Shown piece after piece: positions 1 to 64,000 of a stretch of DNA of 64,000 bases (positions are counted from its first letter, which is position 1; each line of letters starts with the position of its first letter). This stretch comes from Nitrospira sp. (GTDB lineage: Bacteria > Nitrospirota > Nitrospiria > Nitrospirales > Nitrospiraceae), in assembly GCA_036984305.1 (NCBI GenBank), contig BQWY01000001.1, positions 1,240,001 to 1,304,000 on the forward strand. Reading direction: 5' to 3'. The position numbers and the translations under genes are program-made. The notes under the pieces are model-generated. The model ran no database searches. It saw nothing but the letters and a program-made list of their open reading frames with translations, and was not told where the DNA came from.

Positions 1-1
1 T

Positions 2-865
2 CCACGACTGGCATTGCTTGCCACTACGCTGGTGTGGGGGGCGACCTTTCCGGCGACCAAAGCGGCGCTTGGGCAGATCCCGCCGTTGTCGTTCCTCTTC
101 CTGCGATTTGGTCTTGGGGCCGTGGTGGCCATAGCGGCCGCGAGGCTGTGCGGATATCGCCTCGAGTGTAACTGGGTGGTGTTTCGCATGAGCCTGATCG
201 CGACGGGGTGGTTGTGGCTCGCCTACGTCTGTCAAACCATTGGATTGGAGTATACGACCGCCTCGAACTCCGCCTTTATTACGGTGCTCTACGTGGTCTT
301 CGTTCCCATTATTCTCCTACGATTCGGAGCGACCACGTGGACGGCGATCGCGTTGGCTGTGCTAGGACTCTGGCTCCTGGTGCGACCGTCAGCGTCGATG
401 AACGTCGGAGATCTGCTCAATCTTGCGTGTGCCGCCGCCTTTGCCGGCCATATTGCCTGCCTGGAGCGATACACGAGAGTGGGGCAATCGGTGTCGCTCT
501 TGTTGTGGCAGATGATCTTGACCACGGTCGCTATGGGGGCCGCCTCGATCTGGGAACGCCCTCCCGCTCAGGCGTTCGAGCCAACCCCTGTGCTGTTGGT
601 GAGTCTCACGGTGACGGGCGTGCTGGCGACGGGCGCGTTCGCCGTCCAGATGTGGGTGCAGCGCATCGTGCCGGCCCAGCAGGTGGCGTTGATCTTTGCA
701 TTGGAACCGGCCTGTGCGGCCTGGCTGGCCTGGACGTTTCTTGACGAGTCCTTGGATGCGCGGGGGTGGATTGGGAGTGCTTGTATCTTTGCGGCGACGT
801 TGGTCGGGACGCTCAGTCGTGGGGAAGCGCACGGCGAGCCGACCCGCAGCCTGACGAATACGTAG
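2..865 (+). CDS. DMT/EamA-family membrane transporter, 5' truncated by window edge
   Basis: A hydrophobic protein of about 287 residues with roughly nine to ten membrane segments in two similar halves, the layout of the drug/metabolite transporter (EamA) superfamily. The opening Leu-Val-Trp-Gly-Ala-Thr-Phe segment in the first helix is typical of the family, and a matching 'ALEPACAAWLAW' stretch lies in the second half. These carriers export small metabolites or drugs across the inner membrane; the substrate cannot be read from sequence. The reading frame is open to the first base of the window, so the true start probably lies upstream. A TTG at 14 is the first possible internal start but has no ribosome site. 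Confidence 0.85.
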   Translation, partial: PRLALLATTLVWGATFPATKAALGQIPPLSFLFLRFGLGAVVAIAAARLCGYRLECNWVVFRMSLIATGWLWLAYVCQTIGLEYTTASNSAFITVLYVVFVPIILLRFGATTWTAIALAVLGLWLLVRPSASMNVGDLLNLACAAAFAGHIACLERYTRVGQSVSLLLWQMILTTVAMGAASIWERPPAQAFEPTPVLLVSLTVTGVLATGAFAVQMWVQRIVPAQQVALIFALEPACAAWLAWTFLDESLDARGWIGSACIFAATLVGTLSRGEAHGEPTRSLTNT

Positions 866-878
866 AGGGAGAAGAACG

Positions 879-1355
879 ATGGCGCAGAAATTCGGCAACG
901 GGCGATGGGTGCGCGATGGTTTCTTGGACAATCGGACCCCTGGATCGGTGGTCGGTCGGCTTCACGTGGCATCCCTTGGGCCGGTGGAGGTGTGTTTGCA
1001 GGGAGATTTCAAAGATGACTTGGCTGGACGAATGATTTGCCTGCGAAACAGCGGATTCGAAGACGACGAAATGGCGGGACAGGTATTGGACGATATGGAG
1101 TCACCGCAGCTCGGTACCGTCTTTCTCATCTCCTTCGACCCACATCCCAACCTGCCGCCACATCCGTATATCGAATGGTTTTCGCAACGTAACCATCATT
1201 ACCGCATCGAGTTGGCGGTCGGCGATGCCTGGATTGCAACAGCTGATGAAGAGGAACGGTTTGATCCTGAGAGTGCCGCCATTCGGGCCCGCTTGGCAGA
1301 CCGCCTGCAACAATCGTCACAACCCTTCAACGGAGCCGAGTCGGACTGGGCGTAG
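879..1355 (+). CDS. conserved hypothetical protein
   Basis: A soluble acidic protein of 158 residues that I do not recognise. It starts 13 bases after the transporter stop with an AGGGAGAAG ribosome site just ahead, so it is probably co-transcribed with it. No signal peptide or membrane segment is visible. The middle is rich in Pro and His, and the C-terminus has an acidic helix followed by an Arg/Ala helix. Coding quality is supported by the good ribosome site and GC-rich third positions; function is unknown. Confidence 0.6.
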   Translation: MAQKFGNGRWVRDGFLDNRTPGSVVGRLHVASLGPVEVCLQGDFKDDLAGRMICLRNSGFEDDEMAGQVLDDMESPQLGTVFLISFDPHPNLPPHPYIEWFSQRNHHYRIELAVGDAWIATADEEERFDPESAAIRARLADRLQQSSQPFNGAESDWA

Positions 1356-1456
1356 CAAACTCGTGCGGGGCAGCGGCAGCGATCACGGCGCCGGTCCCCT
1401 CACGTTCGAGTTGGCGACTTGCTCTTCGCGGGACGGATGGAAGATCGCCGAAGCGG

Positions 1457-2422
1457 TTAGACGGCGACGGCTTCCTGTTGCGGACGCGAATCTCGTACGT
1501 GCAACGGGACGGGGCGGAGATCCCAGATCAACCCCGCCCACGACATGACTTTCAGGATATAGTAGGAGATGTCGACCTCCCACCAGTAGAAGCCCTGCCG
1601 TGCGGATGCGGGATAGTAGTGGTGGTTGTTGTGCCAACCTTCCCCGAAGGTGATGAGCGCCAAGGTAAAATTGTTGCGGCTGAAATCGCCGGTCTCGTAT
1701 CGCCGCGATCCCCAGCGATGGGCGAGGGAATTGATCGTATACGTGCAGTGACTAACCAGCACCGTGGAGAGGAAGAAGCCGACGATCAACATCTGCATCC
1801 CGGAGGTGCCGAGCGAAGGCCACAGCGCATTGAGCCCGACGCCGAAGAAGAACGTGAACGTGCCGAGGGCGATCGGAATGACGAGATCGAACCGGTCGAG
1901 CCAGCACAGTTCCGGGTACTTCGCCAAATCGTTCACCGTTTTCAGATCGGTTGGCGCGTTCACCGGGGCCAGAAACCAGCCCATATGACTCCAGACAAAG
2001 CTGTTGGTAATCGGCGAATGGACGTCCGTCTTTTGATCCGACACACGGTGATGCTTCCGGTGATGGGCGGCCCACCACAGCGGCCCGCGTTGGACTGCCG
2101 CCGCACCGGCAAGCCCGAATAGGAATTGGCAGACACGGGACGTCTTGAAGGTCCGGTGAGAGAAATACCGATGATAGAAGCCGGTGATAGCGAACATGCG
2201 TAACGCGTAGAGGAATACACAGACGGCAACAGCCGGCCAACTCAAGCCTACCCAGAAGATACCCAGGCACATGAGGTGCATCGCGATGAACGGCACCCCC
2301 TGGATCCAGTCGACTCTGTTCGGATCCTGGTAGGGGTTGGGCTTCTTGGGCTGCCACGAGTCAAACCAATAGACGGGGATCATCATGATGGAGCGGAGGC
2401 GGTCACTGAATTGGGTCGTCAT
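1457..2422 (-). CDS. acyl-CoA (delta-9) fatty acid desaturase
   Basis: A membrane di-iron desaturase of 321 residues that introduces a double bond into saturated acyl chains. The three histidine boxes of the stearoyl-CoA desaturase family are present: HRYFSH at residues 84-89, HHRKHH around 120-125 and HNNHH near 265. They alternate with four hydrophobic segments. Length and spacing match bacterial delta-9 desaturases. It is transcribed away from hemE across a 595-base gap that contains a strong inverted repeat close to its start, which may be its operator. The physiological partner (ferredoxin or cytochrome b5-like) is not encoded nearby. Confidence 0.93.
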   Translation of the reverse strand: MTTQFSDRLRSIMMIPVYWFDSWQPKKPNPYQDPNRVDWIQGVPFIAMHLMCLGIFWVGLSWPAVAVCVFLYALRMFAITGFYHRYFSHRTFKTSRVCQFLFGLAGAAAVQRGPLWWAAHHRKHHRVSDQKTDVHSPITNSFVWSHMGWFLAPVNAPTDLKTVNDLAKYPELCWLDRFDLVIPIALGTFTFFFGVGLNALWPSLGTSGMQMLIVGFFLSTVLVSHCTYTINSLAHRWGSRRYETGDFSRNNFTLALITFGEGWHNNHHYYPASARQGFYWWEVDISYYILKVMSWAGLIWDLRPVPLHVRDSRPQQEAVAV

Positions 2423-2975
2423 GCAGCGTCTCCCTTTGTCGACCTACAGGTGCACACACCGCCTCCTAGACTGTTCCCGGCAAGGACCCCATTCTGTGTC
2501 ACTGGTGTCCAACTGTCTATTAGGGGGGCCGCGTAACGGATGGTACTCTTCAGAAAGTGTACCATGGATCGTTACGTGTAACTGTGGCTTTTATACAGGA
2601 CAGCACCCCGAAGTCAATCCCCAGGGCCAATTTTTCTTACATTTCAGTCTTGTTGGAGCCGGATTGGGCCGCCGGGACCTGGGGTACATTCCTCTTGTTC
2701 ATACCATATAGGATATGACATCCAGACTGAGAGGGCCAGAGGAAATGCCATACCCGCCGGCCCTTTGTGGCATCCATATGGTGCGTCATTGTACACCATT
2801 TTTAGGCGGTGAGGGTGAGGGGTGACTCGATGGACTCTAAGATGGATCATGCGTAGTCAGAGCGTCAGCGTCGTGGGCCAGCCGTGCAACATGCACGCGG
2901 GTTGCGACCGCATAGTTTGTATCGAGGAGAAGCGCCTCACACGTCGTTCCAACTGGACCGGAACACGAGCCGCGT
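2423..2975. other. intergenic region between divergent desaturase and hemE
   Basis: No convincing gene. Besides the long inverted repeat at 2532-2576, a second weaker inverted repeat (ATGGTG / CACCAT at 2778-2799) shares the ATGGT half-site. Short reading frames here lack ribosome sites and protein-like composition. Confidence 0.5.
2532..2576. promoter_or_regulatory. long two-part inverted repeat, candidate operator of the desaturase gene
   Basis: Two nested perfect arm pairs are seen: CGTAACG (2532-2538) with CGTTACG (2570-2576), and ATGGTAC (2540-2546) with GTACCAT (2559-2565). It lies 110-154 bases upstream of the desaturase start, has no T-run, and sits in a divergent promoter region, so a dimeric repressor site is more likely than a terminator. 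The regulator is not identifiable. Confidence 0.5.
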
Positions 2976-3005
2976 TTGACTCCGTTGTGACGCCGTCTCT
3001 ACAAT
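2976..3005 (+). promoter_or_regulatory. sigma70-type promoter for hemE
   Basis: TTGACT (2976-2981) and TACAAT (3000-3005) are separated by 18 bases, close to the housekeeping consensus. Transcription would begin around 3010-3013, only a few bases ahead of the hemE ATG at 3018. No Shine-Dalgarno sequence is present, so the message may be leaderless or nearly so. Confidence 0.55.
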
Positions 3006-3017
3006 GCGCGCTCACTC

Positions 3018-4043
3018 ATGAATGATCGTTTTTTGAAAGCGTGCCGGCGCGAGCCGGTCGATTGCACCCCGGTCTGGTTCATGCGCCAAGCCGGGCGCTA
3101 CATGCCGGAGTACCAAAAACTCCGGGCCAAGCATTCCATTCTCGATATCTGCAAGACCCCCGATCTCGCGGCCGAAGTGACGCTCCAACCCATCGAGCGG
3201 TTTCCGCTCGATGCCGCCATCATTTTTGCCGACATTCTGCTGCCCCTCGAAGCGATGGGCCTGCATCTTGAGTTTGCCGAAGGTGAAGGTCCGGTCATTC
3301 ATAATCCGGTCCGTGATCGTACGGCGGTCGATCGACTCAAGGCGTCGGGCGGCGAAGCGCTGGGATACGTCGCGGAAGCAGTCCGCGTGGCGCGCAAGGC
3401 GCTAAACGATCGGGTGCCGCTGATAGGATTCGCCGGTGCGCCGTTCACGCTGGCGAGCTATGCGATCGAAGGCGGCGGGTCCCGCAACTACATCCTGACG
3501 AAGCAATTCATGTATCGCGAGCCGGAGGCGTGGCATCGGCTCATGGACAAATTGGCCCGTGAAGTCTGCGGGTATCTGCGCGCGCAGGTGCGTGCCGGGG
3601 CACAGGCGATTCAGGTGTTCGATAGTTGGGTCGGCTGCCTGTCCCCGAACGACTACGCGGAATATGTCCAGCCTCACGTCAGGACTATTTTCGAAGGTCT
3701 GGCGCGGGAGCACGTGCCGTTGATTCATTTCGGAACCGGCACCACGACGCTGTTGAAGCTGATGCGGGACGCAGGTGGAACGGTGATCGGCCTGGATTGG
3801 CGCATTCATCTCGACGAGGGTTGGGCCATGGTCGGCCACGACGTGGCTGTCCAGGGGAACCTCGATCCGGTGGCGTTGTTCGCCCCACTGGCCGAACTCG
3901 AGCGCCGCATCGAGGAGATTCTGCGTCGAGCCGATAATCGACCGGGGCATATCTTCAATCTTGGGCACGGTATTCTCCCGAATACACCCATGGATCAAGT
4001 GGCAGCGGCGATCGACATTGTGCATAAGCTGAGTCAGCGTTAA
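3018..4043 (+). CDS. hemE: uroporphyrinogen decarboxylase
   Basis: HemE converts uroporphyrinogen III to coproporphyrinogen III by removing four carboxyl groups in the cytoplasm. The 341-residue product has the family length and both signatures: WFMRQAGRYMPEY near residues 20-32 with the substrate-binding Arg residues, and GFAGAPFTLASY in the middle, plus the active-site Asp in the FADIL segment. It heads the hemE-hemH-hemG cluster. The start has no ribosome site, but the ATG follows a good promoter by only about a dozen bases. About 108 bases with a palindromic element separate it from hemH. Confidence 0.97.
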   Translation: MNDRFLKACRREPVDCTPVWFMRQAGRYMPEYQKLRAKHSILDICKTPDLAAEVTLQPIERFPLDAAIIFADILLPLEAMGLHLEFAEGEGPVIHNPVRDRTAVDRLKASGGEALGYVAEAVRVARKALNDRVPLIGFAGAPFTLASYAIEGGGSRNYILTKQFMYREPEAWHRLMDKLAREVCGYLRAQVRAGAQAIQVFDSWVGCLSPNDYAEYVQPHVRTIFEGLAREHVPLIHFGTGTTTLLKLMRDAGGTVIGLDWRIHLDEGWAMVGHDVAVQGNLDPVALFAPLAELERRIEEILRRADNRPGHIFNLGHGILPNTPMDQVAAAIDIVHKLSQR

Positions 4044-4058
4044 AAGCGTCATCCGTCG

Positions 4059-4137
4059 TTCGTCAATCGTCATTCAGTCGGATGGAGAGCTCTCCATGAA
4101 CCATCCCACAAGCGAATGACCATTGACGATTGACGAA
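4059..4137. repeat. palindromic intergenic element between hemE and hemH
   Basis: A 14-base perfect inverted repeat (TTCGTCAATCGTCA at 4059-4072, complement at 4124-4137) encloses a 16-base perfect palindrome ATGGAGAGCTCTCCAT at 4082-4097. The RNA would form a long branched hairpin. It has no T-tract, so it resembles a REP-type or mRNA-stability element rather than a classic terminator. Confidence 0.6.
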
Positions 4138-4151
4138 ACACGAGGCTTCAC

Positions 4152-5099
4152 ATGCCCGGACCACACAGGCCGACCGCCGTCCTGCTCATGGCCATGGGAG
4201 GGCCGGATACACTCGAGAACGTCGAGCCGTATCTGCAGGAGGTGCGCGGCGGACGTCCGACCTCACCTGAACTCGTTCACGAGATTCGCGAGCGCTATCG
4301 GCTGACCGGAGGCAAGTCGCCCGTACTCGACATCACCCGGGAAGTGGCCCGCCGGCTCGAACAGCAGCTCAACGGTCTAGGAGATGAGTGGTATTGTGTC
4401 TCGGTTGGGCTACGGCACTGGCGTCCGTTCATCAAGGAAGCCTATGCGGAACTCATGGATGAAAGCCCCGAACGTCTCATCGCGATCTGCATGGCCCCGC
4501 AGTATTCCACGATGAGCATCGGTGCGTACATCAAGAAGGTGGAAGAGGCACGAGCAGCATGCGGCGGCGACTGTCCGATCACGTTCGTCAAGAGCTGGCA
4601 TCGCCATCCGTCCTTGATTGCAGCTATCGCGCAGAACGTCCAGCGGGGGCTGGACCTCTTCCCTCCTGATCAACGCGAGACCATCCCGGTCGTTTTTACG
4701 GCGCACAGCCTGCCCGAGCGCATTCGTGAAATGGGGGATCCCTATCCCGACGAAGTACGCGGCACCATGGAGGCCGTCTGCGAGCTCATTCATCCACCGA
4801 CGGCACGACTGGCCTTTCAGAGCCAGGGTCGAACGAACGAGCCCTGGATCGGCCCGTCGATCGAATCGGTCGTGGACGAGTTGGCAATGGCCGGGCATCG
4901 TAACGTGCTGGTCGCGCCAATCGGATTTCTCTGCGATCACGTCGAGGTGTCCTATGATCTCGACATAGAACTCAGACAGCGTGCGTTGAACCTCGGTCTG
5001 CGCCTGGAACGTATTCCCATGCTCAATGCTTCGCCCGCGTTGGTGGACACTCTGGCGTCCCTCGTACGCGAGCACGAAACCGTCGTCGTCCCGTCCTGA
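4152..5099 (+). CDS. hemH: ferrochelatase
   Basis: HemH inserts ferrous iron into protoporphyrin IX (or into coproporphyrin in some lineages). The 315-residue protein carries the invariant catalytic His in FTAHSLPER (His185) and the catalytic Glu in GFLCDHVEVSYDLD (Glu265), with the N-terminal LLMAMGGP segment typical of the family. The downstream gene encodes a HemY-type oxidase, which suits a classical protoporphyrin route, although a coproporphyrin route cannot be excluded from sequence. Start choice is supported by an ACGAGG ribosome site. It ends nine bases before hemG. Confidence 0.96.
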   Translation: MPGPHRPTAVLLMAMGGPDTLENVEPYLQEVRGGRPTSPELVHEIRERYRLTGGKSPVLDITREVARRLEQQLNGLGDEWYCVSVGLRHWRPFIKEAYAELMDESPERLIAICMAPQYSTMSIGAYIKKVEEARAACGGDCPITFVKSWHRHPSLIAAIAQNVQRGLDLFPPDQRETIPVVFTAHSLPERIREMGDPYPDEVRGTMEAVCELIHPPTARLAFQSQGRTNEPWIGPSIESVVDELAMAGHRNVLVAPIGFLCDHVEVSYDLDIELRQRALNLGLRLERIPMLNASPALVDTLASLVREHETVVVPS

Positions 5100-5108
5100 T
5101 CATCCTCT

Positions 5109-6554
5109 GTGATCCTTGCTCCTCAGACAGTCGTGGTCGTCGGCGGGGGCATTGCGGGTTTGGCCGCAGCCTTGGAATTGTCCGAGCTGGCAAGCCAACA
5201 GCAGCGCCCGCTCACCTGTCATGTGCTCGAAGCCGGGCCGACCTGGGGCGGAAAAATCGTGACGCATCGCGTGCATGAGTGCGTCATCGAGGCCGGCCCC
5301 GATTCATTTCTGTCACAGAAACCCTGGGCGCTCGATCTGTGTCGCCGTCTGGGATTGAGCGACCAACTGATCAACACCAACGAGGCGCATCGCAAGGCGT
5401 TCGTCTATTCAGAGGGACAACTCCGCGAGCTACCCGAAGGAATGGTCGTCATTACGCCGAGCAACGTGGGGCCCTTTCTCCGTAGCGGCTTGCTCTCTTG
5501 GCCAGGTCTGATCCGGATGGGCTTGGAATACATCCTGCCCCCGAAAGAGCCGGCAGACGAAGAGTCGCTCGCGGGTTTTTTCAAACGGCGGTTTGGCCGG
5601 GAAGCCACGGCGCGGTTGATCGAACCGTTGATGGCGGGCATTTATGCCGGTGATGCGGAGCAGATGAGTCTTCAGGCTACCTTTCCTCGGTTTATGGAAC
5701 TCGAACGGAAACAGGGCAGTGTGATTCGTGGGTTGCTGGCTGCCGGCAGACACGCCGCGTCAGAGCCACCGTCCGGGTATTCGCTCTTCGTCACGCTGAA
5801 AAACGGGCTGCAGGATCTTGTCGATGCCGTGGTGTCCAAGCTGGAGACGGCTGGAGTTCATCTTCGGACCGGCTGCTCGGTCGAGAGTCTGCGCGTCCGC
5901 TCCAGAGAGGTCGGACGCTGGGTGTACGACGTGACACTATCGGACAGCACCGCCTGCACAGCCGACGCTGTGGTGCTGGCCACGCCGGCGTTTGCCGCGG
6001 CGGAACTCGTGCGACCGTTGAGCCCCTCCGCCGCGGGGCTGCTGGAGCAGATTTCCTATGCCTCGACCGCCACCATCTCGCTGTTGTATCGGGAGGCCGA
6101 CGTCCGCGGGGCCATCGCGGGATTTGGATTCGTGGTCCCGCGTGCCGAACATCGGTCCCTCTTGGCCGCCACCTGGACCTCTTTGAAGTGGGGTCATCGT
6201 GCGCAGGAGGGCAAGGCGTTGGTCCGTTGCTACGTCGGAGGCGTGGGGCGCGAGGCCATTCTCGCTCAGTCCGATGACACCCTCGTCACGATGGTGCGCG
6301 AGGAATTGAGGAGCCTCTCCGGACTACGGGCCGTTCCGGAATATGTGGAGGTGAACCGGTGGGAACGCGCGATGCCGCAGTATACGGTGGGGCATCTGCG
6401 CCGGCTCACGGAGATTGACACGGCACTCAGTCGGTTCCCCGGTCTGTTCCTGACCGGGTCCGCGTATCGCGGCGTCGGCATTCCCGACTGTATTCGGGAC
6501 GGGCAGGAAACGGCGGCAAAGACCTTGGCGGTGCTGGCACGGCTGCCCTCGTAG
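5109..6554 (+). CDS. hemG: protoporphyrinogen oxidase (HemY-type, FAD-dependent)
   Basis: This flavoenzyme oxidises protoporphyrinogen IX, or coproporphyrinogen III in the coproporphyrin branch, using oxygen. The 481-residue product opens with the FAD-binding dinucleotide motif VVVVGGGIAGLAAALEL and ends with the family's GLFLTGSAYRGVGIPDCIRDG segment that contacts FAD. The central region matches the amine-oxidase fold. The start is GTG at 5109, nine bases after hemH, with no strong ribosome site, suggesting translational coupling. It is named hemG in many annotations although it belongs to the HemY family and not to the E. coli flavodoxin-like HemG. Confidence 0.94.
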   Translation: MILAPQTVVVVGGGIAGLAAALELSELASQQQRPLTCHVLEAGPTWGGKIVTHRVHECVIEAGPDSFLSQKPWALDLCRRLGLSDQLINTNEAHRKAFVYSEGQLRELPEGMVVITPSNVGPFLRSGLLSWPGLIRMGLEYILPPKEPADEESLAGFFKRRFGREATARLIEPLMAGIYAGDAEQMSLQATFPRFMELERKQGSVIRGLLAAGRHAASEPPSGYSLFVTLKNGLQDLVDAVVSKLETAGVHLRTGCSVESLRVRSREVGRWVYDVTLSDSTACTADAVVLATPAFAAAELVRPLSPSAAGLLEQISYASTATISLLYREADVRGAIAGFGFVVPRAEHRSLLAATWTSLKWGHRAQEGKALVRCYVGGVGREAILAQSDDTLVTMVREELRSLSGLRAVPEYVEVNRWERAMPQYTVGHLRRLTEIDTALSRFPGLFLTGSAYRGVGIPDCIRDGQETAAKTLAVLARLPS

Positions 6555-6653
6555 TCGCCTCGCCGCTTGTGTCTCGACTTCGGGGCGGCTATAACTGACC
6601 GCTTCGACACGGTGGGCACCACTATCTTGGTGCGTGGAACAGAAGGACTTTTG

Positions 6654-7061
6654 ATGGCAGACAAATACACGATTCTCAACGCCAGCGGCCCGTTCCGGGA
6701 GCCGCGGGAGCTCACGTTTTCGTACGATTACTCGTTTCAGCGGCCGACCTGGCCGTCGCCGTTTGCGATCCGTATCAAGGTCTCCATTCCAGAGGAACTC
6801 GATCCGCTTCGATCGACGTTGCTGGGGAATGTGCAGGGGACACCCGGTCAACAGTTGGTGGTGACCAATTTGCTGTCCCGTCGGATCGCGGACCAGAAAC
6901 TCGTGTTGGCCAATGAAGCAGGGCTTTTGAACGAACGCCAAGATGTGATGATTTCATCCTTTGCCGGGTCCTTGGCTCCGCTGGCAAAAAAGCTGGAGGA
7001 GTGGTTTTCGACCGCTCATGAGGAACTTCGGGAGGAAATCCGTCTGCGCGCAAAGCTGTAG
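6654..7061 (+). CDS. conserved hypothetical protein downstream of the heme genes
   Basis: A 135-residue soluble protein that I cannot assign. The frame extends upstream, but ATG at 6654 is preceded by AGAAGGA at good spacing and starts a normal-looking protein, so I use it. The product has an N-terminal beta-rich half and a C-terminal amphipathic helix rich in Glu and Arg. It is separated by about 100 bases from hemG and faces the minus-strand gene at 7263. A partner role in heme metabolism would be guesswork. Confidence 0.6.
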   Translation: MADKYTILNASGPFREPRELTFSYDYSFQRPTWPSPFAIRIKVSIPEELDPLRSTLLGNVQGTPGQQLVVTNLLSRRIADQKLVLANEAGLLNERQDVMISSFAGSLAPLAKKLEEWFSTAHEELREEIRLRAKL

Positions 7062-7262
7062 GCGGGCGCCACCGGCTGCACAAATGGTACCGTCGCATCG
7101 CCCGGAGCGACGCTCCACGCACTGGCCACGTCGAACTCCCGTCCAGCCTTCCCTTCGCTGCTCCAATGTCGCCATGCTCGTCCGCTGCACCGGACGAACA
7201 TCGAGCGGTCGAGTTTCTCCGACCGGTGAGCGACAACTGACCCTGGGCGGAAGGGGAGCGAA

Positions 7263-7949
7263 TTAGAAAATTTTTCGATAGTGTTCGGAATGCACCCCTG
7301 AGGGATCGGCGAACCCGAGCGATCCCGCATCCGGCCGACGCTCGTTGGCCAGATCGATGCGGTAGTGGCCCCGAACGTGCTCCATGGCCACCTCGAAGGG
7401 AATCACCGACCCGAGCATGGTGGTAGGCGCCTTGGCTCCGCGCGCCAATCGTGCGATGGTATCCGCGGACGCGTATTCCTTGTCGCTGAAAATAAAAATC
7501 TCCGCGTAGGCCAGCGGACCCAGTTCATGGCCTTCGGTGGTGGGCGGCAGCATCGCCTCCAATTCATGGTCCTTGCGCATCGTCCGTAGCGACTTCAGCA
7601 AGGTCACGATCTGGCTGTGGGTCGCGCCCTCGGGAACCACCAGGCTGATCGCTTTGAATTGTGGGGCGGTCGCGTGCACCTTGAAGATCACCGGCGCTGC
7701 GTCGTCGTGGTGCTCGGTCAAATCCGGCCGGCTGAGGGTGGCGTCCGGACGGTCCCTTTTATTTCCCGGGGCAAACACGAAAAAAATGACGATCCACAAC
7801 CCGAAGATTACGGCGAAGATAACGACCAAGGGATGCGCGCCGGCGCGTTTTCCCTCTTCGTATTGCTCGGCGGTAGGCGCCTCTTGCGGCCCGGTGGGGG
7901 CCGACGAAGATGGCGCATCGGCGGGAGGCGGTGTCGGTTCGTGACTCAT
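7263..7949 (-). CDS. single-span membrane-anchored hypothetical protein
   Basis: A 228-residue protein with a Pro/Ala/Ser-rich N-terminal 40 residues, one membrane segment (HPLVVIFAVIFGLWIVIFFV, about 41-60) and a C-terminal domain of about 160 residues expected in the periplasm. The start ATG at 7949 overlaps the mazG stop in the ATGA arrangement, so the two genes are translationally coupled; the longer in-frame extension into mazG is a shadow. The C-terminal domain has a mixed alpha/beta pattern that I do not recognise. Confidence 0.65.
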   Translation of the reverse strand: MSHEPTPPPADAPSSSAPTGPQEAPTAEQYEEGKRAGAHPLVVIFAVIFGLWIVIFFVFAPGNKRDRPDATLSRPDLTEHHDDAAPVIFKVHATAPQFKAISLVVPEGATHSQIVTLLKSLRTMRKDHELEAMLPPTTEGHELGPLAYAEIFIFSDKEYASADTIARLARGAKAPTTMLGSVIPFEVAMEHVRGHYRIDLANERRPDAGSLGFADPSGVHSEHYRKIF

Positions 7950-8842
7950 GATCCGGGTGGTCGTGGGTCGGCGGCGAGGGCTCGTTTGGCCTCTTCCCAT
8001 AGGCGATCCATTTCCACCAAATCGAGCTGTTCGACGGAGGTGCCGGCGTCTCGTGCCTCCGACTCGATGTAATGAAAACGCGTCCCAAACCGCTCGGCGG
8101 CCATGCGTAGACTGTCCTCCGGATTCACCTTGAGCTTGCGGGCCAAATTGACGATAGAAAATAGCATATCTCCGATCTCGGCCGCGACGACCTCGGGGTC
8201 CGGTTGGGGGCGGTGATCCAAGGCTTGGCGCAGCTCGCGGCATTCTTCCTCCACCTTGTCGAGAACCTGCTTCACGCCATCCCGCGAATCCGGCCAGTCG
8301 AAGCCGACCCTTGCGGCCCTGGCCTGCAGTTGATAGGCACGGAGCAGGGCGGGCAACGTTTTCGGCACCCCGTCCAAGGCCGAATGAGGCTCTCCCTTGG
8401 CGGCTCGCTCCTGCTTCTTAATGGCCTCCCACCGGCCGTACACCTGCTCTGGTGTCAGGGTCGTATCGTCCGCGGGCTCCGTGTTGAACACGTGCGGATG
8501 GCGGCGGATCAGTTTCTCGGCCAGGGTATTGAGCACGTCAGTGATGGTGAAGCTGCCGGATTCCTCCGCAATCTGCGCGTGAAAGATCACTTGCAAGAGC
8601 ACGTCACCCAGCTCTTCCCGCAATTTGTCCCGATCCTCGTGATCAATCGTCTCAAGGACCTCATAGGTCTCCTCGAGCAAGTAGGGCTTGAGTGACGCGT
8701 GGGTTTGCTTTCGATCCCAGGGGCAGCCTTCCGGAGCGCGAAGCTTGGCCATGATCTCCACGGCGCGTTCGAAAGGAGGCATGGAAGGAGGTGGAATGTG
8801 GGGTCCAGACGTCATAGTGGGATTTGCCGAGCTTACTCCCAT
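7946..8842 (-). CDS. mazG: nucleoside triphosphate pyrophosphohydrolase MazG
   Basis: MazG hydrolyses (d)NTPs to monophosphates and pyrophosphate and is linked to nucleotide-pool sanitation and ppGpp metabolism. The 298-residue protein shows the family start CPWDRKQTHASLKPYLLEE, the metal-binding EExxE-type Glu cluster and the downstream REELGDVLLQVIFHA segment. A second EIGDMLFSIVNLARK copy in the C-terminal half gives the usual tandem MazG arrangement. No start codon among 8842, 8815 and 8782 has a good ribosome site, so the first 20 residues are uncertain. Four-base overlap with the next gene. Confidence 0.93.
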   Translation of the reverse strand: MGVSSANPTMTSGPHIPPPSMPPFERAVEIMAKLRAPEGCPWDRKQTHASLKPYLLEETYEVLETIDHEDRDKLREELGDVLLQVIFHAQIAEESGSFTITDVLNTLAEKLIRRHPHVFNTEPADDTTLTPEQVYGRWEAIKKQERAAKGEPHSALDGVPKTLPALLRAYQLQARAARVGFDWPDSRDGVKQVLDKVEEECRELRQALDHRPQPDPEVVAAEIGDMLFSIVNLARKLKVNPEDSLRMAAERFGTRFHYIESEARDAGTSVEQLDLVEMDRLWEEAKRALAADPRPPGS

Positions 8843-8944
8843 ACCACGGGCCCCTGCAATCGCCTGTCTTGCACGGTGAAGGTGGCTATGTTACCGTGAC
8901 CGCGGGTATCCTCCGATCGTGTCCCATCAGTACGGACGTCGGCC

Positions 8945-9388
8945 ATGAGTGCAGAATCGGGCGCAGAATCAGAGACGGGATTCGTGATCCGGGACCGACG
9001 GGGCAGCCGCCCCGACGAAGGGGACCGATCGCCTCTCGAAACCCCGACGGCTGCCGCTGCTCCGGCATCCGCCGCTCAGACGACCCCGGGCTCCGGCGAC
9101 ACGCACGAAGAGCATGCGCACATGCCGGTGACCTTTTCGTCCTTCGTATTTTCGATGGGCACCTCGGCGCTCATGTTGATGGGTGAGACCCTCGACCCCA
9201 AGCAAGCCCCCGTGTCCGTCAATCTGGGTCAGGCCAAGGAGATCATCGACATTCTCTCCATTCTGGAGACAAAGACCAAGGGCAATTTGACCGGGGAAGA
9301 GCAGTCGATCATGACGGAAATGCTCTATACCCTCCGCATGAAGTTTGTGGAACTCACGTCGGGGAAATCGACGGCCCCGTCGCGGTAA
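8945..9388 (+). CDS. DUF1844 domain protein
   Basis: A 147-residue protein whose C-terminal 90 residues match the DUF1844 pattern: PVTFSSFVFSMGTSALMLMGE, then a helix ending in IIDILSILETKTKGNLTGEE and a final LRMKFVEL. The N-terminal 55 residues are low-complexity Pro/Ala/Ser/Glu and probably disordered. The family is small, cytoplasmic and uncharacterised. It is transcribed divergently from mazG across a 102-base gap. Confidence 0.85.
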   Translation: MSAESGAESETGFVIRDRRGSRPDEGDRSPLETPTAAAAPASAAQTTPGSGDTHEEHAHMPVTFSSFVFSMGTSALMLMGETLDPKQAPVSVNLGQAKEIIDILSILETKTKGNLTGEEQSIMTEMLYTLRMKFVELTSGKSTAPSR

Positions 9389-9508
9389 CGAGGCGGTTCG
9401 GCCGGCGCCCGTATTCGCGAGCCCTCCTGGTCGGTAATTCGTTTGCGTCCCCATCCAACTCCGGGTACTGTGTAAGGAAGTTGCGGGCTCCAGCCCGGGC
9501 CGGGTGAA

Positions 9509-11824
9509 ATGGCCGCGGAGAGAGCGTCCGATTCGCTGACAGCCGTCATGCCAGAATCCAACCGTGGCACTGGTTACGCAGTCCCCTCCTCGTCGTCGAC
9601 GCGAGTCGTGGCGGAACCGCGGCGCCGACACTTCCGTCCGGTCTGGATCGTTCTACTGTTTCTCATCCCCTGCCTGGTCCTGACCGGCTACTACTACCGT
9701 TACGGCCTCTCGAATGAAACGATCGACGGCACGTTCGTGCCGAGCCCCAACTATGCCTTCGTCCTGCTGTTGCTCAATCTGGACCTGATCGGCCTGGTCG
9801 TTCTGACCCTGCTCCTGTCGCGCAACCTGATCAAAACATACTTCGAGCGGCGTCATCGTGTGGCCGGTTCGGGCTTCCGATCCAAATTGGTCGCCGCGTT
9901 CATCGGATTCTCCCTGATTCCGAGCCTGCTGCTCGCGTTCGTGGCGAGTCGCGTGGTGGACAAGGCGGTGGACGTCTGGTTCAGCGATCAGATCGACCAC
10001 GTCATGCGCGATGCGTTCGAAGTCGCCAAGATGCACCATCTTGGGCACATCACGCTCGCGACGAACAGCGCCCGCGCCATCAGTCAGGAAATTTATCGGG
10101 AAGACTTGATGGCACCGGGGCAGCGCGACCTATTGATTGCCGCCATGGCGCGCGAGCGCGCCGATCACAATGTGGCGGGAGTCGAAGTCTATTCGTCAAA
10201 GATGGAAACGCTGACAAAGTCCCGGGCACAGGATGTGCCCGCGCAAGTGATGGACCTACCCATCGGGCAGTTGGTGCTCCAGGTCATTACCACCAAACAG
10301 GAGCTGACGTCCGTCCAGGAGGCCGAGCGCGGACGGCTCGTGCGGGCCGGGGTGCCGATCCTGTCGGGCGTCCGACAGGGCGAGATTGACGGAGTCGTGG
10401 TGGTTGATGCGTACGTCCCCGAGTCGCTGCTGGCCAAAATGGAAGGCATTGGGCAACGCTACACGGAATACAAACAGATTCGCGCGATGAAGAACCCGAT
10501 CAAAGCCGGAGCCTATTTGATCGTCGCCATCGTCACCGTCATGATCCTGTTCGGGGCGACGTGGTTCGGCTTTTATGTGGCCCGGAGCATCACGGTGCCC
10601 ATCCAGCGTTTGGCCCAGGCGACCGAGGCGATCGCGCAGGGCGACCTCAACGTGCATATCGAAGCCCGGGCGACCGATGAGATCGGGACGTTGGTCGAGT
10701 CCTTCAACCGCATGACCGGGGATCTGAGAACGAGCAAGGCTCAGCTGGAATCCGTCAACGCCTCCCTCCGTCAATCCAACGTCGAAATCGAGCGACGGCG
10801 GGCGTACACCCAAACCGTGGTCGACACGATCGCGGCCGGATTGGTATCCATCGACCGGCAGGGGACGATTACGACCTTCAACCCCTCGGCCGAACGGATC
10901 TTGGGCATCTGGGCCGACCGCATACAGGGCCGTCTCGCGAACGAGGCTTTCAAGGAGCTGAAGCTGGATCTGTTCCAGACGGTCTACGACCGCATGCTCG
11001 CCGACGGGCGGGATACGCTGTCGCTCGAAGGACAGCTGGAGATGCAGGGACGCTTGTTGACGATCGGGGTGAGCTGCTCGCGCATGAAAGACGAGGGAGG
11101 CCGCGACCTCGGATACGTCTTGATCTTCGAGGATCTGACCGAGCTGATCAAGGCGCAGAAGGCGTCGGCGTGGCAGGAGGTGGCGCAGCGGGTGGCGCAC
11201 GAGATCAAGAATCCGCTCACGCCCATTCAATTGTCCGCTCAGCGGCTGCGGAAGAAATACTACGAGCAGGCGACGGACTTCGACCGGATTTTTGACGAAG
11301 CGACACAAACCATCGTCAACGAAGTCGGCAGTCTGAAGCACATGGTCGACGAATTCTCGAAGTTTGCGCGGCTGCCGACGCCGCAGCTGACGTTGGCCTC
11401 GCTGAACGACGTGCTGCGCGACGTCATCACGATGTATCAAAACGCACACCGCGACGTGGAGTTGCTGGTGGATCTCGATGAGGTGCTGCCCAACCTCAAG
11501 TTCGATCGCGAACAAATCAAGCGCGTGCTGGTGAATCTCTTCGACAACGGGATTCAAGCGATGAACCAGAAAGGCCGGCTTTGGGTGACGTCCCGGTACG
11601 ACGGCAAGCGGCGACGGGCCATTGTGAGCGTTGCGGACGAGGGGACCGGCATTACACCCGAGGACCAGGACAAGCTCTTCGTGCCGTACTTTTCACGAAA
11701 GCGAACCGGGACCGGATTGGGGCTGGCCATCAGCCGACGCATCATTACCGATCACGAGGGACAGATCTCGGCCGCCAACAATCAGCCCAAAGGTGCCGTC
11801 TTCAGTTTTGAGCTTCCGGTCTAA
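9509..11824 (+). CDS. ntrY: NtrY-type membrane sensor histidine kinase
   Basis: A 771-residue sensor with three N-terminal membrane segments (about 45-63, 82-105, 127-148), an extracytoplasmic domain, a fourth span near 331-355, HAMP, a PAS domain (about 430-540), a HisKA dimerisation domain with the phospho-acceptor in VAHEIKNPLTPIQLSAQRL, and a C-terminal HATPase domain with the N box FDNGIQAM and G boxes. This order is the NtrY pattern. It would phosphorylate the sigma54-dependent regulator 59 bases downstream. The start could also be the internal Met at residue 14. Confidence 0.9.
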   Translation: MAAERASDSLTAVMPESNRGTGYAVPSSSSTRVVAEPRRRHFRPVWIVLLFLIPCLVLTGYYYRYGLSNETIDGTFVPSPNYAFVLLLLNLDLIGLVVLTLLLSRNLIKTYFERRHRVAGSGFRSKLVAAFIGFSLIPSLLLAFVASRVVDKAVDVWFSDQIDHVMRDAFEVAKMHHLGHITLATNSARAISQEIYREDLMAPGQRDLLIAAMARERADHNVAGVEVYSSKMETLTKSRAQDVPAQVMDLPIGQLVLQVITTKQELTSVQEAERGRLVRAGVPILSGVRQGEIDGVVVVDAYVPESLLAKMEGIGQRYTEYKQIRAMKNPIKAGAYLIVAIVTVMILFGATWFGFYVARSITVPIQRLAQATEAIAQGDLNVHIEARATDEIGTLVESFNRMTGDLRTSKAQLESVNASLRQSNVEIERRRAYTQTVVDTIAAGLVSIDRQGTITTFNPSAERILGIWADRIQGRLANEAFKELKLDLFQTVYDRMLADGRDTLSLEGQLEMQGRLLTIGVSCSRMKDEGGRDLGYVLIFEDLTELIKAQKASAWQEVAQRVAHEIKNPLTPIQLSAQRLRKKYYEQATDFDRIFDEATQTIVNEVGSLKHMVDEFSKFARLPTPQLTLASLNDVLRDVITMYQNAHRDVELLVDLDEVLPNLKFDREQIKRVLVNLFDNGIQAMNQKGRLWVTSRYDGKRRRAIVSVADEGTGITPEDQDKLFVPYFSRKRTGTGLGLAISRRIITDHEGQISAANNQPKGAVFSFELPV

Positions 11825-11882
11825 CTCCGGATTGCGTATAACAGGGCACGAACTGCTGTGCCGAAGCGGGTGACGAAAAACT

Positions 11883-13274
11883 ATGCCTGAGTCCATTCTG
11901 ATCGTGGACGACGAAGTCGCCATCCTCAATTCCTTGGGACAGATCCTCGAGGACGAAGGATACGAAGTGCAGGTGGCCAAGAGTGGCGCCGAAGCCCTGA
12001 AGATCGCCACGAACGATCCGCCCGATCTGACCATTCTCGATATTTGGATGCCGGAGATGGACGGCCTGGAGACGCTCAAGCGGCTGCGGGACATGTCGCC
12101 GCATGCCCAGGTCATGATGATGTCCGGGCACGGGTCGATCGAAACCGCCGTGCGGGCCATCAAGCTCGGAGCCTACGACTACATTGAGAAGCCGCTGTCG
12201 TTGGAGAACGTCACGCTGCGCGTACGGCACGCGCTCGATCAACATCGTCTCGAACGGGAAAATCTGTCGCTCCGACACAAGGTCGAGCGGCGGTTCGAAC
12301 TGGTTGGTCGCTCGCCGGCGATGCAACGCCTGCGGGATCTGATCGCCACGGCGGGGCCGACAAACAGCCGTGTGTTGATCGCGGGCGAAAACGGGACCGG
12401 CAAGGAGTTGGTCGCGCGGGCGATTCACCAGCAGAGCCCCCGCGCCGGCAAACCGTTCATTGCGGTGAACTGCGCGGCGATTCCCGAAACCCTCATCGAA
12501 AGCGAGCTGTTCGGCCACGAAAAGGGCGCATTCAGCGGCGCCATGACCCAGAAACGCGGACAATTCGAGCAGGCTGACGGCGGAACGCTCTTTCTCGATG
12601 AGATCGGCGACATGAGCTTGGCGACGCAGGCGAAGGTGCTTCGAGCGCTCCAGGAACAGCAATTCAATCGCGTGGGCGGGACGCGCACGATCAAGGTCGA
12701 CGTGCGCGTGTTGGCGGCGTCCAACAAGGATCTGCAGAAGGAAATCGAAGCCGGGCATTTCCGGGAAGACCTGTACTATCGGCTCAATGTGCTGCCGGTG
12801 ACGGTGCCGCCCTTGCGCGGTCGCCGGGACGACGTTCCCCTGCTCGTCGAACACTTCATGACCATCCATGTCGACGAACAAGGACTCAAGCCCAAACAGG
12901 TCACGCCGGCGGCCATCGAGCAGTTGCAGCAGTACGATTGGCCGGGGAACATCCGTGAACTGCGCAATCTGATCGAGCGTCTGATGATCATGGTGTCCGG
13001 TCAGACCATCGACGAGAGCCACGTGGCCCTGGCCTTGCAGGCTCGACCGACTGTCCAGCCGGCGGCGCCGATGGCGGCGCAACCGTCGCTGGTCCTCAAG
13101 GACTACGATTCGTTGCGCGATGCCCGCAACGCATTTGAAAAGGAATATATCACCCGCAAACTCAAGGAGAACCGCTGGAACGTCTCCCGCACGGCGGACG
13201 AACTGCAGATCGAACGCAGCCACCTGCATCGGAAGATCAAGTTGCTCAGCATCGACTTACGACCGGAAAGTTGA
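11883..13274 (+). CDS. NtrX/NtrC-type sigma54-dependent response regulator
   Basis: A 463-residue regulator with a receiver domain (Asp9, Asp10, phospho-acceptor Asp53, Lys103), an AAA+ domain (Walker A GENGTGKE at 168-175, Walker B LFLDE at 236-240) and a C-terminal Fis-type helix-turn-helix around 425-455. The sigma54-contact loop reads GAFSGA at 215-220 instead of the canonical GAFTGA, a conservative change that probably keeps activity. It forms a two-component pair with the NtrY-type kinase upstream. NtrX is favoured over NtrC because the partner is NtrY-like and no glnA/ntrB is nearby. Confidence 0.93.
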   Translation: MPESILIVDDEVAILNSLGQILEDEGYEVQVAKSGAEALKIATNDPPDLTILDIWMPEMDGLETLKRLRDMSPHAQVMMMSGHGSIETAVRAIKLGAYDYIEKPLSLENVTLRVRHALDQHRLERENLSLRHKVERRFELVGRSPAMQRLRDLIATAGPTNSRVLIAGENGTGKELVARAIHQQSPRAGKPFIAVNCAAIPETLIESELFGHEKGAFSGAMTQKRGQFEQADGGTLFLDEIGDMSLATQAKVLRALQEQQFNRVGGTRTIKVDVRVLAASNKDLQKEIEAGHFREDLYYRLNVLPVTVPPLRGRRDDVPLLVEHFMTIHVDEQGLKPKQVTPAAIEQLQQYDWPGNIRELRNLIERLMIMVSGQTIDESHVALALQARPTVQPAAPMAAQPSLVLKDYDSLRDARNAFEKEYITRKLKENRWNVSRTADELQIERSHLHRKIKLLSIDLRPES

Positions 13275-13277
13275 ATC

Positions 13278-13397
13278 GGCTGCTGAAAAAGTCTCCCAAC
13301 TTCGTTCTCGGTCGTCAGTTCCCCTCAACGTATCGAGAGGCATACGCCTCGGGGTCCATCCTTCCTGCGGCCTCGTTGGGAAACTTTTTGAGCAGCC
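13278..13397. repeat. palindromic 120-base mobile-type repeat (REP/MITE-like)
   Basis: Terminal inverted arms GGCTGCTGAAAAAGT (from 13278) and ACTTTTTGAGCAGCC (to 13397) extend inward to paired CCCAAC/GTTGGG, with an internal hairpin (GAGGC/GCCTC). It begins three bases after the regulator stop and ends 22 bases before the methyltransferase start. A self-complementary 120-base unit with such ends looks like a non-autonomous mobile element that may also end transcription. Confidence 0.6.
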
Positions 13398-13419
13398 TCA
13401 AAGTCATAGGGCAAAAGGA

Positions 13420-14712
13420 ATGATTGTCGAGATTGAAAAGCTGGTGCAGGGCGGCTACGGGCTCGCTCGGCAGGACGGGCGGACGATCTTCGTGCGTGGG
13501 GCGATCCCGGGCGAGACGGTCGAGGTGGTCATCGGCCAGACGCACAAGCACTACCAGGAAGCCGTGATGAAACGGGTGGTCGAGACATCATCGGATCGAG
13601 TCAGCGCCCCCTGTCCGGTCTACGGGGAGTGTGGCGGCTGCCAGTTGCAGCATATCGGCTACGACGCACAGCTGCGCCTGAAGCGAGAGATGTTGTTGGA
13701 AACGCTCGCCCGGGTCGGAAAGGTGGCGTTGCCGGAGATCTCGCCGATTATCCCGTCGACGCAGATCTATGGCAGCCGATCCGTCGTTCGATTCGGCGTG
13801 CTCAAGCAGGGGACCGGTTTGGCGTTGGGATTCCACCGGGAAAGCAGCCATGCACTCGTGCCCGTGACCGACTGTCTCGTGCTGCCCGATATTCTGCGGA
13901 ACATCGTGACGGGGCTCAGTAAGCGACTGGCAAACGTGTCCAAGCCGCCCTGCCGTATCGAGTCGATTGAGATACGTCTGTCGAGCACGTTCGGTCAGGC
14001 CGTGCTCTCTCTCCGAAGCCAAGCCCGCTCGAAGCGCCAGGCGGAGATCTTGTTTGGACTGTGCGCCAAAATCCCCGGCGTGGTCGGCTGTATCGTCATG
14101 GGGACAGCCGCCGTGCGGAACGCTCGTTGGGTGCACGGACAGGAGTGGATCGCGGAGCGGTTGGACGACATGGTCGTGCGAATCAGCGACCAATCGTTTC
14201 TCCAGTCGAATTGGCCCGTCAATCGCGCGTTGTCCGATCTCCTGATCGAGTGGGTGGCACCCGCAGCCGGGCTTCGGGTGCTCGAACTCTATGCGGGTGT
14301 CGGCACGCTTGGGTTACCCCTGGCCAAGCGCGGGGCGTTCGTCACCTTCGTCGAAGGCAATAGGGTTGCCTTGGCCGATGCCCGTCGTGCCGCGAACGGC
14401 AACCATGTCGGCCGGTGCCGGTTCCGACCAGTTGCGGCTGAGACTTTTCTCGTGACGGCGACGCCAGGCGAATACGACGTGGTGTTGGTCGATCCACCTC
14501 GGACCGGTCTCAGGCAGGAAGTGCTCAGCGGAGTGCTGCAGCTCGAGGCGCCGCGCATCGTGTATGTGTCCTGTGATCCGGCCACCTTGGCTCGCGATGT
14601 GGCGCGTCTGGCGTCGAGCGGCTATCGTGTGACGCGCGTGCAAGCCTTCGATATGTTTCCACAAACGTCGCATCTCGAGACCGTGACCGAGCTACAGCGT
14701 TCCCCGCGTTGA
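13420..14712 (+). CDS. rlmD: 23S rRNA (uracil-5-)-methyltransferase, RlmD/RumA family
   Basis: A SAM-dependent RNA m5U methyltransferase of 430 residues. The N-terminal TRAM domain is followed by iron-sulfur cysteines (Cys65, Cys71, Cys74 in CPVYGECGGC, with a fourth near residue 150), matching RlmD spacing. The SAM site is LELYAGVGTLGLPLA and the catalytic Cys lies in YVSCDPATLARD. The frame is open far upstream into the regulator gene, but ATG at 13420 has an AAAGGAA ribosome site and starts the TRAM domain. Whether the target is U1939 or U747 is not decidable from sequence alone. Confidence 0.9.
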   Translation: MIVEIEKLVQGGYGLARQDGRTIFVRGAIPGETVEVVIGQTHKHYQEAVMKRVVETSSDRVSAPCPVYGECGGCQLQHIGYDAQLRLKREMLLETLARVGKVALPEISPIIPSTQIYGSRSVVRFGVLKQGTGLALGFHRESSHALVPVTDCLVLPDILRNIVTGLSKRLANVSKPPCRIESIEIRLSSTFGQAVLSLRSQARSKRQAEILFGLCAKIPGVVGCIVMGTAAVRNARWVHGQEWIAERLDDMVVRISDQSFLQSNWPVNRALSDLLIEWVAPAAGLRVLELYAGVGTLGLPLAKRGAFVTFVEGNRVALADARRAANGNHVGRCRFRPVAAETFLVTATPGEYDVVLVDPPRTGLRQEVLSGVLQLEAPRIVYVSCDPATLARDVARLASSGYRVTRVQAFDMFPQTSHLETVTELQRSPR

Positions 14713-14746
14713 CCTCCGCCAGTTGCATCGGTACACTGCGCCTCCC

Positions 14747-15784
14747 ATGACCACGTATCGGCAAGCCGGTGTGGATATCGAGGCCGGCACTGAATTCGTC
14801 CGGCGGATTACTCCATTGGTTCGCGGAACCTTCCGCCCCGAGGTATTGACCGATCTCGGGGGATTTGGAGGTCTCTTCCGGTTCGATCCCAGCCGGTTCA
14901 AGGATCCTGTACTCGTGTCCGGCACCGACGGCGTCGGCACCAAACTGAAAATCGCCTTCATGATGGATCGGCACGACACGGTTGGGATCGACCTCGTTGC
15001 GATGTCCGTCAACGACATCGTCGTGAGCGGTGCCGAGCCGTTATTTTTCTTGGACTATTTTGCGACCGGCAAGTTGTCGATCGGCACGGCCGAGAACGTG
15101 GTCCGTGGGATTGCCGAGGGATGCCGCCAAGCGGGGTGTGCGTTGATCGGCGGGGAAACAGCCGAAATGCCGTCCTTCTATCCGGACGGGGAGTACGACC
15201 TGGCGGGGTTTGCCGTGGGTGTCGTCGATCGTGACCGTATCATCGACGGGCAGTCCATCACTCCCGGCGATGCCATTATTGGCGTGTCCTCCTCGGGCCT
15301 GCACAGCAACGGCTTTTCCCTCGCGCGCCGGGCATTACTCGAGCAGGGCGGGCTCAAGATCGATACCTCCAACGCTGACTTGGGGCGGACGATCGGGGAG
15401 ACGTTGCTCACGCCGACGCGGATCTATGTGAAGCAGATCCTGGCAGTGGCCGCAACGCACCAGGTCAAAGGCATCGCGCACATTACGGGAGGCGGGATTA
15501 CCGAAAATCTTCCGCGTGTGTTTCCCCACGGCACGGTGGCGGTGATCCATCGTAGCGGATGGACGGTACCGCCGATCTTTCGGTTGATTGAGCGGCTGGG
15601 ACACGTCGAACGCGATGAAATGTATCGGGTCTTCAATATGGGGATCGGGTTGATCCTGATAGCTCCGGCCGATCAAGTCGGCGGCCTCGTTGAGGGGTTC
15701 AACAAATTCGGCGATGCGGCCTGTGTGATTGGCGAAATCGTGGCAGGGGCGGATGGGGAGCGGAGCGTGCGGTATGTCGATTAA
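14747..15784 (+). CDS. purM: phosphoribosylformylglycinamidine cyclo-ligase (AIR synthetase)
   Basis: PurM closes the imidazole ring to make AIR, step 5 of purine synthesis. The 345-residue product has the usual length and motifs: GGFGGLF near 38-44, SGTDGVGTK (58-66) and VNDIVVSGAEPLFFLDY (88-104), with the C-terminal Gly-rich ITGGGITENLPR segment. I place the start at ATG 14747; the longer frame from 14723 adds only eight residues. Its last eleven bases overlap purN, so the two are translationally coupled. Confidence 0.96.
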   Translation: MTTYRQAGVDIEAGTEFVRRITPLVRGTFRPEVLTDLGGFGGLFRFDPSRFKDPVLVSGTDGVGTKLKIAFMMDRHDTVGIDLVAMSVNDIVVSGAEPLFFLDYFATGKLSIGTAENVVRGIAEGCRQAGCALIGGETAEMPSFYPDGEYDLAGFAVGVVDRDRIIDGQSITPGDAIIGVSSSGLHSNGFSLARRALLEQGGLKIDTSNADLGRTIGETLLTPTRIYVKQILAVAATHQVKGIAHITGGGITENLPRVFPHGTVAVIHRSGWTVPPIFRLIERLGHVERDEMYRVFNMGIGLILIAPADQVGGLVEGFNKFGDAACVIGEIVAGADGERSVRYVD

Positions 15785-16460
15785 TGGAAAGGGACGAAAG
15801 GTGCGGGTCGGGGTGTTGGCGTCGGGGCGTGGCTCAAACCTTCAGGCCATCATCGACGCCGTCGAGGCGGGCAGCCTGCACGTGCAGCTCGTGGTGGTGG
15901 TCAGTAACAAGCGAGACGCCCAGGCACTCGAGCGGGCGCGACGTCACCGCATTCTCGACGTGTTCATCGATCCAAAGCCGTTTGCGGGGCAGCCCGACAG
16001 TCGCGAGGCCTACGATCGCGCTGTGCTCGAGGTGTTGCACAAGCATGACGTCGAGTTGGTGTTGCTCACAGGCTACATGAAAATCGTCACGCCTCTGCTG
16101 ATTCAGGCGTATGAACATCGAATCATGAACATTCATCCGTCGCTGTTGCCGGCGTTTCCCGGACTCGACGTACAGAAGAAGGCGCTGGAGCATGGTGTGA
16201 AATTGGCCGGCTGCACGGTGCACTTTGTGACGCCGGGGGTGGACGAAGGGCCGATTATTATCCAGGCGGCGGTGCCGGTGCTGGAGGGGGACACGCCGGA
16301 GGCGCTGGCGGCGAGGATCTTGGTCGAGGAGCATCGCATCTATCCTCGAGCTGTCCAACTCTATGCGGAAGGCCGGCTTCGGGTAGAGGGGCGTCGCGTC
16401 ATGGTGGAAGGGGCCGTCGCCGGGACAACGTCCGACACGGCCGGATGGGTGAACCCATGA
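15774..16460 (+). CDS. purN: phosphoribosylglycinamide formyltransferase
   Basis: PurN transfers a formyl group from 10-formyl-tetrahydrofolate to GAR, step 3 of purine synthesis. The 228-residue protein has the phosphate-binding SGRGSNLQAI (17-26) and the catalytic triad Asn119, His121 and Asp157 in NIHPSLLPAFPG and VDEGPI. It begins inside the purM tail, and its stop overlaps the next ATG as ATGA, so three genes form a tight operon. The last 20 residues extend past the conserved domain. Confidence 0.96.
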   Translation: MSINGKGRKVRVGVLASGRGSNLQAIIDAVEAGSLHVQLVVVVSNKRDAQALERARRHRILDVFIDPKPFAGQPDSREAYDRAVLEVLHKHDVELVLLTGYMKIVTPLLIQAYEHRIMNIHPSLLPAFPGLDVQKKALEHGVKLAGCTVHFVTPGVDEGPIIIQAAVPVLEGDTPEALAARILVEEHRIYPRAVQLYAEGRLRVEGRRVMVEGAVAGTTSDTAGWVNP

Positions 16461-16735
16461 AGCACGAGGGAGGCCGGTCGCGGTTCGACGTTCTCGACGA
16501 AGAAGTCCGCATGGCCTGCATGCGATTGCAAGTGGAACGGACCTCCGTGCGTCTCCAAACCATGGCGATGACGCGAGAGGATGCTCAGGCACTCATCGAT
16601 CAGACGCGACGGGCGGTGCTCGCGTTCTTCCCAGGAAAAAACGAGGTCTTCGACTTGGTGCTCCTGCCGCGATTCGAACGGTTGTTTCAGGAGCGGGTGT
16701 TGTTGGAGTGGGGCGTGGCCGACTCGGTCAACTGA
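16457..16735 (+). CDS. hypothetical protein, third gene of the purMN operon
   Basis: A 92-residue, mostly helical, charged protein that starts on the purN stop (ATGA overlap), so it is translated with the purine genes. No known domain is recognised. A run of helices ends in VFDLVLLPRFERLFQERVL. The tight coupling suggests a real gene, possibly a small regulator or unrelated housekeeping protein. Confidence 0.6.
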   Translation: MKHEGGRSRFDVLDEEVRMACMRLQVERTSVRLQTMAMTREDAQALIDQTRRAVLAFFPGKNEVFDLVLLPRFERLFQERVLLEWGVADSVN

Positions 16736-16766
16736 GCAGGACTGGAGTCCGATGAGAGAACTTGTG

Positions 16767-16772
16767 TATAAT
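16767..16772 (+). promoter_or_regulatory. perfect TATAAT -10 box ahead of the tandem repeats and tRNA
   Basis: TATAAT at 16767-16772 is a consensus -10 element. The matching -35 position (about 16743-16749) is poor. It lies in the gap after the purMN operon and would drive transcription through the three repeats into tRNA-Ala. Confidence 0.3.
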
Positions 16773-16922
16773 CGTGCGGATTCGGCGAGCGTCGGCTTCC
16801 TCCCCGTCTCCTCCGCAGCATTCCAATCCTGGGCAATGAAGCTCAGGCCATCCTGCGGTTAACCAGATCGGCGCTCGCCACCAATTGACCTCGATACCGT
16901 TTCGAGGCCGGAGTGACAACAG

Positions 16923-17213
16923 CCTGTGATAAGGGTTAGCGAGCGTCGGTGCCGCGAACGCCGATGCCTCGAGTCGAGCTAAGGAGTACTTAGATCAATG
17001 GGCTGCATCACTGATTCGGGCTGGAGTTGCTAGGGCCTGTGGGAAGGGTTAGCGAGCGTCGGTGCCGCGAACGCCGATGCCTCGAGTCGAGCTAAGGACT
17101 AGAGAGGTGCTGGCTGCGACCTTATTCCGGCTTGAAAAGATGTTGACCTGTTCGAAGGGTTAGCGAGCGTCGGTACCCAGCACGCCGATGCCTCGGGTCG
17201 AGCAAAGGACTAG
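16923..17213 (+). repeat. three tandem ~112-base structured repeats directly upstream of tRNA-Ala
   Basis: A 55-base core starting AAGGGTTAGCGAGCGTCGGT occurs at 16931-16985 and 17044-17098 (identical) and at 17155-17209 (several changes), with spacings of 113 and 111 bases. CCTGT precedes each copy and GACTAGAG follows copies 2 and 3. Within a core, GCGTCGG pairs with CCGATGC, CTCGAGTCGAG is near-palindromic, and TTAGC pairs with GCTAA in copies 1 and 2, giving a closed branched RNA fold. Copy 3 ends four bases before the tRNA. No protein-coding potential is evident, so this is probably a non-coding RNA or leader array. Confidence 0.7.
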
Positions 17214-17216
17214 AGT

Positions 17217-17292
17217 GGGGGGCTAGCTCAGCTGGGAGAGCACTACGTTCGCAACGTAGGGGTCGGGGGTTCGACTCCCCTGCCCTCCACCA
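17217..17292 (+). tRNA. tRNA-Ala (anticodon CGC)
   Basis: A complete 76-base cloverleaf: acceptor GGGGGGC pairs with GCCCTCC (one G-U), the D arm is GCTCAGCTGGGAGAGC, the anticodon stem CTACG/CGTAG holds loop TTCGCAA with anticodon CGC (reads GCG), and the T arm is GGGGGTTCGACTCCCC. The 3' CCA is encoded. It is expected to decode alanine GCG codons, which are frequent in this GC-rich genome. Confidence 0.96.
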
Positions 17293-17300
17293 TTCGACTC

Positions 17301-17333
17301 GCGGGGAATACGCTCCATGGAGCGGTTCCCCGC
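17301..17333 (+). terminator. hairpin just after tRNA-Ala
   Basis: GCGGGGAA (17301-17308) pairs perfectly with TTCCCCGC (17326-17333) around an inner palindrome GCTCCATGGAGC. There is no T-run, so it could be a processing or intrinsic-like terminator. A diverged copy of this segment occurs at 20864-20901. Confidence 0.45.
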
Positions 17334-17339
17334 TCGCTC

Positions 17340-17708
17340 ATGGCAAGCCATCCCAAGGAATCGCTATTCAAACATTACCGCGAGTCGTATGGTTCCTCGA
17401 GCCAGGTCGAGGGGCATTTTGTCGAGCAGACCTACGTCTACATTCTTTGTTGTGCCGGCAGCAGCTTCTATGTAGGGATGGCCAAAGACCTCGAAAGTCG
17501 CGTGAGGGCGCATAACAACGGTCACGGGCCTGCCTATACTCTGAGGCGGAGGCCCGTCGGTTTGGTGTACTTTGAGATCGTCGATTCTGTGAGAACTGAA
17601 ACCCAGCGCGAACAACAGCTCAAGCGTTGGAGCCATGCCAAGAAGCAAGCGTTGGTTTTGGGTGACCTTCTGCAACTCAAGGCTCGGAGCACCGCAGTGG
17701 GCAAGTAG
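17340..17708 (+). CDS. GIY-YIG domain endonuclease-like protein
   Basis: A 122-residue single-domain protein with the GIY-YIG nuclease fold: VYIL and YVGM stand for the GIY and YIG elements, followed by the catalytic Arg in LESRVRAHNNG and the Glu in TETQREQQLKRW. The size fits the YhbQ/UPF0213-like family of small stand-alone GIY-YIG proteins, whose cellular role is poorly known. It begins 48 bases after the tRNA, a common neighbourhood for these genes in draft genomes. The first 30 residues are outside the domain, so the start may be further in. Confidence 0.8.
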   Translation: MASHPKESLFKHYRESYGSSSQVEGHFVEQTYVYILCCAGSSFYVGMAKDLESRVRAHNNGHGPAYTLRRRPVGLVYFEIVDSVRTETQREQQLKRWSHAKKQALVLGDLLQLKARSTAVGK

Positions 17709-18020
17709 ACCCAGCACTCCAATTCGCTCATCCGGCGTAGCCCTCTTTCTTGCCGGCGGCGGAGAAAACACCTCAAGAGATCCTATCTTCGCTCTCTCTG
17801 ATCCGGCTGCGGCCGATCGGCAAAGCACTGCGTCTAGACCATCACTACAGAATGTTCGTGTTGGCGTCGGTGCGGTTTTGCCGGTACGCAGGCCCTTGAA
17901 AGACGGCCCAACTCGCTTGGATCATGGCACTATCCATAGGCGCGAAATAGTGCTTGACCAAACGGGGCCTTCGAGCGCTACATTCATCTATTATCGTTAA
18001 GTAAGAAGGAGGCGAGCATC
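17709..18020. other. intergenic stretch with only the ferredoxin ribosome site
   Basis: About 310 bases with no gene that I can support. The last bases hold a strong AAGGAGG ribosome site for the ferredoxin. No clear promoter pair with normal spacing was found. Confidence 0.4.
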
Positions 18021-18368
18021 ATGTCACTGCTGATTACTGCCGAATGTATCAACTGTGGAGCCTGTCTGCCAGAATGTCCGAACGAGGCCATCTTCGAAAC
18101 TCGTGGCGACGCGGAATCGAAGGGGAATCATGTGGGCGACGGCCAGGGAGAGGGAAACGATATCTACGTGATTACGCACGATCGTTGTACCGAATGTGTC
18201 GGCCATTTTGACGAACCTCAATGCGCAGCGGTCTGTCCAGTCGACAATTGTTGTATTTCCGATCCAGCCTATCCGGAGACGACGGGTGTCCTGCTGGAAA
18301 AGGCGAAGACACTTAACCCTGACAAGGAGATCGATCCAGCAAAGGTTTGGAGCGGCGTGCGGAACTGA
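18021..18368 (+). CDS. 2[4Fe-4S] ferredoxin (YfhL-type)
   Basis: A small cytoplasmic electron carrier of 115 residues. Cluster 1 is the classical CINCGACLPECP (Cys9, 12, 15, 19). Cluster 2 is CTECVGHFDEPQCAAVCP with the long loop typical of YfhL/alvin-type ferredoxins, followed by an extra Cys pair. A charged insert of about 25 residues between the clusters is longer than usual. The start is fixed by AAGGAGG seven bases upstream. No redox partner is adjacent. Confidence 0.9.
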   Translation: MSLLITAECINCGACLPECPNEAIFETRGDAESKGNHVGDGQGEGNDIYVITHDRCTECVGHFDEPQCAAVCPVDNCCISDPAYPETTGVLLEKAKTLNPDKEIDPAKVWSGVRN

Positions 18369-18499
18369 TTAGTTCCGTTTCAGCTTCCGCTCCACGGGTT
18401 AGGATTCTGAGAATGCCGCCGGCACAGCGTTTCTCAGATGATGGACGAAGAGAAGAACGTAGACCGATGTGTGCGTGGGCATGACCGAACCGATTAGGC

Positions 18500-18802
18500 A
18501 TGGCTGACAAAAAACCAAAAGCCATTTCCAATGCCACTGTCATTAAGGCGTTAGCTAAGGTGTTTGCTTTCCAAGCCATCGAGATCAGCCTCTTGCGCTC
18601 CCATGCTGGTATATCTGATGCCAATTGGAAGGCGCTCAAGACCGAAGCCTTTAAGAAAACGTACGCGAAGGAGCGCTCGTTTTATGAGGATCGCTTGACG
18701 GGGGCATTCGCTTTGGAGCGCCTTTCCCAGTCCGAACGCGAGACAAGACTGCTTGAACTCTGGCTCAAACAGAGTGAGGATTTTCCCAAAGACGAACCCT
18801 GA
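18500..18802 (+). CDS. small hypothetical protein
   Basis: A 100-residue basic, helical protein with no signal peptide or known motif. The ribosome site is weak. It sits between the ferredoxin and a putative secreted protein in an accessory region. Composition looks protein-like (even use of Lys, Glu, Leu, Ala), but I cannot assign a role. Confidence 0.45.
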   Translation: MADKKPKAISNATVIKALAKVFAFQAIEISLLRSHAGISDANWKALKTEAFKKTYAKERSFYEDRLTGAFALERLSQSERETRLLELWLKQSEDFPKDEP

Positions 18803-18908
18803 GTCGGTGCGCTCTTTCCTGCGAGCGATGCCAGCCGTCTGAAATAGGTTCTGACACGGGCGAGCGTGGAACCCGCGCGTCAATCGGCGACGAGGCGCAG
18901 GAGCGAAG

Positions 18909-19598
18909 ATGACGACAAAAGAGGGTAGTTCTTCTGCCCGTGCGACGCCGCCTCTGTTCATCCTGGTTCTCTTTCTGCTCGGTTCGTGTGTGCTCCCCTC
19001 ATTCAATCTGACTCGAAGTCAAGGCTACGCTGCAGGCGGAGGGGAGACGAAGCTTCAGCGCACATCGACACAGTTCATCGCGGCGTTGGGTGATCCACGT
19101 GCGAACTCCGGGAACGGCGCACAATCGTGGGGCCTGTGGCCTCTGGACCCGGGTCCTCGGGGCGTCGAGCTGGACAGCTATCAACGGTTGAAGGAGGCGG
19201 GCGGCGTCGCCCCGGCTCGCTGGACATTCGACGGCACGGACTGGTGGCTGGAGGAACACGGCTTGATCATGGAGCAGCCGACCTTTCCACTCCCATCCGG
19301 CAAATATGTGGTCACGGGTGCCCGCGACGTGACGACTGTGCTGACCATTCATCCCGCCGACAGCAATGGGAACAGGCGCTGGGAGCTCGATAAAGGCGCG
19401 ACGCTCTATGACGTGACGCACCTGGCCTGCCGCTCCGCGCGCTATACACCGGCAGAGGGTGGTGGTTCGTGCTCGCCGGCAAACGCGCAGAAGACTGCGT
19501 TTCCAGTTGCACCAGGAGGAGCGATGCCTCCGGTCGAGGGCTGCAGGAAGCAGGACTATGCGGTTCTCATCGTGATCGGCGTAGGTGTGGAAGACTGA
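18909..19598 (+). CDS. putative secreted lipoprotein of unknown function
   Basis: A 229-residue protein with a hydrophobic N-terminal segment ending in LLGSC at about residues 23-27, which could be a lipobox. The mature part has a conserved-looking core with WTFDGTDWWLEEHGL and PSGKYVVTGARDVTTVLTIHP, several Trp and Cys residues, and a C-terminal Cys region that could form disulfides. I do not recognise the family. GAGCGAAG precedes the ATG. Confidence 0.6.
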   Translation: MTTKEGSSSARATPPLFILVLFLLGSCVLPSFNLTRSQGYAAGGGETKLQRTSTQFIAALGDPRANSGNGAQSWGLWPLDPGPRGVELDSYQRLKEAGGVAPARWTFDGTDWWLEEHGLIMEQPTFPLPSGKYVVTGARDVTTVLTIHPADSNGNRRWELDKGATLYDVTHLACRSARYTPAEGGGSCSPANAQKTAFPVAPGGAMPPVEGCRKQDYAVLIVIGVGVED

Positions 19599-20142
19599 AC
19601 ACCGGTGACGACGGATTACATGAAGCGCCTATCATCCCTCTTAACCAGACCTTATCTCAAAATTGCTACATCAACAGTGGTGGGATGGTGTTCGTGGAGC
19701 TCGGTCGGCTGGCGAGTGGTGAGCCGCGCCCGCCTCGCCCTGATGCGGTGATGTGGGGCACGCCGGCTGACGTGCTCGGATTGGCGGGTCGCCTCCGGGA
19801 GTAGGTCGGATCGGCGACCAGCAGCGGGTCTGGCCTGCTGGCCTCAGCCTCCGCCATGGCAAAGGCTGGTGGACTCATCCCTTCCAAGAAAGGAGAGGAG
19901 GGCGGGGACACACCGCTCGAAAGCTTGTCCCCGCTCGGAGTCTTCCGTCACGGTGTCAGGCTCTACACAATTATGAGATAGGTTCTAGTTATTTAGCCAC
20001 GTTCCTTCCGCCAGTCCGACCAGGATCGCCGCTTTTATATTCGGATTGTCCTGTTGTCTGGCCAATTCGAGCCCCATAGTTGGTTGTCGATTTTCCTGCA
20101 TGCGTCTCGGCTAGTGCGCAATAGGCCGGAGCCCTGGCATAG
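19599..20142. other. gene-poor stretch with one hairpin
   Basis: No supported gene across about 540 bases. A short minus-strand frame near 19666-19911 lacks a ribosome site and is proline-rich noise. The only clear structure is GCGGGGACA (19902-19910) pairing with TGTCCCCGC (19926-19934), a possible terminator hairpin for the toxin-antitoxin operon reading leftward. Confidence 0.4.
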
Positions 20143-20400
20143 TCAGCGATACGCGTCTTTTCGGTGTGCAATGTGCACGACATCAACAGTTGTCTCCGTG
20201 AACCCATACACAATGTGGTACTTGCCCACGCGAAGGCGGCGCAGCGGATTCAGTTGACCCTTGAGTGGGATGCCGAGTAGGGGATCAGTCGCGATGTCAC
20301 GGAGGGCTTCCTTGATCGCGTCTCGAAAGAGTGGCGCAATGGACGCGACGGCCTTCGCTGCTCGCTTCGAGAGCCTAACGTCTTTTTGCTTTTTGGCCAC
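20143..20400 (-). CDS. RelE/ParE-superfamily toxin
   Basis: An 85-residue basic protein with the RelE fold pattern: N-terminal Lys/Arg helices, LKGQLNPLRRLRVGKYHIVYG, and a closing hydrophobic strand VDVVHIAHRKDAYR. RelE-type toxins are ribosome-dependent mRNA interferases; ParE-type ones target gyrase, and the sequence does not decide which. The start is GTG at 20400, inside the end of the antitoxin gene (26-base overlap), the usual arrangement of an antitoxin-first operon. Confidence 0.88.
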   Translation of the reverse strand: MAKKQKDVRLSKRAAKAVASIAPLFRDAIKEALRDIATDPLLGIPLKGQLNPLRRLRVGKYHIVYGFTETTVDVVHIAHRKDAYR

Positions 20401-20665
20401 GGACCGGCTCGCCGAAAACTTCCTCGAAGTTTACTGACTTGCCACGGCGCAGCTGATCCAAGCCCTCGCGGATGCCCGTGAGTTCTTCGGAACTCGCCGC
20501 GACATCGAGCGTTTCCTGCCAGCTTTCCAGTTCGGCATGGCTCATCAGCACGGCGGCAGGCAGACCTTGCCGGGTGATAATAAAGCGCACCATGCGCTTG
20601 GAAGACTGATCAACAAGGTCGGGCAGATTCGCCCGCGCTTCAGAGATTGGTAAGGTCTTGGTCAT
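20375..20665 (-). CDS. Phd/YefM-family antitoxin
   Basis: A 96-residue protein whose N-terminus (LPISEARANLPDLVDQ) matches the Phd/YefM DNA-binding domain and whose Glu-rich C-terminus would wrap the toxin. ATG at 20665 is preceded by GGAGGG, which fixes the start; upstream in-frame codons belong to the promoter. It probably autoregulates through the inverted repeat at 20686-20703. Confidence 0.88.
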   Translation of the reverse strand: MTKTLPISEARANLPDLVDQSSKRMVRFIITRQGLPAAVLMSHAELESWQETLDVAASSEELTGIREGLDQLRRGKSVNFEEVFGEPVRGQKAKRR

Positions 20666-20685
20666 GGCGCCCTCCAGGAATGTGT

Positions 20686-20703
20686 TGTACGAAATTATGT
20701 ACA
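20686..20703 (-). promoter_or_regulatory. inverted repeat in the antitoxin promoter, candidate operator
   Basis: TGTAC (20686-20690) and GTACA (20699-20703) are separated by GAAATTAT, 21 bases upstream of the antitoxin start. Phd/YefM antitoxins bind short palindromes of this kind to repress their own operon. Confidence 0.5.
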
Positions 20704-21477
20704 TGCACGTCCATCCTTGTCAAGCGTGCTAGACAACCCTGACGTTCGGGATTCTGTGATCAACACAACACAGTAAAGATGAAAGCGAGGCCCTCGGCTA
20801 ACGAGACGAGGAACGGCACCCAAGCCAGTCGAGGGATATTTGTGCCCATCGTCCTCTATCGACCGACTCGTGGAGATTTCGCTCCATGGGCGGTTCCCCG
20901 CCGTGAACGACAGTTCAAACGCGGGAGCCATGCAAGGGAGGAAGCTCTCAATGCTGAGAAATGCTACAACCAGAGCGCTGGGTGCTGATGCATTTCTCCC
21001 CTCCGGTCAGAACCGGTCGAGATGTCAATGAGAGGGTATCGTCCCAAAAATTCTTCCGTGCTCCTAAGAATCGGTCCCTTCCTACCTCAGGCTGTCACGC
21101 ATACTCCCTGGTCCAATTTTCGCAGGAGACGAAGTACCCGCGAGCATTCTCGTGGGAACTGGTAATCCCATGCCGTCGTGACCACACTTGCAGGTTTAAA
21201 GTGGTTGCTGCCTCACAATAGGGAGGGCTGCCAGGAAAACATGCTGAGACCGTACCCCGGCTCCTTTCCGGTGGCGGTAGCTCTGCGTAAGGCCGCGGAC
21301 AACGCTGTCATCGATGCTGCAGCCCTGGAGGCACCATGCAAGGGCACCGCCAACTACGACGACACGGTGCACCGCCTTCCGGAGTTCAGGAATCAGTTCG
21401 CTGCGTCACCCAGCGCCGCGGAATTGCCGGCAAGTTTCTCGCTGGGTTATGTGGAGAGCCAATTATGAACTCGTTAC
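20704..21477. other. long non-coding or decayed stretch
   Basis: About 770 bases with no intact gene. It contains, at 20864-20901, a diverged copy of the sequence just after tRNA-Ala (CGACTCG, then CGCTCCATGG and CGGTTCCCCGC). A 96-residue frame at 21178-21468 has no ribosome site or recognisable motif and may be decayed coding sequence. Confidence 0.4.
20864..20901. repeat. diverged second copy of the tRNA-Ala 3' flank
   Basis: The 38 bases resemble 17295-17333 (CGACTCG, then CGCTCCATGG, then CGGTTCCCCGC) with a few changes and one indel, but the arms no longer form a perfect hairpin. The two copies bracket a 3.5-kb stretch that carries the GIY-YIG gene and the toxin-antitoxin pair. Confidence 0.45.
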
Positions 21478-21710
21478 TCCCAGGTTGACGGCAAGGTTCA
21501 CGTCACCATTCGCACCGATGGCCCGGCCAAAGGGGAGGCCATCGACTCACCGGTGAGCCGGTGTTGACGCAAGTACTCGCCGGCAGACTGTCGGTCGACC
21601 GTGCCATGACTGATGGGTTGATCGTTATCGATGGAAACGAGAGTGAGAAGACGGCTATTCGCCACGCGCTGAAAGCGACGTCCATGACTAGCAGAATCAG
21701 TAAGCGGTAA
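21478..21710 (+). pseudogene. frameshifted gene remnant before the arylsulfatase
   Basis: Two adjacent frames look like successive parts of one protein: VHVTIRTDGPAKGEAIDSP, then after a frameshift near 21555 PVLTQVLAGRLSVDRAMTDG and LIVIDGNESEKTAIRHAL, ending at TAA 21708-21710. The second part resembles the tail of SCP2-like domains, where a helix LAGRLS is followed by a GLIVIDG strand, but this is only an impression. It lies 45 bases before the arylsulfatase start. Confidence 0.35.
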
Positions 21711-21755
21711 ATCTACATCCACTTTGATCATCGTACTATGCGGGGGGATCCAATC

Positions 21756-24200
21756 ATGAAACTGAAATACTTGATCCTATCCACTATGTTGACAATCGGT
21801 CTTGGTCAGTCTGTCATGGCAGCAGACGAAGCCAAACCCGCCACCGAGGCGGTGGCTGGTGACAGAGTTGATCTCATGCGCGGCTTCCAGGGCAAGATCG
21901 AGCTCGACGTCCGCGATTCCAAACCGGACTGGAAGCCCTTCATTCCCCCAAAGGCGCCCGAAGGAGCCCCCAATATCCTCTTCATTCTGTACGACGACAC
22001 GGGCCAGGCGGCCTGGTCGCCCTACGGTGGCCGCATCAGCATGCCGACACTCGACAAACTCGCCGCCGATGGGTTGACCTACACCAATTGGCATACCACC
22101 TCTCTGTGCTCGCCGACACGCTCCACGCTGCTGACCGGCCGCACCCACTGGATCAACGGGTATGCCAATGTCGCCGAAGGTGCGGAGGGATTCCCGGGCT
22201 ACAGCACCCGCTTTCCCAAAGAGGTCACGACCATTGCCGAAGTGTTGCAGGCCAATGGCTACGCTACCTTGTGGCTCGGCAAGAACCACAATGTGCCGGA
22301 AGTTGACGTGGCACCGGGCGCGTATCGCGGCGAGTGGCCGTTGCAGAAGGGGTGGGACCGCTTCTACGGCTTCCTCGGCGGCGAGACCAACCAGTGGTAT
22401 CCGTTCCTGACCAAGGACAACGATTTCATCGACCCGCCGTACAAACCTGAGGATGGCTACCACCTGTCCAAGGATCTCGTTGATCAGGCAATCGAGATGC
22501 TCCGTAACAAGAACGCCTCCAACCCGTCCAGGCCCTTCTTCATGTGGTTCAATCCTGGCGCCAACCATGCGCCACACCAGGCTCCCAAGGAATGGATAGC
22601 GAAATACAAGGGCAAATTCGACGACGGTTACGACGCCTATCGCGTATGGGTAACCAAACGCATGAAAGAGAGGGGAATCATCCCCCAAAATACCGTCAAC
22701 ACCGCCGTCAATCCTCTTCCGAAAGACGTGGCCAACCCGTTGGATTACGTACGTCCCTGGGATTCCCTGAACGACCAGGAAAAGCAGCTCTTCAACCGCA
22801 TGGCAGAGGTCTGGGCGGCCTATTCATCTTACACGGACCATCAGATCGGCCGTGTCATCGACTACCTGAAGGAGACAGGCCAGTACGAAAACACCCTCAT
22901 CATCTACGCTGCGGACAACGGCACCTCCGGAGAGGGCTCGCCCAATGGTTCGGTGAACGAGAACAAGTTTTTCAATAGCTTTCCGGACAGTCTCGAAGAC
23001 AACATGAAGTACATAGACAAGCTAGGCGGCCCCGACACCTACGAACACTTCCCGACCGGCTGGGCTGCGGCCTTCTCAGCGCCGTACAAATTCTTCAAGC
23101 GCTACTCAGAGTACGAGGGGGGTACCGCGGATCCGCTGGTTATCAGCTGGCCCAAAGGCATCAAGGCACGCGGCGAGCTGCGCCACCAGTACCACCATTC
23201 AACGGATATCGTGCCGACGCTGCTCGAAATCACTGGCCTCAAAATGCCTGAGTTCAATCACGGCGTGAAGCAGTACCCGGTCTACGGTGTTTCCATGGCC
23301 TACACGTTTGATGCCAAACCGGACGACCCAACGAAGAAACGTGTCCAGATCTACGAGATGTTCGGCACGCGGGGCATCTGGAAGGACGGCTGGCACGCGG
23401 CCTCCGTGCACGTACCGCTGGGCGGTAAGGGCCACTTCGACAAGGACGAATGGGAGCTCTACAACATGGCGGAGGACCGCTCGCAGTCCAACAACCTCGC
23501 CGACAAGTACCCGGACAAGCTGAAGGAGCTCAAAGACCTCTGGATGCAACAGGCGAAAGAGAACAACGTGTTGCCACTGGACGATCGCCTTGCTGTAGAA
23601 ATTATAACAACCCCGCGCCCCACCGGGGAACCTCCCCGCGACACCTACAAATATTACCCGGATACGGAACCTGTACCGGAAGGCGTGGCGGTCAACGCGC
23701 GCGGTCGTTCGTACAAGATCCTTGCCAACGTCGAGATCACCGACAAGACCGAAGGCGTGATCTTCGCTATGGGCTCCCGCTTCGGCGGCCATTCGCTGTT
23801 CATCAAGGACAAGAAGCTCTACTACGTGTACAACTTCCTCGGCATCAAGCCAGAGCAGGTGTTCGAGTCCAACGTGACACTGAAACCCGGTAAATACACG
23901 CTGGGTATGGATTTCGAGAAGACAGGTAAGGGCGAGCATGGCGAGTTCCTGGGCAAGACCAAGCTCTATGTCGACGACAAGGTGGTGGCGTCCGGCAAGA
24001 TGCGCACCCAGCCGGGCAAGTTCAGCTTCTCCGGTGAAGGCCTCTGCGTAGGATACGACAGCGAAGACGCGGTGAGTACGCTGTACAAGGCTCCGGGCAA
24101 GTTCACCGGCGGTAAGATCCAGGGCGTTGCGGTATCGGTCAAGGGCGAGCCCTACGTGAACATCGAAGCCGAAGCCAAGCGCATGATGATGAAGTGGTGA
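21756..24200 (+). CDS. periplasmic arylsulfatase (formylglycine-dependent sulfatase)
   Basis: An 814-residue sulfatase with an N-terminal signal peptide (cut after SVMA, residue 22). The active-site sequence LCSPTRSTLLTGR places Cys118 in the CxPxR motif, which must be converted to formylglycine by a maturase not encoded here. Asp80 and Asp81 in LYDDTG, and AADNG later, are calcium ligands. After the sulfatase domain (about residues 70-590) comes a beta-rich C-terminal domain of about 200 residues, an extension seen in large bacterial arylsulfatases. Start at ATG 21756 has a GGGGGGA ribosome site. Substrate unknown. Confidence 0.93.
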   Translation: MKLKYLILSTMLTIGLGQSVMAADEAKPATEAVAGDRVDLMRGFQGKIELDVRDSKPDWKPFIPPKAPEGAPNILFILYDDTGQAAWSPYGGRISMPTLDKLAADGLTYTNWHTTSLCSPTRSTLLTGRTHWINGYANVAEGAEGFPGYSTRFPKEVTTIAEVLQANGYATLWLGKNHNVPEVDVAPGAYRGEWPLQKGWDRFYGFLGGETNQWYPFLTKDNDFIDPPYKPEDGYHLSKDLVDQAIEMLRNKNASNPSRPFFMWFNPGANHAPHQAPKEWIAKYKGKFDDGYDAYRVWVTKRMKERGIIPQNTVNTAVNPLPKDVANPLDYVRPWDSLNDQEKQLFNRMAEVWAAYSSYTDHQIGRVIDYLKETGQYENTLIIYAADNGTSGEGSPNGSVNENKFFNSFPDSLEDNMKYIDKLGGPDTYEHFPTGWAAAFSAPYKFFKRYSEYEGGTADPLVISWPKGIKARGELRHQYHHSTDIVPTLLEITGLKMPEFNHGVKQYPVYGVSMAYTFDAKPDDPTKKRVQIYEMFGTRGIWKDGWHAASVHVPLGGKGHFDKDEWELYNMAEDRSQSNNLADKYPDKLKELKDLWMQQAKENNVLPLDDRLAVEIITTPRPTGEPPRDTYKYYPDTEPVPEGVAVNARGRSYKILANVEITDKTEGVIFAMGSRFGGHSLFIKDKKLYYVYNFLGIKPEQVFESNVTLKPGKYTLGMDFEKTGKGEHGEFLGKTKLYVDDKVVASGKMRTQPGKFSFSGEGLCVGYDSEDAVSTLYKAPGKFTGGKIQGVAVSVKGEPYVNIEAEAKRMMMKW

Positions 24201-24289
24201 TCTACTCCCAACCAAGGCAGAAAAGCCATCCATTCGGATCGCCTTTATGGGAGTTGGCATGACAGGTTCCGTCCCGCTTTTCGAACTAA

Positions 24290-24564
24290 GGCAAACCGGT
24301 TGGCGTCAACTCGCACACTAGCCGCCCCATCGCCGCGTCCGGCAATTCGGACGGGAACCTGGCGATGCGTCAGTGGGCCTGTGCAGAGTCTGGCGCGCGA
24401 TGCTGCCTCTACGTGCATCATACCGACGATGAGCGGGACTCGGTCTCCGATCGCCATCGCACGTTGGGCGGCTGGATAAGCGACTCGATAAAGCCCAAGC
24501 TCAAGGCTGGACGGTTGTTGACATGAAGCACGGTTGGAAACCGGTGGTCACCTTCGTCGATTAA
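24290..24564 (+). pseudogene. decayed HAD-family phosphatase (C-terminal remnant)
   Basis: The frame opening at 24290 reads GKPVGVNSHTSRPIAASGNS then DGNLAMRQW and LYVHHTDDERD, the conserved C-terminal half of HAD-superfamily phosphatases (GNSDGD motif IV). After a frameshift near 24455 the match continues as SHVGRLDKRLDKAQAQGWTV and ends VDMKHGWKPVVTFVD at TAA 24562. A stop lies just upstream and the N-terminal half with the nucleophile Asp motif is absent. HAD phosphatases of this type occur beside arylsulfatases, so this is probably a former operon partner. Confidence 0.75.
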
Positions 24565-24568
24565 TTCG

Positions 24569-25543
24569 ATGGCTAGGTTGATTGTGTGGCCTCATCGATT
24601 CTCCAAGCGAAGGCTGCTTCTAACGCTCGCGTTTGTGGCATTGTGCACGACGGACGTCCTGGCTCAGCGCGCGGAGACGCCGATCGTAGGGCACTACCCT
24701 GGTGGCCACGTCGGATTGAGAGGGGGCGCGACCCCGCCTGAAGGTAGCACGGGCGCCTTCAACTTCTTCCGTTACAATCATCCCGGTGACTTGAAGAATG
24801 CCAACGGAGGCACCATCCAAAGCGTGAATAAGGACGTGTTTGTCAACATCACCGGCGCGCAATGGAGCACGAAATACAAATTCTTCGGCATGAATTATGG
24901 CGGGCTCCTAGCGGTTCCTTTCAACAACATCTACAATCGTGCTTCAGGGCAGAGCACGGAGGCCAGTGGTTTCTCACTCGGTGACGTAGTCTTCTCTCCA
25001 TTGATCTTATTCGGTAAGCAGGAGAACTTCGACTATCAAGTCGGACTGGCCGTTTGGGCTCCCTCGGGTACGTTTTCCCCGGGCGCGAGCACAAACCACG
25101 GATCCGGCTTTTGGGAACTCCTGTACTCCGTCGGAGGCGTCTATTACCCCGATGGCAAACGGAATTCATTCGCCATTTCCTCCGTGGTGCGGATCGAGCA
25201 AAACTTTAAGCAACGGCACACAGACATTCATGTTGGCGACGACGTCGTCATGGATTGGGGAATCAGCGGCCCGTTGCTGGCATTTGGTGAGACATTCAAG
25301 CACGTGTTCGACATCGGGGTCTCGGGGTTCGCCACCACGCAGTTCACTCGTGAGACAGGAATGAATGCGGCCTTGAACACCAGTTTTTACCGCGTCTTCG
25401 GCGTCGGTCCCGAGATGAACTATTACATTCCCGCCTGGAACTTGAAATTTCTTTTCAGGCCGCAGTTCGAATTTGGCGCAAGAAATACGACACAAGGACA
25501 TACCTACTGGCTTGCCGTGAGCTATAAGTTCGGCCATCTGTGA
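24569..25543 (+). CDS. outer-membrane channel of the phenol-degradation (MetA/SphA-like) family
   Basis: A 324-residue protein with a signal peptide (cut after VLAQ near residue 33) and alternating hydrophobic beta strands ending in an aromatic-rich WLAVSYKFGHL, as outer-membrane barrels do. The pattern of GFSLGDVVFSPLILFG, then DYQVGLAVWAPSG and GSGFWELLYSVGG, fits the family called phenol degradation protein meta or SphA transporter. It starts four bases after the HAD remnant, and its stop overlaps the next gene. It probably supplies the arylsulfatase with aromatic substrate or takes up product; inference. Confidence 0.75.
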   Translation: MARLIVWPHRFSKRRLLLTLAFVALCTTDVLAQRAETPIVGHYPGGHVGLRGGATPPEGSTGAFNFFRYNHPGDLKNANGGTIQSVNKDVFVNITGAQWSTKYKFFGMNYGGLLAVPFNNIYNRASGQSTEASGFSLGDVVFSPLILFGKQENFDYQVGLAVWAPSGTFSPGASTNHGSGFWELLYSVGGVYYPDGKRNSFAISSVVRIEQNFKQRHTDIHVGDDVVMDWGISGPLLAFGETFKHVFDIGVSGFATTQFTRETGMNAALNTSFYRVFGVGPEMNYYIPAWNLKFLFRPQFEFGARNTTQGHTYWLAVSYKFGHL

Positions 25544-26790
25544 GGACCCGAATGATTCAACGCGTTCTGGTGTTTGGCATCGCCGCTATTGTATTCGGTC
25601 TTGCCGGGCCGATCCGTCCAGCGGATGCCGGTGTCAACGTCATGCAAAGGGGTGACAGCTACCTCGACCTTGCGATTCTCGTCGACTTACAGGCGCGTCA
25701 CGTTCAAAACGAAGTCTCCAATCTCGACATCAAGGATGGAGTCTTTTTTCGGCGTCTGCGGCCCTTTCTGTATGGGGCCATGAACCGGGATTGGCAGGGC
25801 ATCATCCAGATGGACTTCGGCAACGGATTTGAAGGTCAAGATGCCCAAGCGTCCATCAAGTGGGCGTATGGGGAATATCTGGGCTTTGAGTCCAATCAGC
25901 AAACGTCCCTCAAATTCGGCAGCTTCAAGCCGCCCTTTTCTCGTGAGTTTTTGACAATCGGCCCGCGGCTCCAGCAGATCGAACGCACGTCCGTGGGGAT
26001 CAACTGGTACGGGACACCCGACTATATGATCGGCGTGGGGCTGAATCGTATGACGCCCAGCCGCAAGGTGGCCTATGCGTTCTCGGGCGGCTCGATGAGC
26101 ATCAACCCTCGTGCCGATCGTATCTTCTTTCAAATGCCGCTCAACAATACGAGCAGCCAGAACAATTCCGGGTACTTGGTGGCGGCACGAGTCGATTACT
26201 ATCCGTGGGGCGAGATGCCGTTCGATCCAAAGCCGTTAGCGTCCGAGAATGCCTATAATCGAGGCGATTTTCGACATGCCGAATATTGGCGGCTGATGGT
26301 GAGCGGCGCGCTTTATGGCTGGTGGAATAGCAACAACAACAATCTGAGCAACAATACGGGGAATCCGAACGGCAACAGCAGTCTGACGACCGACCAGGAT
26401 GTTCGTAACGTCTATGGATTTGAGGCCAGCTCCGGCATTCGAGGCTACGGGTTTTCCGGCGACATTGAATACCAATATGTGCATAGCAAATTGCTGAATC
26501 AGGAATTCACCGGCGGGCTGTATGAAAGTGGACGATCCGGCCTGCACAAATTCTCGGTCAATGGCGGATACATGGTCTACAAGGACGAGTGGGAGGCCAC
26601 CGCGACCTTTTCGGTGCTTGATGCCAGCAACTTTGCGAGTACGTGGACCGGCACCACGCTGGGCGTTAACTGGTTCATCCGGCACTACGACATCCGTGTT
26701 ACGGCCAACTACACGTTCAACAATAACGCCAGCGGGATTACGGGGCAGTGGGAGAATGTTGCGCGAATTCAGACGCAGTTCTCCTGGTAA
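25540..26790 (+). CDS. OprP/OprO-like phosphate-selective porin
   Basis: A 416-residue outer-membrane barrel with a signal peptide (cut after PADAG) and the porin O/P core: FFRRLRPFLYG, then DWQGIIQMDF, SLKFGSFKPPFSREFL, and a terminal aromatic residue (Trp after FS). An Asn/Ser-rich loop near residues 262-285 is low complexity. It starts on the stop of the upstream barrel gene (GTGA at 25540), with ATG at 25552 as an alternative. Phosphate or another anion such as sulfate may be the substrate. Confidence 0.82.
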   Translation: MRTRMIQRVLVFGIAAIVFGLAGPIRPADAGVNVMQRGDSYLDLAILVDLQARHVQNEVSNLDIKDGVFFRRLRPFLYGAMNRDWQGIIQMDFGNGFEGQDAQASIKWAYGEYLGFESNQQTSLKFGSFKPPFSREFLTIGPRLQQIERTSVGINWYGTPDYMIGVGLNRMTPSRKVAYAFSGGSMSINPRADRIFFQMPLNNTSSQNNSGYLVAARVDYYPWGEMPFDPKPLASENAYNRGDFRHAEYWRLMVSGALYGWWNSNNNNLSNNTGNPNGNSSLTTDQDVRNVYGFEASSGIRGYGFSGDIEYQYVHSKLLNQEFTGGLYESGRSGLHKFSVNGGYMVYKDEWEATATFSVLDASNFASTWTGTTLGVNWFIRHYDIRVTANYTFNNNASGITGQWENVARIQTQFSW

Positions 26791-26799
26791 GCGAGTGCT

Positions 26800-26822
26800 C
26801 GTGAATTCCTGAGGGCTATGTA
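26800..26822 (+). repeat. 23-base direct repeat, copy 1 (after the porin gene)
   Basis: CGTGAATTCCTGAGGGCTATGT followed by A; the same 23 bases with one change recur at 28804-28826, right after the cupin gene. Both lie within ten or so bases of a stop codon. Confidence 0.45.
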
Positions 26823-26977
26823 CGGTCAGAAATGCCCTTGTTCTCACCACATGATTAACTCGCCTGATGGCCATAAGCTTCGCCACCTTGTCAGGCCAGT
26901 GCGCGCGGGGCAAACCTTTTAAGTCAGTCAACGTGTTCAGCGAGATGGGCAGTAATAAGGAATGGTACCCGTGCCCG

Positions 26978-27340
26978 TTATGTCTTGCGGCTCTTCCTGG
27001 TCGCCAGCTTGCTGGCCAGCGATCCCGTCATCAATTGGGGCACCGAGAGGATGGTCATGGCCACGATTGAAAGCGGCCACAGCGACAACGAATTTCCTGC
27101 CGACAACATGGCAACCGATTGGCCCGCAGCCATGCTCATGGCCCAGCGCCAGGGACGTTCTGGAAAGCCATACGCGATGGCAAAGATCGTCGCGCACATA
27201 ACCGGGATGCCAACGGAAAAATAGATCTCGGAGTCCCAGGCTTCCTTGCGGCCCGTGGCGAAGGTGATCGCGAGACAGACCGCCAGCCCTGCCAGCGCGG
27301 AAAGGACAAAAGGAACATAGGGGGTGTGCCGATTTTCCAT
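26978..27340 (-). CDS. small integral membrane protein, four spans
   Basis: A 120-residue protein with four hydrophobic segments (VPFVLSALAGLAVCLAITFA, YFSVGIPVMCATIFAIAYG, a weaker third and LSIVAMTILSVPQLMTG). I use ATG 27340 because the longer frame upstream is Arg-rich and lacks a ribosome site; none is strong at this start either. It ends in a basic tail (KLATRKSRK). No family recognised. Confidence 0.55.
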   Translation of the reverse strand: MENRHTPYVPFVLSALAGLAVCLAITFATGRKEAWDSEIYFSVGIPVMCATIFAIAYGFPERPWRWAMSMAAGQSVAMLSAGNSLSLWPLSIVAMTILSVPQLMTGSLASKLATRKSRKT

Positions 27341-27669
27341 GGTGCGGAGGGATCGACGCGACGGCCGGTCCCATCGTTGCCGTAGCATTGCATGACATGT
27401 CCTGTCGGGCAAGCAATGGTGAAACTTCCGCCGTACTGCGGGAGGTGCGCGGCTACGCCCCCCGTGGGGCAGTCCGTCACAGATCGGTGCCTCCATCATC
27501 CGGCGACTCTGGCTGGCGCGTCATTCCGCTTGGGGAGAACTGACGGGGCAGACCTCTAGGACGTTTCCAAACTCCCATGCGAGGGACTACGATTCAACAA
27601 ATGGCCTGTCTTGTGGCTGCGTCTTCCGATACAGTCTGAAGGTCAGCGAAATTTCTCGTTGGAGGTGCC
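27341..27669. other. divergent intergenic region
   Basis: About 330 bases between a minus-strand membrane gene and ynfA. A minus-strand segment (27360-27480) could encode a Cys-rich piece containing GSFTIACPTGHVMQCYGN, but it runs into another frame and I see no start signal. A GTTGGAGGT ribosome site for ynfA lies at the right end. Confidence 0.35.
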
Positions 27670-27996
27670 ATGAGTTTTGCGCAATCGATCGGCTTGTTTC
27701 TGCTTGCGGGACTGGCTGAAATTGGAGGCGGCTACCTAGTCTGGCAATGGTGGAGAAACGGTGCGCACTGGGGCATCGGCCTCATCGGGGCCGCCGCGCT
27801 CATCCTGTATGGGATCGTGCCGACCTACCAGGTGGCTCACTTTGGCCGCGTCTATGCCGCCTATGGTGGCTGGTTCATCGTCTTGTCGATTCTGTGGGGA
27901 TGGAGCGTCGATCATATTGTTCCAGACTTCTACGACATCCTTGGTGGTGTAGTTTGCTTGGTTGGTGTCGGAATCATTATGTACATGCCACGGTAA
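27670..27996 (+). CDS. YnfA/UPF0060 family inner-membrane protein
   Basis: A 108-residue four-span membrane protein matching the YnfA family throughout: [18 protein letters not shown] in span 1, YGIVPTYQ and [10 protein letters not shown] in the middle, and IPD-like [18 protein letters not shown] at the end. The family is related to small multidrug resistance exporters but has no firm function. Start ATG 27670 follows a TTGGAGG ribosome site. Confidence 0.92.
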
Positions 27997-28352
27997 CCGC
28001 ATTGTAGGCGAGTCGCTCGGGGCACCCACAAGGACAAATGACACGGGGGCCGAGACCATCTGCCATCCTCTCCTGTTGAAATCCGAATAGTGTCGATTTG
28101 ACTCACCGCATCATTCGCCGTAATCTTCCGCCCGTATACCGACGAGAAATGCGTAGGAGCCTATGCAATCTCTGATCATGGTGTGGGACTTTCCTCATGA
28201 TGGATTCGGTGGATTCGCGCACCGAGTTCAAGACACGCATACGATACTTGCACGGTTCCGGTGTCTCGCCTTTCAGAAACAGCCACTGCCCGAATCTGCA
28301 TCTGAACACAGGTCATTTCGAAACGCGGTGACGTACCAGGAGGCATTCAGCC
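27997..28352. other. intergenic region with a truncated duplicate of the sunset-gene leader
   Basis: No intact gene. It includes copy 1 (28100-28172) of a 73-base repeat that also precedes the sunset-domain remnant at 28934. A 76-codon frame starting at 28163 follows the repeat but has no recognisable protein features. Confidence 0.4.
28100..28172 (+). repeat. 73-base direct repeat, copy 1
   Basis: Begins GACTCACCGCATCATTCGCC and ends just after the ATG of a small frame. It aligns without gaps to 28871-28943 with about a dozen substitutions. The two copies bracket the cupin gene. Confidence 0.6.
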
Positions 28353-28796
28353 ATGAGCAAGAAGTCATTCGTGGTCAGTCCAAATCATCGTAAGGCCGCA
28401 CTCAATGTCATCGGCACACAAGTCACCGTCTTGGCATCAACCGACAATACGCAGGACCATCAGATTACGTTGCAGTCCGGCAGCGAGGGAACGGGTCCGC
28501 CGCCCCACAGCCACGATTGGGACGAGTCGTTCTATGTGACCAAGGGCCAGATTCAGTTCACGTGTGGCGGTGAAACGACCATGTGTCCGGCCGGCACACT
28601 CGTCCATGTTCCCGGCGGCACCGTCCATGCGTTCAGCTATGGGCCGGGTGGTGGGGAAATGTTGGAAATCACGGCGGGCCGAAGCCAGGCGATTGCGATG
28701 TTCACGGCCCTTGATCGTGAGATTCCGCCTGGGCCGCCCCCCGTGCCTACGGTGATCCGAGTGCTCGGCGAGTACGGTGTGAAGGTCGGTGTGTGA
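28353..28796 (+). CDS. cupin domain protein
   Basis: A 147-residue single cupin. The metal-binding motif 1 is visible as PPPHSHDWDESFYVTKGQ with two His and one Glu, and motif 2 as PGGTVHAFSYG with the fourth-ligand His. Such proteins include dioxygenases, isomerases and binding proteins, and the substrate cannot be inferred. A short Pro-rich tail follows the barrel. It is bracketed by the duplicated 73-base segment. Confidence 0.88.
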   Translation: MSKKSFVVSPNHRKAALNVIGTQVTVLASTDNTQDHQITLQSGSEGTGPPPHSHDWDESFYVTKGQIQFTCGGETTMCPAGTLVHVPGGTVHAFSYGPGGGEMLEITAGRSQAIAMFTALDREIPPGPPPVPTVIRVLGEYGVKVGV

Positions 28797-28803
28797 TCGG
28801 GCC

Positions 28804-28826
28804 CGTGAATTCCTCAGGGCTATGTA
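28804..28826 (+). repeat. 23-base direct repeat, copy 2 (after the cupin gene)
   Basis: Matches 26800-26822 with one change (CCTCAGGG here versus CCTGAGGG). It starts eight bases after the cupin stop. Confidence 0.45.
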
Positions 28827-28870
28827 GACCTCCTGTCTTCTGTGCATAGTCATCCCTCTGGCTCATGGTC

Positions 28871-28943
28871 GACTCACCGCATCGTTCGCCGTAGTCTGCC
28901 GCCCGTCTACAGACGGGAAATGCGTAGGAGTCCATGCGGTTTC
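28871..28943 (+). repeat. 73-base direct repeat, copy 2
   Basis: Second copy of the segment at 28100-28172. It carries the TAGGAG ribosome site and the ATG (28934) of the sunset-domain remnant, so the repeat unit is the leader and start of that gene. Confidence 0.6.
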
Positions 28944-29186
28944 TAATCTGGAGCGGAACCTTGCTCACGATCATCTCGGCGGCGTCCGAGGTGGATACCA
29001 AGAAAGGCGTGGATCAACAGCAGCCCTCCAACGCATCCGATCAAAAGCAATTTCACGACGTATAGCCGGGAGCGGTGCATCTACCACATGCTTGGACAGC
29101 GGTTTTATTTGAAGACGAGAGCCGAACGATTTTTCGCGAGCGAGGTCGAGGCGGTGCGTTACGGCTGCAAGAAATCGAAGGTGTGA
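28934..29186 (+). pseudogene. frameshifted sunset-domain protein
   Basis: ATG 28934 with a TAGGAG ribosome site opens a signal-peptide-like MRFLIWSGTLLTIISA. A frameshift between about 28980 and 29020 is needed to continue into HPIKSNFTTYSRERCIYHML followed by GQRFYLKTRAERFFASEVEA and VRYGCKKSKV, ending at TGA 29184-29186. This second part matches the small 'sunset' domain (IKGN..IYH..G..FY..T..E..F..E.EA..AGY). The function of the domain is unknown; it is common beside nuclease domains. Confidence 0.65.
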
Positions 29187-29294
29187 GTTAGGCCGAAACA
29201 GAGGATAGGGAGCAACCCACAAGGTGTAGGCGGGCCCGAAGCGATCAGAGAATAGCCTGTCCTAAGTTGAAGCTTAGTGCTCCGGAGGACCATC

Positions 29295-29645
29295 ATGGTT
29301 CGCACAATGAGGGCTGAAATTGCTCGCTTGACTGGCCATGAAAGCTCGGTGAAGCGGGAGCAGTGTGCTGTTGGAGAAGTGTCAGTTTCTGGGTACTGGG
29401 CGACTCACCGCATGAGTCTAAACCAACTCAACGAAATGCTCCTAAGTCTGGCTTATGAAACTATATCTCCTGCCTTCTTTAGCAGCTTTTTTGGCAAGGC
29501 CTCCACGGCAGGGGTAGGTCGATCGCAATTTGAGTATGGGCTTAGATATTTTGAGCAAATTGCCTTGCTAAAGTACGGCAATGTCAAGTTCGGTTTTAAA
29601 ACCCTTGCGAAGAAGAATGCCAAGGAAATTAAGCAAGAGCTATGA
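29295..29645 (+). pseudogene. 5' part of an inactivated large gene (nonsense codon at 29643)
   Basis: A 116-codon frame with a GGAGGA ribosome site. The DNA is visibly richer in A/T than the flanking core. After the TGA at 29643-29645 the same frame continues with protein-like sequence (DFDSIPEQHYTSRPRPLLSI, then GHLTGDVVRASGDVKRIRRM) to about 29866, where a single-base loss moves the frame to the 3' part. I therefore read this as the N-terminal portion of one broken gene and not as an independent small protein, although a short truncated product could still be made. Confidence 0.6.
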
Positions 29646-29878
29646 GACTTCGATAGTATACCGGAGCAACACTACACGTCTCGGCCGCGTCCGCTACTTT
29701 CAATTAGCAACATAAATCCGAAGGAGACGTACTGCTTGGGCCATTTAACTGGCGATGTGGTTAGGGCGAGCGGTGATGTCAAGAGAATCCGGCGCATGGG
29801 TGCTATTCGAGATAAAGGACGTTCCAACCTTAATGCCTACCTGTGCAGCGATGAAATGGACATCTTGTCGCCACATCG

Positions 29879-30640
29879 ATGCGTGACGTGGAAGATTTCT
29901 ACTTTGTCGGAAGGGTAGTCCAGAGATTATTTGCCAAGCGGACGTTATCTCGCCTTAGGTTAAGGTATTTTGATCCCACACAGTCTTTCTGCGAAGATCG
30001 CATTGAAAAGGGATTGGTGGAGAGCCTAATGCTTAGACGAGCAAAGTGCACTCTCTACTGTGCCCAGACAATGGAGACGCTGGGCAAGGACTCTGAGCTT
30101 GCCGTTACGCTGGCGCAGGGTAAGCCGGTGGTTGTCTATGTCCCTAGGATTGAAGGGAACCAGGGAAAATATAAGAAGCTTTGTGATACAATCGCTGCCA
30201 TTCATGCTGCTGTAAATCAATGTGAGAAAAAAGACTACTATGTCACTAAGCTCATGGACCGCCATGCTAAGGATGTTCCCGGATCTACAGAGCTTAAAAC
30301 CTGGTCGTTGCAAAAACTTCAGGCCAAACTGATCGAGTTAGACCACAACAATTTTGAAAAGAAGGCCGAACAGCTACGTGATCGACATCCCTTGGGCATT
30401 CAAGTGAATCTCACTTCAGGGGTGGCAAATGGCGTCCTCGTTGTCCGCACTCTAACTGAGTGCGCTAAGGTCCTAAAAGACATTCTATTGAACCGACTAC
30501 AATTTGGTATTGCTAGGGATTCTAATGGCACGCTGCGTCTCGTTGAGCAGACGACAAAATGTACCTATCGGCTGATGGTGAGTGACCCAATATTAACGAA
30601 TTCCTTCTGGAATTTTTATAAACCTTGGCTCCGAGCATAG
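29879..30640 (+). pseudogene. 3' part of the inactivated gene; NDT/TIR-like Rossmann domain plus unknown C-domain
   Basis: A 253-codon frame whose real beginning probably lies just upstream, since LVATSMRDVEDFYFVGRVVQ reads through the ATG. The first 100 residues look like a nucleoside-deoxyribosyltransferase/TIR-like fold: a strand with ATSMRD, RYFDPTQSFCEDRIEKGLVE, LMLRRAKCTLYCAQ, and GKDSELAVTLAQGKPVVVYVP with a Glu at the place of the catalytic acid. The C-terminal 90 residues (HPLGIQVNLTSGVANGVLVV, then TNSFWNFYKPW) are an unfamiliar domain. The family assignment is by pattern only. Confidence 0.55.
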
Positions 30641-30993
30641 GTAAACGCTGAAAGCTCAGTTCTTGCATCGGTGAATCGATCCGATGCTGGTCATCGAATA
30701 GACGGGCTTGATTCCTTTCGCGAGTATGTCCGGCAATAGAGCATGATGCGCGGGTCCTACTGCCGTGATAAAGGGGCTCAGCATTCCGACGAGCCACCTT
30801 CTCTTCCTTCGCGCCGACCAGCGGAACAACGGGCCCCAGACCAGAACGATACACGTTCGTATCCCGCTGGATACACTTGCCGGCCTTTGCCGCTGCGCTG
30901 CTCATGAATTTCCCCTAGGTTAGCGCGGGGCCCCTCGTTTGCAAGCAAGGGTTGGTGTCTACCCGCATAACCACTCTTACCGAGAGGCCCGAC
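30641..30993. other. intergenic stretch, no supported gene
   Basis: About 350 bases. A minus-strand frame covers most of it but has no start signal and mixed composition. The right end provides a GAGAGG ribosome site for the secreted protein at 30994. Confidence 0.35.
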
Positions 30994-31809
30994 ATGACAC
31001 CGTACTCTGCCATCCGCTTCATCACGCTGCTGGCGCTGTCCCTTGCGATGCCGGCGCTGGTTCCCTCAGACTTGGCGGCGACAGGCGCTGTACGGCCGGG
31101 AAGCGGTTACACGATCTCCTCCGCCCCGCTCGACCACACCAATCCTCAATACACCATCAATGAGTATCGCACGTACGTCGTGGCGGGGTGCGTCCCGAAG
31201 CATCTGCCGATTCACGGGCCGGTCGGCTCCGTGTGGGTGGCCTGCAACGATTTGGATTACGCGAAGGACAAGGTGGTGGAGAGCGACTTCGTCTCCTGCC
31301 TCGATATTTACCGGAACGGCGTGCTGCAGGGGCTGTTCATCAAGGAGGTGAACAACCGCACCTGGGAATCGTTCCGTTTTTCCTGCCGGGAGCTTCAGTC
31401 GGACGGGACCGTGGGTGACAAATGGGAGAAGGCCCCGTTCCTGTTCAACTACGAGAAGGAAGGGAAGCTATGGGAGACGACCGTGCCGACCGGGCGCCTC
31501 TCATACGGGATTCTGGAGGTCTACAACAAGCTGCAACTGCGGGAGAGCCTGCTGCAGGTGGCCATCGAACATGCGACGGCGGACGATATCTACGACAACG
31601 GTCAGCGGGGCAAAGACCCGGAGATTCACTTCAGCGACAAGGTGCCGAACGCGTTTGGGCTGGGCGGCTTGATCGGAATTCACCACTGGCAGTGCCCCCC
31701 GGGGATGGTGGTGACGGGGGCCGCCATCGGCCATGTGCCCAACAAGAAGGGGAAGCACACACGGCCGGTCTATCTGTTGCTGGAGTGTCGCAAGCTGCTG
31801 CACAGCTAG
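30994..31809 (+). CDS. secreted protein of unknown function
   Basis: A 271-residue protein with a clear signal peptide (ALSLAMPALVPSDLAATGA). The longer frame adds 14 residues, but ATG 30994 carries the ribosome site. The mature part has paired Cys residues (for example AGCVPKHLP and VACNDLDYAK, later FSCREL and HWQCPPGMVVTGAAIGH, LLECRKL), suggesting disulfide-stabilised beta structure. The final repeat-like segment resembles lectin or VMO-type folds only loosely. It faces the metallohydrolase gene, with a terminator hairpin between. Confidence 0.65.
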   Translation: MTPYSAIRFITLLALSLAMPALVPSDLAATGAVRPGSGYTISSAPLDHTNPQYTINEYRTYVVAGCVPKHLPIHGPVGSVWVACNDLDYAKDKVVESDFVSCLDIYRNGVLQGLFIKEVNNRTWESFRFSCRELQSDGTVGDKWEKAPFLFNYEKEGKLWETTVPTGRLSYGILEVYNKLQLRESLLQVAIEHATADDIYDNGQRGKDPEIHFSDKVPNAFGLGGLIGIHHWQCPPGMVVTGAAIGHVPNKKGKHTRPVYLLLECRKLLHS

Positions 31810-31836
31810 GGGGCCATCATGTGGAGGATGGCCCCC
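31809..31836. terminator. bidirectional terminator-type hairpin
   Basis: GGGGGCCATC (31809-31818) pairs perfectly with GATGGCCCCC (31827-31836), starting on the stop codon of the secreted-protein gene and lying between converging genes. No T-run follows on either side. Confidence 0.6.
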
Positions 31837-31885
31837 TCACGTGGCCGAAAGCGCGCGTGACCGGGAGTGACGTGGAACGACCACC

Positions 31886-32758
31886 TTATTGGGTGCCCTT
31901 CTGCTGCTCGGAAAGATAGCGGTACATCCCTTCGACATTTTCCGGAAACCACTCGGCATAGCGCGTCCACTGTTGGTATTTTGGCAGCTGCACGTGTTGC
32001 TTCGCGTCCTCCAGGCTCGCCCCCTGTCGTACTTGCTCCTGCACGGCGGCTCTGAGGGCTTGCAGGTACTCGCGAAACTGACGGACGTGTTCCTTCGTCC
32101 CGATCTTTCCGTGCCCCGGCACTAACGTGTCGAAGTCCAACGCTTCGATTTTCTTGAGCGAGTCGATCCATTCGTCCGGATAGCCGTCCGGTAACGCCCG
32201 GTAAGCGACCGTCTCCACCGGGATAAAGTCGACGGCAAAGAGCAGCCGGTCCTGCGGCAGCAAGACGACTAAACTATTATCCGAATGATTCCTGCCGGTG
32301 TAGATGAGTTCGACGTGTTTCCTGCCTAGGTCGATGGTCATCCGATCGGTGAACGTCACATCGGGGGTGGGCACCTGAGGATCCGCGGCATCAAGAATTT
32401 TCGGTCTGGCGGCCGCGTGACTGACGAAGAGCGCGGTGTCCGCGAAGACACGGCCACCCGTGATGTGATCGTTATGGTGATGACTATAGATCACATACCG
32501 GACGGGTTGATCGGTGAGGGTCTTGATCTTCGCGTTCAGCCAGGCTGCGGCATCGGAACTGATGGGATCGGTGACGATGACCCCCTCTGGCGTGACAATG
32601 AAGATGGACTGATGAAATTTATGCCGGAACAGGTACACGCTGTCGTTCAGCTTGGCGATGTCATCGTCGGCCTGCGGGCGCTGAGCAACACCCTCTTGGT
32701 TTTGAACGAGCAGGCATCCGACCAACACCAACCAGAAGCACCATTTCTGGGCACGCAT
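31886..32758 (-). CDS. MBL-fold metallo-hydrolase, exported
   Basis: A 290-residue metallo-beta-lactamase-fold enzyme with an N-terminal signal (LVLVGCLL could also be a lipobox). The zinc motif HxHxDH appears as HHHNDH (93-98), followed by GRNHSDNS and VPGHGKIG with the remaining ligands. It resembles periplasmic hydrolases related to quinoprotein-linked SoxH or class B3-like proteins. ATG 32758 is chosen because GGAGG precedes it; a GTG twelve bases earlier has none. Substrate unknown. Confidence 0.85.
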   Translation of the reverse strand: MRAQKWCFWLVLVGCLLVQNQEGVAQRPQADDDIAKLNDSVYLFRHKFHQSIFIVTPEGVIVTDPISSDAAAWLNAKIKTLTDQPVRYVIYSHHHNDHITGGRVFADTALFVSHAAARPKILDAADPQVPTPDVTFTDRMTIDLGRKHVELIYTGRNHSDNSLVVLLPQDRLLFAVDFIPVETVAYRALPDGYPDEWIDSLKKIEALDFDTLVPGHGKIGTKEHVRQFREYLQALRAAVQEQVRQGASLEDAKQHVQLPKYQQWTRYAEWFPENVEGMYRYLSEQQKGTQ

Positions 32759-32973
32759 AGGAACCTCCACGACGATGATGACTAGATAAACAGAAGCTAT
32801 AGTCTACTGCACCCGCGGAGGGCATGCATCTCTCCGGTGCCGATGGGACAGAGAGGTGCGGTGAGCGGCGGAATAGTGGGAACTTGCAATGCCGCACAAG
32901 GAAACGGTGACACGGCGTCGAGAGTGCCGTCCAGCCACCCTCAGCCGCGATGTGATGCCGCGTCGGGTCTCGT

Positions 32974-33582
32974 TTATTGCGACTGCATCGGTGTGTCCAC
33001 CACGTCGGCCGCAAGATCGGGGTGGCGCTGACGGAGGACGGCGAGCGCAGCCTCACGTCCGTCTTCTATCTTATAGGTGAAGGACGTTCCGAGGGTCACG
33101 CGCCGTGGGAACTCCAGAAGTAAGCGGCCCACGTACTGGGTCGCGTCGGGAGCGACGGAAAAGAGCAGCCTCAGATCGCCGCCCATCGTGGAGAACCCCT
33201 CGTGGTGAAAGGCCTTGAAAAGATAGTTCCCTGAGGGCAAGCGTGCCACAAAGAATCGCTCTTTGCCCGGCTTCACCTCCAACTCATAGCGTTTCGTGTA
33301 CGGAGCCGTGCCGATGATGGGCTCGTTGATGCCGATGTGCACGATTTCAAATTCGTAGGTAAATCCGCCCGCCTTTCGACCGAACAGTTTATTGTACCAG
33401 GCCTGGGGCGGTTCCTGGTCGGCTTGGACGAGGACCGATCCGATCACCACGCCCGCATCCGGCCCAGGCGGCTCGATGCGGTCGTCTGACATGTCGAGCG
33501 ACGGCGTCGTGCACCCGGCCAGCACCAGTGTCAACGAGATCCATGCAGCCCAACCGGGCTTCTTTCCGCTTCGGCAGATCAT
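32974..33582 (-). CDS. lipoprotein of unknown function
   Basis: A 202-residue protein with a typical lipoprotein signal: Lys/Gly start, hydrophobic core and LAGC at residues 21-24. The mature part is beta-rich with FEIVHIGINEPIIGTAPYTKR and GNYLFKAFHHEGF, reminiscent of small carboxypeptidase-regulatory-like or DUF2846-type folds that carry a YELEVKPGKERFFVARLPSG pattern. No enzymatic motif is seen. It reads in the same direction as the metallo-hydrolase gene, 215 bases away. Confidence 0.7.
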   Translation of the reverse strand: MICRSGKKPGWAAWISLTLVLAGCTTPSLDMSDDRIEPPGPDAGVVIGSVLVQADQEPPQAWYNKLFGRKAGGFTYEFEIVHIGINEPIIGTAPYTKRYELEVKPGKERFFVARLPSGNYLFKAFHHEGFSTMGGDLRLLFSVAPDATQYVGRLLLEFPRRVTLGTSFTYKIEDGREAALAVLRQRHPDLAADVVDTPMQSQ

Positions 33583-33786
33583 CGAGCGGGAACAGGCTAC
33601 GCAAGTCGGGGAGGGCTGTCAATCAAGTCGGCATCCGTGTGCCAGTGCCGAATGGAGCGGAGGGGAGATGGCGAGAGCGGGCCGTATGGGCATCCGTGGC
33701 CGAGCCGTGAGAAGCCGGCGGACTATGCGTGTGTCAGAGAGGTACAATAGTGCGATCGGTTTCCCTTCATTGCGAGAGGTACCCCG

Positions 33787-34197
33787 ATGCCCATTGTGAT
33801 TGGCGTGCTCCTTGCCGCTGCGGTGGCAGCCTTTGCCAAGGTCACGCGGTTCGACCAGGACCGCAGCTTCTATTCTACTGTGCTCGTCATTGTTGCGTCG
33901 TACTACGTCCTCTTTGCCGTCATGGGGGATTCAACACACGCGCTTGTCCAGGAAACGATCGTTGGCCTTCTTTTCTCGGTGGCGGCCGTGTTCGGTGCGG
34001 TACGCCTTCCAGTGCTAATTGGAATCGGGCTGGTCGCACATGGCCTGTTTGATCTCATCCATCATGCCATCATTCCGAATCCCGGCGTCCCGTCCTGGTG
34101 GCCGGCGTTTTGTATGAGTTTCGATGCGGTCTTGGGACTCTGGGTGATCGGCCTGTATCGGTCCCGCCGGTACGCGCCAGCAAGAGGTCCACACTGA
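33787..34197 (+). CDS. DUF6010-like inner-membrane protein
   Basis: A 136-residue protein with four to five spans. The sequence FDQDRSFYSTVLVIVASYYV and LFAVMGDSTHAL, then HGLFDLIHHAIIPNPGVPSW and WPAFCMSFDAVLGLWVIG, fits the DUF6010 family as I remember it. A GAGAGG-like site precedes the ATG. Function unknown. Confidence 0.65.
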   Translation: MPIVIGVLLAAAVAAFAKVTRFDQDRSFYSTVLVIVASYYVLFAVMGDSTHALVQETIVGLLFSVAAVFGAVRLPVLIGIGLVAHGLFDLIHHAIIPNPGVPSWWPAFCMSFDAVLGLWVIGLYRSRRYAPARGPH

Positions 34198-34310
34198 CTG
34201 TGGGCCAAGACAACTGATGCTTGAAATGTCTTCCGCGTTTCTACGATCGGGAGTGTCGTTCTGAAGAGATCCGGTTGCCTCGCCCCTTTGGGCAGCGTAC
34301 CCTAGTCGCT

Positions 34311-34766
34311 ATGCTCGAGCTTAAAATTCCTCCCGTCGTCGTGGTGTTCGTGACGGGCACATTGATGTGGTGGATGGCGTGGCTCATGCCCGCATTCAGA
34401 TTCGCCATTCCGGGGCGGGTGCCGATTGCCACGATCTGCGCGGCAGCGGGGTTTCTGGTTGCCGTGTGGGGCGTGGTGCAGTTCGGGCGGGCAGGGACGA
34501 CCGTCAACCCGATGAAACCGGAGTCTTCCTCGCGCCTAGTCGTGTCTGGCATGTATGCCTTCACGCGCAATCCGATGTATCTCGGTGCGCTCATTGTCTT
34601 GTTGGCTTGGGCCGTGTACGTGTCTCACGTGGTGGCGTTTCTCTTCCTGCCTCTGTATGTCCTCTACATGAACCGGTTTCAGATACAACCCGAGGAGCGG
34701 ACGCTCACGCAGCTGTTCGGCCAGGAGTTCACGGCCTATGCGTCGCGCGTGCGGCGTTGGATTTGA
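34311..34766 (+). CDS. isoprenylcysteine carboxyl methyltransferase-like (ICMT/PEMT) membrane protein
   Basis: A 151-residue four-span methyltransferase-like protein. The conserved GMYAFTRNPMYLGALIVLLA followed by a C-terminal EERTLTQLFGQEFTAYASRV matches the ICMT/PEMT family, where the Arg-Asn-Pro-Met-Tyr and Glu-Glu residues bind SAM. ATG 34311 starts the first span; the longer frame upstream adds 30 polar residues without a ribosome site. Substrate may be a lipid or small thiol. Confidence 0.85.
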   Translation: MLELKIPPVVVVFVTGTLMWWMAWLMPAFRFAIPGRVPIATICAAAGFLVAVWGVVQFGRAGTTVNPMKPESSSRLVVSGMYAFTRNPMYLGALIVLLAWAVYVSHVVAFLFLPLYVLYMNRFQIQPEERTLTQLFGQEFTAYASRVRRWI

Positions 34767-35136
34767 ACTTCAGAACGTTCGCTCGTCAGTTCTCGAATCT
34801 CCCCTCGCGGTAACTGCGCGCAAAAAAATGACTCGCTAGGAAGTGGGTGTCTGGAGTGTATGCTTTTGCCGTACACCGCGCATGACGCCGCCCCTACGCC
34901 GCCCTTAGGCCAAACCCTATGTCAATTCAGGTTGTTCTGGGAGACGCCTTCCCATGTTTCTCATGGCATCGCTATTTTCCGTTCACTTATGGCTACGTAG
35001 GGAGAGAGATACTCTCGAAAATATTACAGGTTCCATCAAGGGTTACTTCCAGTGGATGGAGAAGCAACTGAAAATTATTGTGCGGGTGAGGCTCAACGCA
35101 CCAAGCACATCGCTTACTCATCGGTGGATGCGGACC
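34767..35136. other. intergenic stretch before the MFS pair
   Basis: About 370 bases if the MFS gene starts at 35137. The in-frame segment from 34954 is A/T-richer and polar with no signal, so it is more likely leader than coding. No hairpin with a T-run was seen. Confidence 0.35.
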
Positions 35137-36405
35137 ATGAACGACGAACCATCGGAACGGGACGGCAGAGGGTGGCGACTTATCAGGACCAAGGATTTTG
35201 GTCTCCTCTGGTGGGGCCAGGTCACCTCGCAGGTGGGTGAGGGACTGAACAAAGTCGCGTTGCTCTGGTTTGTGTACGAGCTGACCGGCTCCGCCATGCA
35301 GATCGCCGTGGTCGGCCTGTTACAGACGATTCCCCCGCTCCTCTTCGGTCCGATCATCGGGGTCTACCTCGATCGCCTTCCTAAAAAGGCCGTCATGATC
35401 TGGGTGGACCTCATACGCACCGTCATGACCTTCCTGATCCCTGCGCTGTACGCGTTGGGGATGCTGTCGATCGAAGGGCTCTACGTTCTGATCTTTCTCA
35501 CTGCCATCGTCTCCACGATTTTTGGTCCGGCCCTCATGTCCGCTATCCCTTTGTTGGTCAAGAAGACGGAACTCGTGTCCGGCAACGCACTGATCCAAGG
35601 CACCAACAATATCGGGATGCTGTTGGGACCGGCCATTAGCGGGGTCTTGATCGCGCTGATTGGCGTGGAAAATGTTCTGTATGTAAATTCCGCGACGTTT
35701 TTCTTATCGGCGCTGTGCTTGATGCCGATGCATACCCATGAAGTACGAGGTGACGTCCCGATGTCATCCGGGCGGTCGTCATCCGTCCTGGGCGATCTCG
35801 CTGTGGGATTTCGATTCGTGTTCGGCGACCGCTCGATGGTTTTTACGCTGGTGATTATTTCCGCGCTGTACAATCTGGGAGCGAGCGCGTTTGTCTTCGT
35901 CCTCCCGGTGTATGCGAAGGAACTGCTGCATGCCGGGCCCGTTCAGCTTGGCTGGCTGTGGTCCGCCTTGGGCGCCGGGATGCTGGCCGCGTCATCGTGG
36001 CTGGCCTGGAGACGAAGTACTGATGTGCGGAGCCGGCTGCAGATTCTCGTCAGTGGATCGACGGTCGGCGGACTGGCCGTGTCCGCTCTGAGCATGCTGG
36101 AGTCAACGCTGATGGCCGGAGTGCTCGTGACTCTCGTGGGTGCGGGTGCGGCCGTGCTGAACCCCGTGGTGTGGTCGCTTCTGCAGGAAGTCACCCCGTC
36201 GCATTTGATCGGTCGGGTCCTCACAACCTTTAGCACGGGGTCCATGGCGTCGGCGATGATTGGCATGATGGGACTTGGATGGGTGGCAGAGACGGTCGGA
36301 CCGGCGGCAAGTCTCATCGGTCTGGGACTCATCCTCCTCCTGACGGCTCAAGTGGTGATATTCTTCACTCGCCAATCCGAACGTGCGGCGGTGGTTGTGA
36401 ATTAG
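35137..36405 (+). CDS. MFS exporter (EntS/MFS_3-like), copy 1
   Basis: A 422-residue twelve-span major facilitator. The opening FGLLWWGQVTSQVGEGLNKV and the loop FGPIIGVYLDRLPKKAVMI match the EntS-like branch that exports siderophores, drugs or macrolides. The frame is open 183 bases upstream, but that segment is not hydrophobic; ATG 35137 (or 35128) puts span 1 at the usual distance. It is followed by a paralogue with 165 bases between. Confidence 0.85.
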   Translation: MNDEPSERDGRGWRLIRTKDFGLLWWGQVTSQVGEGLNKVALLWFVYELTGSAMQIAVVGLLQTIPPLLFGPIIGVYLDRLPKKAVMIWVDLIRTVMTFLIPALYALGMLSIEGLYVLIFLTAIVSTIFGPALMSAIPLLVKKTELVSGNALIQGTNNIGMLLGPAISGVLIALIGVENVLYVNSATFFLSALCLMPMHTHEVRGDVPMSSGRSSSVLGDLAVGFRFVFGDRSMVFTLVIISALYNLGASAFVFVLPVYAKELLHAGPVQLGWLWSALGAGMLAASSWLAWRRSTDVRSRLQILVSGSTVGGLAVSALSMLESTLMAGVLVTLVGAGAAVLNPVVWSLLQEVTPSHLIGRVLTTFSTGSMASAMIGMMGLGWVAETVGPAASLIGLGLILLLTAQVVIFFTRQSERAAVVVN

Positions 36406-36570
36406 ACTGGGCCATCGGGTCCGCATCGCCGGCGAATCGTCTCCTCCCCAGTGCGTCGATCCCCACTTGGCTCTTAATCCTCGGCGAGGGATAATTGTTG
36501 TGCCGATCGGACTGGACGGCAGCGCGCAAAGCGACGGATCGCAGGTGCTTCCTGCAAGGAGTGTCGAGGC

Positions 36571-37926
36571 TTGCTCCAAGACCACCACATTCAATCCCCA
36601 CGCACCGCCGTCCCAGAAGCCGAAGACGCGACAGCCGTGGCGTTGCGAGGTCACGAGCGGCGTTGGCTCCTGACTTCCGACTTTCGCTGGATGTGGTGGA
36701 GCCAGGTGCTCTCCCAAGTGGCCGACGGGGTAAGCCGGTTGGCTCTTCTCTGGTTCGTGTACGCGGTGACGGGATCGGCGTTGCAAACCAGCGTCATCGG
36801 TTTGCTTCAGACGCTCCCACCTATCCTGTTTGGACCGTTCATCGGAGTCTGGGTCGATCGTTTGCCGAAGAAGGCCATCCTGATCGGGAGCGACGTTGCG
36901 CGTGGTCTGTTGATCGGCGGAGTTCCTTGCTGGGTCTCAATCGAAACGTTTACGGTCGAGACGCTGTATGTGCTGGTGTTCTTGTACGGGATCGCCACCG
37001 CGATGTTCGTGCCGACCTTGTCCGCCTCGGTGCCTTCCTTGGTCAGCCGTAGTCGCTTTGTCGCCGCGAATGCGCTCCTCCAGAGTACGACCAGCATCGG
37101 GATCGTCGTCGGCCCCGCTCTGAGCGGTTTGGGCATCGCCTTCTCGGGTTCAAAGGAGGTGTTATGCGCCAACGCGCTGGTTTATCTCGGCTCCGCCGTG
37201 TGTCTGGTGCCCATCCGTCTGCCTCACCGCCGAACGGAAGGGCTGCGTGGAAGAATCGTGGTGACGGCCCTGCGCGACCTCCTCGAGGGATTTCGTTTTA
37301 CATTCGTCTCACAGCGAACCATTCTGATTCTGACGCTGATGGCGTCTATTTACACGTTTGGAACGGGAGCCTTCACGACACTGTTTCCGGTATTTGCAAA
37401 GAAGATGCTCGCCTTGGGTCCGGTGGAGGTCGGCTATCTCTGGTCCTGGCTCGGCGTCGGCTTGCTGGTGGTCTCGCTGGGTCTCGTGGCTATCACGCAA
37501 TGGCGCATACATCAACGTGTCCGAGTGGTGACCATTTCCGCCATGATTGGAGGAATCGCCCTCTGTGCGTTGGTCTGGACCCACGATCTCATCGCGGCCA
37601 CGGTGATCGTGACGATTATCGGAATGACATTCGGTATCTGGACGCCTATCGCCTGGGGCTTGATCCAGGAATTCTCTCCAGCGCACATGATGGGGCGAGT
37701 CATGGCGATCTATGCCACCGTCGCGACCATGACCTCAATGGCCGGCATGACGTTTTTTGGGTGGCTCACAGAACGGTACAACTCGGAGTCGAGCGTGGTC
37801 GGTATCGGGTTCGTACTGTTCCTGTTGGCCCTCGCGTCTGCCTGGTTCAATCATCGGGTCGTGGATTTACCGGGAACCGCCGAAGTCACCCCGTACCCTT
37901 CCGGTGTGAGGAGGCTCACTGCATGA
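36571..37926 (+). CDS. MFS exporter (EntS/MFS_3-like), copy 2
   Basis: A 451-residue paralogue of the preceding transporter: FRWMWWSQVLSQVADGVSRL and FGPFIGVWVDRLPKKAILIG occupy the same positions. Tandem duplication followed by divergence is likely. The first 30 residues are polar, so translation may begin later. It converges with the hybrid-kinase gene across 83 bases. Confidence 0.85.
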   Translation: MLQDHHIQSPRTAVPEAEDATAVALRGHERRWLLTSDFRWMWWSQVLSQVADGVSRLALLWFVYAVTGSALQTSVIGLLQTLPPILFGPFIGVWVDRLPKKAILIGSDVARGLLIGGVPCWVSIETFTVETLYVLVFLYGIATAMFVPTLSASVPSLVSRSRFVAANALLQSTTSIGIVVGPALSGLGIAFSGSKEVLCANALVYLGSAVCLVPIRLPHRRTEGLRGRIVVTALRDLLEGFRFTFVSQRTILILTLMASIYTFGTGAFTTLFPVFAKKMLALGPVEVGYLWSWLGVGLLVVSLGLVAITQWRIHQRVRVVTISAMIGGIALCALVWTHDLIAATVIVTIIGMTFGIWTPIAWGLIQEFSPAHMMGRVMAIYATVATMTSMAGMTFFGWLTERYNSESSVVGIGFVLFLLALASAWFNHRVVDLPGTAEVTPYPSGVRRLTA

Positions 37927-38009
37927 GCGATGCTCGGGATACCAATCGATGCGCAGGATTGCGGCAGAAATTATCGGGCGGTAGCCGGGAGCCCTTAGGA
38001 ACTCGCACA

Positions 38010-39275
38010 TCAATCATTGGGTGCTGACTTCATTGCGGCGAGCATCGCACCATACAAGTGCTCGACCGCTGCCTCCTTGCTGAGCACCGAACACTCGCCC
38101 GCTTGAAGCATAGCTGTTTCATTGGCGCTGCTCGGGTTGACCGTCAAGCCGATGATGGCAATATTCGGGTAGCTGGCTTTGATCTCCGTGGTCGCCTGAA
38201 TGCCATTCTTCGTTGGCATATTGATATCCATCAGTACGACCTCGGGCTTGAAGCGGTGGACGGCCTCCACGGCTTCCTCCACATCGGAGGCCTCGCCGAT
38301 AATTTCTATATTGTCCCGGTTTTCCAAGATCGCTCGTAAACCTTGACGGACCATGGTGTGGTCATCGACGATCACCACCCGGATCGTCGTATGGACCTTT
38401 CGATCCGGTGGATTGTCGGAATCGTTCGCCACGTCCGGTTGAGATGTTGTCACGGGCCATCGCTCGTCCTGGTGACGAGTATTCAAGGGAACCGTGACCC
38501 CATTCAAAGAATCACCACCAACGAACGCCAATAATCCATGATCTCGCAGGACCGGGGGGCTCAGTTCAGCCACGAGAGTCCTCGTGTACTTCAGCGCATC
38601 TGCTAAGCACTCGTCTGTGTCCGCGATCAAACGACTGCAGGTTGGGTCCGCTATGAGGTGCTTGCCTTGCCCGAGCTTCAACTTGCTCAAGACGAGGAGT
38701 TGTTGCAAGTGGTCGTGGAGTTCGATGGCCAGCCGCTGTCGTTCCTTGGTCTCGATCAGCGTCAGCTCAGTAGCCATATGCCGTAGCTGCCGTCTTTGTT
38801 GTGTGAGTTCCTCCGTCCTCCTCAGCAGTTGACTCTGCGATTGCTGCAACAAGTTGAACGCCTCTTCCCGTTCCCTCAGGGCGGCCATGAGTTTGGCATT
38901 GGCTTCTTCCAGTTCGGTAGGGCTACGGAGTGCCATCGCTTTTGGTATCAGCGGGAACAGGAGGAGCCCCGTGGAAAAGGACAGCATCGCGGTCAAGGCC
39001 TTGACCGTCCCATCCATCCAGCAATCCGGATTCCACACGGTCCAAATGCCCATCAGGTGTGTGGTTCCGCAAGCCAGAATAAAGAGACCAAACAAGACGA
39101 ACATCCATCTGAAGGGAACGTCCCTCCGTTTATAGAGAAAATAAAAGAGGCCGCTCGAAATAATGTAGTAGGCGGCCATGATAAAAAAATCCGAGCCCAC
39201 GTTGAGCCACAGGACGTCCGGTTGCCACAGAAAACATTGCCCGTGCGGCATGAAGGCATTGCTCGCCTGTATCAT
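38010..39275 (-). CDS. ethylene-receptor-like hybrid protein lacking the kinase ATPase domain
   Basis: A 421-residue protein. Residues 10-112 are a three-span domain like the plant ETR1 sensor: PHGQCFLWQPDVLWLNVGSD, FRWMFVLFGLFILACGTTHL, with Cys69 and His73 at the copper-ligand spacing. A coiled coil and HisKA_3-type helix follow (ELHDHLQQL, His187). After ELSPPVLRDHGLL the expected HATPase domain is missing, and only a few residues (NGVTVPLN) separate it from a receiver domain (298-421, Asp350). It cannot autophosphorylate alone. AAGAGG precedes ATG 39275. Confidence 0.85.
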   Translation of the reverse strand: MIQASNAFMPHGQCFLWQPDVLWLNVGSDFFIMAAYYIISSGLFYFLYKRRDVPFRWMFVLFGLFILACGTTHLMGIWTVWNPDCWMDGTVKALTAMLSFSTGLLLFPLIPKAMALRSPTELEEANAKLMAALREREEAFNLLQQSQSQLLRRTEELTQQRRQLRHMATELTLIETKERQRLAIELHDHLQQLLVLSKLKLGQGKHLIADPTCSRLIADTDECLADALKYTRTLVAELSPPVLRDHGLLAFVGGDSLNGVTVPLNTRHQDERWPVTTSQPDVANDSDNPPDRKVHTTIRVVIVDDHTMVRQGLRAILENRDNIEIIGEASDVEEAVEAVHRFKPEVVLMDINMPTKNGIQATTEIKASYPNIAIIGLTVNPSSANETAMLQAGECSVLSKEAAVEHLYGAMLAAMKSAPND

Positions 39276-39593
39276 CGTGAGCCTCTTAGACCAGTTCGTA
39301 GCGAATTCGCCAGGGCACCTGCTGCGACGCGGCGACCTCGGATGGAACAGCACGGACGCCGGGTGAGGAGCGCGCGCCTGATCGGCCTCCGGGTCAACTG
39401 GCGCGCAAGTCTATGCCTGTGGCCAATCCTTCCGCAATGTCCAGAGGGGTCGTGGTGATCCTGCGGTCTGTCCGGTGCCGGACATTCATGCTCGGCTGGT
39501 ACTGGCGTTACAACCATCCGATCCACGGTAGCGGCTTCTCACAGCACGAGCCCCCTGTTGGTGACGGGTACAGGCGAGACAGGTTTGCTTGAG
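39276..39593. other. intergenic region between the ETR-like gene and the RND remnant
   Basis: No supported gene. A near-perfect palindrome TGTCCGGTGCCGGACA lies near 39467-39482. The sequence seems to be unrelated filler beside a duplicated pump fragment. Confidence 0.35.
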
Positions 39594-40013
<420 letters not shown>

Positions 40014-42656
40014 TCAGGTCGCGGAGTTCTCGCTTGTCGGAATCGTAAAGCAAAATTGGCTACCCATCCCTAGCGTACTGTCAACCCAAATGCGCCCCGC
40101 ATGCAACTCCACGAAATGCTTCGCGATCGCCAGGCCGAGACCAGTACCCCGTTCATGATGTGACGAGGTTTTCCCCGAGTAAAATTTCTGGAAGATATTC
40201 GGGAGTTCTTCCAATGATATTCCTCGTCCTGTATCGCTCACGCAGACTTGGACGAATCCGTCATGAACCTTCTGGATTTCGACATGCACGCCTCCATCCG
40301 CCGGAGTAAATTTGCAGGCATTATGGACAAGATTCGTGAAGACCTGCGTCAGCTTGTCCGGATCAGCAGTGACCAATACTTCTAGATCTGTCCCGGTGGC
40401 GTCCAAACGGAGCCCTTTTCCCTTCGCCACGGGCTGAAGACTCCCTACCAAGTTGTCAATGAATGGCCCAATAGCCAGGACCTCTGGTTTGAAGTGAACA
40501 TTGCCGCTTTCGATGGCCGCAAGGTCAAGAAGATCAGCAACCATTCGAATAAGACGCCAGATGTTGCCTTTGATTCGGTGCAGGTAGCTGACCTGCTTAT
40601 CCGTAAGGGGACCGCCTATGCCATCCAGCAGGTTGTCGACGAATCCCGTGACCGCTGTAAGGGGAGTGCGCAGGTCATGAGAAACAATGGACACAAATTC
40701 CGATTTCCGGCTGCTGAGTGCCTGAAGCTCGACGTTGGCTGATTCCAACTGCGTATACAGCTGCTGGAGCTCAGCTGCCCGAGATTGAAGTTCTTGTGCC
40801 TGTTGGCGGATGCGTAGTTGATTCCCCACTCGAGAGAGTAATTCCTCCTCATAAAATGGCTTACTGATGTAATCATCAGCTCCTGCTTCAAAGCTCTCTG
40901 AGCGAGCCTCAGTGCCAGCCCTTGCCGTCAGCATGATGAACGGGATGGTGGACACATCTGCATCTGCACGAACTGCCTTCAATAAATCATCACCGCTCAT
41001 GAGGGGCATCATCATGTCAGCTACAACCAGGGCCGGTTTCAGCGCTCTGACTTTCCTCAATGCTTCTGACCCGTTGCACGCTGCGGCGACTCGATACTTA
41101 TCGGATAACAGTCGCGTCAGGTAGGCGCGCATGTCGGCGCTGTCGTCGGCAACCAAGATTAGAGGGCGATTCGTGTCGGACACCGCCGGCCTATCCGATT
41201 GCAATTCCTCTATGTCGGCGTGGGTAGGCACGGGGAGATCCTCGACATCCAGCCCATCGGCTTCTGTCAAGTCTACCGAACTGGCGTCTCCACTCGGCAA
41301 CGTGACGATGAAGGTCGACCCTTCGCCAACGGTACTTCGCACTGTGATTGCCCCACCGTGAAGGGTCACGATTTCCTTCGCCAAGGCGAGGCCGATGCCG
41401 CTCCCTTCATAACGTCTGGCTGTGTCCCCTTCAACCTGATAAAAGCGGTCAAAAATACGAGCAAGCTGATCCTCGGGGATTCCGATGCCGTTGTCCTGAA
41501 TCTCGAAAGACACGTGTTCCGCCTGTGGGCGAAATCGAATCCAGACGTTCCCTGACACAGGATCGCTGAATTTGAATGCATTGGCGCATAGATTGTAGAC
41601 GACCTTGGTCATTCGTTTTACATCGACCAGCACGGGGAGAGGGTCCGAATGGTTCTCGATAAACACCCGCTGGCGCTCCGACAATTCGAAATTCGCGGCC
41701 ACGGTCGTGACCAGAGATCTGAGGTCAATACAGGCCTTCTTAAGCGTAGGCTGGGCGCCCTCGAATTTGGTTAATTCGAGCAATTCATTGATCAGAAACA
41801 GCAGTCGCGAGGTATTCCGTAATCCCGACTGAACAACCTGCTGAGACTGTTTTGTGAGCTCCGACCGCGAAAGCGTCCTGAACGCTCCCAGACTGATCGT
41901 GAGCGGCGTGCGAAGCTCGTGACTGATGTTGGCAAAGAACTCGCTCTTGAGCCGGTCCAGGTCTCGCAGCTTCTCATTCGAGACTTCCAGTTCATGCCGC
42001 GCCCGGCGCTCTGCCGCCCGGGCTTCAAATACGCGGCGTTGTACGCGTTCATACAGAGAGACGGAAAACAGACACGCGACGCTGGTCCAAATGAGAAAAA
42101 AGGAATTCGAAATTGCGGCATTGATGTCGGGTGGCGTGATTTGCCACACCAGATTGACGCCGTAGTAATAGAGGAGCGTAACTAGGTGGGCAGCCAAATG
42201 GCTCGCCCAGGAAATAGGCACGATGACTGCAGCCGCCAGGAATACGAGGTTCAAGCCATTAAAATAGGGCGAGGTGAATCCATCCAATATCACCGTCATC
42301 TGCGCGATGCACAGGTTCCCGATGAGTATCCAGGCTATGAGCGGAAGCGCTGGCCGATTGGATGCCATCCCGCGATGGAGGGCGAGTAGAACGAGAACAA
42401 ATCCGATTTCAATCGTGGCCCGATACGGAAGAAGTGCGAAGACATGCTCGCGGTACAGGAGAAAATCGGCGAGGATGAAGGCCGCGTTTGCGGCAAGGCC
42501 CAGGTAGTACAACACCTTGAGGCGCTCCGACGCGAACGGGGCTCGCCATGTCGCATACGTGTCAGATGTAGCAGGTGTCGCAGCAGAGGAGGGGAGCACC
42601 AGCGGGCTGGGAACGTGCATGGCGACGTCGCCGGTCACCCCAGACTGAATGACCAT
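40014..42656 (-). CDS. double-kinase hybrid sensor histidine kinase
   Basis: An 880-residue membrane sensor with six or seven N-terminal spans (about 45-200), HisKA (FFANISHELRTPLTISLG) and HATPase (about 345-460), a receiver (about 505-620, phospho-Asp in VADMMMPLMSG), then a second HisKA (FVSIVSHDLRTPLTAVTG) and second HATPase (about 765-877). Two complete kinase cores around one receiver is uncommon and may allow intra-protein relay. The start has a GGGAG ribosome site. Its last 300 residues resemble phytochrome-like kinase cores. Signal unknown. Confidence 0.88.
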   Translation of the reverse strand: MVIQSGVTGDVAMHVPSPLVLPSSAATPATSDTYATWRAPFASERLKVLYYLGLAANAAFILADFLLYREHVFALLPYRATIEIGFVLVLLALHRGMASNRPALPLIAWILIGNLCIAQMTVILDGFTSPYFNGLNLVFLAAAVIVPISWASHLAAHLVTLLYYYGVNLVWQITPPDINAAISNSFFLIWTSVACLFSVSLYERVQRRVFEARAAERRARHELEVSNEKLRDLDRLKSEFFANISHELRTPLTISLGAFRTLSRSELTKQSQQVVQSGLRNTSRLLFLINELLELTKFEGAQPTLKKACIDLRSLVTTVAANFELSERQRVFIENHSDPLPVLVDVKRMTKVVYNLCANAFKFSDPVSGNVWIRFRPQAEHVSFEIQDNGIGIPEDQLARIFDRFYQVEGDTARRYEGSGIGLALAKEIVTLHGGAITVRSTVGEGSTFIVTLPSGDASSVDLTEADGLDVEDLPVPTHADIEELQSDRPAVSDTNRPLILVADDSADMRAYLTRLLSDKYRVAAACNGSEALRKVRALKPALVVADMMMPLMSGDDLLKAVRADADVSTIPFIMLTARAGTEARSESFEAGADDYISKPFYEEELLSRVGNQLRIRQQAQELQSRAAELQQLYTQLESANVELQALSSRKSEFVSIVSHDLRTPLTAVTGFVDNLLDGIGGPLTDKQVSYLHRIKGNIWRLIRMVADLLDLAAIESGNVHFKPEVLAIGPFIDNLVGSLQPVAKGKGLRLDATGTDLEVLVTADPDKLTQVFTNLVHNACKFTPADGGVHVEIQKVHDGFVQVCVSDTGRGISLEELPNIFQKFYSGKTSSHHERGTGLGLAIAKHFVELHAGRIWVDSTLGMGSQFCFTIPTSENSAT

Positions 42657-42772
42657 AGCCGACTCCCTTCAGCCCTAGACGCAACACGGAGTCTTCAAAA
42701 AAGGGGCCCGGCCGCCGCAGGAAGCCTAGGATCATTTCCGGGGACTGTCAAGAACAGACTTCGGCTCAAATC

Positions 42773-45700
42773 CTAGAAGATTGCCGTTCTCTTTTCAGAT
42801 AGCCGTTCTGAGGCGGTCAATGTGGTCCCCCTCATTCCAGTAAACCAGCGATACACTGCCGGAATGACGAGCAGCGTGAGGGCCGTCGAGGTGATCAGAC
42901 CGCCAATGACCACCGTCGCCAGGGGGCGCTGCACTTCCGCGCCCATGCTGGTCGCGAGGGCCATGGGAACGAAGCCGAGGCTGGCGACGAGTGCGGTCAT
43001 CAAGACCGGCCGCAATCGGTCCATGGCACCCGTCGTGATGGCATCATCCACCGAGAGCCCTTCGGCTTCCAATTGGCGGATGTGACTCACGAGCACCACG
43101 CCGTTCAGGACGGCAATGCCGAAGAGGGCGATGAAGCCGATGATGGCCGAAATGCTCAACGGAAGGCCACGGAGCCAGAGCGCGAGGAGTCCGCCCGAAA
43201 GCGCCAGCGGGACGTTGAGAAAGATCAGCAGGGCAGGACGCATTGCGCCGAAGATGACCGTCAGGATGCCGAGGATGAGCAGTAGGGTGATCGGCACGAC
43301 GAGAGCCAGGCGTCGCGAGGCATCCTGCAAGTGTTCGAATTGACCGCCCCAGGTCAACTCATATCCGGGGGGCAGGGTGACGGCCTGGGCGACGGCTTGT
43401 TGCGCCTCGGATACAAAGGTGCCCAAATCACGTCCGCGGATATTGCACTCGATCACGATGCGCCGCTGCACGTGCTCGCGGCTCACTTGGGCGGGGCCCG
43501 AATCCACCTGAATGGTCGCAACGCGTGACAGCGGGACCAATTCTCCGTGCATGGTGGGGATGAGCAGGCGACCGAGATTCCCCGGGTCTCGCGACGTCTC
43601 TTCCGTGAGTCGGACGACGAGGTCGAACCGTCTGGGCCCTTGCACGACGGTCCCGACCACCGTGCCCACGCGGGCCGTCTGGACCAGCGCGAGCACCTCG
43701 TCGGCGGTGAGCCCATAGCGGGCGATCTCCTCCCGCTTTACGATGATACGGAGCACGGGCAACCCGGCGACTTGCTCGACTTTGACGTCGGCCGCCCCGC
43801 GCACCCGTTCGATGGCCTGCGCCACCACGTCCGCCTGGCGCTTGAGGACGTCCAAATCCGGTCCGAAGATCTTGACCGCCAAATCCGATCGGACGCCCGC
43901 GATCAATTCGTTGAAGCGCATTTCGATCGGCTGAGTAAAGCCGAGGCCGACGCCCGGGACGTCGGCCATGATGGCGTCCTTGAGTCGGCTGATTAATTCA
44001 TCCCGGGTGCGCGCAGTGGTCCATTCAGCGCGCGGCTTCAGGTTCACGAAGACGTCCGACATTTCCACGCCCATGACGTCTGTGGCGACTTCCGGGCTGC
44101 CGGTTCGCGTCACGACTTGCGTGACTTCCGGGAACTGCCGCAGCACGCGCTCGATCGCCAGCGCCGTAGACACGGATTCGCCGAGCGAGACACTGGGCAG
44201 TCGCCACACTTGGACGGCCAAATCGCCCTCGTTCAATCGCGGCACGAATTCGATTCCCAAGCGGCTGCCGAGGACGAGGCTGATCGCGAACAACCCGATC
44301 GCCGCGAGCATGGGCCCGGCGGGCCGAGCCATCACCCATCGCAGGCACGGGCCGTAAAGTCGACGTGCGCCGCGGACGAGGCGAGTTTCCCGGTCCCCCG
44401 CGTGCGGCCGTGCAAACCAGAAGGAGAGGAGCGGCGTGACGGTGACCGCGAAGAGCAGGGACCCAGCGAGCGCCATGATCACCGTGGCGGCCATCGGGCG
44501 GAACATTTTGCCCTCGATACCGGTCAACGTCAGGATCGGGACATAGACTACAATAATGATGCTGACCGCAAAGGCCATCGGGCGGAGCACCTCGCGGCCG
44601 GCGGTCTCGATCGCCGCCAAGCGGTCTTCGGAGGTGCGGCTCCGGCGCTCCGCCAGGCGTCGCAGGATGTTGTCCACCATGACCACCGAGCCATCGACTA
44701 ACAGGCCGAAGTCGATGGCGCCCAGGCTCATCAGATTGCCGGATAGGCCTGCCTGCATCATGCCGGTGAATGCCAGGAGCATCGACAGAGGGATGGCGGA
44801 TGCGACGATCAGTCCGGCACGAAGGTCTCCCAAGAAGAGAAACAACACGGCGATGACTAACAGGCCGCCTTCCAGCAGGTTGTTCCGCACCGTCGCCATC
44901 ACCTTCGCGACGAAGACGGTGCGGTCGTAGTACGGCTCAAGGGTAATGCCGGGCGGGAGCGTCCGTCGGATTTCGCTTAGCCGCTGTTTCACCTGGGTGA
45001 CGACATGGTGTGCGTTTTCGCCTGCGAGCATCTGGACCATGCCGATGACGGTTTCGCCTTCTCCCATGACGGTGGCCGCCCCAATGCGGAGCGCCGAGGC
45101 CTCGGTGATCTGCGCGATGTCGGCCAGGTACACGGGGACTCCACCAGCTCCGTGCGTGACCACGATGCGGGTCAGGTCGGAGACCTGCGTGGCCAGCGCT
45201 TCGCCTCGGATCAACAGTTGTTCCCGTTGGTGCTCGATATAGCCGCCACCGGCCAGGAGATTATTGCGCTCGAGGGCGTCGAAGACCTGGCGCAGCGACA
45301 ATTTCAAGGCAATGAGTTTGGCGGGGTCCACGATCACCTGAAATTGTTGAGGTTCGCCGCCCCAAATATTCACCTCGACGACACCAGGCACCGCCCGGAG
45401 CTTCATGCCGATATCCCATTCCAAGAGGGTGCGGAGCGCCATCGGGCTGTACCCGGCTCCCTTCACAGTGAACTGATAGACCTCGCCCAACCCCGTGGTC
45501 AGCGGACCCATGATCGGACGACCGTATTCCGTGGGGATCCGCTCTGAGGCGAGGGCGAGTCGTTCTGCGACGAGCTGCCGGGCCCGATAGATGTCGGTTC
45601 CATCTTCAAAAATCGCCGTGACCGCCGAGAGGCCGTAGCGTGAGACCGAGCGTAGCTCGCGCAAGGCGGGGAGACCGTTGAGCACCGCTTCGATCGGAAA

Positions 45701-45895
45701 CGTCACGAATTGCTCGACCTCCACCGGGCCCAATGCCGGGGCGCGTGTGAGCACTTGAACCTGGACGGGTGTGAGGTCCGGCACGGCGTCGATGGTGAGG
45801 TGCACAAAGGACCACAGGCCCCCCGCCATGACCAACAAGACGGCGATGAGGGTGAAGAACCGGTACCGTAGTGAAAGGCGTAATAAACGGTCCAT
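42773..45895 (-). CDS. CusA/CzcA-type heavy-metal efflux RND pump
   Basis: A 1040-residue inner-membrane proton/metal antiporter of the HME-RND family with twelve spans and two large periplasmic domains. The fourth-span charged motif DFGLLVDGSVVMVDN is typical of the family, and the internal symmetry (two copies of an FGIAVLNG-like region) is visible. It works with the adaptor and TolC-type genes immediately upstream on the same strand. Metal specificity (Cu/Ag versus Co/Zn/Cd) is not decidable: no Met-rich segment of CusA type is evident at the N-terminus. About 117 bases separate it from the hybrid kinase. Confidence 0.92.
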   Translation of the reverse strand: MDRLLRLSLRYRFFTLIAVLLVMAGGLWSFVHLTIDAVPDLTPVQVQVLTRAPALGPVEVEQFVTFPIEAVLNGLPALRELRSVSRYGLSAVTAIFEDGTDIYRARQLVAERLALASERIPTEYGRPIMGPLTTGLGEVYQFTVKGAGYSPMALRTLLEWDIGMKLRAVPGVVEVNIWGGEPQQFQVIVDPAKLIALKLSLRQVFDALERNNLLAGGGYIEHQREQLLIRGEALATQVSDLTRIVVTHGAGGVPVYLADIAQITEASALRIGAATVMGEGETVIGMVQMLAGENAHHVVTQVKQRLSEIRRTLPPGITLEPYYDRTVFVAKVMATVRNNLLEGGLLVIAVLFLFLGDLRAGLIVASAIPLSMLLAFTGMMQAGLSGNLMSLGAIDFGLLVDGSVVMVDNILRRLAERRSRTSEDRLAAIETAGREVLRPMAFAVSIIIVVYVPILTLTGIEGKMFRPMAATVIMALAGSLLFAVTVTPLLSFWFARPHAGDRETRLVRGARRLYGPCLRWVMARPAGPMLAAIGLFAISLVLGSRLGIEFVPRLNEGDLAVQVWRLPSVSLGESVSTALAIERVLRQFPEVTQVVTRTGSPEVATDVMGVEMSDVFVNLKPRAEWTTARTRDELISRLKDAIMADVPGVGLGFTQPIEMRFNELIAGVRSDLAVKIFGPDLDVLKRQADVVAQAIERVRGAADVKVEQVAGLPVLRIIVKREEIARYGLTADEVLALVQTARVGTVVGTVVQGPRRFDLVVRLTEETSRDPGNLGRLLIPTMHGELVPLSRVATIQVDSGPAQVSREHVQRRIVIECNIRGRDLGTFVSEAQQAVAQAVTLPPGYELTWGGQFEHLQDASRRLALVVPITLLLILGILTVIFGAMRPALLIFLNVPLALSGGLLALWLRGLPLSISAIIGFIALFGIAVLNGVVLVSHIRQLEAEGLSVDDAITTGAMDRLRPVLMTALVASLGFVPMALATSMGAEVQRPLATVVIGGLITSTALTLLVIPAVYRWFTGMRGTTLTASERLSEKRTAIF

Positions 45896-45902
45896 CAGCG
45901 TG

Positions 45903-47108
45903 TCAGTGTTCGGTCACGATCTGTCCCTTGAGTTGGATGTTCTTCAAGTCGAACGCTCCCTCCACCACTATTCGGTCGCCTTCGTTCAGACCTTCCAGAA
46001 CCTCAACCCAGCCTCCACCTTCCCGTCCGGTCTGGACGGGGACAAAACGGTAGGCCGTATCCTGTTCACGAAAGACTCCGCGAATGCGGTCTATGGCCGT
46101 GAGAGCGGTCTCGGGAACCGCGAGCAACGGCACGCCGGGACGCGTCAGCGTGACATCGACGTATTCGTGTGGCTTCAGCTGTGCCGTAGCATTCCGGACT
46201 TCAAATCGAATCTGCACGGTGCGAGTCGTCTCGTCGGCCAGCGGCGCCACGTAGGTGAGCGGGGCGGTGACGGGTTCCCCGCCCTTCGGGATAATCGTGC
46301 CGGTTTGGCCCTCTTGGAAGTGTCGTACCTGTTCGATCGGCAGGTTGGCGAACACCCACACCTGGCTGGTGTCGACGATCTCGAACAGCTCGAGACCCGG
46401 TGAGACTCCCTGCCCTCTGACTGCATGTTGGGTCACGACCGTCCCAGCAATTGGAGACGTGAGCGTATACCGGTGCGCCTCTTCATGGCCGCCCCGTTTC
46501 AGGTCACGCAACTCTCCCTTCGACAGCCCCATGTTGAGGAGTTTCTCGCGGATGTGCTGGTAGCGCGCTTGGGTTTCGATATGCCGGCCTTTTTCCTCGA
46601 TGAGCTTGCGTTCGGGCACGATATCCTCGGCCCGGAGTTTCTCCGTGCGCCGGAAATTGCGCTTGGCTACATCGGCTTGGGCGCTGGCCACGAGATAGTC
46701 TTCGATCAACTGGTCGAGCTGCAGGCTGCCGATGGACACCAGTGCCTGGCCCTCCTTGACGCGATCGCCGAGTTGCACGAAGACGCGGTCCACCTGCCCT
46801 TCGATCCGAGAGCTGACCTTGGCCGTCTGCTTGGGGTCGAGCGCCACCTCGCCGGGGGCCGTGACCGTCATCGGAACGACGTGTCGCGCGAGAGGTTCGG
46901 TTCGGAGCCGCGCTTGCACTTTTTCCGGTGGCGAGATCGTCTCCTGGCTCGACTGGTGTTCGGGAGCGGGCGCCTGCACGTGGGTCGTGGGTCCCTCGTC
47001 TTGGCAGCCAAGCGACACAACCACGCCGGCGAGTAGGACGACGGCCATCAGCGACGGAGGTCTCGTACGCGTCCCTCTCCGAGCTTCGATGTGAGTAGAC
47101 GGCTTCAC
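45903..47108 (-). CDS. RND periplasmic adaptor (CusB/CzcB-like) lipoprotein
   Basis: A 401-residue membrane-fusion protein with a lipobox VSLGC (Cys35), a helical hairpin (VASAQADVAKRNFRR and ARYQHIREKLLNMG) and lipoyl/beta-barrel domains around SSRIEGQVDRVFVQLGDRVK and VRGQGVSPGLELFEIVDTSQ. It links the RND pump to the outer-membrane channel. It begins on the stop of the upstream TolC-type gene (ATGA overlap) and ends seven bases before the pump. Confidence 0.9.
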   Translation of the reverse strand: MKPSTHIEARRGTRTRPPSLMAVVLLAGVVVSLGCQDEGPTTHVQAPAPEHQSSQETISPPEKVQARLRTEPLARHVVPMTVTAPGEVALDPKQTAKVSSRIEGQVDRVFVQLGDRVKEGQALVSIGSLQLDQLIEDYLVASAQADVAKRNFRRTEKLRAEDIVPERKLIEEKGRHIETQARYQHIREKLLNMGLSKGELRDLKRGGHEEAHRYTLTSPIAGTVVTQHAVRGQGVSPGLELFEIVDTSQVWVFANLPIEQVRHFQEGQTGTIIPKGGEPVTAPLTYVAPLADETTRTVQIRFEVRNATAQLKPHEYVDVTLTRPGVPLLAVPETALTAIDRIRGVFREQDTAYRFVPVQTGREGGGWVEVLEGLNEGDRIVVEGAFDLKNIQLKGQIVTEH

Positions 47109-48367
47109 AGCGGGAACCCTACGACCCGCTCCAGTCGCACGAGAGCGATCGAGAGATCCGTGCGCGCCTGCGCATATTCGAGCATCGTCTGCCGGTGGAC
47201 GCGTTGCGCGTCCAGCACGTCCAGCAAGCTGGCCGCTCCTTCGCGGAAACTGACCCGGGCGACGCTCAGCGTTTTCTCGGCCTGCTCCAGGAGTCCGGAT
47301 TCGAAGACCCGCAGCTGGTCCTCCGCTGTGCGGACTTCCTGGGTATGCTGCACGATCGCCTGTTCCAGTTCTCGTTGAGCGTGCTCGCGTTCGGCCTCGG
47401 CACGATATTTCGTGCCCAAGGCCGTTTCGATCTCTCCCTGTCTTTGATACCAGAGCGGCAGCGGCACGCTCAGCCCCGCAATGACGGATTCGTCTCCCGC
47501 CTCCCGGTGATAACTCCCCAGCAGGCTGATGTTCGGTATCCGCGCGGCTCGTTCGAAGCGCAGGCTATGATCGGCCTGCTCGGCAAGTTTGGCTAGACGC
47601 AGGATGGTCGGATGCACGTCCATGGCTCGTGCGGTCAGCCGCTCCAATTCCAACGAGCCCGATGGAGACAAGAAGTCGCCTTGGAGCGTGAATTCCTTCC
47701 CCAATGCGCCGGCCGTGAGCGTATCCAGGCGGGTCTGCGCGACCAGAAGGGCGTGGCGTGCGCGGCTGAGATCCTTCTGAGCCTTCTGCTTTTCAACCCC
47801 TGCCTTCATGGCTTCAAACGACGTGGCTTCTCCAGCCGCCACCCGCTTCTCCACGAGACGCAAGACTTCTTGGACGGACGTGAGATTCTGTGCCGCGAGG
47901 GCTTGATCCCGCTGTGCGAACAGCAGAAAGTAAAACGCCGCTTTCGTCTCTGCCACGAGAGCGAGTCGGGCGTCTTCGAGCGCGGCGGTAGCACCGGCGA
48001 CTCCCGCCTCCGCCGCTTCACGGCGGGCCTGACGGATCCCGATCCATTCCAGCGGCTGCTGAAACGTAATCGTCCGCTCAATGATGCTGACGCCGGTGCT
48101 GGGATCCCGGATGGAGCCGTGCCCGGCGCTCCCGAAGATGGACGGGTTCGGGTACGCGCTGGCGGCAATTTCTTGTCCATGACTCTGCCGCAAGGCCCCT
48201 CGGGCCGCGGCGAGCGTCGGGTTCCGCTCCATCACGACGGTCAGAATGTTCTCGAGCGAATAGGACACGGGGGCAGCCTCAGCAGCCCAGGTCATTGTCA
48301 CGTTCTGTGTGAGGCCCAGAAGAACTCCGAGCAGCACCCATACAGCGGGGATCGCAGGAGTATACAT
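47105..48367 (-). CDS. outer-membrane efflux channel (TolC/CusC-like)
   Basis: A 420-residue protein with a signal peptide and two helical-hairpin repeats of the outer-membrane-factor family. Long amphipathic coiled-coil helices alternate with SYSLENILTVVMERNPTLAA and YAQARTDLSIALVRLERVVG segments. It forms the exit duct of the metal pump. First gene of the three-gene pump proper; a ribosome-site GGAGG precedes ATG 48367. Confidence 0.88.
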   Translation of the reverse strand: MYTPAIPAVWVLLGVLLGLTQNVTMTWAAEAAPVSYSLENILTVVMERNPTLAAARGALRQSHGQEIAASAYPNPSIFGSAGHGSIRDPSTGVSIIERTITFQQPLEWIGIRQARREAAEAGVAGATAALEDARLALVAETKAAFYFLLFAQRDQALAAQNLTSVQEVLRLVEKRVAAGEATSFEAMKAGVEKQKAQKDLSRARHALLVAQTRLDTLTAGALGKEFTLQGDFLSPSGSLELERLTARAMDVHPTILRLAKLAEQADHSLRFERAARIPNISLLGSYHREAGDESVIAGLSVPLPLWYQRQGEIETALGTKYRAEAEREHAQRELEQAIVQHTQEVRTAEDQLRVFESGLLEQAEKTLSVARVSFREGAASLLDVLDAQRVHRQTMLEYAQARTDLSIALVRLERVVGFPL

Positions 48368-48473
48368 GATGCGCCTCCTTCGCCACGGGGTATGGCCTCA
48401 GTCTCACAGGCCGGGACGGGCGGGCTACACCCACTCGTGACGAGATAGGACGATGATCGATGGAGTCGACGTA

Positions 48474-48956
48474 CTACGCGAACAGAGGCGGTGGAGGTCG
48501 GGTGAACCGCTCGTGAACGAGGTGGGTCGTGGGCAGTGCGACCAAGGTACGGTCTCTCGTCCTGGCACGGGGCTCGCTGAGCAGGAGAGCAATAGGCTGA
48601 GAGACGAATGTCAGGACCGGAAGAGGTTTGACGAGCTTACGATCGCCGGAATCGTTCAGGACGGAAAATTCGAGTTCAGCATAGCCCACGGAGGACACAG
48701 GGTATTCGGATACACTTCCAACATCGTTCGGCGGAAAGGCGTACTCGGCCTTAGGGGATCGGTCCCGATCGAATTCGCCGGCCAAATCCGGGGAGAATAC
48801 GGAATGCACCGCCGCGGCATGGACATGGTCCGCCCGGCCGTGATGGGGATCTGTCTCGGGATGAATGTGCATGAGGGGAATCGCAAGCATCCAGAGCGTA
48901 GTCCACGCTCGGAGGACTCGCGAGCACCATGACTCCGTGCTGACCAGCGTTCTCAT
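48474..48956 (-). CDS. His-rich exported leader protein of the metal-efflux operon
   Basis: A 160-residue protein with one N-terminal hydrophobic segment (VLRAWTTLWMLAIPL) and a following His-rich stretch (MHIHPETDPHHGRADHVHAA). The latter could bind transition-metal ions. It precedes the efflux operon by 107 bases on the same strand, a place where small metal-binding proteins are often found. ATG 48956 is chosen over the longer frame because the extra ten residues are poor. Role in metal sensing or delivery is an inference. Confidence 0.7.
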   Translation of the reverse strand: MRTLVSTESWCSRVLRAWTTLWMLAIPLMHIHPETDPHHGRADHVHAAAVHSVFSPDLAGEFDRDRSPKAEYAFPPNDVGSVSEYPVSSVGYAELEFSVLNDSGDRKLVKPLPVLTFVSQPIALLLSEPRARTRDRTLVALPTTHLVHERFTRPPPPLFA

Positions 48957-49183
48957 AATGAGGCCCTCATAGCTAGAGGCTACCACGGGACGGAGGCGAC
49001 ATCAAACAAAGGGTCGTTAAGGGAGGCTCGACGTGGATATCTGCAATGGTGGAGGTTGCTCCCGCGTGCATGGCCAAGGATGAGGGCCGCGGCGCCGAGT
49101 ATGGAGGTAAGCTTGCCGAGAGAGCTGGGGTAGGGAACTCAGCCAGATGAGTCTTGCCGAGATACAAGCACCCGTCGATGGAC

Positions 49184-49990
49184 TTACGATTTTCGTCCCG
49201 AGACGAGAAATCCCGTGCCAGCGAAAAAAAATGTTCCTGAATCTCTCACCCGTTTGAGATCCGATACCCAACGCCCGGCTTCATCCGGGGTCACCACGGC
49301 AGCCGCGACCGCTCGCTCGAGGGTTCCGGCAATCAGCACTTGTTCGGTGACGTTGAAGTCGAAGATAAAGGTATGAGGTTGTATATGGATGTCCTGTAGC
49401 CCGGCCCTCTTGAACAGGGCCGGAAGGCGGCGGCCGACATGCGGGTTTGGAAAGGAGTCACACCAAAACCTGAGGATTTTTCTTGTCAGCTCGGTGTCCG
49501 AGGAATCGAGGACGTTGGTGTCGAGATCCCCCTCGAATGCGACGAGCAGTCCGTGGCTTCGTAACACGCGGACCATTTCCTCGACGGCTCGTTGCGCATC
49601 GGATGTATGAATGAGCGTGCGCTCCGTGTGACACCGGTCGAAGCTGTTCGAATCGAATGCGAGCGACGTCACGTCGCCGACCTTATACTCAATATTCGTA
49701 TGCTGCCCCTTCACTCGCTGCTGAGCTTCGTCGATCATCGCGAGGCTCTTGTCAATCGCCACGACCTCCCCATGAGGCAGGACGTGTGCCGCGAAGCGCC
49801 TCGTGTCATCGCCGGTTCCGCAGCCCACTTCGAGGACTCGAAGACCGGGCTCGAGTTTGAGCAGTGCCAGCGATTTCTGTTTGGCTGTCTGGACGGAGTC
49901 GAGACCGGACGCCTCATCGAGAAATCGAATAAATCGATCAGGACTGGTTGCGTCGTCCACCTTGCCGAATCGACTCATTTCCTCTGACAT
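49184..49990 (-). CDS. SAM-dependent class I methyltransferase
   Basis: A 268-residue Rossmann-fold methyltransferase with motif I LEVGCGTGDD (53-62), an acidic residue ending strand 2 (VVAIDKS) and the motif IV-type SNSFDRCHTERTL. Family resemblance is to ubiquinone/menaquinone-type UbiE and arsenite-type enzymes without a decisive signature. ATG 49990 has a GGAGTGG ribosome site; the longer frame upstream is a shadow. Substrate unknown. Confidence 0.85.
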   Translation of the reverse strand: MSEEMSRFGKVDDATSPDRFIRFLDEASGLDSVQTAKQKSLALLKLEPGLRVLEVGCGTGDDTRRFAAHVLPHGEVVAIDKSLAMIDEAQQRVKGQHTNIEYKVGDVTSLAFDSNSFDRCHTERTLIHTSDAQRAVEEMVRVLRSHGLLVAFEGDLDTNVLDSSDTELTRKILRFWCDSFPNPHVGRRLPALFKRAGLQDIHIQPHTFIFDFNVTEQVLIAGTLERAVAAAVVTPDEAGRWVSDLKRVRDSGTFFFAGTGFLVSGRKS

Positions 49991-50108
49991 AATCCACTCC
50001 CGGCATGGAGGTGTGCCGAACGTCCAGGCGGGGGAGATGAGCGATGGCCTCTTGGACGGCCTGTTCCTGCACCCGCACGGTGTCCCTGAGATGTGTGCGG
50101 GGTCGCGA

Positions 50109-52019
<1,911 letters not shown>

Positions 52020-52098
52020 GCCCCAAGAGGGCGCGACGGAGTGGAGGTGAGAGCTGCGAATGACTCACCGGCACGGAGCGTGCGGTCATACCACAAAC

Positions 52099-52425
52099 CT
52101 ATTCTTCGAACGTGATGTCGAGTCGCGCGATGTAGTCGTCCAGCCTTTCGATCTGTCGCGCGATACATGCACGATCGCGTCGAGCGGCGGCGGCTTCCAG
52201 GACGGCTCCGATGTCGCTGATCCCCTCGAATCCGTAGCCGCCCCCGTCGCCCTTCATACGGTGGCCGAGCGTTTGAACCAGGGCGAAATCCGCACTGTCC
52301 GATGCCTGTCGGAGCGTGGCAATGTCGCGTTGTCGGTTCGCCAAGAATTGCGGAATGAGGTCTTGGAGCGCTGGGTCGATCCGAACGGCGATCTTTCCCG
52401 ACTCAGGTGCCGGCACCGTACTCAC
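52099..52425 (-). CDS. histidine phosphotransfer (Hpt) protein
   Basis: A 108-residue four-helix Hpt domain with the phospho-acceptor in [15 protein letters not shown] (His55). It would relay phosphate from the hybrid kinase immediately upstream. The start is GTG at 52425, overlapping the kinase stop (GTGA) and preceded by AGGAG; the longer frame to 52599 is inside the kinase gene and is rejected. Confidence 0.9.
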
Positions 52426-55046
52426 GACGAGGACTCCTGTCGATAGAGTGCCAATGCGGAAATCAGCGTGCCCTTGCGGACGGGTTTGCCGAGATGGCTC
52501 GTACAGCCCGCCTCTGTGACTTTGACCAATTCCTCCTTCAGGACGAGTGCGGTCAGGGCAATGATCGGTGTCGGGGCCTTGGATTGGCGTTGTTCCCACT
52601 CTCGGATGAGCCGCGTGGCCGTGTACCCGTCCATCACGGGCATTTGCATATCCATCAGCACCACATCAAACGGGTGGGCGGCGAAGATATCGACGGCCAC
52701 CCGGCCATTCTCCGCGACCATGACCTGGTCCGGCATGTCCTTCAGATAACTCTGAATCAGGACTTGGTTGTCGGTGGAATCGTCCACTAGGAGTATCCGT
52801 AACGGTCGCACCGGTGCCGGCGAAGGCGGCGGTGCGGACTCGACAGTCGGTTGCTTGGAGCGTCCCAGCGCGATGGTGAGGGACTTATGCAAATCGGAGC
52901 GCCGAAGCGGCTTGACGACGTACCCGCCGAGCTTGAGTTCGTAAATTTTGGCGATGTCGTCAGCCCAATTTTTCGAGACCATCATGACGATGGTCGGTGC
53001 GCCGTATTCCTCACGGTGCGCGATGCGTTCCGCCGTTTCGAATCCCGACAGTTCGGGCATCTGGGAGTCCAGGAGCAGGAGATCGAACGGTTGCCCCCGG
53101 CCGTGTGCGGCTGCCAGCATCGAAAGCGCCTCGTTACCCGTTCCACATGTCGTCGCTTTGACGCCCCAGCCGGTCAGGAGTTCTCGAACCATTTCTACGT
53201 GGAAGGGGAAGTCATCCACGACAAGGGCCCGCAACCCGTTCAGGTCTCCATGCGGGGGCGGAGCGGGCTTCGGCGCGAGCGGCTGAGGAGACAAGGGAAG
53301 AGTGCACGAGAACGTACTGCCCTTCCCGAGCGTGCTGTCCACCCAGATTCGGCCGCCGATCAGTTCGACCAATCGTCGGCAAATCGACAGGCCGAGGCCG
53401 GTGCCTCCATAACGGCGGGTGATCGAGGTGTTTGCTTGGGTAAAATTCTGAAACACCGTACCCAATTTGTCTGCCGCGATCCCGATTCCGGAATCCTCCA
53501 CGACGATTCGGATGGCTCCTGGTCTGGCGTCGGCCGTGTCGCGCTCGATGTGCAGCAGCACATATCCGTGGTCGGTGAATTTGATGGCGTTGCTCAAGAG
53601 ATTCGTCAGGATCTGTTGCAGTCGGGTCGGGTCACCGATCAGCGCGAACGGGACGTCCGGCGCCATCCGGTAGGCCAGTTCTACGCCTTTCTCATTGGCG
53701 CGCAGTCCCATCATCTCCACGGTTTTCTCCACCACGTCTCCGAGGTCGAAGTCTATGGCTTCCAATTCGAGGCGGCCCGACTCGATTTTCGACAGATCGA
53801 GGATGTCGTTGAGGAGCGTCAACAGGGTATTGCCGGCCCGGCGAAAGATTCGCACATATTTCCGTTGCTCTTGCGAGAGGCTCGTCTCCCAGAGCAAATC
53901 GGCCATGCCGATAATGGCGTTCATGGGCGTCCGAATCTCGTGGCTCATGGCCGCCAAGAACTCGCTCTTTGCGGAATTGGCCACTTCGGCCGCGTCTTTT
54001 GCCACGCGAAGGTCCCGCTCCGCCTGTCGGCGTTGATACTCCTGGATAGTCACGGTCACGACCAGCGCGAGCGAACTGGCGAAGGACACTTCCTCGGGGG
54101 ACCACACCCGAGGTTTCCCGACGTGTTCGTGGCAGAGGACGCCGATGACGCGGCCATTCAATCGAATCGGAGCGTCCAGCATCGCCCCGATCCCGTTGGG
54201 TTTCAGATAGGAATCGGACAGTTCATGCGTGCGCGAATCGCGGTGCGCGTCGGAGGCATCGATGGCGAGTTCTTCGATGTCGAGGGCGTTGAAATAGGCC
54301 GGGTAATCGGACGTCTTGATGGACGTTCCGGAGGTATGCAGCCCTTGTTTACGCTCGAAGAGGTCTTGAAGCACCATCCCGTTGCGCTCCTCGTCGTAGA
54401 GCCAAATGCCTACGCGGCGTACCCGCATGAACCAGCCGGCCGTCTCCGTAATCGCGCGAAACGCATCGTCGGGACGACCCTGGTGTACCGACGGAGTGCT
54501 CATCAGCCGGATGAGCGCTTCCTGCTGGGCCTCCAACGTTTCTCTCCGCAGCAGCTCCCGCACATGTGCCTGCTTCCGCTCCGTGATGTCGCGAGCAAAG
54601 GCCAGATAGTGGAGGCGTCCCTCGCGTGTCAGTCCGTGGACGTTGACGGTGACGGGGAACAACGTGCCGTCCTTTCGGCGAAACGAGGATTCGAATTCGT
54701 GCGGACCTTGCAGAGCGGGCGCCCAATGGACGGGCCAGAGATCGCGGGAAGAATTGCGGTCGATCTCGAACAGCTGCATCGCGAGTAGTTCGTTTCGTGC
54801 ATAGCCCAACGCTCGGCAGGCCGCTTCGTTGCAGGCCACGATATGCGCCTGCTCGTCGAGCCAGAGCGCGCTCTCGTGGAGATGCTCGATCGAAACGGTG
54901 GAAAAGAGTTGCGCCGTGCGTTCGTCGTCGAGCGCGCTCGGTTTTGGGGCAGCTGGGGTTGGAGACGAAGCGGTGACGCCCGCAGGGGCATGCGGACGGT
55001 TCGGCAGGACCTCAGGTGGAATATGCTTCCGGGTAGGTCGGGTCAT
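52422..55046 (-). CDS. soluble hybrid histidine kinase (PAS-GAF-HK-REC-REC)
   Basis: An 874-residue cytoplasmic kinase without membrane segments. A PAS domain (about 45-155) and GAF domain (about 195-350) sense the signal; HisKA has [20 protein letters not shown] and HATPase lies at about 480-600. Two receivers follow (about 615-735 and 758-870), with the phospho-Asp in [13 protein letters not shown] and [13 protein letters not shown]. It is coupled to the Hpt gene and followed on the same strand by two response regulators, so it looks like a BarA/TorS-type phosphorelay. Confidence 0.93.
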
Positions 55047-55137
55047 CGTCGTATGGGACTGCTCGGCCGTGGTGGCTCGAATCCGCGGAAGTCGGCTCCA
55101 CCAAGCGGCATCCGGACGGGGAGCGGATCGAGCGGAC

Positions 55138-56106
55138 CTATCGCACTTTGACCAGATTGCGGCCGGCTTCCTTGGCCTGGTACAGAGCTTGGTCTGCCGC
55201 CCGAATTAAATCGGTATGTTGCTTGTCGCGTGTCGGCACGAGGCAGGCGATACCGAGACTGATCGTCACGCGGAATCCGGGCCTGTGCGTGATGTCCAGG
55301 GCTTCGACCCGTCGTCGCAGCACTTCGGCCACCTGTGCGGCGCCATCGGCCGGTGTGCCGGGTAGGACGATGGCAAATTCATCGCCGCCGTAGCGTGCCA
55401 CCAAGTCTCCGGGACGATTGACGGCGCCGGTCAAGGCGGCGGCCACCTGCTTCAAGCATTCGTCGCCGGCCTGATGCCCATGCGAGTCGTTGTATTCCTT
55501 GAATTTGTCGATATCGAGCATGATCAGGGACAGCGGAGTCGATTCGCGCGTGCCACGGCGCCATTCCTGGTCCAGAAACTCATCGAACTGACGGCGATTG
55601 GTAATCCCGGTGAGTCCATCGAGGCTGGAGAGACGAAGCAGCATCTGATTGGCTTCCTGCAGTTGCCGCATGACCTCGAGCAGTTCTTGTTCCCGCGAAC
55701 GGCGCCGTTCGATTTCATGGATCAAGCGCAGGACGGAGCGCACACGCGTGAGCAGTTCCATCTTGTTGACGGGTTTGCCAACGTAGTCGATCGCACCGGC
55801 GGCGAAGGCTAGCTGGAGATCTACTGGATCCGTATTGACCGTCACCATGATGATGGGAATATCGCGAAGTCGCTCCACTGCTTTCAGTTGCCGGCAGGCT
55901 TCGATGCCGTTCATCTCCGGCATGATGATATCCATGAGGACCAGATCGATGTGCGAAGCGGCCGGCGGATGCCCTTCGAGGCCGAGGTGATGAAACGCCG
56001 CGGCCGCTGATTCGGCTAAAATCAGGTCGGTGTACCCCGCCGAAGTCAGAATCGACTTGAGCAGGAGGCGATCGTCCGGGGAGTCGTCGATGATGAGAAT
56101 GGCCAT
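55138..56106 (-). CDS. REC-GGDEF diguanylate cyclase (PleD-like)
   Basis: A 322-residue response regulator. Receiver 1-130 with Asp59 as acceptor and Lys111, a short coiled coil, then a GGDEF domain with intact catalytic GGDEF (240-244) and the product-inhibition site RPGD (231-234). It should make c-di-GMP when phosphorylated. ATG 56106 starts the receiver; the longer frame to 56127 adds seven residues. It is transcribed with the hybrid kinase. Confidence 0.93.
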
Positions 56107-56162
56107 AGGCTCGTCCGAGCGCAACACGCCCTTCTACGATGCACTACGCGAGAGCGTAGCAA

Positions 56163-56804
56163 TTACTCAGTATAAAGGCCAGGATAAAGCCGTTTGGCAC
56201 AAGGGAGGCATAGCCCATGACTAAAGGCGGCCTCGGAATGATCTTGAATATATTCCTCGATTTGCTGCCAATAGCCGTGGTCGTTCCGGATCTTCTTGCA
56301 GCCTGCGCAAATGGGAATGAGGCCCCGGAGGACCTTGACTTCGCTGAGCGCGGTGCGCAGTTCACCGTTGCGCTCCTCTAATTCCTGTTCACGGGCTTTG
56401 CGGCGGTCCATCTCCTGCTTCAGTGCCAACGCCGATCCGACACGGGCCGTCAGTTCGATCGTATTCACGGGCTTGGTAATGAAGTCCATGGCTCCTGCGG
56501 CGAAGGCTTCCTGAAGATAGGTCGTGTCCGTCTTGGCGGTGACCATGATGATAGGGATCTCGTTGAGTGGTGAGGAGGCCTTGATGGTACGGCAGGCTTC
56601 GACCCCATCGATTTCCGGCATCATGATGTCCAGCATGATCAGGTCCGGGGACATGATCGGCGGCTCTCCTCCCTCGAGGCCGAGTTGCCGAAACGCGGCT
56701 GAGGCTGAACCCAACGCCGTCACGTTGGTATGACCGGCCTTCTTTAAAACCGTCACGAGCAAGGCTTGTTGGTCGGGGGAATCGTCGACGATCAGGATGC
56801 TCAC
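56163..56804 (-). CDS. REC protein with C-terminal zinc-ribbon-like domain
   Basis: A 213-residue response regulator: receiver (Asp59, Lys111) with strong similarity to that of the adjacent diguanylate cyclase (both have LGLEG at 41-45), a coiled coil, then a C-terminal CAGCKKIRNDHGYWQQIEEY and CLPCAKRLYP module with two CxxC pairs. This tail is known as an accessory of many sensory proteins and its role is unclear. It may compete with the cyclase for phosphate. Confidence 0.88.
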   Translation of the reverse strand: MSILIVDDSPDQQALLVTVLKKAGHTNVTALGSASAAFRQLGLEGGEPPIMSPDLIMLDIMMPEIDGVEACRTIKASSPLNEIPIIMVTAKTDTTYLQEAFAAGAMDFITKPVNTIELTARVGSALALKQEMDRRKAREQELEERNGELRTALSEVKVLRGLIPICAGCKKIRNDHGYWQQIEEYIQDHSEAAFSHGLCLPCAKRLYPGLYTE

Positions 56805-56880
56805 CGGAATGCCCTTTCGATCGAGGTCGTCTACAACTGCGTGCCGGGCACTTCTGTCACGTATCGACCGTGCCGGAGGA

Positions 56881-57327
56881 TCACGCGAGTTTTGAACGGA
56901 CGAGATCGCTCACCACCTTGCCATCGACGGGTCTGCCGCCGAGTTGTGCCATGGTGGCTTTCATGATCGTGCCCATGTCTTTTATGGTGGGACTCCCGGC
57001 CTGCTGGATGATCCGGTCCACCAAGGCCGCGAGTTCGTCGGCTGAAGGCGGCTTGGGCAGATAGGATTCGATAATCGTAATTTCCTGACGCTCGCGTCCG
57101 GCGAGATCCGCCCGTTGGCCCTTCTCGTACATGTCGATCGATTCGCGCCGTTGTTTGATCAGCGTCGTCATGATCCGGCTCATCTCCATGTCGTCCAGGT
57201 CTTTTTTGAGTTCGATTTCTCTTTTTTGGAAGGCTGCCTTGATCATGCGGATCACGTCCATTCGCAGCTGATCCTTCGATTTCATGGCGAGTTGAAGTTC
57301 CTGCGTCAACCGGTCCGGAAGTGACAT
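56881..57327 (-). CDS. GatB/YqeY domain protein
   Basis: A 148-residue helical protein matching YqeY: N-terminal DRLTQELQLAMKSKDQLRMD and a conserved C-terminal GTIMKATMAQLGGRPVDGKV, the tail domain also found in GatB. The related GatB tail binds tRNA; YqeY's own role is unclear. ATG 57327 has a GGGGAGG ribosome site, so the extra 23 residues of the longer frame are excluded. Confidence 0.93.
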   Translation of the reverse strand: MSLPDRLTQELQLAMKSKDQLRMDVIRMIKAAFQKREIELKKDLDDMEMSRIMTTLIKQRRESIDMYEKGQRADLAGRERQEITIIESYLPKPPSADELAALVDRIIQQAGSPTIKDMGTIMKATMAQLGGRPVDGKVVSDLVRSKLA

Positions 57328-57535
57328 GCCCGATCCTCCCCGTATGTTTGAAGGAGCCTGAGGATCCACGATAGCCAATCGGCGCACAACCGTCAATCTT
57401 CACGACCTTTCCCACCGTGTGGTCCGCGGAGCCATGGAGGCAGTCGGATCGGGCGAGGGTGTTGCCAGCGTTTCCTCCGGTATGATACACGCGTCAAGAG
57501 CCAGGAACGGATGCTCTTGCGTGAGGAGATGCGCG

Positions 57536-57745
57536 ATGAACACACAGCGGCCCATGGCAATGTGGATGGCGGTCGTGGGAGGACTCATCATTGGAGGGGC
57601 AGCCGTGGTCGGTTGCTCGTCCCCCGAAGCCAAGCCGATGGCACAGCCGTCAACCCAAGACGTTCGAGGCCACGCGGACCGTGCGTTCGACCAACTGAAG
57701 CAGGAAGAAAAGGAGCGGGGCGTACCAAGCACGCCCCATCAATGA
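57536..57745 (+). CDS. small lipoprotein of unknown function
   Basis: A 69-residue protein with a lipoprotein signal: hydrophobic MAVVGGLIIGGAAVVGC and lipobox VVGC, then a short Lys/Glu-rich tail. GAGGAG precedes ATG 57536. Divergent from yqeY. Confidence 0.7.
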   Translation: MNTQRPMAMWMAVVGGLIIGGAAVVGCSSPEAKPMAQPSTQDVRGHADRAFDQLKQEEKERGVPSTPHQ

Positions 57746-57796
57746 GAGGACCGCGGCGTGAGGGATCCGGTTTCGTACGCCTAGAAGGAGAATGAG

Positions 57797-58072
57797 ATGC
57801 CGCTGTACGAGTATGTGGCCGACACCTGTCGGCGTCAACCGGCCTGTTCGAGGCGACAGGAATATATTCAGTCGATCGGGGCCCCTCCGCTCACGGCTTG
57901 CCGTGAGTGCGGAGCGCCGATTCAGCGGATCTTCTCCTCGTTTGCTGCCCGATCGGGGACGGTGGGCGTGTCCTCGCCGGATCCCACGCCCTTGAACGTG
58001 AGCGGCATTCCGGCGCCATCCGCCATGCCGAGCGGAGAGGGCGGCGGATGTGGCGGCGATCATCAGCACTGA
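57797..58072 (+). CDS. FmdB-family zinc-ribbon protein with unusual first Cys pair
   Basis: A 91-residue protein beginning MPLYEYVADTC, the FmdB start, and continuing IGAPPLTACRECGAPIQRIF with a normal CxxC. The first knuckle, usually CxxC, reads CRRQPAC (five between), so zinc coordination is in doubt. The C-terminus is Gly/Cys/His rich. Strong GGAG ribosome site. Confidence 0.8.
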   Translation: MPLYEYVADTCRRQPACSRRQEYIQSIGAPPLTACRECGAPIQRIFSSFAARSGTVGVSSPDPTPLNVSGIPAPSAMPSGEGGGCGGDHQH

Positions 58073-58106
58073 GCGTCGGGAATGGACATTCATCCGGAAG
58101 GGAGTC

Positions 58107-58403
58107 ATGAGTCCAATGGCCGAGCGTACGAAGGAAACGGATCCGGACAAGCTGCCACTGCTCTACGAGCGTTTTCGAGACGTCTGTCTCGTGGAGAAAG
58201 AGGTCTGGACCGAGATCTATATGCCGCGTGATGTCAAGCAGGGCGGGTTGGTCCTCACGAATGTGCAGATGCGGTACGACGTCGAAATCGACGATCGAGC
58301 CGTTGAGGACACCTTAGAGGCGAATATTCCGCTCGGACGTGCCGCTCTCGGAGCGGCCATCGAGCAATACCGCGATCACATTTCTTTTTATCGGACCGGG
58401 TAA
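58107..58403 (+). CDS. hypothetical protein
   Basis: A 98-residue soluble protein starting at ATG 58107 with GGGAG ahead; a longer frame from 58050 is rejected. It is acidic and alpha/beta without a known motif. It follows the FmdB-like gene on the same strand and may be co-transcribed with it. Confidence 0.55.
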   Translation: MSPMAERTKETDPDKLPLLYERFRDVCLVEKEVWTEIYMPRDVKQGGLVLTNVQMRYDVEIDDRAVEDTLEANIPLGRAALGAAIEQYRDHISFYRTG

Positions 58404-58456
58404 CGCGGGCCGAGGCACGCGGACGAGACCCCGCGCGAGACGTCAACCTGAACTTG

Positions 58457-59074
58457 TTATGATCGCAGAGCCTGCTCGATATCCTTCACGATCTGTTCGG
58501 AGCGCGGGTTCATGCGGTGAGGATAGCGGGCCACGACCTGGCCGGATCGATTGATCAAATACTTCTGAAAGTTCCATTCGACCTCACCTGGGAACGGGCT
58601 CTGTTCGGTGAGGTACTGATACAATGGGTGCTTATCCGATCCCTTCACGCTGATCTTGCTGAAGAGCGGAAACGTCAGGCTGTATTTTGTGAAACAGAAG
58701 CTCTTGATCTCTTCGTTCGTCCCCGGTTCCTGCTTGCCGAAGTTGTTCGCGGGGAACGCCAGAATCTCCAACCCTTTGTCCTGATACGTGTCGTACAGGT
58801 CCTGCAAGTCGCTGTACTGCGGGGTGTTGCCGCAGAAGCTGGCCGTGTTCACGACCAGCAAGACCTTGCCCTTGAAGCTGCTGAGTGGCCGCGGCTTGCC
58901 GTCGATATCGTCCATGGTGAAGTCATAGATACTGGTGGTTTTCGCGGTCATCAGTCGCAATCCTTTCTCGGCGGCGTGCACCCCGCCTGGCTCGAAGAGA
59001 GGTCCTGCATTCCACGCAGCCAGGGTGATCAATCCAAGGCCGAGTCCGACACATGCCTGGAAGGGTGCACGCAT
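58457..59074 (-). CDS. periplasmic glutathione peroxidase-family protein
   Basis: A 205-residue thioredoxin-fold peroxidase with an N-terminal signal sequence, hence probably exported. The active-site segment NTASFCGNTPQ has Cys81 in place of selenocysteine, with FPANNFGKQEPG and the Trp in VEWNFQKYLI completing the catalytic set. These enzymes reduce peroxides, usually with thioredoxin as the electron donor in bacteria. It lies 14 bases downstream of htpX on the same strand. Confidence 0.92.
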   Translation of the reverse strand: MRAPFQACVGLGLGLITLAAWNAGPLFEPGGVHAAEKGLRLMTAKTTSIYDFTMDDIDGKPRPLSSFKGKVLLVVNTASFCGNTPQYSDLQDLYDTYQDKGLEILAFPANNFGKQEPGTNEEIKSFCFTKYSLTFPLFSKISVKGSDKHPLYQYLTEQSPFPGEVEWNFQKYLINRSGQVVARYPHRMNPRSEQIVKDIEQALRS

Positions 59075-59088
59075 CTTGTCCTCCTACA

Positions 59089-59982
59089 TTACGCGCGCAA
59101 CGCTTGGAGCGCCGCGATCCGCGCCTCAATCGGTGGATGGGTGGCAAAGAGCGCCATGAAGCCGCCGGTCCGCCCGGAGATCTTCATCGTCGCCAGAGCG
59201 TCCTGGGTCGGAGCCGGCAGTTCGTTGCGGCTCACCCAGCCGTCGATCGATCGAAGGGCGCCGATCATCGAGTCCTTCCCATAGACCTTTGCTGAAAACG
59301 CATCTGCCCCGAATTCTCGATGGCGGGAGAACCAACTGATCACGATCGATGCCAAGATGCTCACCACGATCTGCAGGACGATCGACAGCATGAACCCCAT
59401 GGCGGCTTGGTCCCGGTCGGCGAAGAAACGCCGCACCCACATGGCGATGAAATACACAAAGGTGTTCATCAGGCCGGCGAGGACGGTCGTCGCGAACATG
59501 TCGCCGTTGAAGACGTGTCCCATCTCATGGGCCAGCACCGCTTTCACTTCGTTTTCCCGGAGGTTGTTTAGGAGTCCGGTTGAGACCGCGACCATGGAGT
59601 TGTTTTTACTCGGGCCAGTAGCGAAGGCGTTGGGATCCGGCGATTCGTAGATCCACACCTCGGGCATGCTGATGCGGAGACGATTCGCGATTTCCTGTAC
59701 CGAGCTGTAGATCAGCTGTTCCGCGTGAGTACGAGGTTGCGTAATCTGGTAACAGTCCAACATGGCGCGGGCCATCTGCTTGGAGAAGGCCAAGCTGATG
59801 AACGCCCCCCCGAACCCAAACATGAGCGCCCATACCAGTGAGGTCAGGTCGACCGATCCTCGAACGTCGATCCCAAACATCGGCAGGATGACGTTGATCA
59901 CGATGGGAACCGTGATCGACAGCGTGACCATGATCAGGATATTGGCGACGAGCAGCAAACCGATTCCTTTGAGCGACTTCAT
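59089..59982 (-). CDS. htpX: membrane-bound zinc protease HtpX
   Basis: A 297-residue M48 metalloprotease with two N-terminal spans, the zinc motif HEMGH (152-156), two more spans and a downstream Glu in REFGADAFSAKV as third ligand. HtpX degrades damaged membrane proteins. It is followed by the peroxidase gene 14 bases away, consistent with a stress operon. The start is ATG 59982 with a GGAGGA ribosome site. Confidence 0.95.
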   Translation of the reverse strand: MKSLKGIGLLLVANILIMVTLSITVPIVINVILPMFGIDVRGSVDLTSLVWALMFGFGGAFISLAFSKQMARAMLDCYQITQPRTHAEQLIYSSVQEIANRLRISMPEVWIYESPDPNAFATGPSKNNSMVAVSTGLLNNLRENEVKAVLAHEMGHVFNGDMFATTVLAGLMNTFVYFIAMWVRRFFADRDQAAMGFMLSIVLQIVVSILASIVISWFSRHREFGADAFSAKVYGKDSMIGALRSIDGWVSRNELPAPTQDALATMKISGRTGGFMALFATHPPIEARIAALQALRA

Positions 59983-60234
59983 CTGACGTGTCCTCCTTGA
60001 GCCCCCGCGGGCGATCCTGCGGGTTCGGCTACGTGCCCATTATAGCGCATGACATGAAGAGTTGCGGTGGTCGTTGGGCGATCAACTGTATCTCACCAAT
60101 AACCTTCCTCCCAGGCCAGGTCAAGACCACCGGCTCCTAATAACTTGAGAAGATTAGGGAATTCTAAGCATGGATGATGCGTCTTGCGCGTCACACGAGT
60201 TGACCCCCCCAACCCCATCTGATAGAAGGGCCCT

Positions 60235-60666
60235 ATGCTTCGATGTCATAAGATGCTTGGAGAGATTGGGCCGCTCGTGGTGATCCTGGCGGCATTTGTC
60301 GCCTCGGAGGCGATCGGTGCGACTCCGCCGGCCTCTGATCCATTTATCGTCGAAGTCGATTCCGACGGCGTCCAGCGAGCCACGATCCAATTGGACGACT
60401 TCTATACACCGTCTCATCTCGTCGTGCACGCCGGGAAGCCCGTTGAACTGGTGTTAGTCAGCAAGACGATGATCACGCCCCACAATTTCATTCTGAAGGA
60501 GGGAGGGTTGAGCATCGAACAGGAGGTGGGGGCGGGGGACACCGAGACGGTTCGATTCACTCCGACCGAACCGGGAACGTTCACGTTCTATTGCGACAAG
60601 CAGTTGCTCTTCTTCAAAAGTCATCGAGAAAAGGGCATGGAAGGACGTTTGGAAGTGAGACCGTGA
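60235..60666 (+). CDS. periplasmic cupredoxin-like protein
   Basis: A 143-residue protein with a signal peptide (cut near AIGA, residue 29) and a cupredoxin fold. Type-1 copper ligands are visible: His83 in TPHNF, Cys120, His130 and Met135 (C-x9-H-x4-M). It likely shuttles electrons in the periplasm. Its stop overlaps the start of the squalene/phytoene synthase gene (GTGA), so expression is coupled. Confidence 0.88.
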   Translation: MLRCHKMLGEIGPLVVILAAFVASEAIGATPPASDPFIVEVDSDGVQRATIQLDDFYTPSHLVVHAGKPVELVLVSKTMITPHNFILKEGGLSIEQEVGAGDTETVRFTPTEPGTFTFYCDKQLLFFKSHREKGMEGRLEVRP

Positions 60667-61715
60667 CCACACCTGCCGCGGCCGGCGAACTTCGACACCA
60701 GCTGCTCGGTAGTCTTCTTAAGCAAGTCTCGCGGTTGTTCTATACCACGCTCGCGATCGTCCCCGCCGACGTCAGGGATCAAGTCAGCCTGGGCTATCTG
60801 TTCGCCAGGGCCGCGGATACGATTGCCGATACGGCAGTGATCGATGTCCATCGCCGGCTCGAATTCCTGCTAAGGTTGCAGCACCAATTCACGTCCGAAA
60901 CCCCGGATTGGAAAGAAATTGCCCTTCTTCAAAGCGCGATGATCCCCCACCAGGCTTCTCAAGCCGAAATGGTGCTCCTCCAACGCCTCGATGACTGCTT
61001 CCGGTTGTACGTCAATTTCGCGCCGATGGACCGCAAATACATCCAGTGGTTGATGGCGACGCTCCCCAAAGGCATGGCGATGGATCTGAAGGAGTTTTCG
61101 GAGGGCACGGCCGCGCAGCCGATCGCACTCAAGACGATGGAAGAACTGGACCGCTATACCTATCTGGTGGCGGGGTGCGTCGGCGAATTTTGGACCGGGC
61201 TCATGTGCGCGCACCGGCACTCGCTTGCCGGATGGGATGTGGAGAAAATGGCCGCCGTGGGCGTGCGGTTTGGGAAGGGGTTGCAGCTGACCAACATCGT
61301 CAAGGACCTGGCGCACGACCTACGACGCGGGCGCTGCTATGTTCCGGGGCCGGTGCTCCGGCAACATGGACTCGAGCCGGCGGATCTGCTGGATCCCCTG
61401 AACCGGTCGCGTGCGCAGCCGATTGTGCGCACGCTTGTCAAACTGGCGGTCGAACACTTGGATCAGGGATGGCTGTATACGATGGCCGTTCCGCGAACCG
61501 AAATCCGCCTGCGCCTGGCGTGCATGTGGCCGATTCTATCGGCGGGTGAGACGCTTCGAGTGGTCCAGGACTCACCGGATCTGCTGAACCCAGCCGTCAA
61601 GGTCAAGATTCCACGCAGCAAGGTGTACCAGATCATGGCGCTCACGACCGGTACGCTCGCCTGCGGCTATGTCGGGACGGCCTATTGGGGGCACATCCGC
61701 AAGCACATCCTTTAG
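60663..61715 (+). CDS. squalene/phytoene synthase family protein
   Basis: A 350-residue trans-isoprenyl diphosphate synthase homologue. The two Asp-rich motifs are DTIAD (52-56) and DLAHD (215-219), both needed for head-to-head condensation. It may make squalene or a related product for hopanoids or carotenoids; a C-terminal hydrophobic segment could anchor it to the membrane. GTG 60663 overlaps the cupredoxin stop. No hpn or crt cluster is adjacent. Confidence 0.9.
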   Translation: MTTPAAAGELRHQLLGSLLKQVSRLFYTTLAIVPADVRDQVSLGYLFARAADTIADTAVIDVHRRLEFLLRLQHQFTSETPDWKEIALLQSAMIPHQASQAEMVLLQRLDDCFRLYVNFAPMDRKYIQWLMATLPKGMAMDLKEFSEGTAAQPIALKTMEELDRYTYLVAGCVGEFWTGLMCAHRHSLAGWDVEKMAAVGVRFGKGLQLTNIVKDLAHDLRRGRCYVPGPVLRQHGLEPADLLDPLNRSRAQPIVRTLVKLAVEHLDQGWLYTMAVPRTEIRLRLACMWPILSAGETLRVVQDSPDLLNPAVKVKIPRSKVYQIMALTTGTLACGYVGTAYWGHIRKHIL

Positions 61716-61930
61716 CGGCGTGGTGCCTGTGCCAGGCCTTCGCTCCGCCCAGACAGCATCAAAACTCGAGGGAGATTCGGAGCCGAATTGGCTGAACGGA
61801 GCAAAGTGTTCAGAAGTTGGACAGGGCCAAAGGCAAGGCTAAGACTGAACGAGTCTCGAAGTACATTCAGAGGTGTTCCGCCGCCGCGCCCGCTCCTGCG
61901 TGCCGTTCGGCCGGGGAGTCGGAGCCTTCG

Positions 61931-62230
61931 TCAGCCTTTTGGCTGCGGCACCAGCAGCTTGTCGCCCTTTTTGTAGACTGCATAGATCGCCTGCGATGGA
62001 CACGCATCCAGGCAAAGACGGCAGCTTTCGAGGCACCGTGACGCATCGAACTTGAACGGCGGTGTGGAGAGCCAAGCGCCGGTTGGACAGATGGGTACAC
62101 ACACCGATTGGTGCGTGCAGCGGTCGGGATGACGAACCAGGTGATCACGAACGAGCATCATGGGTTTGACTCCTTCGAAGAGACCTTGTGAGAAGATCTC
62201 GAACATATTCTTTTTCGGAATGCTGCTCAC
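61931..62230 (-). CDS. ferredoxin with irregular Cys spacing
   Basis: A 99-residue iron-sulfur protein. The first motif reads CTHQSVCVPICP (C-x5-C-x3-CP, one Cys short), while the second CLESCRLCLDACP is a nearly classical 4Fe-4S set with x3 for the first gap. The first site may hold a 3Fe cluster or be degenerate. The GTG at 62230 overlaps the upstream stop (GTGA) with a GGAG site; the longer frame is rejected. Confidence 0.75.
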   Translation of the reverse strand: MSSIPKKNMFEIFSQGLFEGVKPMMLVRDHLVRHPDRCTHQSVCVPICPTGAWLSTPPFKFDASRCLESCRLCLDACPSQAIYAVYKKGDKLLVPQPKG

Positions 62231-62640
62231 GTCCACTCCTTGACCAGATTCTTCAGGCGATCTTTCAACTCCGGAATCGATTCGAGATTGTTCTGGATCG
62301 CACCGAGGATCTTTTCGAGTCGGGCCGCACGGAGCGCTTCTCGATCCTTCTTCACCAGCCGGTCGTACTCGGCATACGCCGCCGCGTGCTCGCCCTCCAA
62401 GTAGGGTCGAGCTGCCTGTAGGCATTCACCCAACTCATAGGGTTCGGGCGTGTAGCTTGGCGTGACGAAGAACGACCCATCCGAGAAGACGAGCGCGATC
62501 GAGCCGGCTTTGCTCTTCAACGGGATAGCCGTCTTGAGGGTTTTCCCGGCAGCCTGCTCCCACGAGCGCAGCAGGCCGGGAAATTGCTTCATAAAGGCGA
62601 CCTTTTCGGCATTCGCCTTCCATTTCTCTTCCGTGGTCAT
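62227..62640 (-). CDS. hypothetical protein of the two-ferredoxin operon
   Basis: A 137-residue protein rich in Lys, Glu and Ala with a helical C-terminus and a beta segment IALVFSDGSFFVTPSYTPEP. Seven bases separate it from the 2Fe-2S gene and it overlaps the next. No family recognised; the surrounding ferredoxins hint at a redox complex. Confidence 0.65.
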   Translation of the reverse strand: MTTEEKWKANAEKVAFMKQFPGLLRSWEQAAGKTLKTAIPLKSKAGSIALVFSDGSFFVTPSYTPEPYELGECLQAARPYLEGEHAAAYAEYDRLVKKDREALRAARLEKILGAIQNNLESIPELKDRLKNLVKEWT

Positions 62641-62647
62641 GATGCAA

Positions 62648-62998
62648 CTAGGTTGAGAGCGGTGGCAATGTCGATGGGATTGGATGGTTCGGCATAACCA
62701 GCCGCGTCACGACTTCGCCCTTTATCACATGCCGTTCCATGATTTCCGTCGCATCGGCTGCAGTCTTGACTTGATACCAGACGCCCTCTGGATAGATGAC
62801 GACGCTGGGTCCTTGGGCGCAGTGGTCCAGGCAGCCGGCTTTGTTGGCTCGTACCACGCCTTTGAGGTTCAATCGCTTGGCCTCCTGCTTGAAATGCGCG
62901 TGGAGGGCTTCAGACCCCAGCTTCGAACAACTCCCGCGAGGATCGTCTGGGCTCCGCTGATTGATACAGACAAAGATATGTCGCTTGAATCCCGGCAT
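62648..62998 (-). CDS. thioredoxin-like [2Fe-2S] ferredoxin
   Basis: A 116-residue ferredoxin. Cluster ligands are Cys11, Cys24, Cys56 and Cys60 with the family spacing (C-x12-C ... C-x3-C) and the AQGPSVVIYPEGVWY segment typical of thioredoxin-like 2Fe-2S proteins. ATG 62998 starts the fold; the extension to 63265 is a shadow of the next gene. Confidence 0.9.
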   Translation of the reverse strand: MPGFKRHIFVCINQRSPDDPRGSCSKLGSEALHAHFKQEAKRLNLKGVVRANKAGCLDHCAQGPSVVIYPEGVWYQVKTAADATEIMERHVIKGEVVTRLVMPNHPIPSTLPPLST

Positions 62999-63009
62999 TG
63001 CTTTCTTCC

Positions 63010-63384
63010 CTACGATACTGCGGTCGTTTGAGCGTGGAGGTCGTTCAGCAGTTGGGTCACATCCGTCAGCGGCAACAAGGGGGATGGCGTGGAAGCGGCT
63101 CCCACAATGGTCGCGATCTCCCGGACGCGCAGTTGCGCGCGTTGCCGCTCCTCCGCACGTTCGAGCGCTGAGGCGTCCCCATGCTTGAGCTTGTCGAATT
63201 CCGTACGAATGTCGCGTAAGTCGCGCTGCAGATTTTTCATCATCGAACAGGGCTCGCAATACCACTTGGGACTCTGGTCAGTGGAGGGAGACAGTCGATC
63301 ATAGGCACGACCGAAAAAGTCTTTCCCGAGCGAGAGTTTCATCAGTGGCCCGGTTTGGGCGCCGCATCCATCGCATGTGGTCAT
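63010..63384 (-). CDS. zinc-ribbon-like hypothetical protein
   Basis: A 124-residue protein beginning MTTCDGCGAQTG and containing WYCEPC, two CxxC pairs that probably bind zinc, then a helical coiled coil rich in Arg, Glu and Ala. It starts 11 bases before the 2Fe-2S gene. The upstream frame to 63576 lacks a ribosome site and is excluded. Confidence 0.65.
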   Translation of the reverse strand: MTTCDGCGAQTGPLMKLSLGKDFFGRAYDRLSPSTDQSPKWYCEPCSMMKNLQRDLRDIRTEFDKLKHGDASALERAEERQRAQLRVREIATIVGAASTPSPLLPLTDVTQLLNDLHAQTTAVS

Positions 63385-63547
63385 GGAGTCCCATCCTCTC
63401 ATGCTGAACAACGACAAAATAAAAGTGTACAACAGGGCTGTTTGGGCTGTCCATCGGCTTGGCTCTCCAGTCTGTCGCAAAACAGTGTGCCCAACGGCCG
63501 GACCGTTTATAATGGATTCGAACGGTGGGGATCCAAGCGGAGGCGTC

Positions 63548-64000
63548 ATGATCATCGGCGTACCGAAGGAAGTCAAAGATCAGGAATATCGCGTGAGCCT
63601 CACGCCGGATGGCGTCCGAACGCTCGCGGGGAGAGGGCATCGGGTCCTGGTCGAAGCTGCCGCCGGAATGGGCTCTGGATTTTCCGACGACGACTATCGG
63701 GCCGCCGGGGCGGAAGTCGGCCAATCCAAGCATGCGGTGTTCGCAGAGGCCGAAATGATCGTGAAGGTCAAGGATCCCCTGGTCGAAGAGTGTAAGCAGC
63801 TCCGACCTCGGCAGACGCTATTTACGTTTTTGCATTTGGCCTCCTTGCCGGACGTGACGAAAGCGCTCATGGATGCAAATGCGGTTGCCATTGCCTATGA
63901 AACGACGGAAGAACCGGACGGGAGCCTGCCCATGCTCAAGCCGATGAGCGAAATTGCAGGTCGCATGTCGGTGCAGATCGGTGCGCACTATCTCGAGCGT
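63548..64000 (+). CDS. ald: alanine dehydrogenase, 3' truncated by window edge
   Basis: The first 151 residues of alanine dehydrogenase (L-alanine to pyruvate with NAD). The N-terminal MIIGVPKEVKDQEYRVSLTP and the KVKDP segment with the substrate-binding Lys are unmistakable. ATG 63548 has a GGAGG ribosome site. The gene runs off the right edge of the window. Confidence 0.95.
   Translation, partial: MIIGVPKEVKDQEYRVSLTPDGVRTLAGRGHRVLVEAAAGMGSGFSDDDYRAAGAEVGQSKHAVFAEAEMIVKVKDPLVEECKQLRPRQTLFTFLHLASLPDVTKALMDANAVAIAYETTEEPDGSLPMLKPMSEIAGRMSVQIGAHYLER

What the first reader, a model, noticed from the sequence alone, without database searches (positions are those of the whole stretch)
29295..30640. 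A single gene broken by one nonsense codon and one frameshift, with an NDT/TIR-like domain
The frame that begins at 29295 stops at TGA 29643 but continues in register for over 200 protein-like bases. A one-base loss near 29866 then joins LVATSMRDVEDFYFVGRVVQ to the 3' part. The central domain has the strand-helix pattern and acidic residue of nucleoside deoxyribosyltransferase/TIR-like folds, a class used in immune signalling. The gene is A/T-rich and isolated, like an acquired defence gene that was later lost.
Basis: partly seen in the sequence, partly recalled or inferred. Interest (0 to 1): 0.7.

Follow-up and report, generated by a model that had tools for sequence, protein, structure and literature searches.

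The report
Broken NDT/TIR-fold putative defence gene
A bacterial chromosome carries the recent remains of one gene, broken by a stop codon and a reading-frame shift, from an unnamed and horizontally spread family whose enzyme-like core resembles NAD-cutting immune proteins and which, when intact, is often found near known anti-phage genes.

Summary
Window 29295-30640(+) is one gene broken by TGA 29643-29645 and by a frame change at about 29864-29867. An intact 455-codon homologue (G353/L015, 58% identical) covers all three parts, and one tblastn match runs straight across the stop. About 27 more family members, mostly intact, occur in nine or more phyla, in about 1% of sampled genomes of two of them. 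The family matches no Pfam, NCBIfam, PADLOC or PHROGs model.

An AlphaFold model (pLDDT 88.5, pTM 0.88) shows a helical N-terminal domain followed by a nucleoside-deoxyribosyltransferase/TIR-type fold (best Z 11.6). The expected catalytic glutamate is invariant (E264; window codon 30095-30097).

Family genes are AT-rich against their surroundings in 23 of 27 loci. At least eight loci have known or candidate defence genes nearby. In the closest intact relative, a SPARTA pair (TIR-APAZ, short pAgo) follows directly, on a contig with a relaxase and an integrase at a tRNA.

Best reading: a recently inactivated, horizontally acquired copy of an uncharacterised NDT/TIR-fold protein, probably an anti-phage nucleotide or NAD+ N-glycosidase. 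Gene, breakage and fold are well supported; activity and defence role are inferred. Sequencing error cannot be excluded without reads.

The parts
29295..29642 (+). 5' part of the broken gene: first 116 codons, in the helical N-terminal domain
   Evidence: Open frame; homologous to residues 6 onward of the intact homologue
29643..29645 (+). In-frame premature TGA, inside the N-terminal helical domain
   Evidence: intact homologues have no stop here
29646..29864 (+). Middle part, same frame as the 5' part: rest of the N-terminal domain up to the first strand of the NDT/TIR-fold domain
   Evidence: One tblastn match spans 29307-29864
29858..29870 (+). Place of the frame change, inside the first beta strand (family motif DVYVATSMR)
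   Evidence: tblastn matches end at 29864 and resume at 29867 in another frame; translations
29867..30640 (+). 3' part: rest of the NDT/TIR-fold domain, helical insertion and C-terminal region; surviving ORF 29879-30640 (253 aa) lacks the first strand
   Evidence: 66% identical to the intact homologue
29969..29980 (+). Codons of the invariant FDPT motif (residues 222-225 of the intact homologue)
   Evidence: Alignment A3, conserved list
30095..30097 (+). Codon of the invariant glutamate (E264 of the intact homologue) in GKDSELA.TLAQGKPV, the expected catalytic residue
   Evidence: aligns with the G..ELG.A.A.GKP motif of true NDTs by hhalign (low probability)
28801..29262 (.). Upstream flank, related to sequence upstream of a different single gene elsewhere in the same genome (C1:1155102-1155444)

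Best explanation
Window 29295-30640 is a recently inactivated, horizontally acquired copy of an uncharacterised protein family, mostly of about 450-560 residues. Intact members have a helical N-terminal domain of about 180 residues, then a nucleoside-deoxyribosyltransferase/TIR-fold domain interrupted by a helical insertion, then a conserved C-terminal stretch ending in FWNFY. The likely mechanism is that the N-terminal domain senses a phage-derived signal or holds the enzyme inactive, and the NDT/TIR-fold domain uses its invariant glutamate to cleave an N-glycosidic bond (NAD+ or a nucleotide), stopping growth of the infected cell. In this genome the gene is dead: the stop leaves only part of the N-terminal domain, and the surviving 3' ORF lacks the first strand of the fold. 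Shown here: single gene, two lesions, intact relatives, predicted fold, spread and AT-richness, defence neighbours. Inferred: enzymatic activity, substrate, sensing and anti-phage role.
For: Intact homologues over the whole length. Recent loss: 61 of 64 near-invariant residues kept. Fold: AlphaFold model, pLDDT 88.5 and pTM 0.88; NDT-type entries lead Foldseek's list (7m5h, 6qai, 2a0k, 7o62); VIA Z 11.6 (7m5h, 130 residues, 2.9 A) and 11.4 (6evs, 128 residues, 2.4 A), TIR domains at Z 8.3-9.3. Invariant E264 in the expected motif. Spread: nine or more phyla, 3 of 297 and 5 of 294 genomes; GC lower than surroundings by more than 2 points in 23 of 27 loci, mean -9.7 points. Defence neighbours: SPARTA directly downstream in L015 with overlapping ORFs, plus relaxase, Tn916-type integrase and tRNA-Ser; N6-methylase and Cas1 in L019; PD-T4-6-like kinase, TcmP (PDC-M41A) and DUF5131 in L021; TcmP in L033; TmtA and Schlafen-AlbA in L036; ThsB-like TIR in L053; SIR2-STAND in L059.
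Against: No member has a tested activity. Foldseek E-values are weak (best 5.6e-3) and Z 11.6 is only moderately above background, so the fold is secure mainly because the list is consistent. hhalign to true NDTs is weak (probability 7.5%). Many loci have no recognisable defence neighbour and no background rate was measured. The window itself is not an evident defence island: 41 ORFs gave only weak or generic PADLOC hits, and no TIR-APAZ homologue was found in this genome. The lesions could be assembly errors.
Confidence: 0.62

Rival explanations
1. The gene is intact in the living organism and the stop and frame change are sequencing or assembly errors.
For: All but three of the near-invariant residues are kept, so the gene looks as if it was functional until very recently; no reads are available.
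Against: Two independent lesions in one gene while the long ORFs around it are intact; the assembly is 99.97% complete in 11 contigs; the frame change does not lie in a homopolymer run; at least one other family copy (L033) also carries a stop.
Confidence: 0.14
2. The intact family is a housekeeping or salvage enzyme (nucleoside deoxyribosyltransferase or nucleotide N-glycosidase) or a nucleotide-sensing regulator, not a defence protein.
For: The fold matches metabolic NDTs and DNPH1 best; some members carry an N-terminal HTH (L054, L056) as a regulator would; several loci have ordinary neighbours.
Against: Patchy, about 1% of genomes, AT-rich against host in 23 of 27 loci, at least eight loci with defence-type neighbours, a mobile contig in L015. 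No match to PF05014 above threshold.
Confidence: 0.22
3. The protein is a third component of SPARTA (TIR-APAZ plus short pAgo) and the window copy is what remains after loss of the partner genes.
For: In the closest intact relative the TIR-APAZ start overlaps the 3' end of the gene, followed at once by the short pAgo.
Against: No other of the 27 loci examined has TIR-APAZ or pAgo hits with these queries; no TIR-APAZ homologue in this genome and no trace of either partner in the window.
Confidence: 0.05

Closest known systems
Nucleoside 2'-deoxyribosyltransferase / DNPH1 / MilB family (PF05014 and relatives)
   Same: Fold of the central domain (Z about 9-11.4); motif with glutamate followed by A...GKPV
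   Different: Large helical N-terminal domain, helical insertion before the last strand and conserved C-terminal FWNFY; no PF05014 match above cut-off
DUF4062 TIR-like NADases (Swarozyc; preprint PMC13174449)
   Same: Distant NDT/TIR-like fold with one conserved glutamate, auxiliary domain, patchy distribution (about 1-15% of genomes, 26 phyla, as that paper reports), defence islands
   Different: No DUF4062 match by any of 21 family members in Pfam; here the auxiliary domain is mainly N-terminal and helical
Retron-Eco1 NDT-like effector (described in PMC12887533; original work Carabias et al. 2024, cited there)
   Same: NDT-like domain used as an immune effector; NAD+-hydrolysing filaments reported in the cited title
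   Different: Works with a reverse transcriptase and msDNA; no retron RT among the 41 window ORFs scanned
SPARTA (TIR-APAZ plus short prokaryotic Argonaute)
   Same: Directly adjacent to the closest intact relative, L015
   Different: Our protein is neither component; adjacency seen in one locus only

Membership tests
Nucleoside 2-deoxyribosyltransferase (PF05014) | Match to the Pfam model above its gathering score | tested here: not met
   1 of 21 members at E 0.032, 14.8 bits against a cut-off of 28.8
Nucleoside 2-deoxyribosyltransferase (PF05014) | Rossmann-like NDT fold | tested here: met
   Predicted model: VIA Z 11.4 over 128 residues at 2.4 A to 6evs; NDT entries lead Foldseek's list
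Nucleoside 2-deoxyribosyltransferase (PF05014) | Catalytic glutamate in the G..ELG.A...GKP motif | tested here: met
   E264 invariant in 21 members; hhalign places it on the NDT motif, at low probability
Nucleoside 2-deoxyribosyltransferase (PF05014) | Deoxyribosyl transfer or N-glycosidase activity | not testable with these tools
   Needs purified protein
TIR domain proteins (PF01582, PF13676) | Match to a Pfam TIR model | tested here: not met
   No TIR model matches any of 21 members at E up to 0.1
TIR domain proteins (PF01582, PF13676) | TIR fold | tested here: inconclusive
   TIR domains align at Z 8.3-9.3, below the NDTs; the two folds are related
DUF4062 / Swarozyc | Match to the DUF4062 model | tested here: not met
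   No match in 21 members at E up to 0.1
DUF4062 / Swarozyc | NADase activated by a phage protein | not testable with these tools
   Biochemistry needed
Retron with NDT-like effector | Reverse transcriptase next to the effector | tested here: not met
   No retron RT hit among 41 window ORFs; other loci not scanned systematically for RT
SPARTA | TIR-APAZ and short pAgo encoded together | tested here: not met
   Present beside the relative L015; in the window genome no TIR-APAZ homologue and no trace of either gene in the window

The most novel reading that the evidence does not exclude
The intact family is an unrecognised, widely but thinly spread anti-phage system: a single protein whose helical N-terminal domain senses infection and whose NDT/TIR-fold domain destroys NAD+ or nucleotides, sometimes shipped with SPARTA on the same mobile element.
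Probability: 0.4. Interest if true: 0.6.

Novelty: new variant of a known kind. Interest (0 to 1): 0.42.

Why it matters
NDT/TIR-fold proteins are repeatedly recruited as NAD+- or nucleotide-destroying immune effectors, and new branches such as DUF4062 are still being found. This family is absent from Pfam, NCBIfam, PADLOC and PHROGs, has a different domain layout and gives a good predicted structure, so it can be tested directly. The window copy is a fossil of recent loss: a member acquired and then broken in a bacterium whose near relatives almost all lack it.

Tried and rejected
Pfam, PADLOC and NCBIfam scans of pieces or members found no family. tblastn in 72,556 plasmids and 50,697 phages found nothing. 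Back-translated single-sequence searches in viral and genome collections failed until a profile was built. PHROGs: nothing. Synteny for an empty site: flanking genes occur in relatives but never together, so no empty site could be shown. Independent families for the two halves: rejected, because homologues are single proteins. Programmed frameshifting or recoding of the TGA: rejected, since relatives are uninterrupted and no Rfam element lies nearby. The N-terminal domain modelled alone (pLDDT 87) gave only weak PDB matches, best Z 4.0 to EF-hand proteins with no coherent biological sense; its fold stays unassigned. SPARTA as a standing partner: not supported beyond one locus. Whole-genome download was not available.

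Full report
What is in the sequence. The frame from ATG 29295 ends at TGA 29643-29645, stays open for a further 219 bases, then changes frame near 29864-29867 and continues to TAG 30638-30640. The gene is 47.5% GC in a 59.0% GC window and sits in the lowest-GC stretch of the window. No other intact gene was recognised between 28797 and 30951.

One gene, not two. The first searches with single sequences found nothing in Pfam, PADLOC, plasmids, phages, viral contigs or 99 related genomes. A wider search of 396 genomes of the phylum found an intact homologue in another genus of the same family, G353 contig 108. Its 455-codon ORF (L015:8309-9676) is uninterrupted and 58% identical to the read-through of the window gene. 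tblastn of this protein against the window gives one match across the TGA (29307-29864) and one from 29867 to 30631, combined E 1e-154. A profile then found 22 loci in Acidobacteria, Planctomycetes, Sumerlaeota, Hydrogenedentes, Actinomycetota, Brocadiaceae, Chloroflexi, Bacteroidales, Coatesbacteria and Nitrospirota, one of them the homologue itself, one in IMG/VR, and a few more in sampled Acidobacteria (3 of 297) and Planctomycetes (5 of 294).

How the gene is broken. The stop lies inside the N-terminal helical domain, leaving about a quarter of the protein. The frame change lies in the first beta strand of the NDT/TIR-fold domain (family motif DVYVATSMR), so the surviving 253-residue ORF lacks a core strand and is unlikely to fold normally (inference). 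The read-through still has 61 of 64 near-invariant residues. In the 5' and 3' parts changes at codon position 2 are fewer than at 1 and at 3; in the middle part positions 1 and 2 are about equal (0.38, 0.36) with position 3 highest (0.67). The damage is therefore probably recent. Intact copies exist in other species. At least one other copy (L033/G427) also carries a stop, so decay is not unique to this genome.

What the protein is. AlphaFold with the 21-sequence alignment gave mean pLDDT 88.5 and pTM 0.88: helices over residues 1-180, an alternating strand-helix core from 184, a long helical insertion at about 286-360, and the last strands at 375-425. Foldseek's best PDB matches are mainly nucleoside deoxyribosyltransferases, at modest E-values. 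VIA-align gave Z 11.6 to 7m5h (130 residues, 2.9 A), 11.4 to 6evs (128 residues, 2.4 A), about 9-11 to other NDTs, MilB and DNPH1, and 8.3-9.3 to TIR domains. The glutamate of GKDSELA.TLAQGKPV (E264; window codon 30095-30097) is invariant, and hhalign places it on the G..ELG.A.A.GKP motif of true NDTs, though at low probability. From established knowledge of both families, this is where NDTs and TIR NADases carry their catalytic glutamate. No member passes the Pfam NDT or TIR cut-offs, so this is a separate family with the same fold. The N-terminal domain alone has no convincing PDB relative.

Why defence is likely. The family is thinly and patchily spread, and its genes are AT-rich against their surroundings in 23 of 27 loci, on average by 9.7 points, the pattern of mobile genes. 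At least eight loci have known or candidate defence genes within several kilobases. In L015 a TIR-APAZ gene overlaps the end of the gene and is followed by a short pAgo (PDB matches to SPARTA subunits at 3.5e-77 and 2.8e-108; PADLOC 4.6e-129), on a contig with a MobA/VirD2 relaxase and a Tn916-type integrase at a tRNA-Ser. Others: an N6-methylase and Cas1 (L019); a PD-T4-6-like kinase, TcmP and DUF5131 (L021); TcmP (L033), with DUF5131- and TcmP-like neighbours also at L034, the DUF5131-type gene there recognised by similarity to L021 and the TcmP by eye; TmtA and Schlafen-AlbA (L036); a ThsB-like TIR (L053); and SIR2-STAND (L059). I ran no matched control, so this is suggestive and not measured enrichment. 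The window itself is not an evident defence island and no TIR-APAZ homologue was found in its genome.

Mechanism and rivals. I think it most likely that intact members are NDT/TIR-fold N-glycosidases that destroy NAD+ or a nucleotide on infection, held in check by the helical N-terminal domain, like DUF4062 (Swarozyc, PMC13174449) and the Retron-Eco1 NDT-like effector (PMC12887533). Only the predicted fold, the conserved glutamate and the context are shown. The main rivals are a metabolic or regulatory enzyme, for which the HTH domains of L054 and L056 are an argument, and sequencing error at the two lesions.

Verdict. It is a dead member of a new family with a known fold.

Noticed in passing
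window 28801-29262 and 30980-31068; L066:2603-2945 and 4692-4781 (same genome, C1:1155102-1157280): Two different AT-rich single genes about 113 kb apart (the broken gene here; a 504-aa lipase/esterase-like gene there) lie between the same pair of related flanks (72-74% and 87% identical), as if at a repeated insertion site.
   Followed up: partly
window 28100-28177 and 28871-28948: A further partial copy of the upstream flank sequence, 85% identical over 78 bases.
   Followed up: no
window 28935-29187: A second, possibly degenerate small gene: a signal-peptide-like start is followed, in another frame, by a short conserved-looking stretch (SRERCIYHMLGQRFYLKT...), judged by eye only.
   Followed up: no
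L054:7747-9717, L056:7434-9398: Family members with an N-terminal HTH_3 DNA-binding domain; L058 looks similar by eye. A regulatory branch of the family?
   Followed up: no
L021, L033, L034: Family genes near DUF5131 (phage Gp37/Gp68-like) and TcmP pairs, themselves little studied.
   Followed up: partly
L019:14955-16502, L021:11697-13235: Cas1-like genes near family members in two Terriglobia loci, with further shared neighbours.
   Followed up: no
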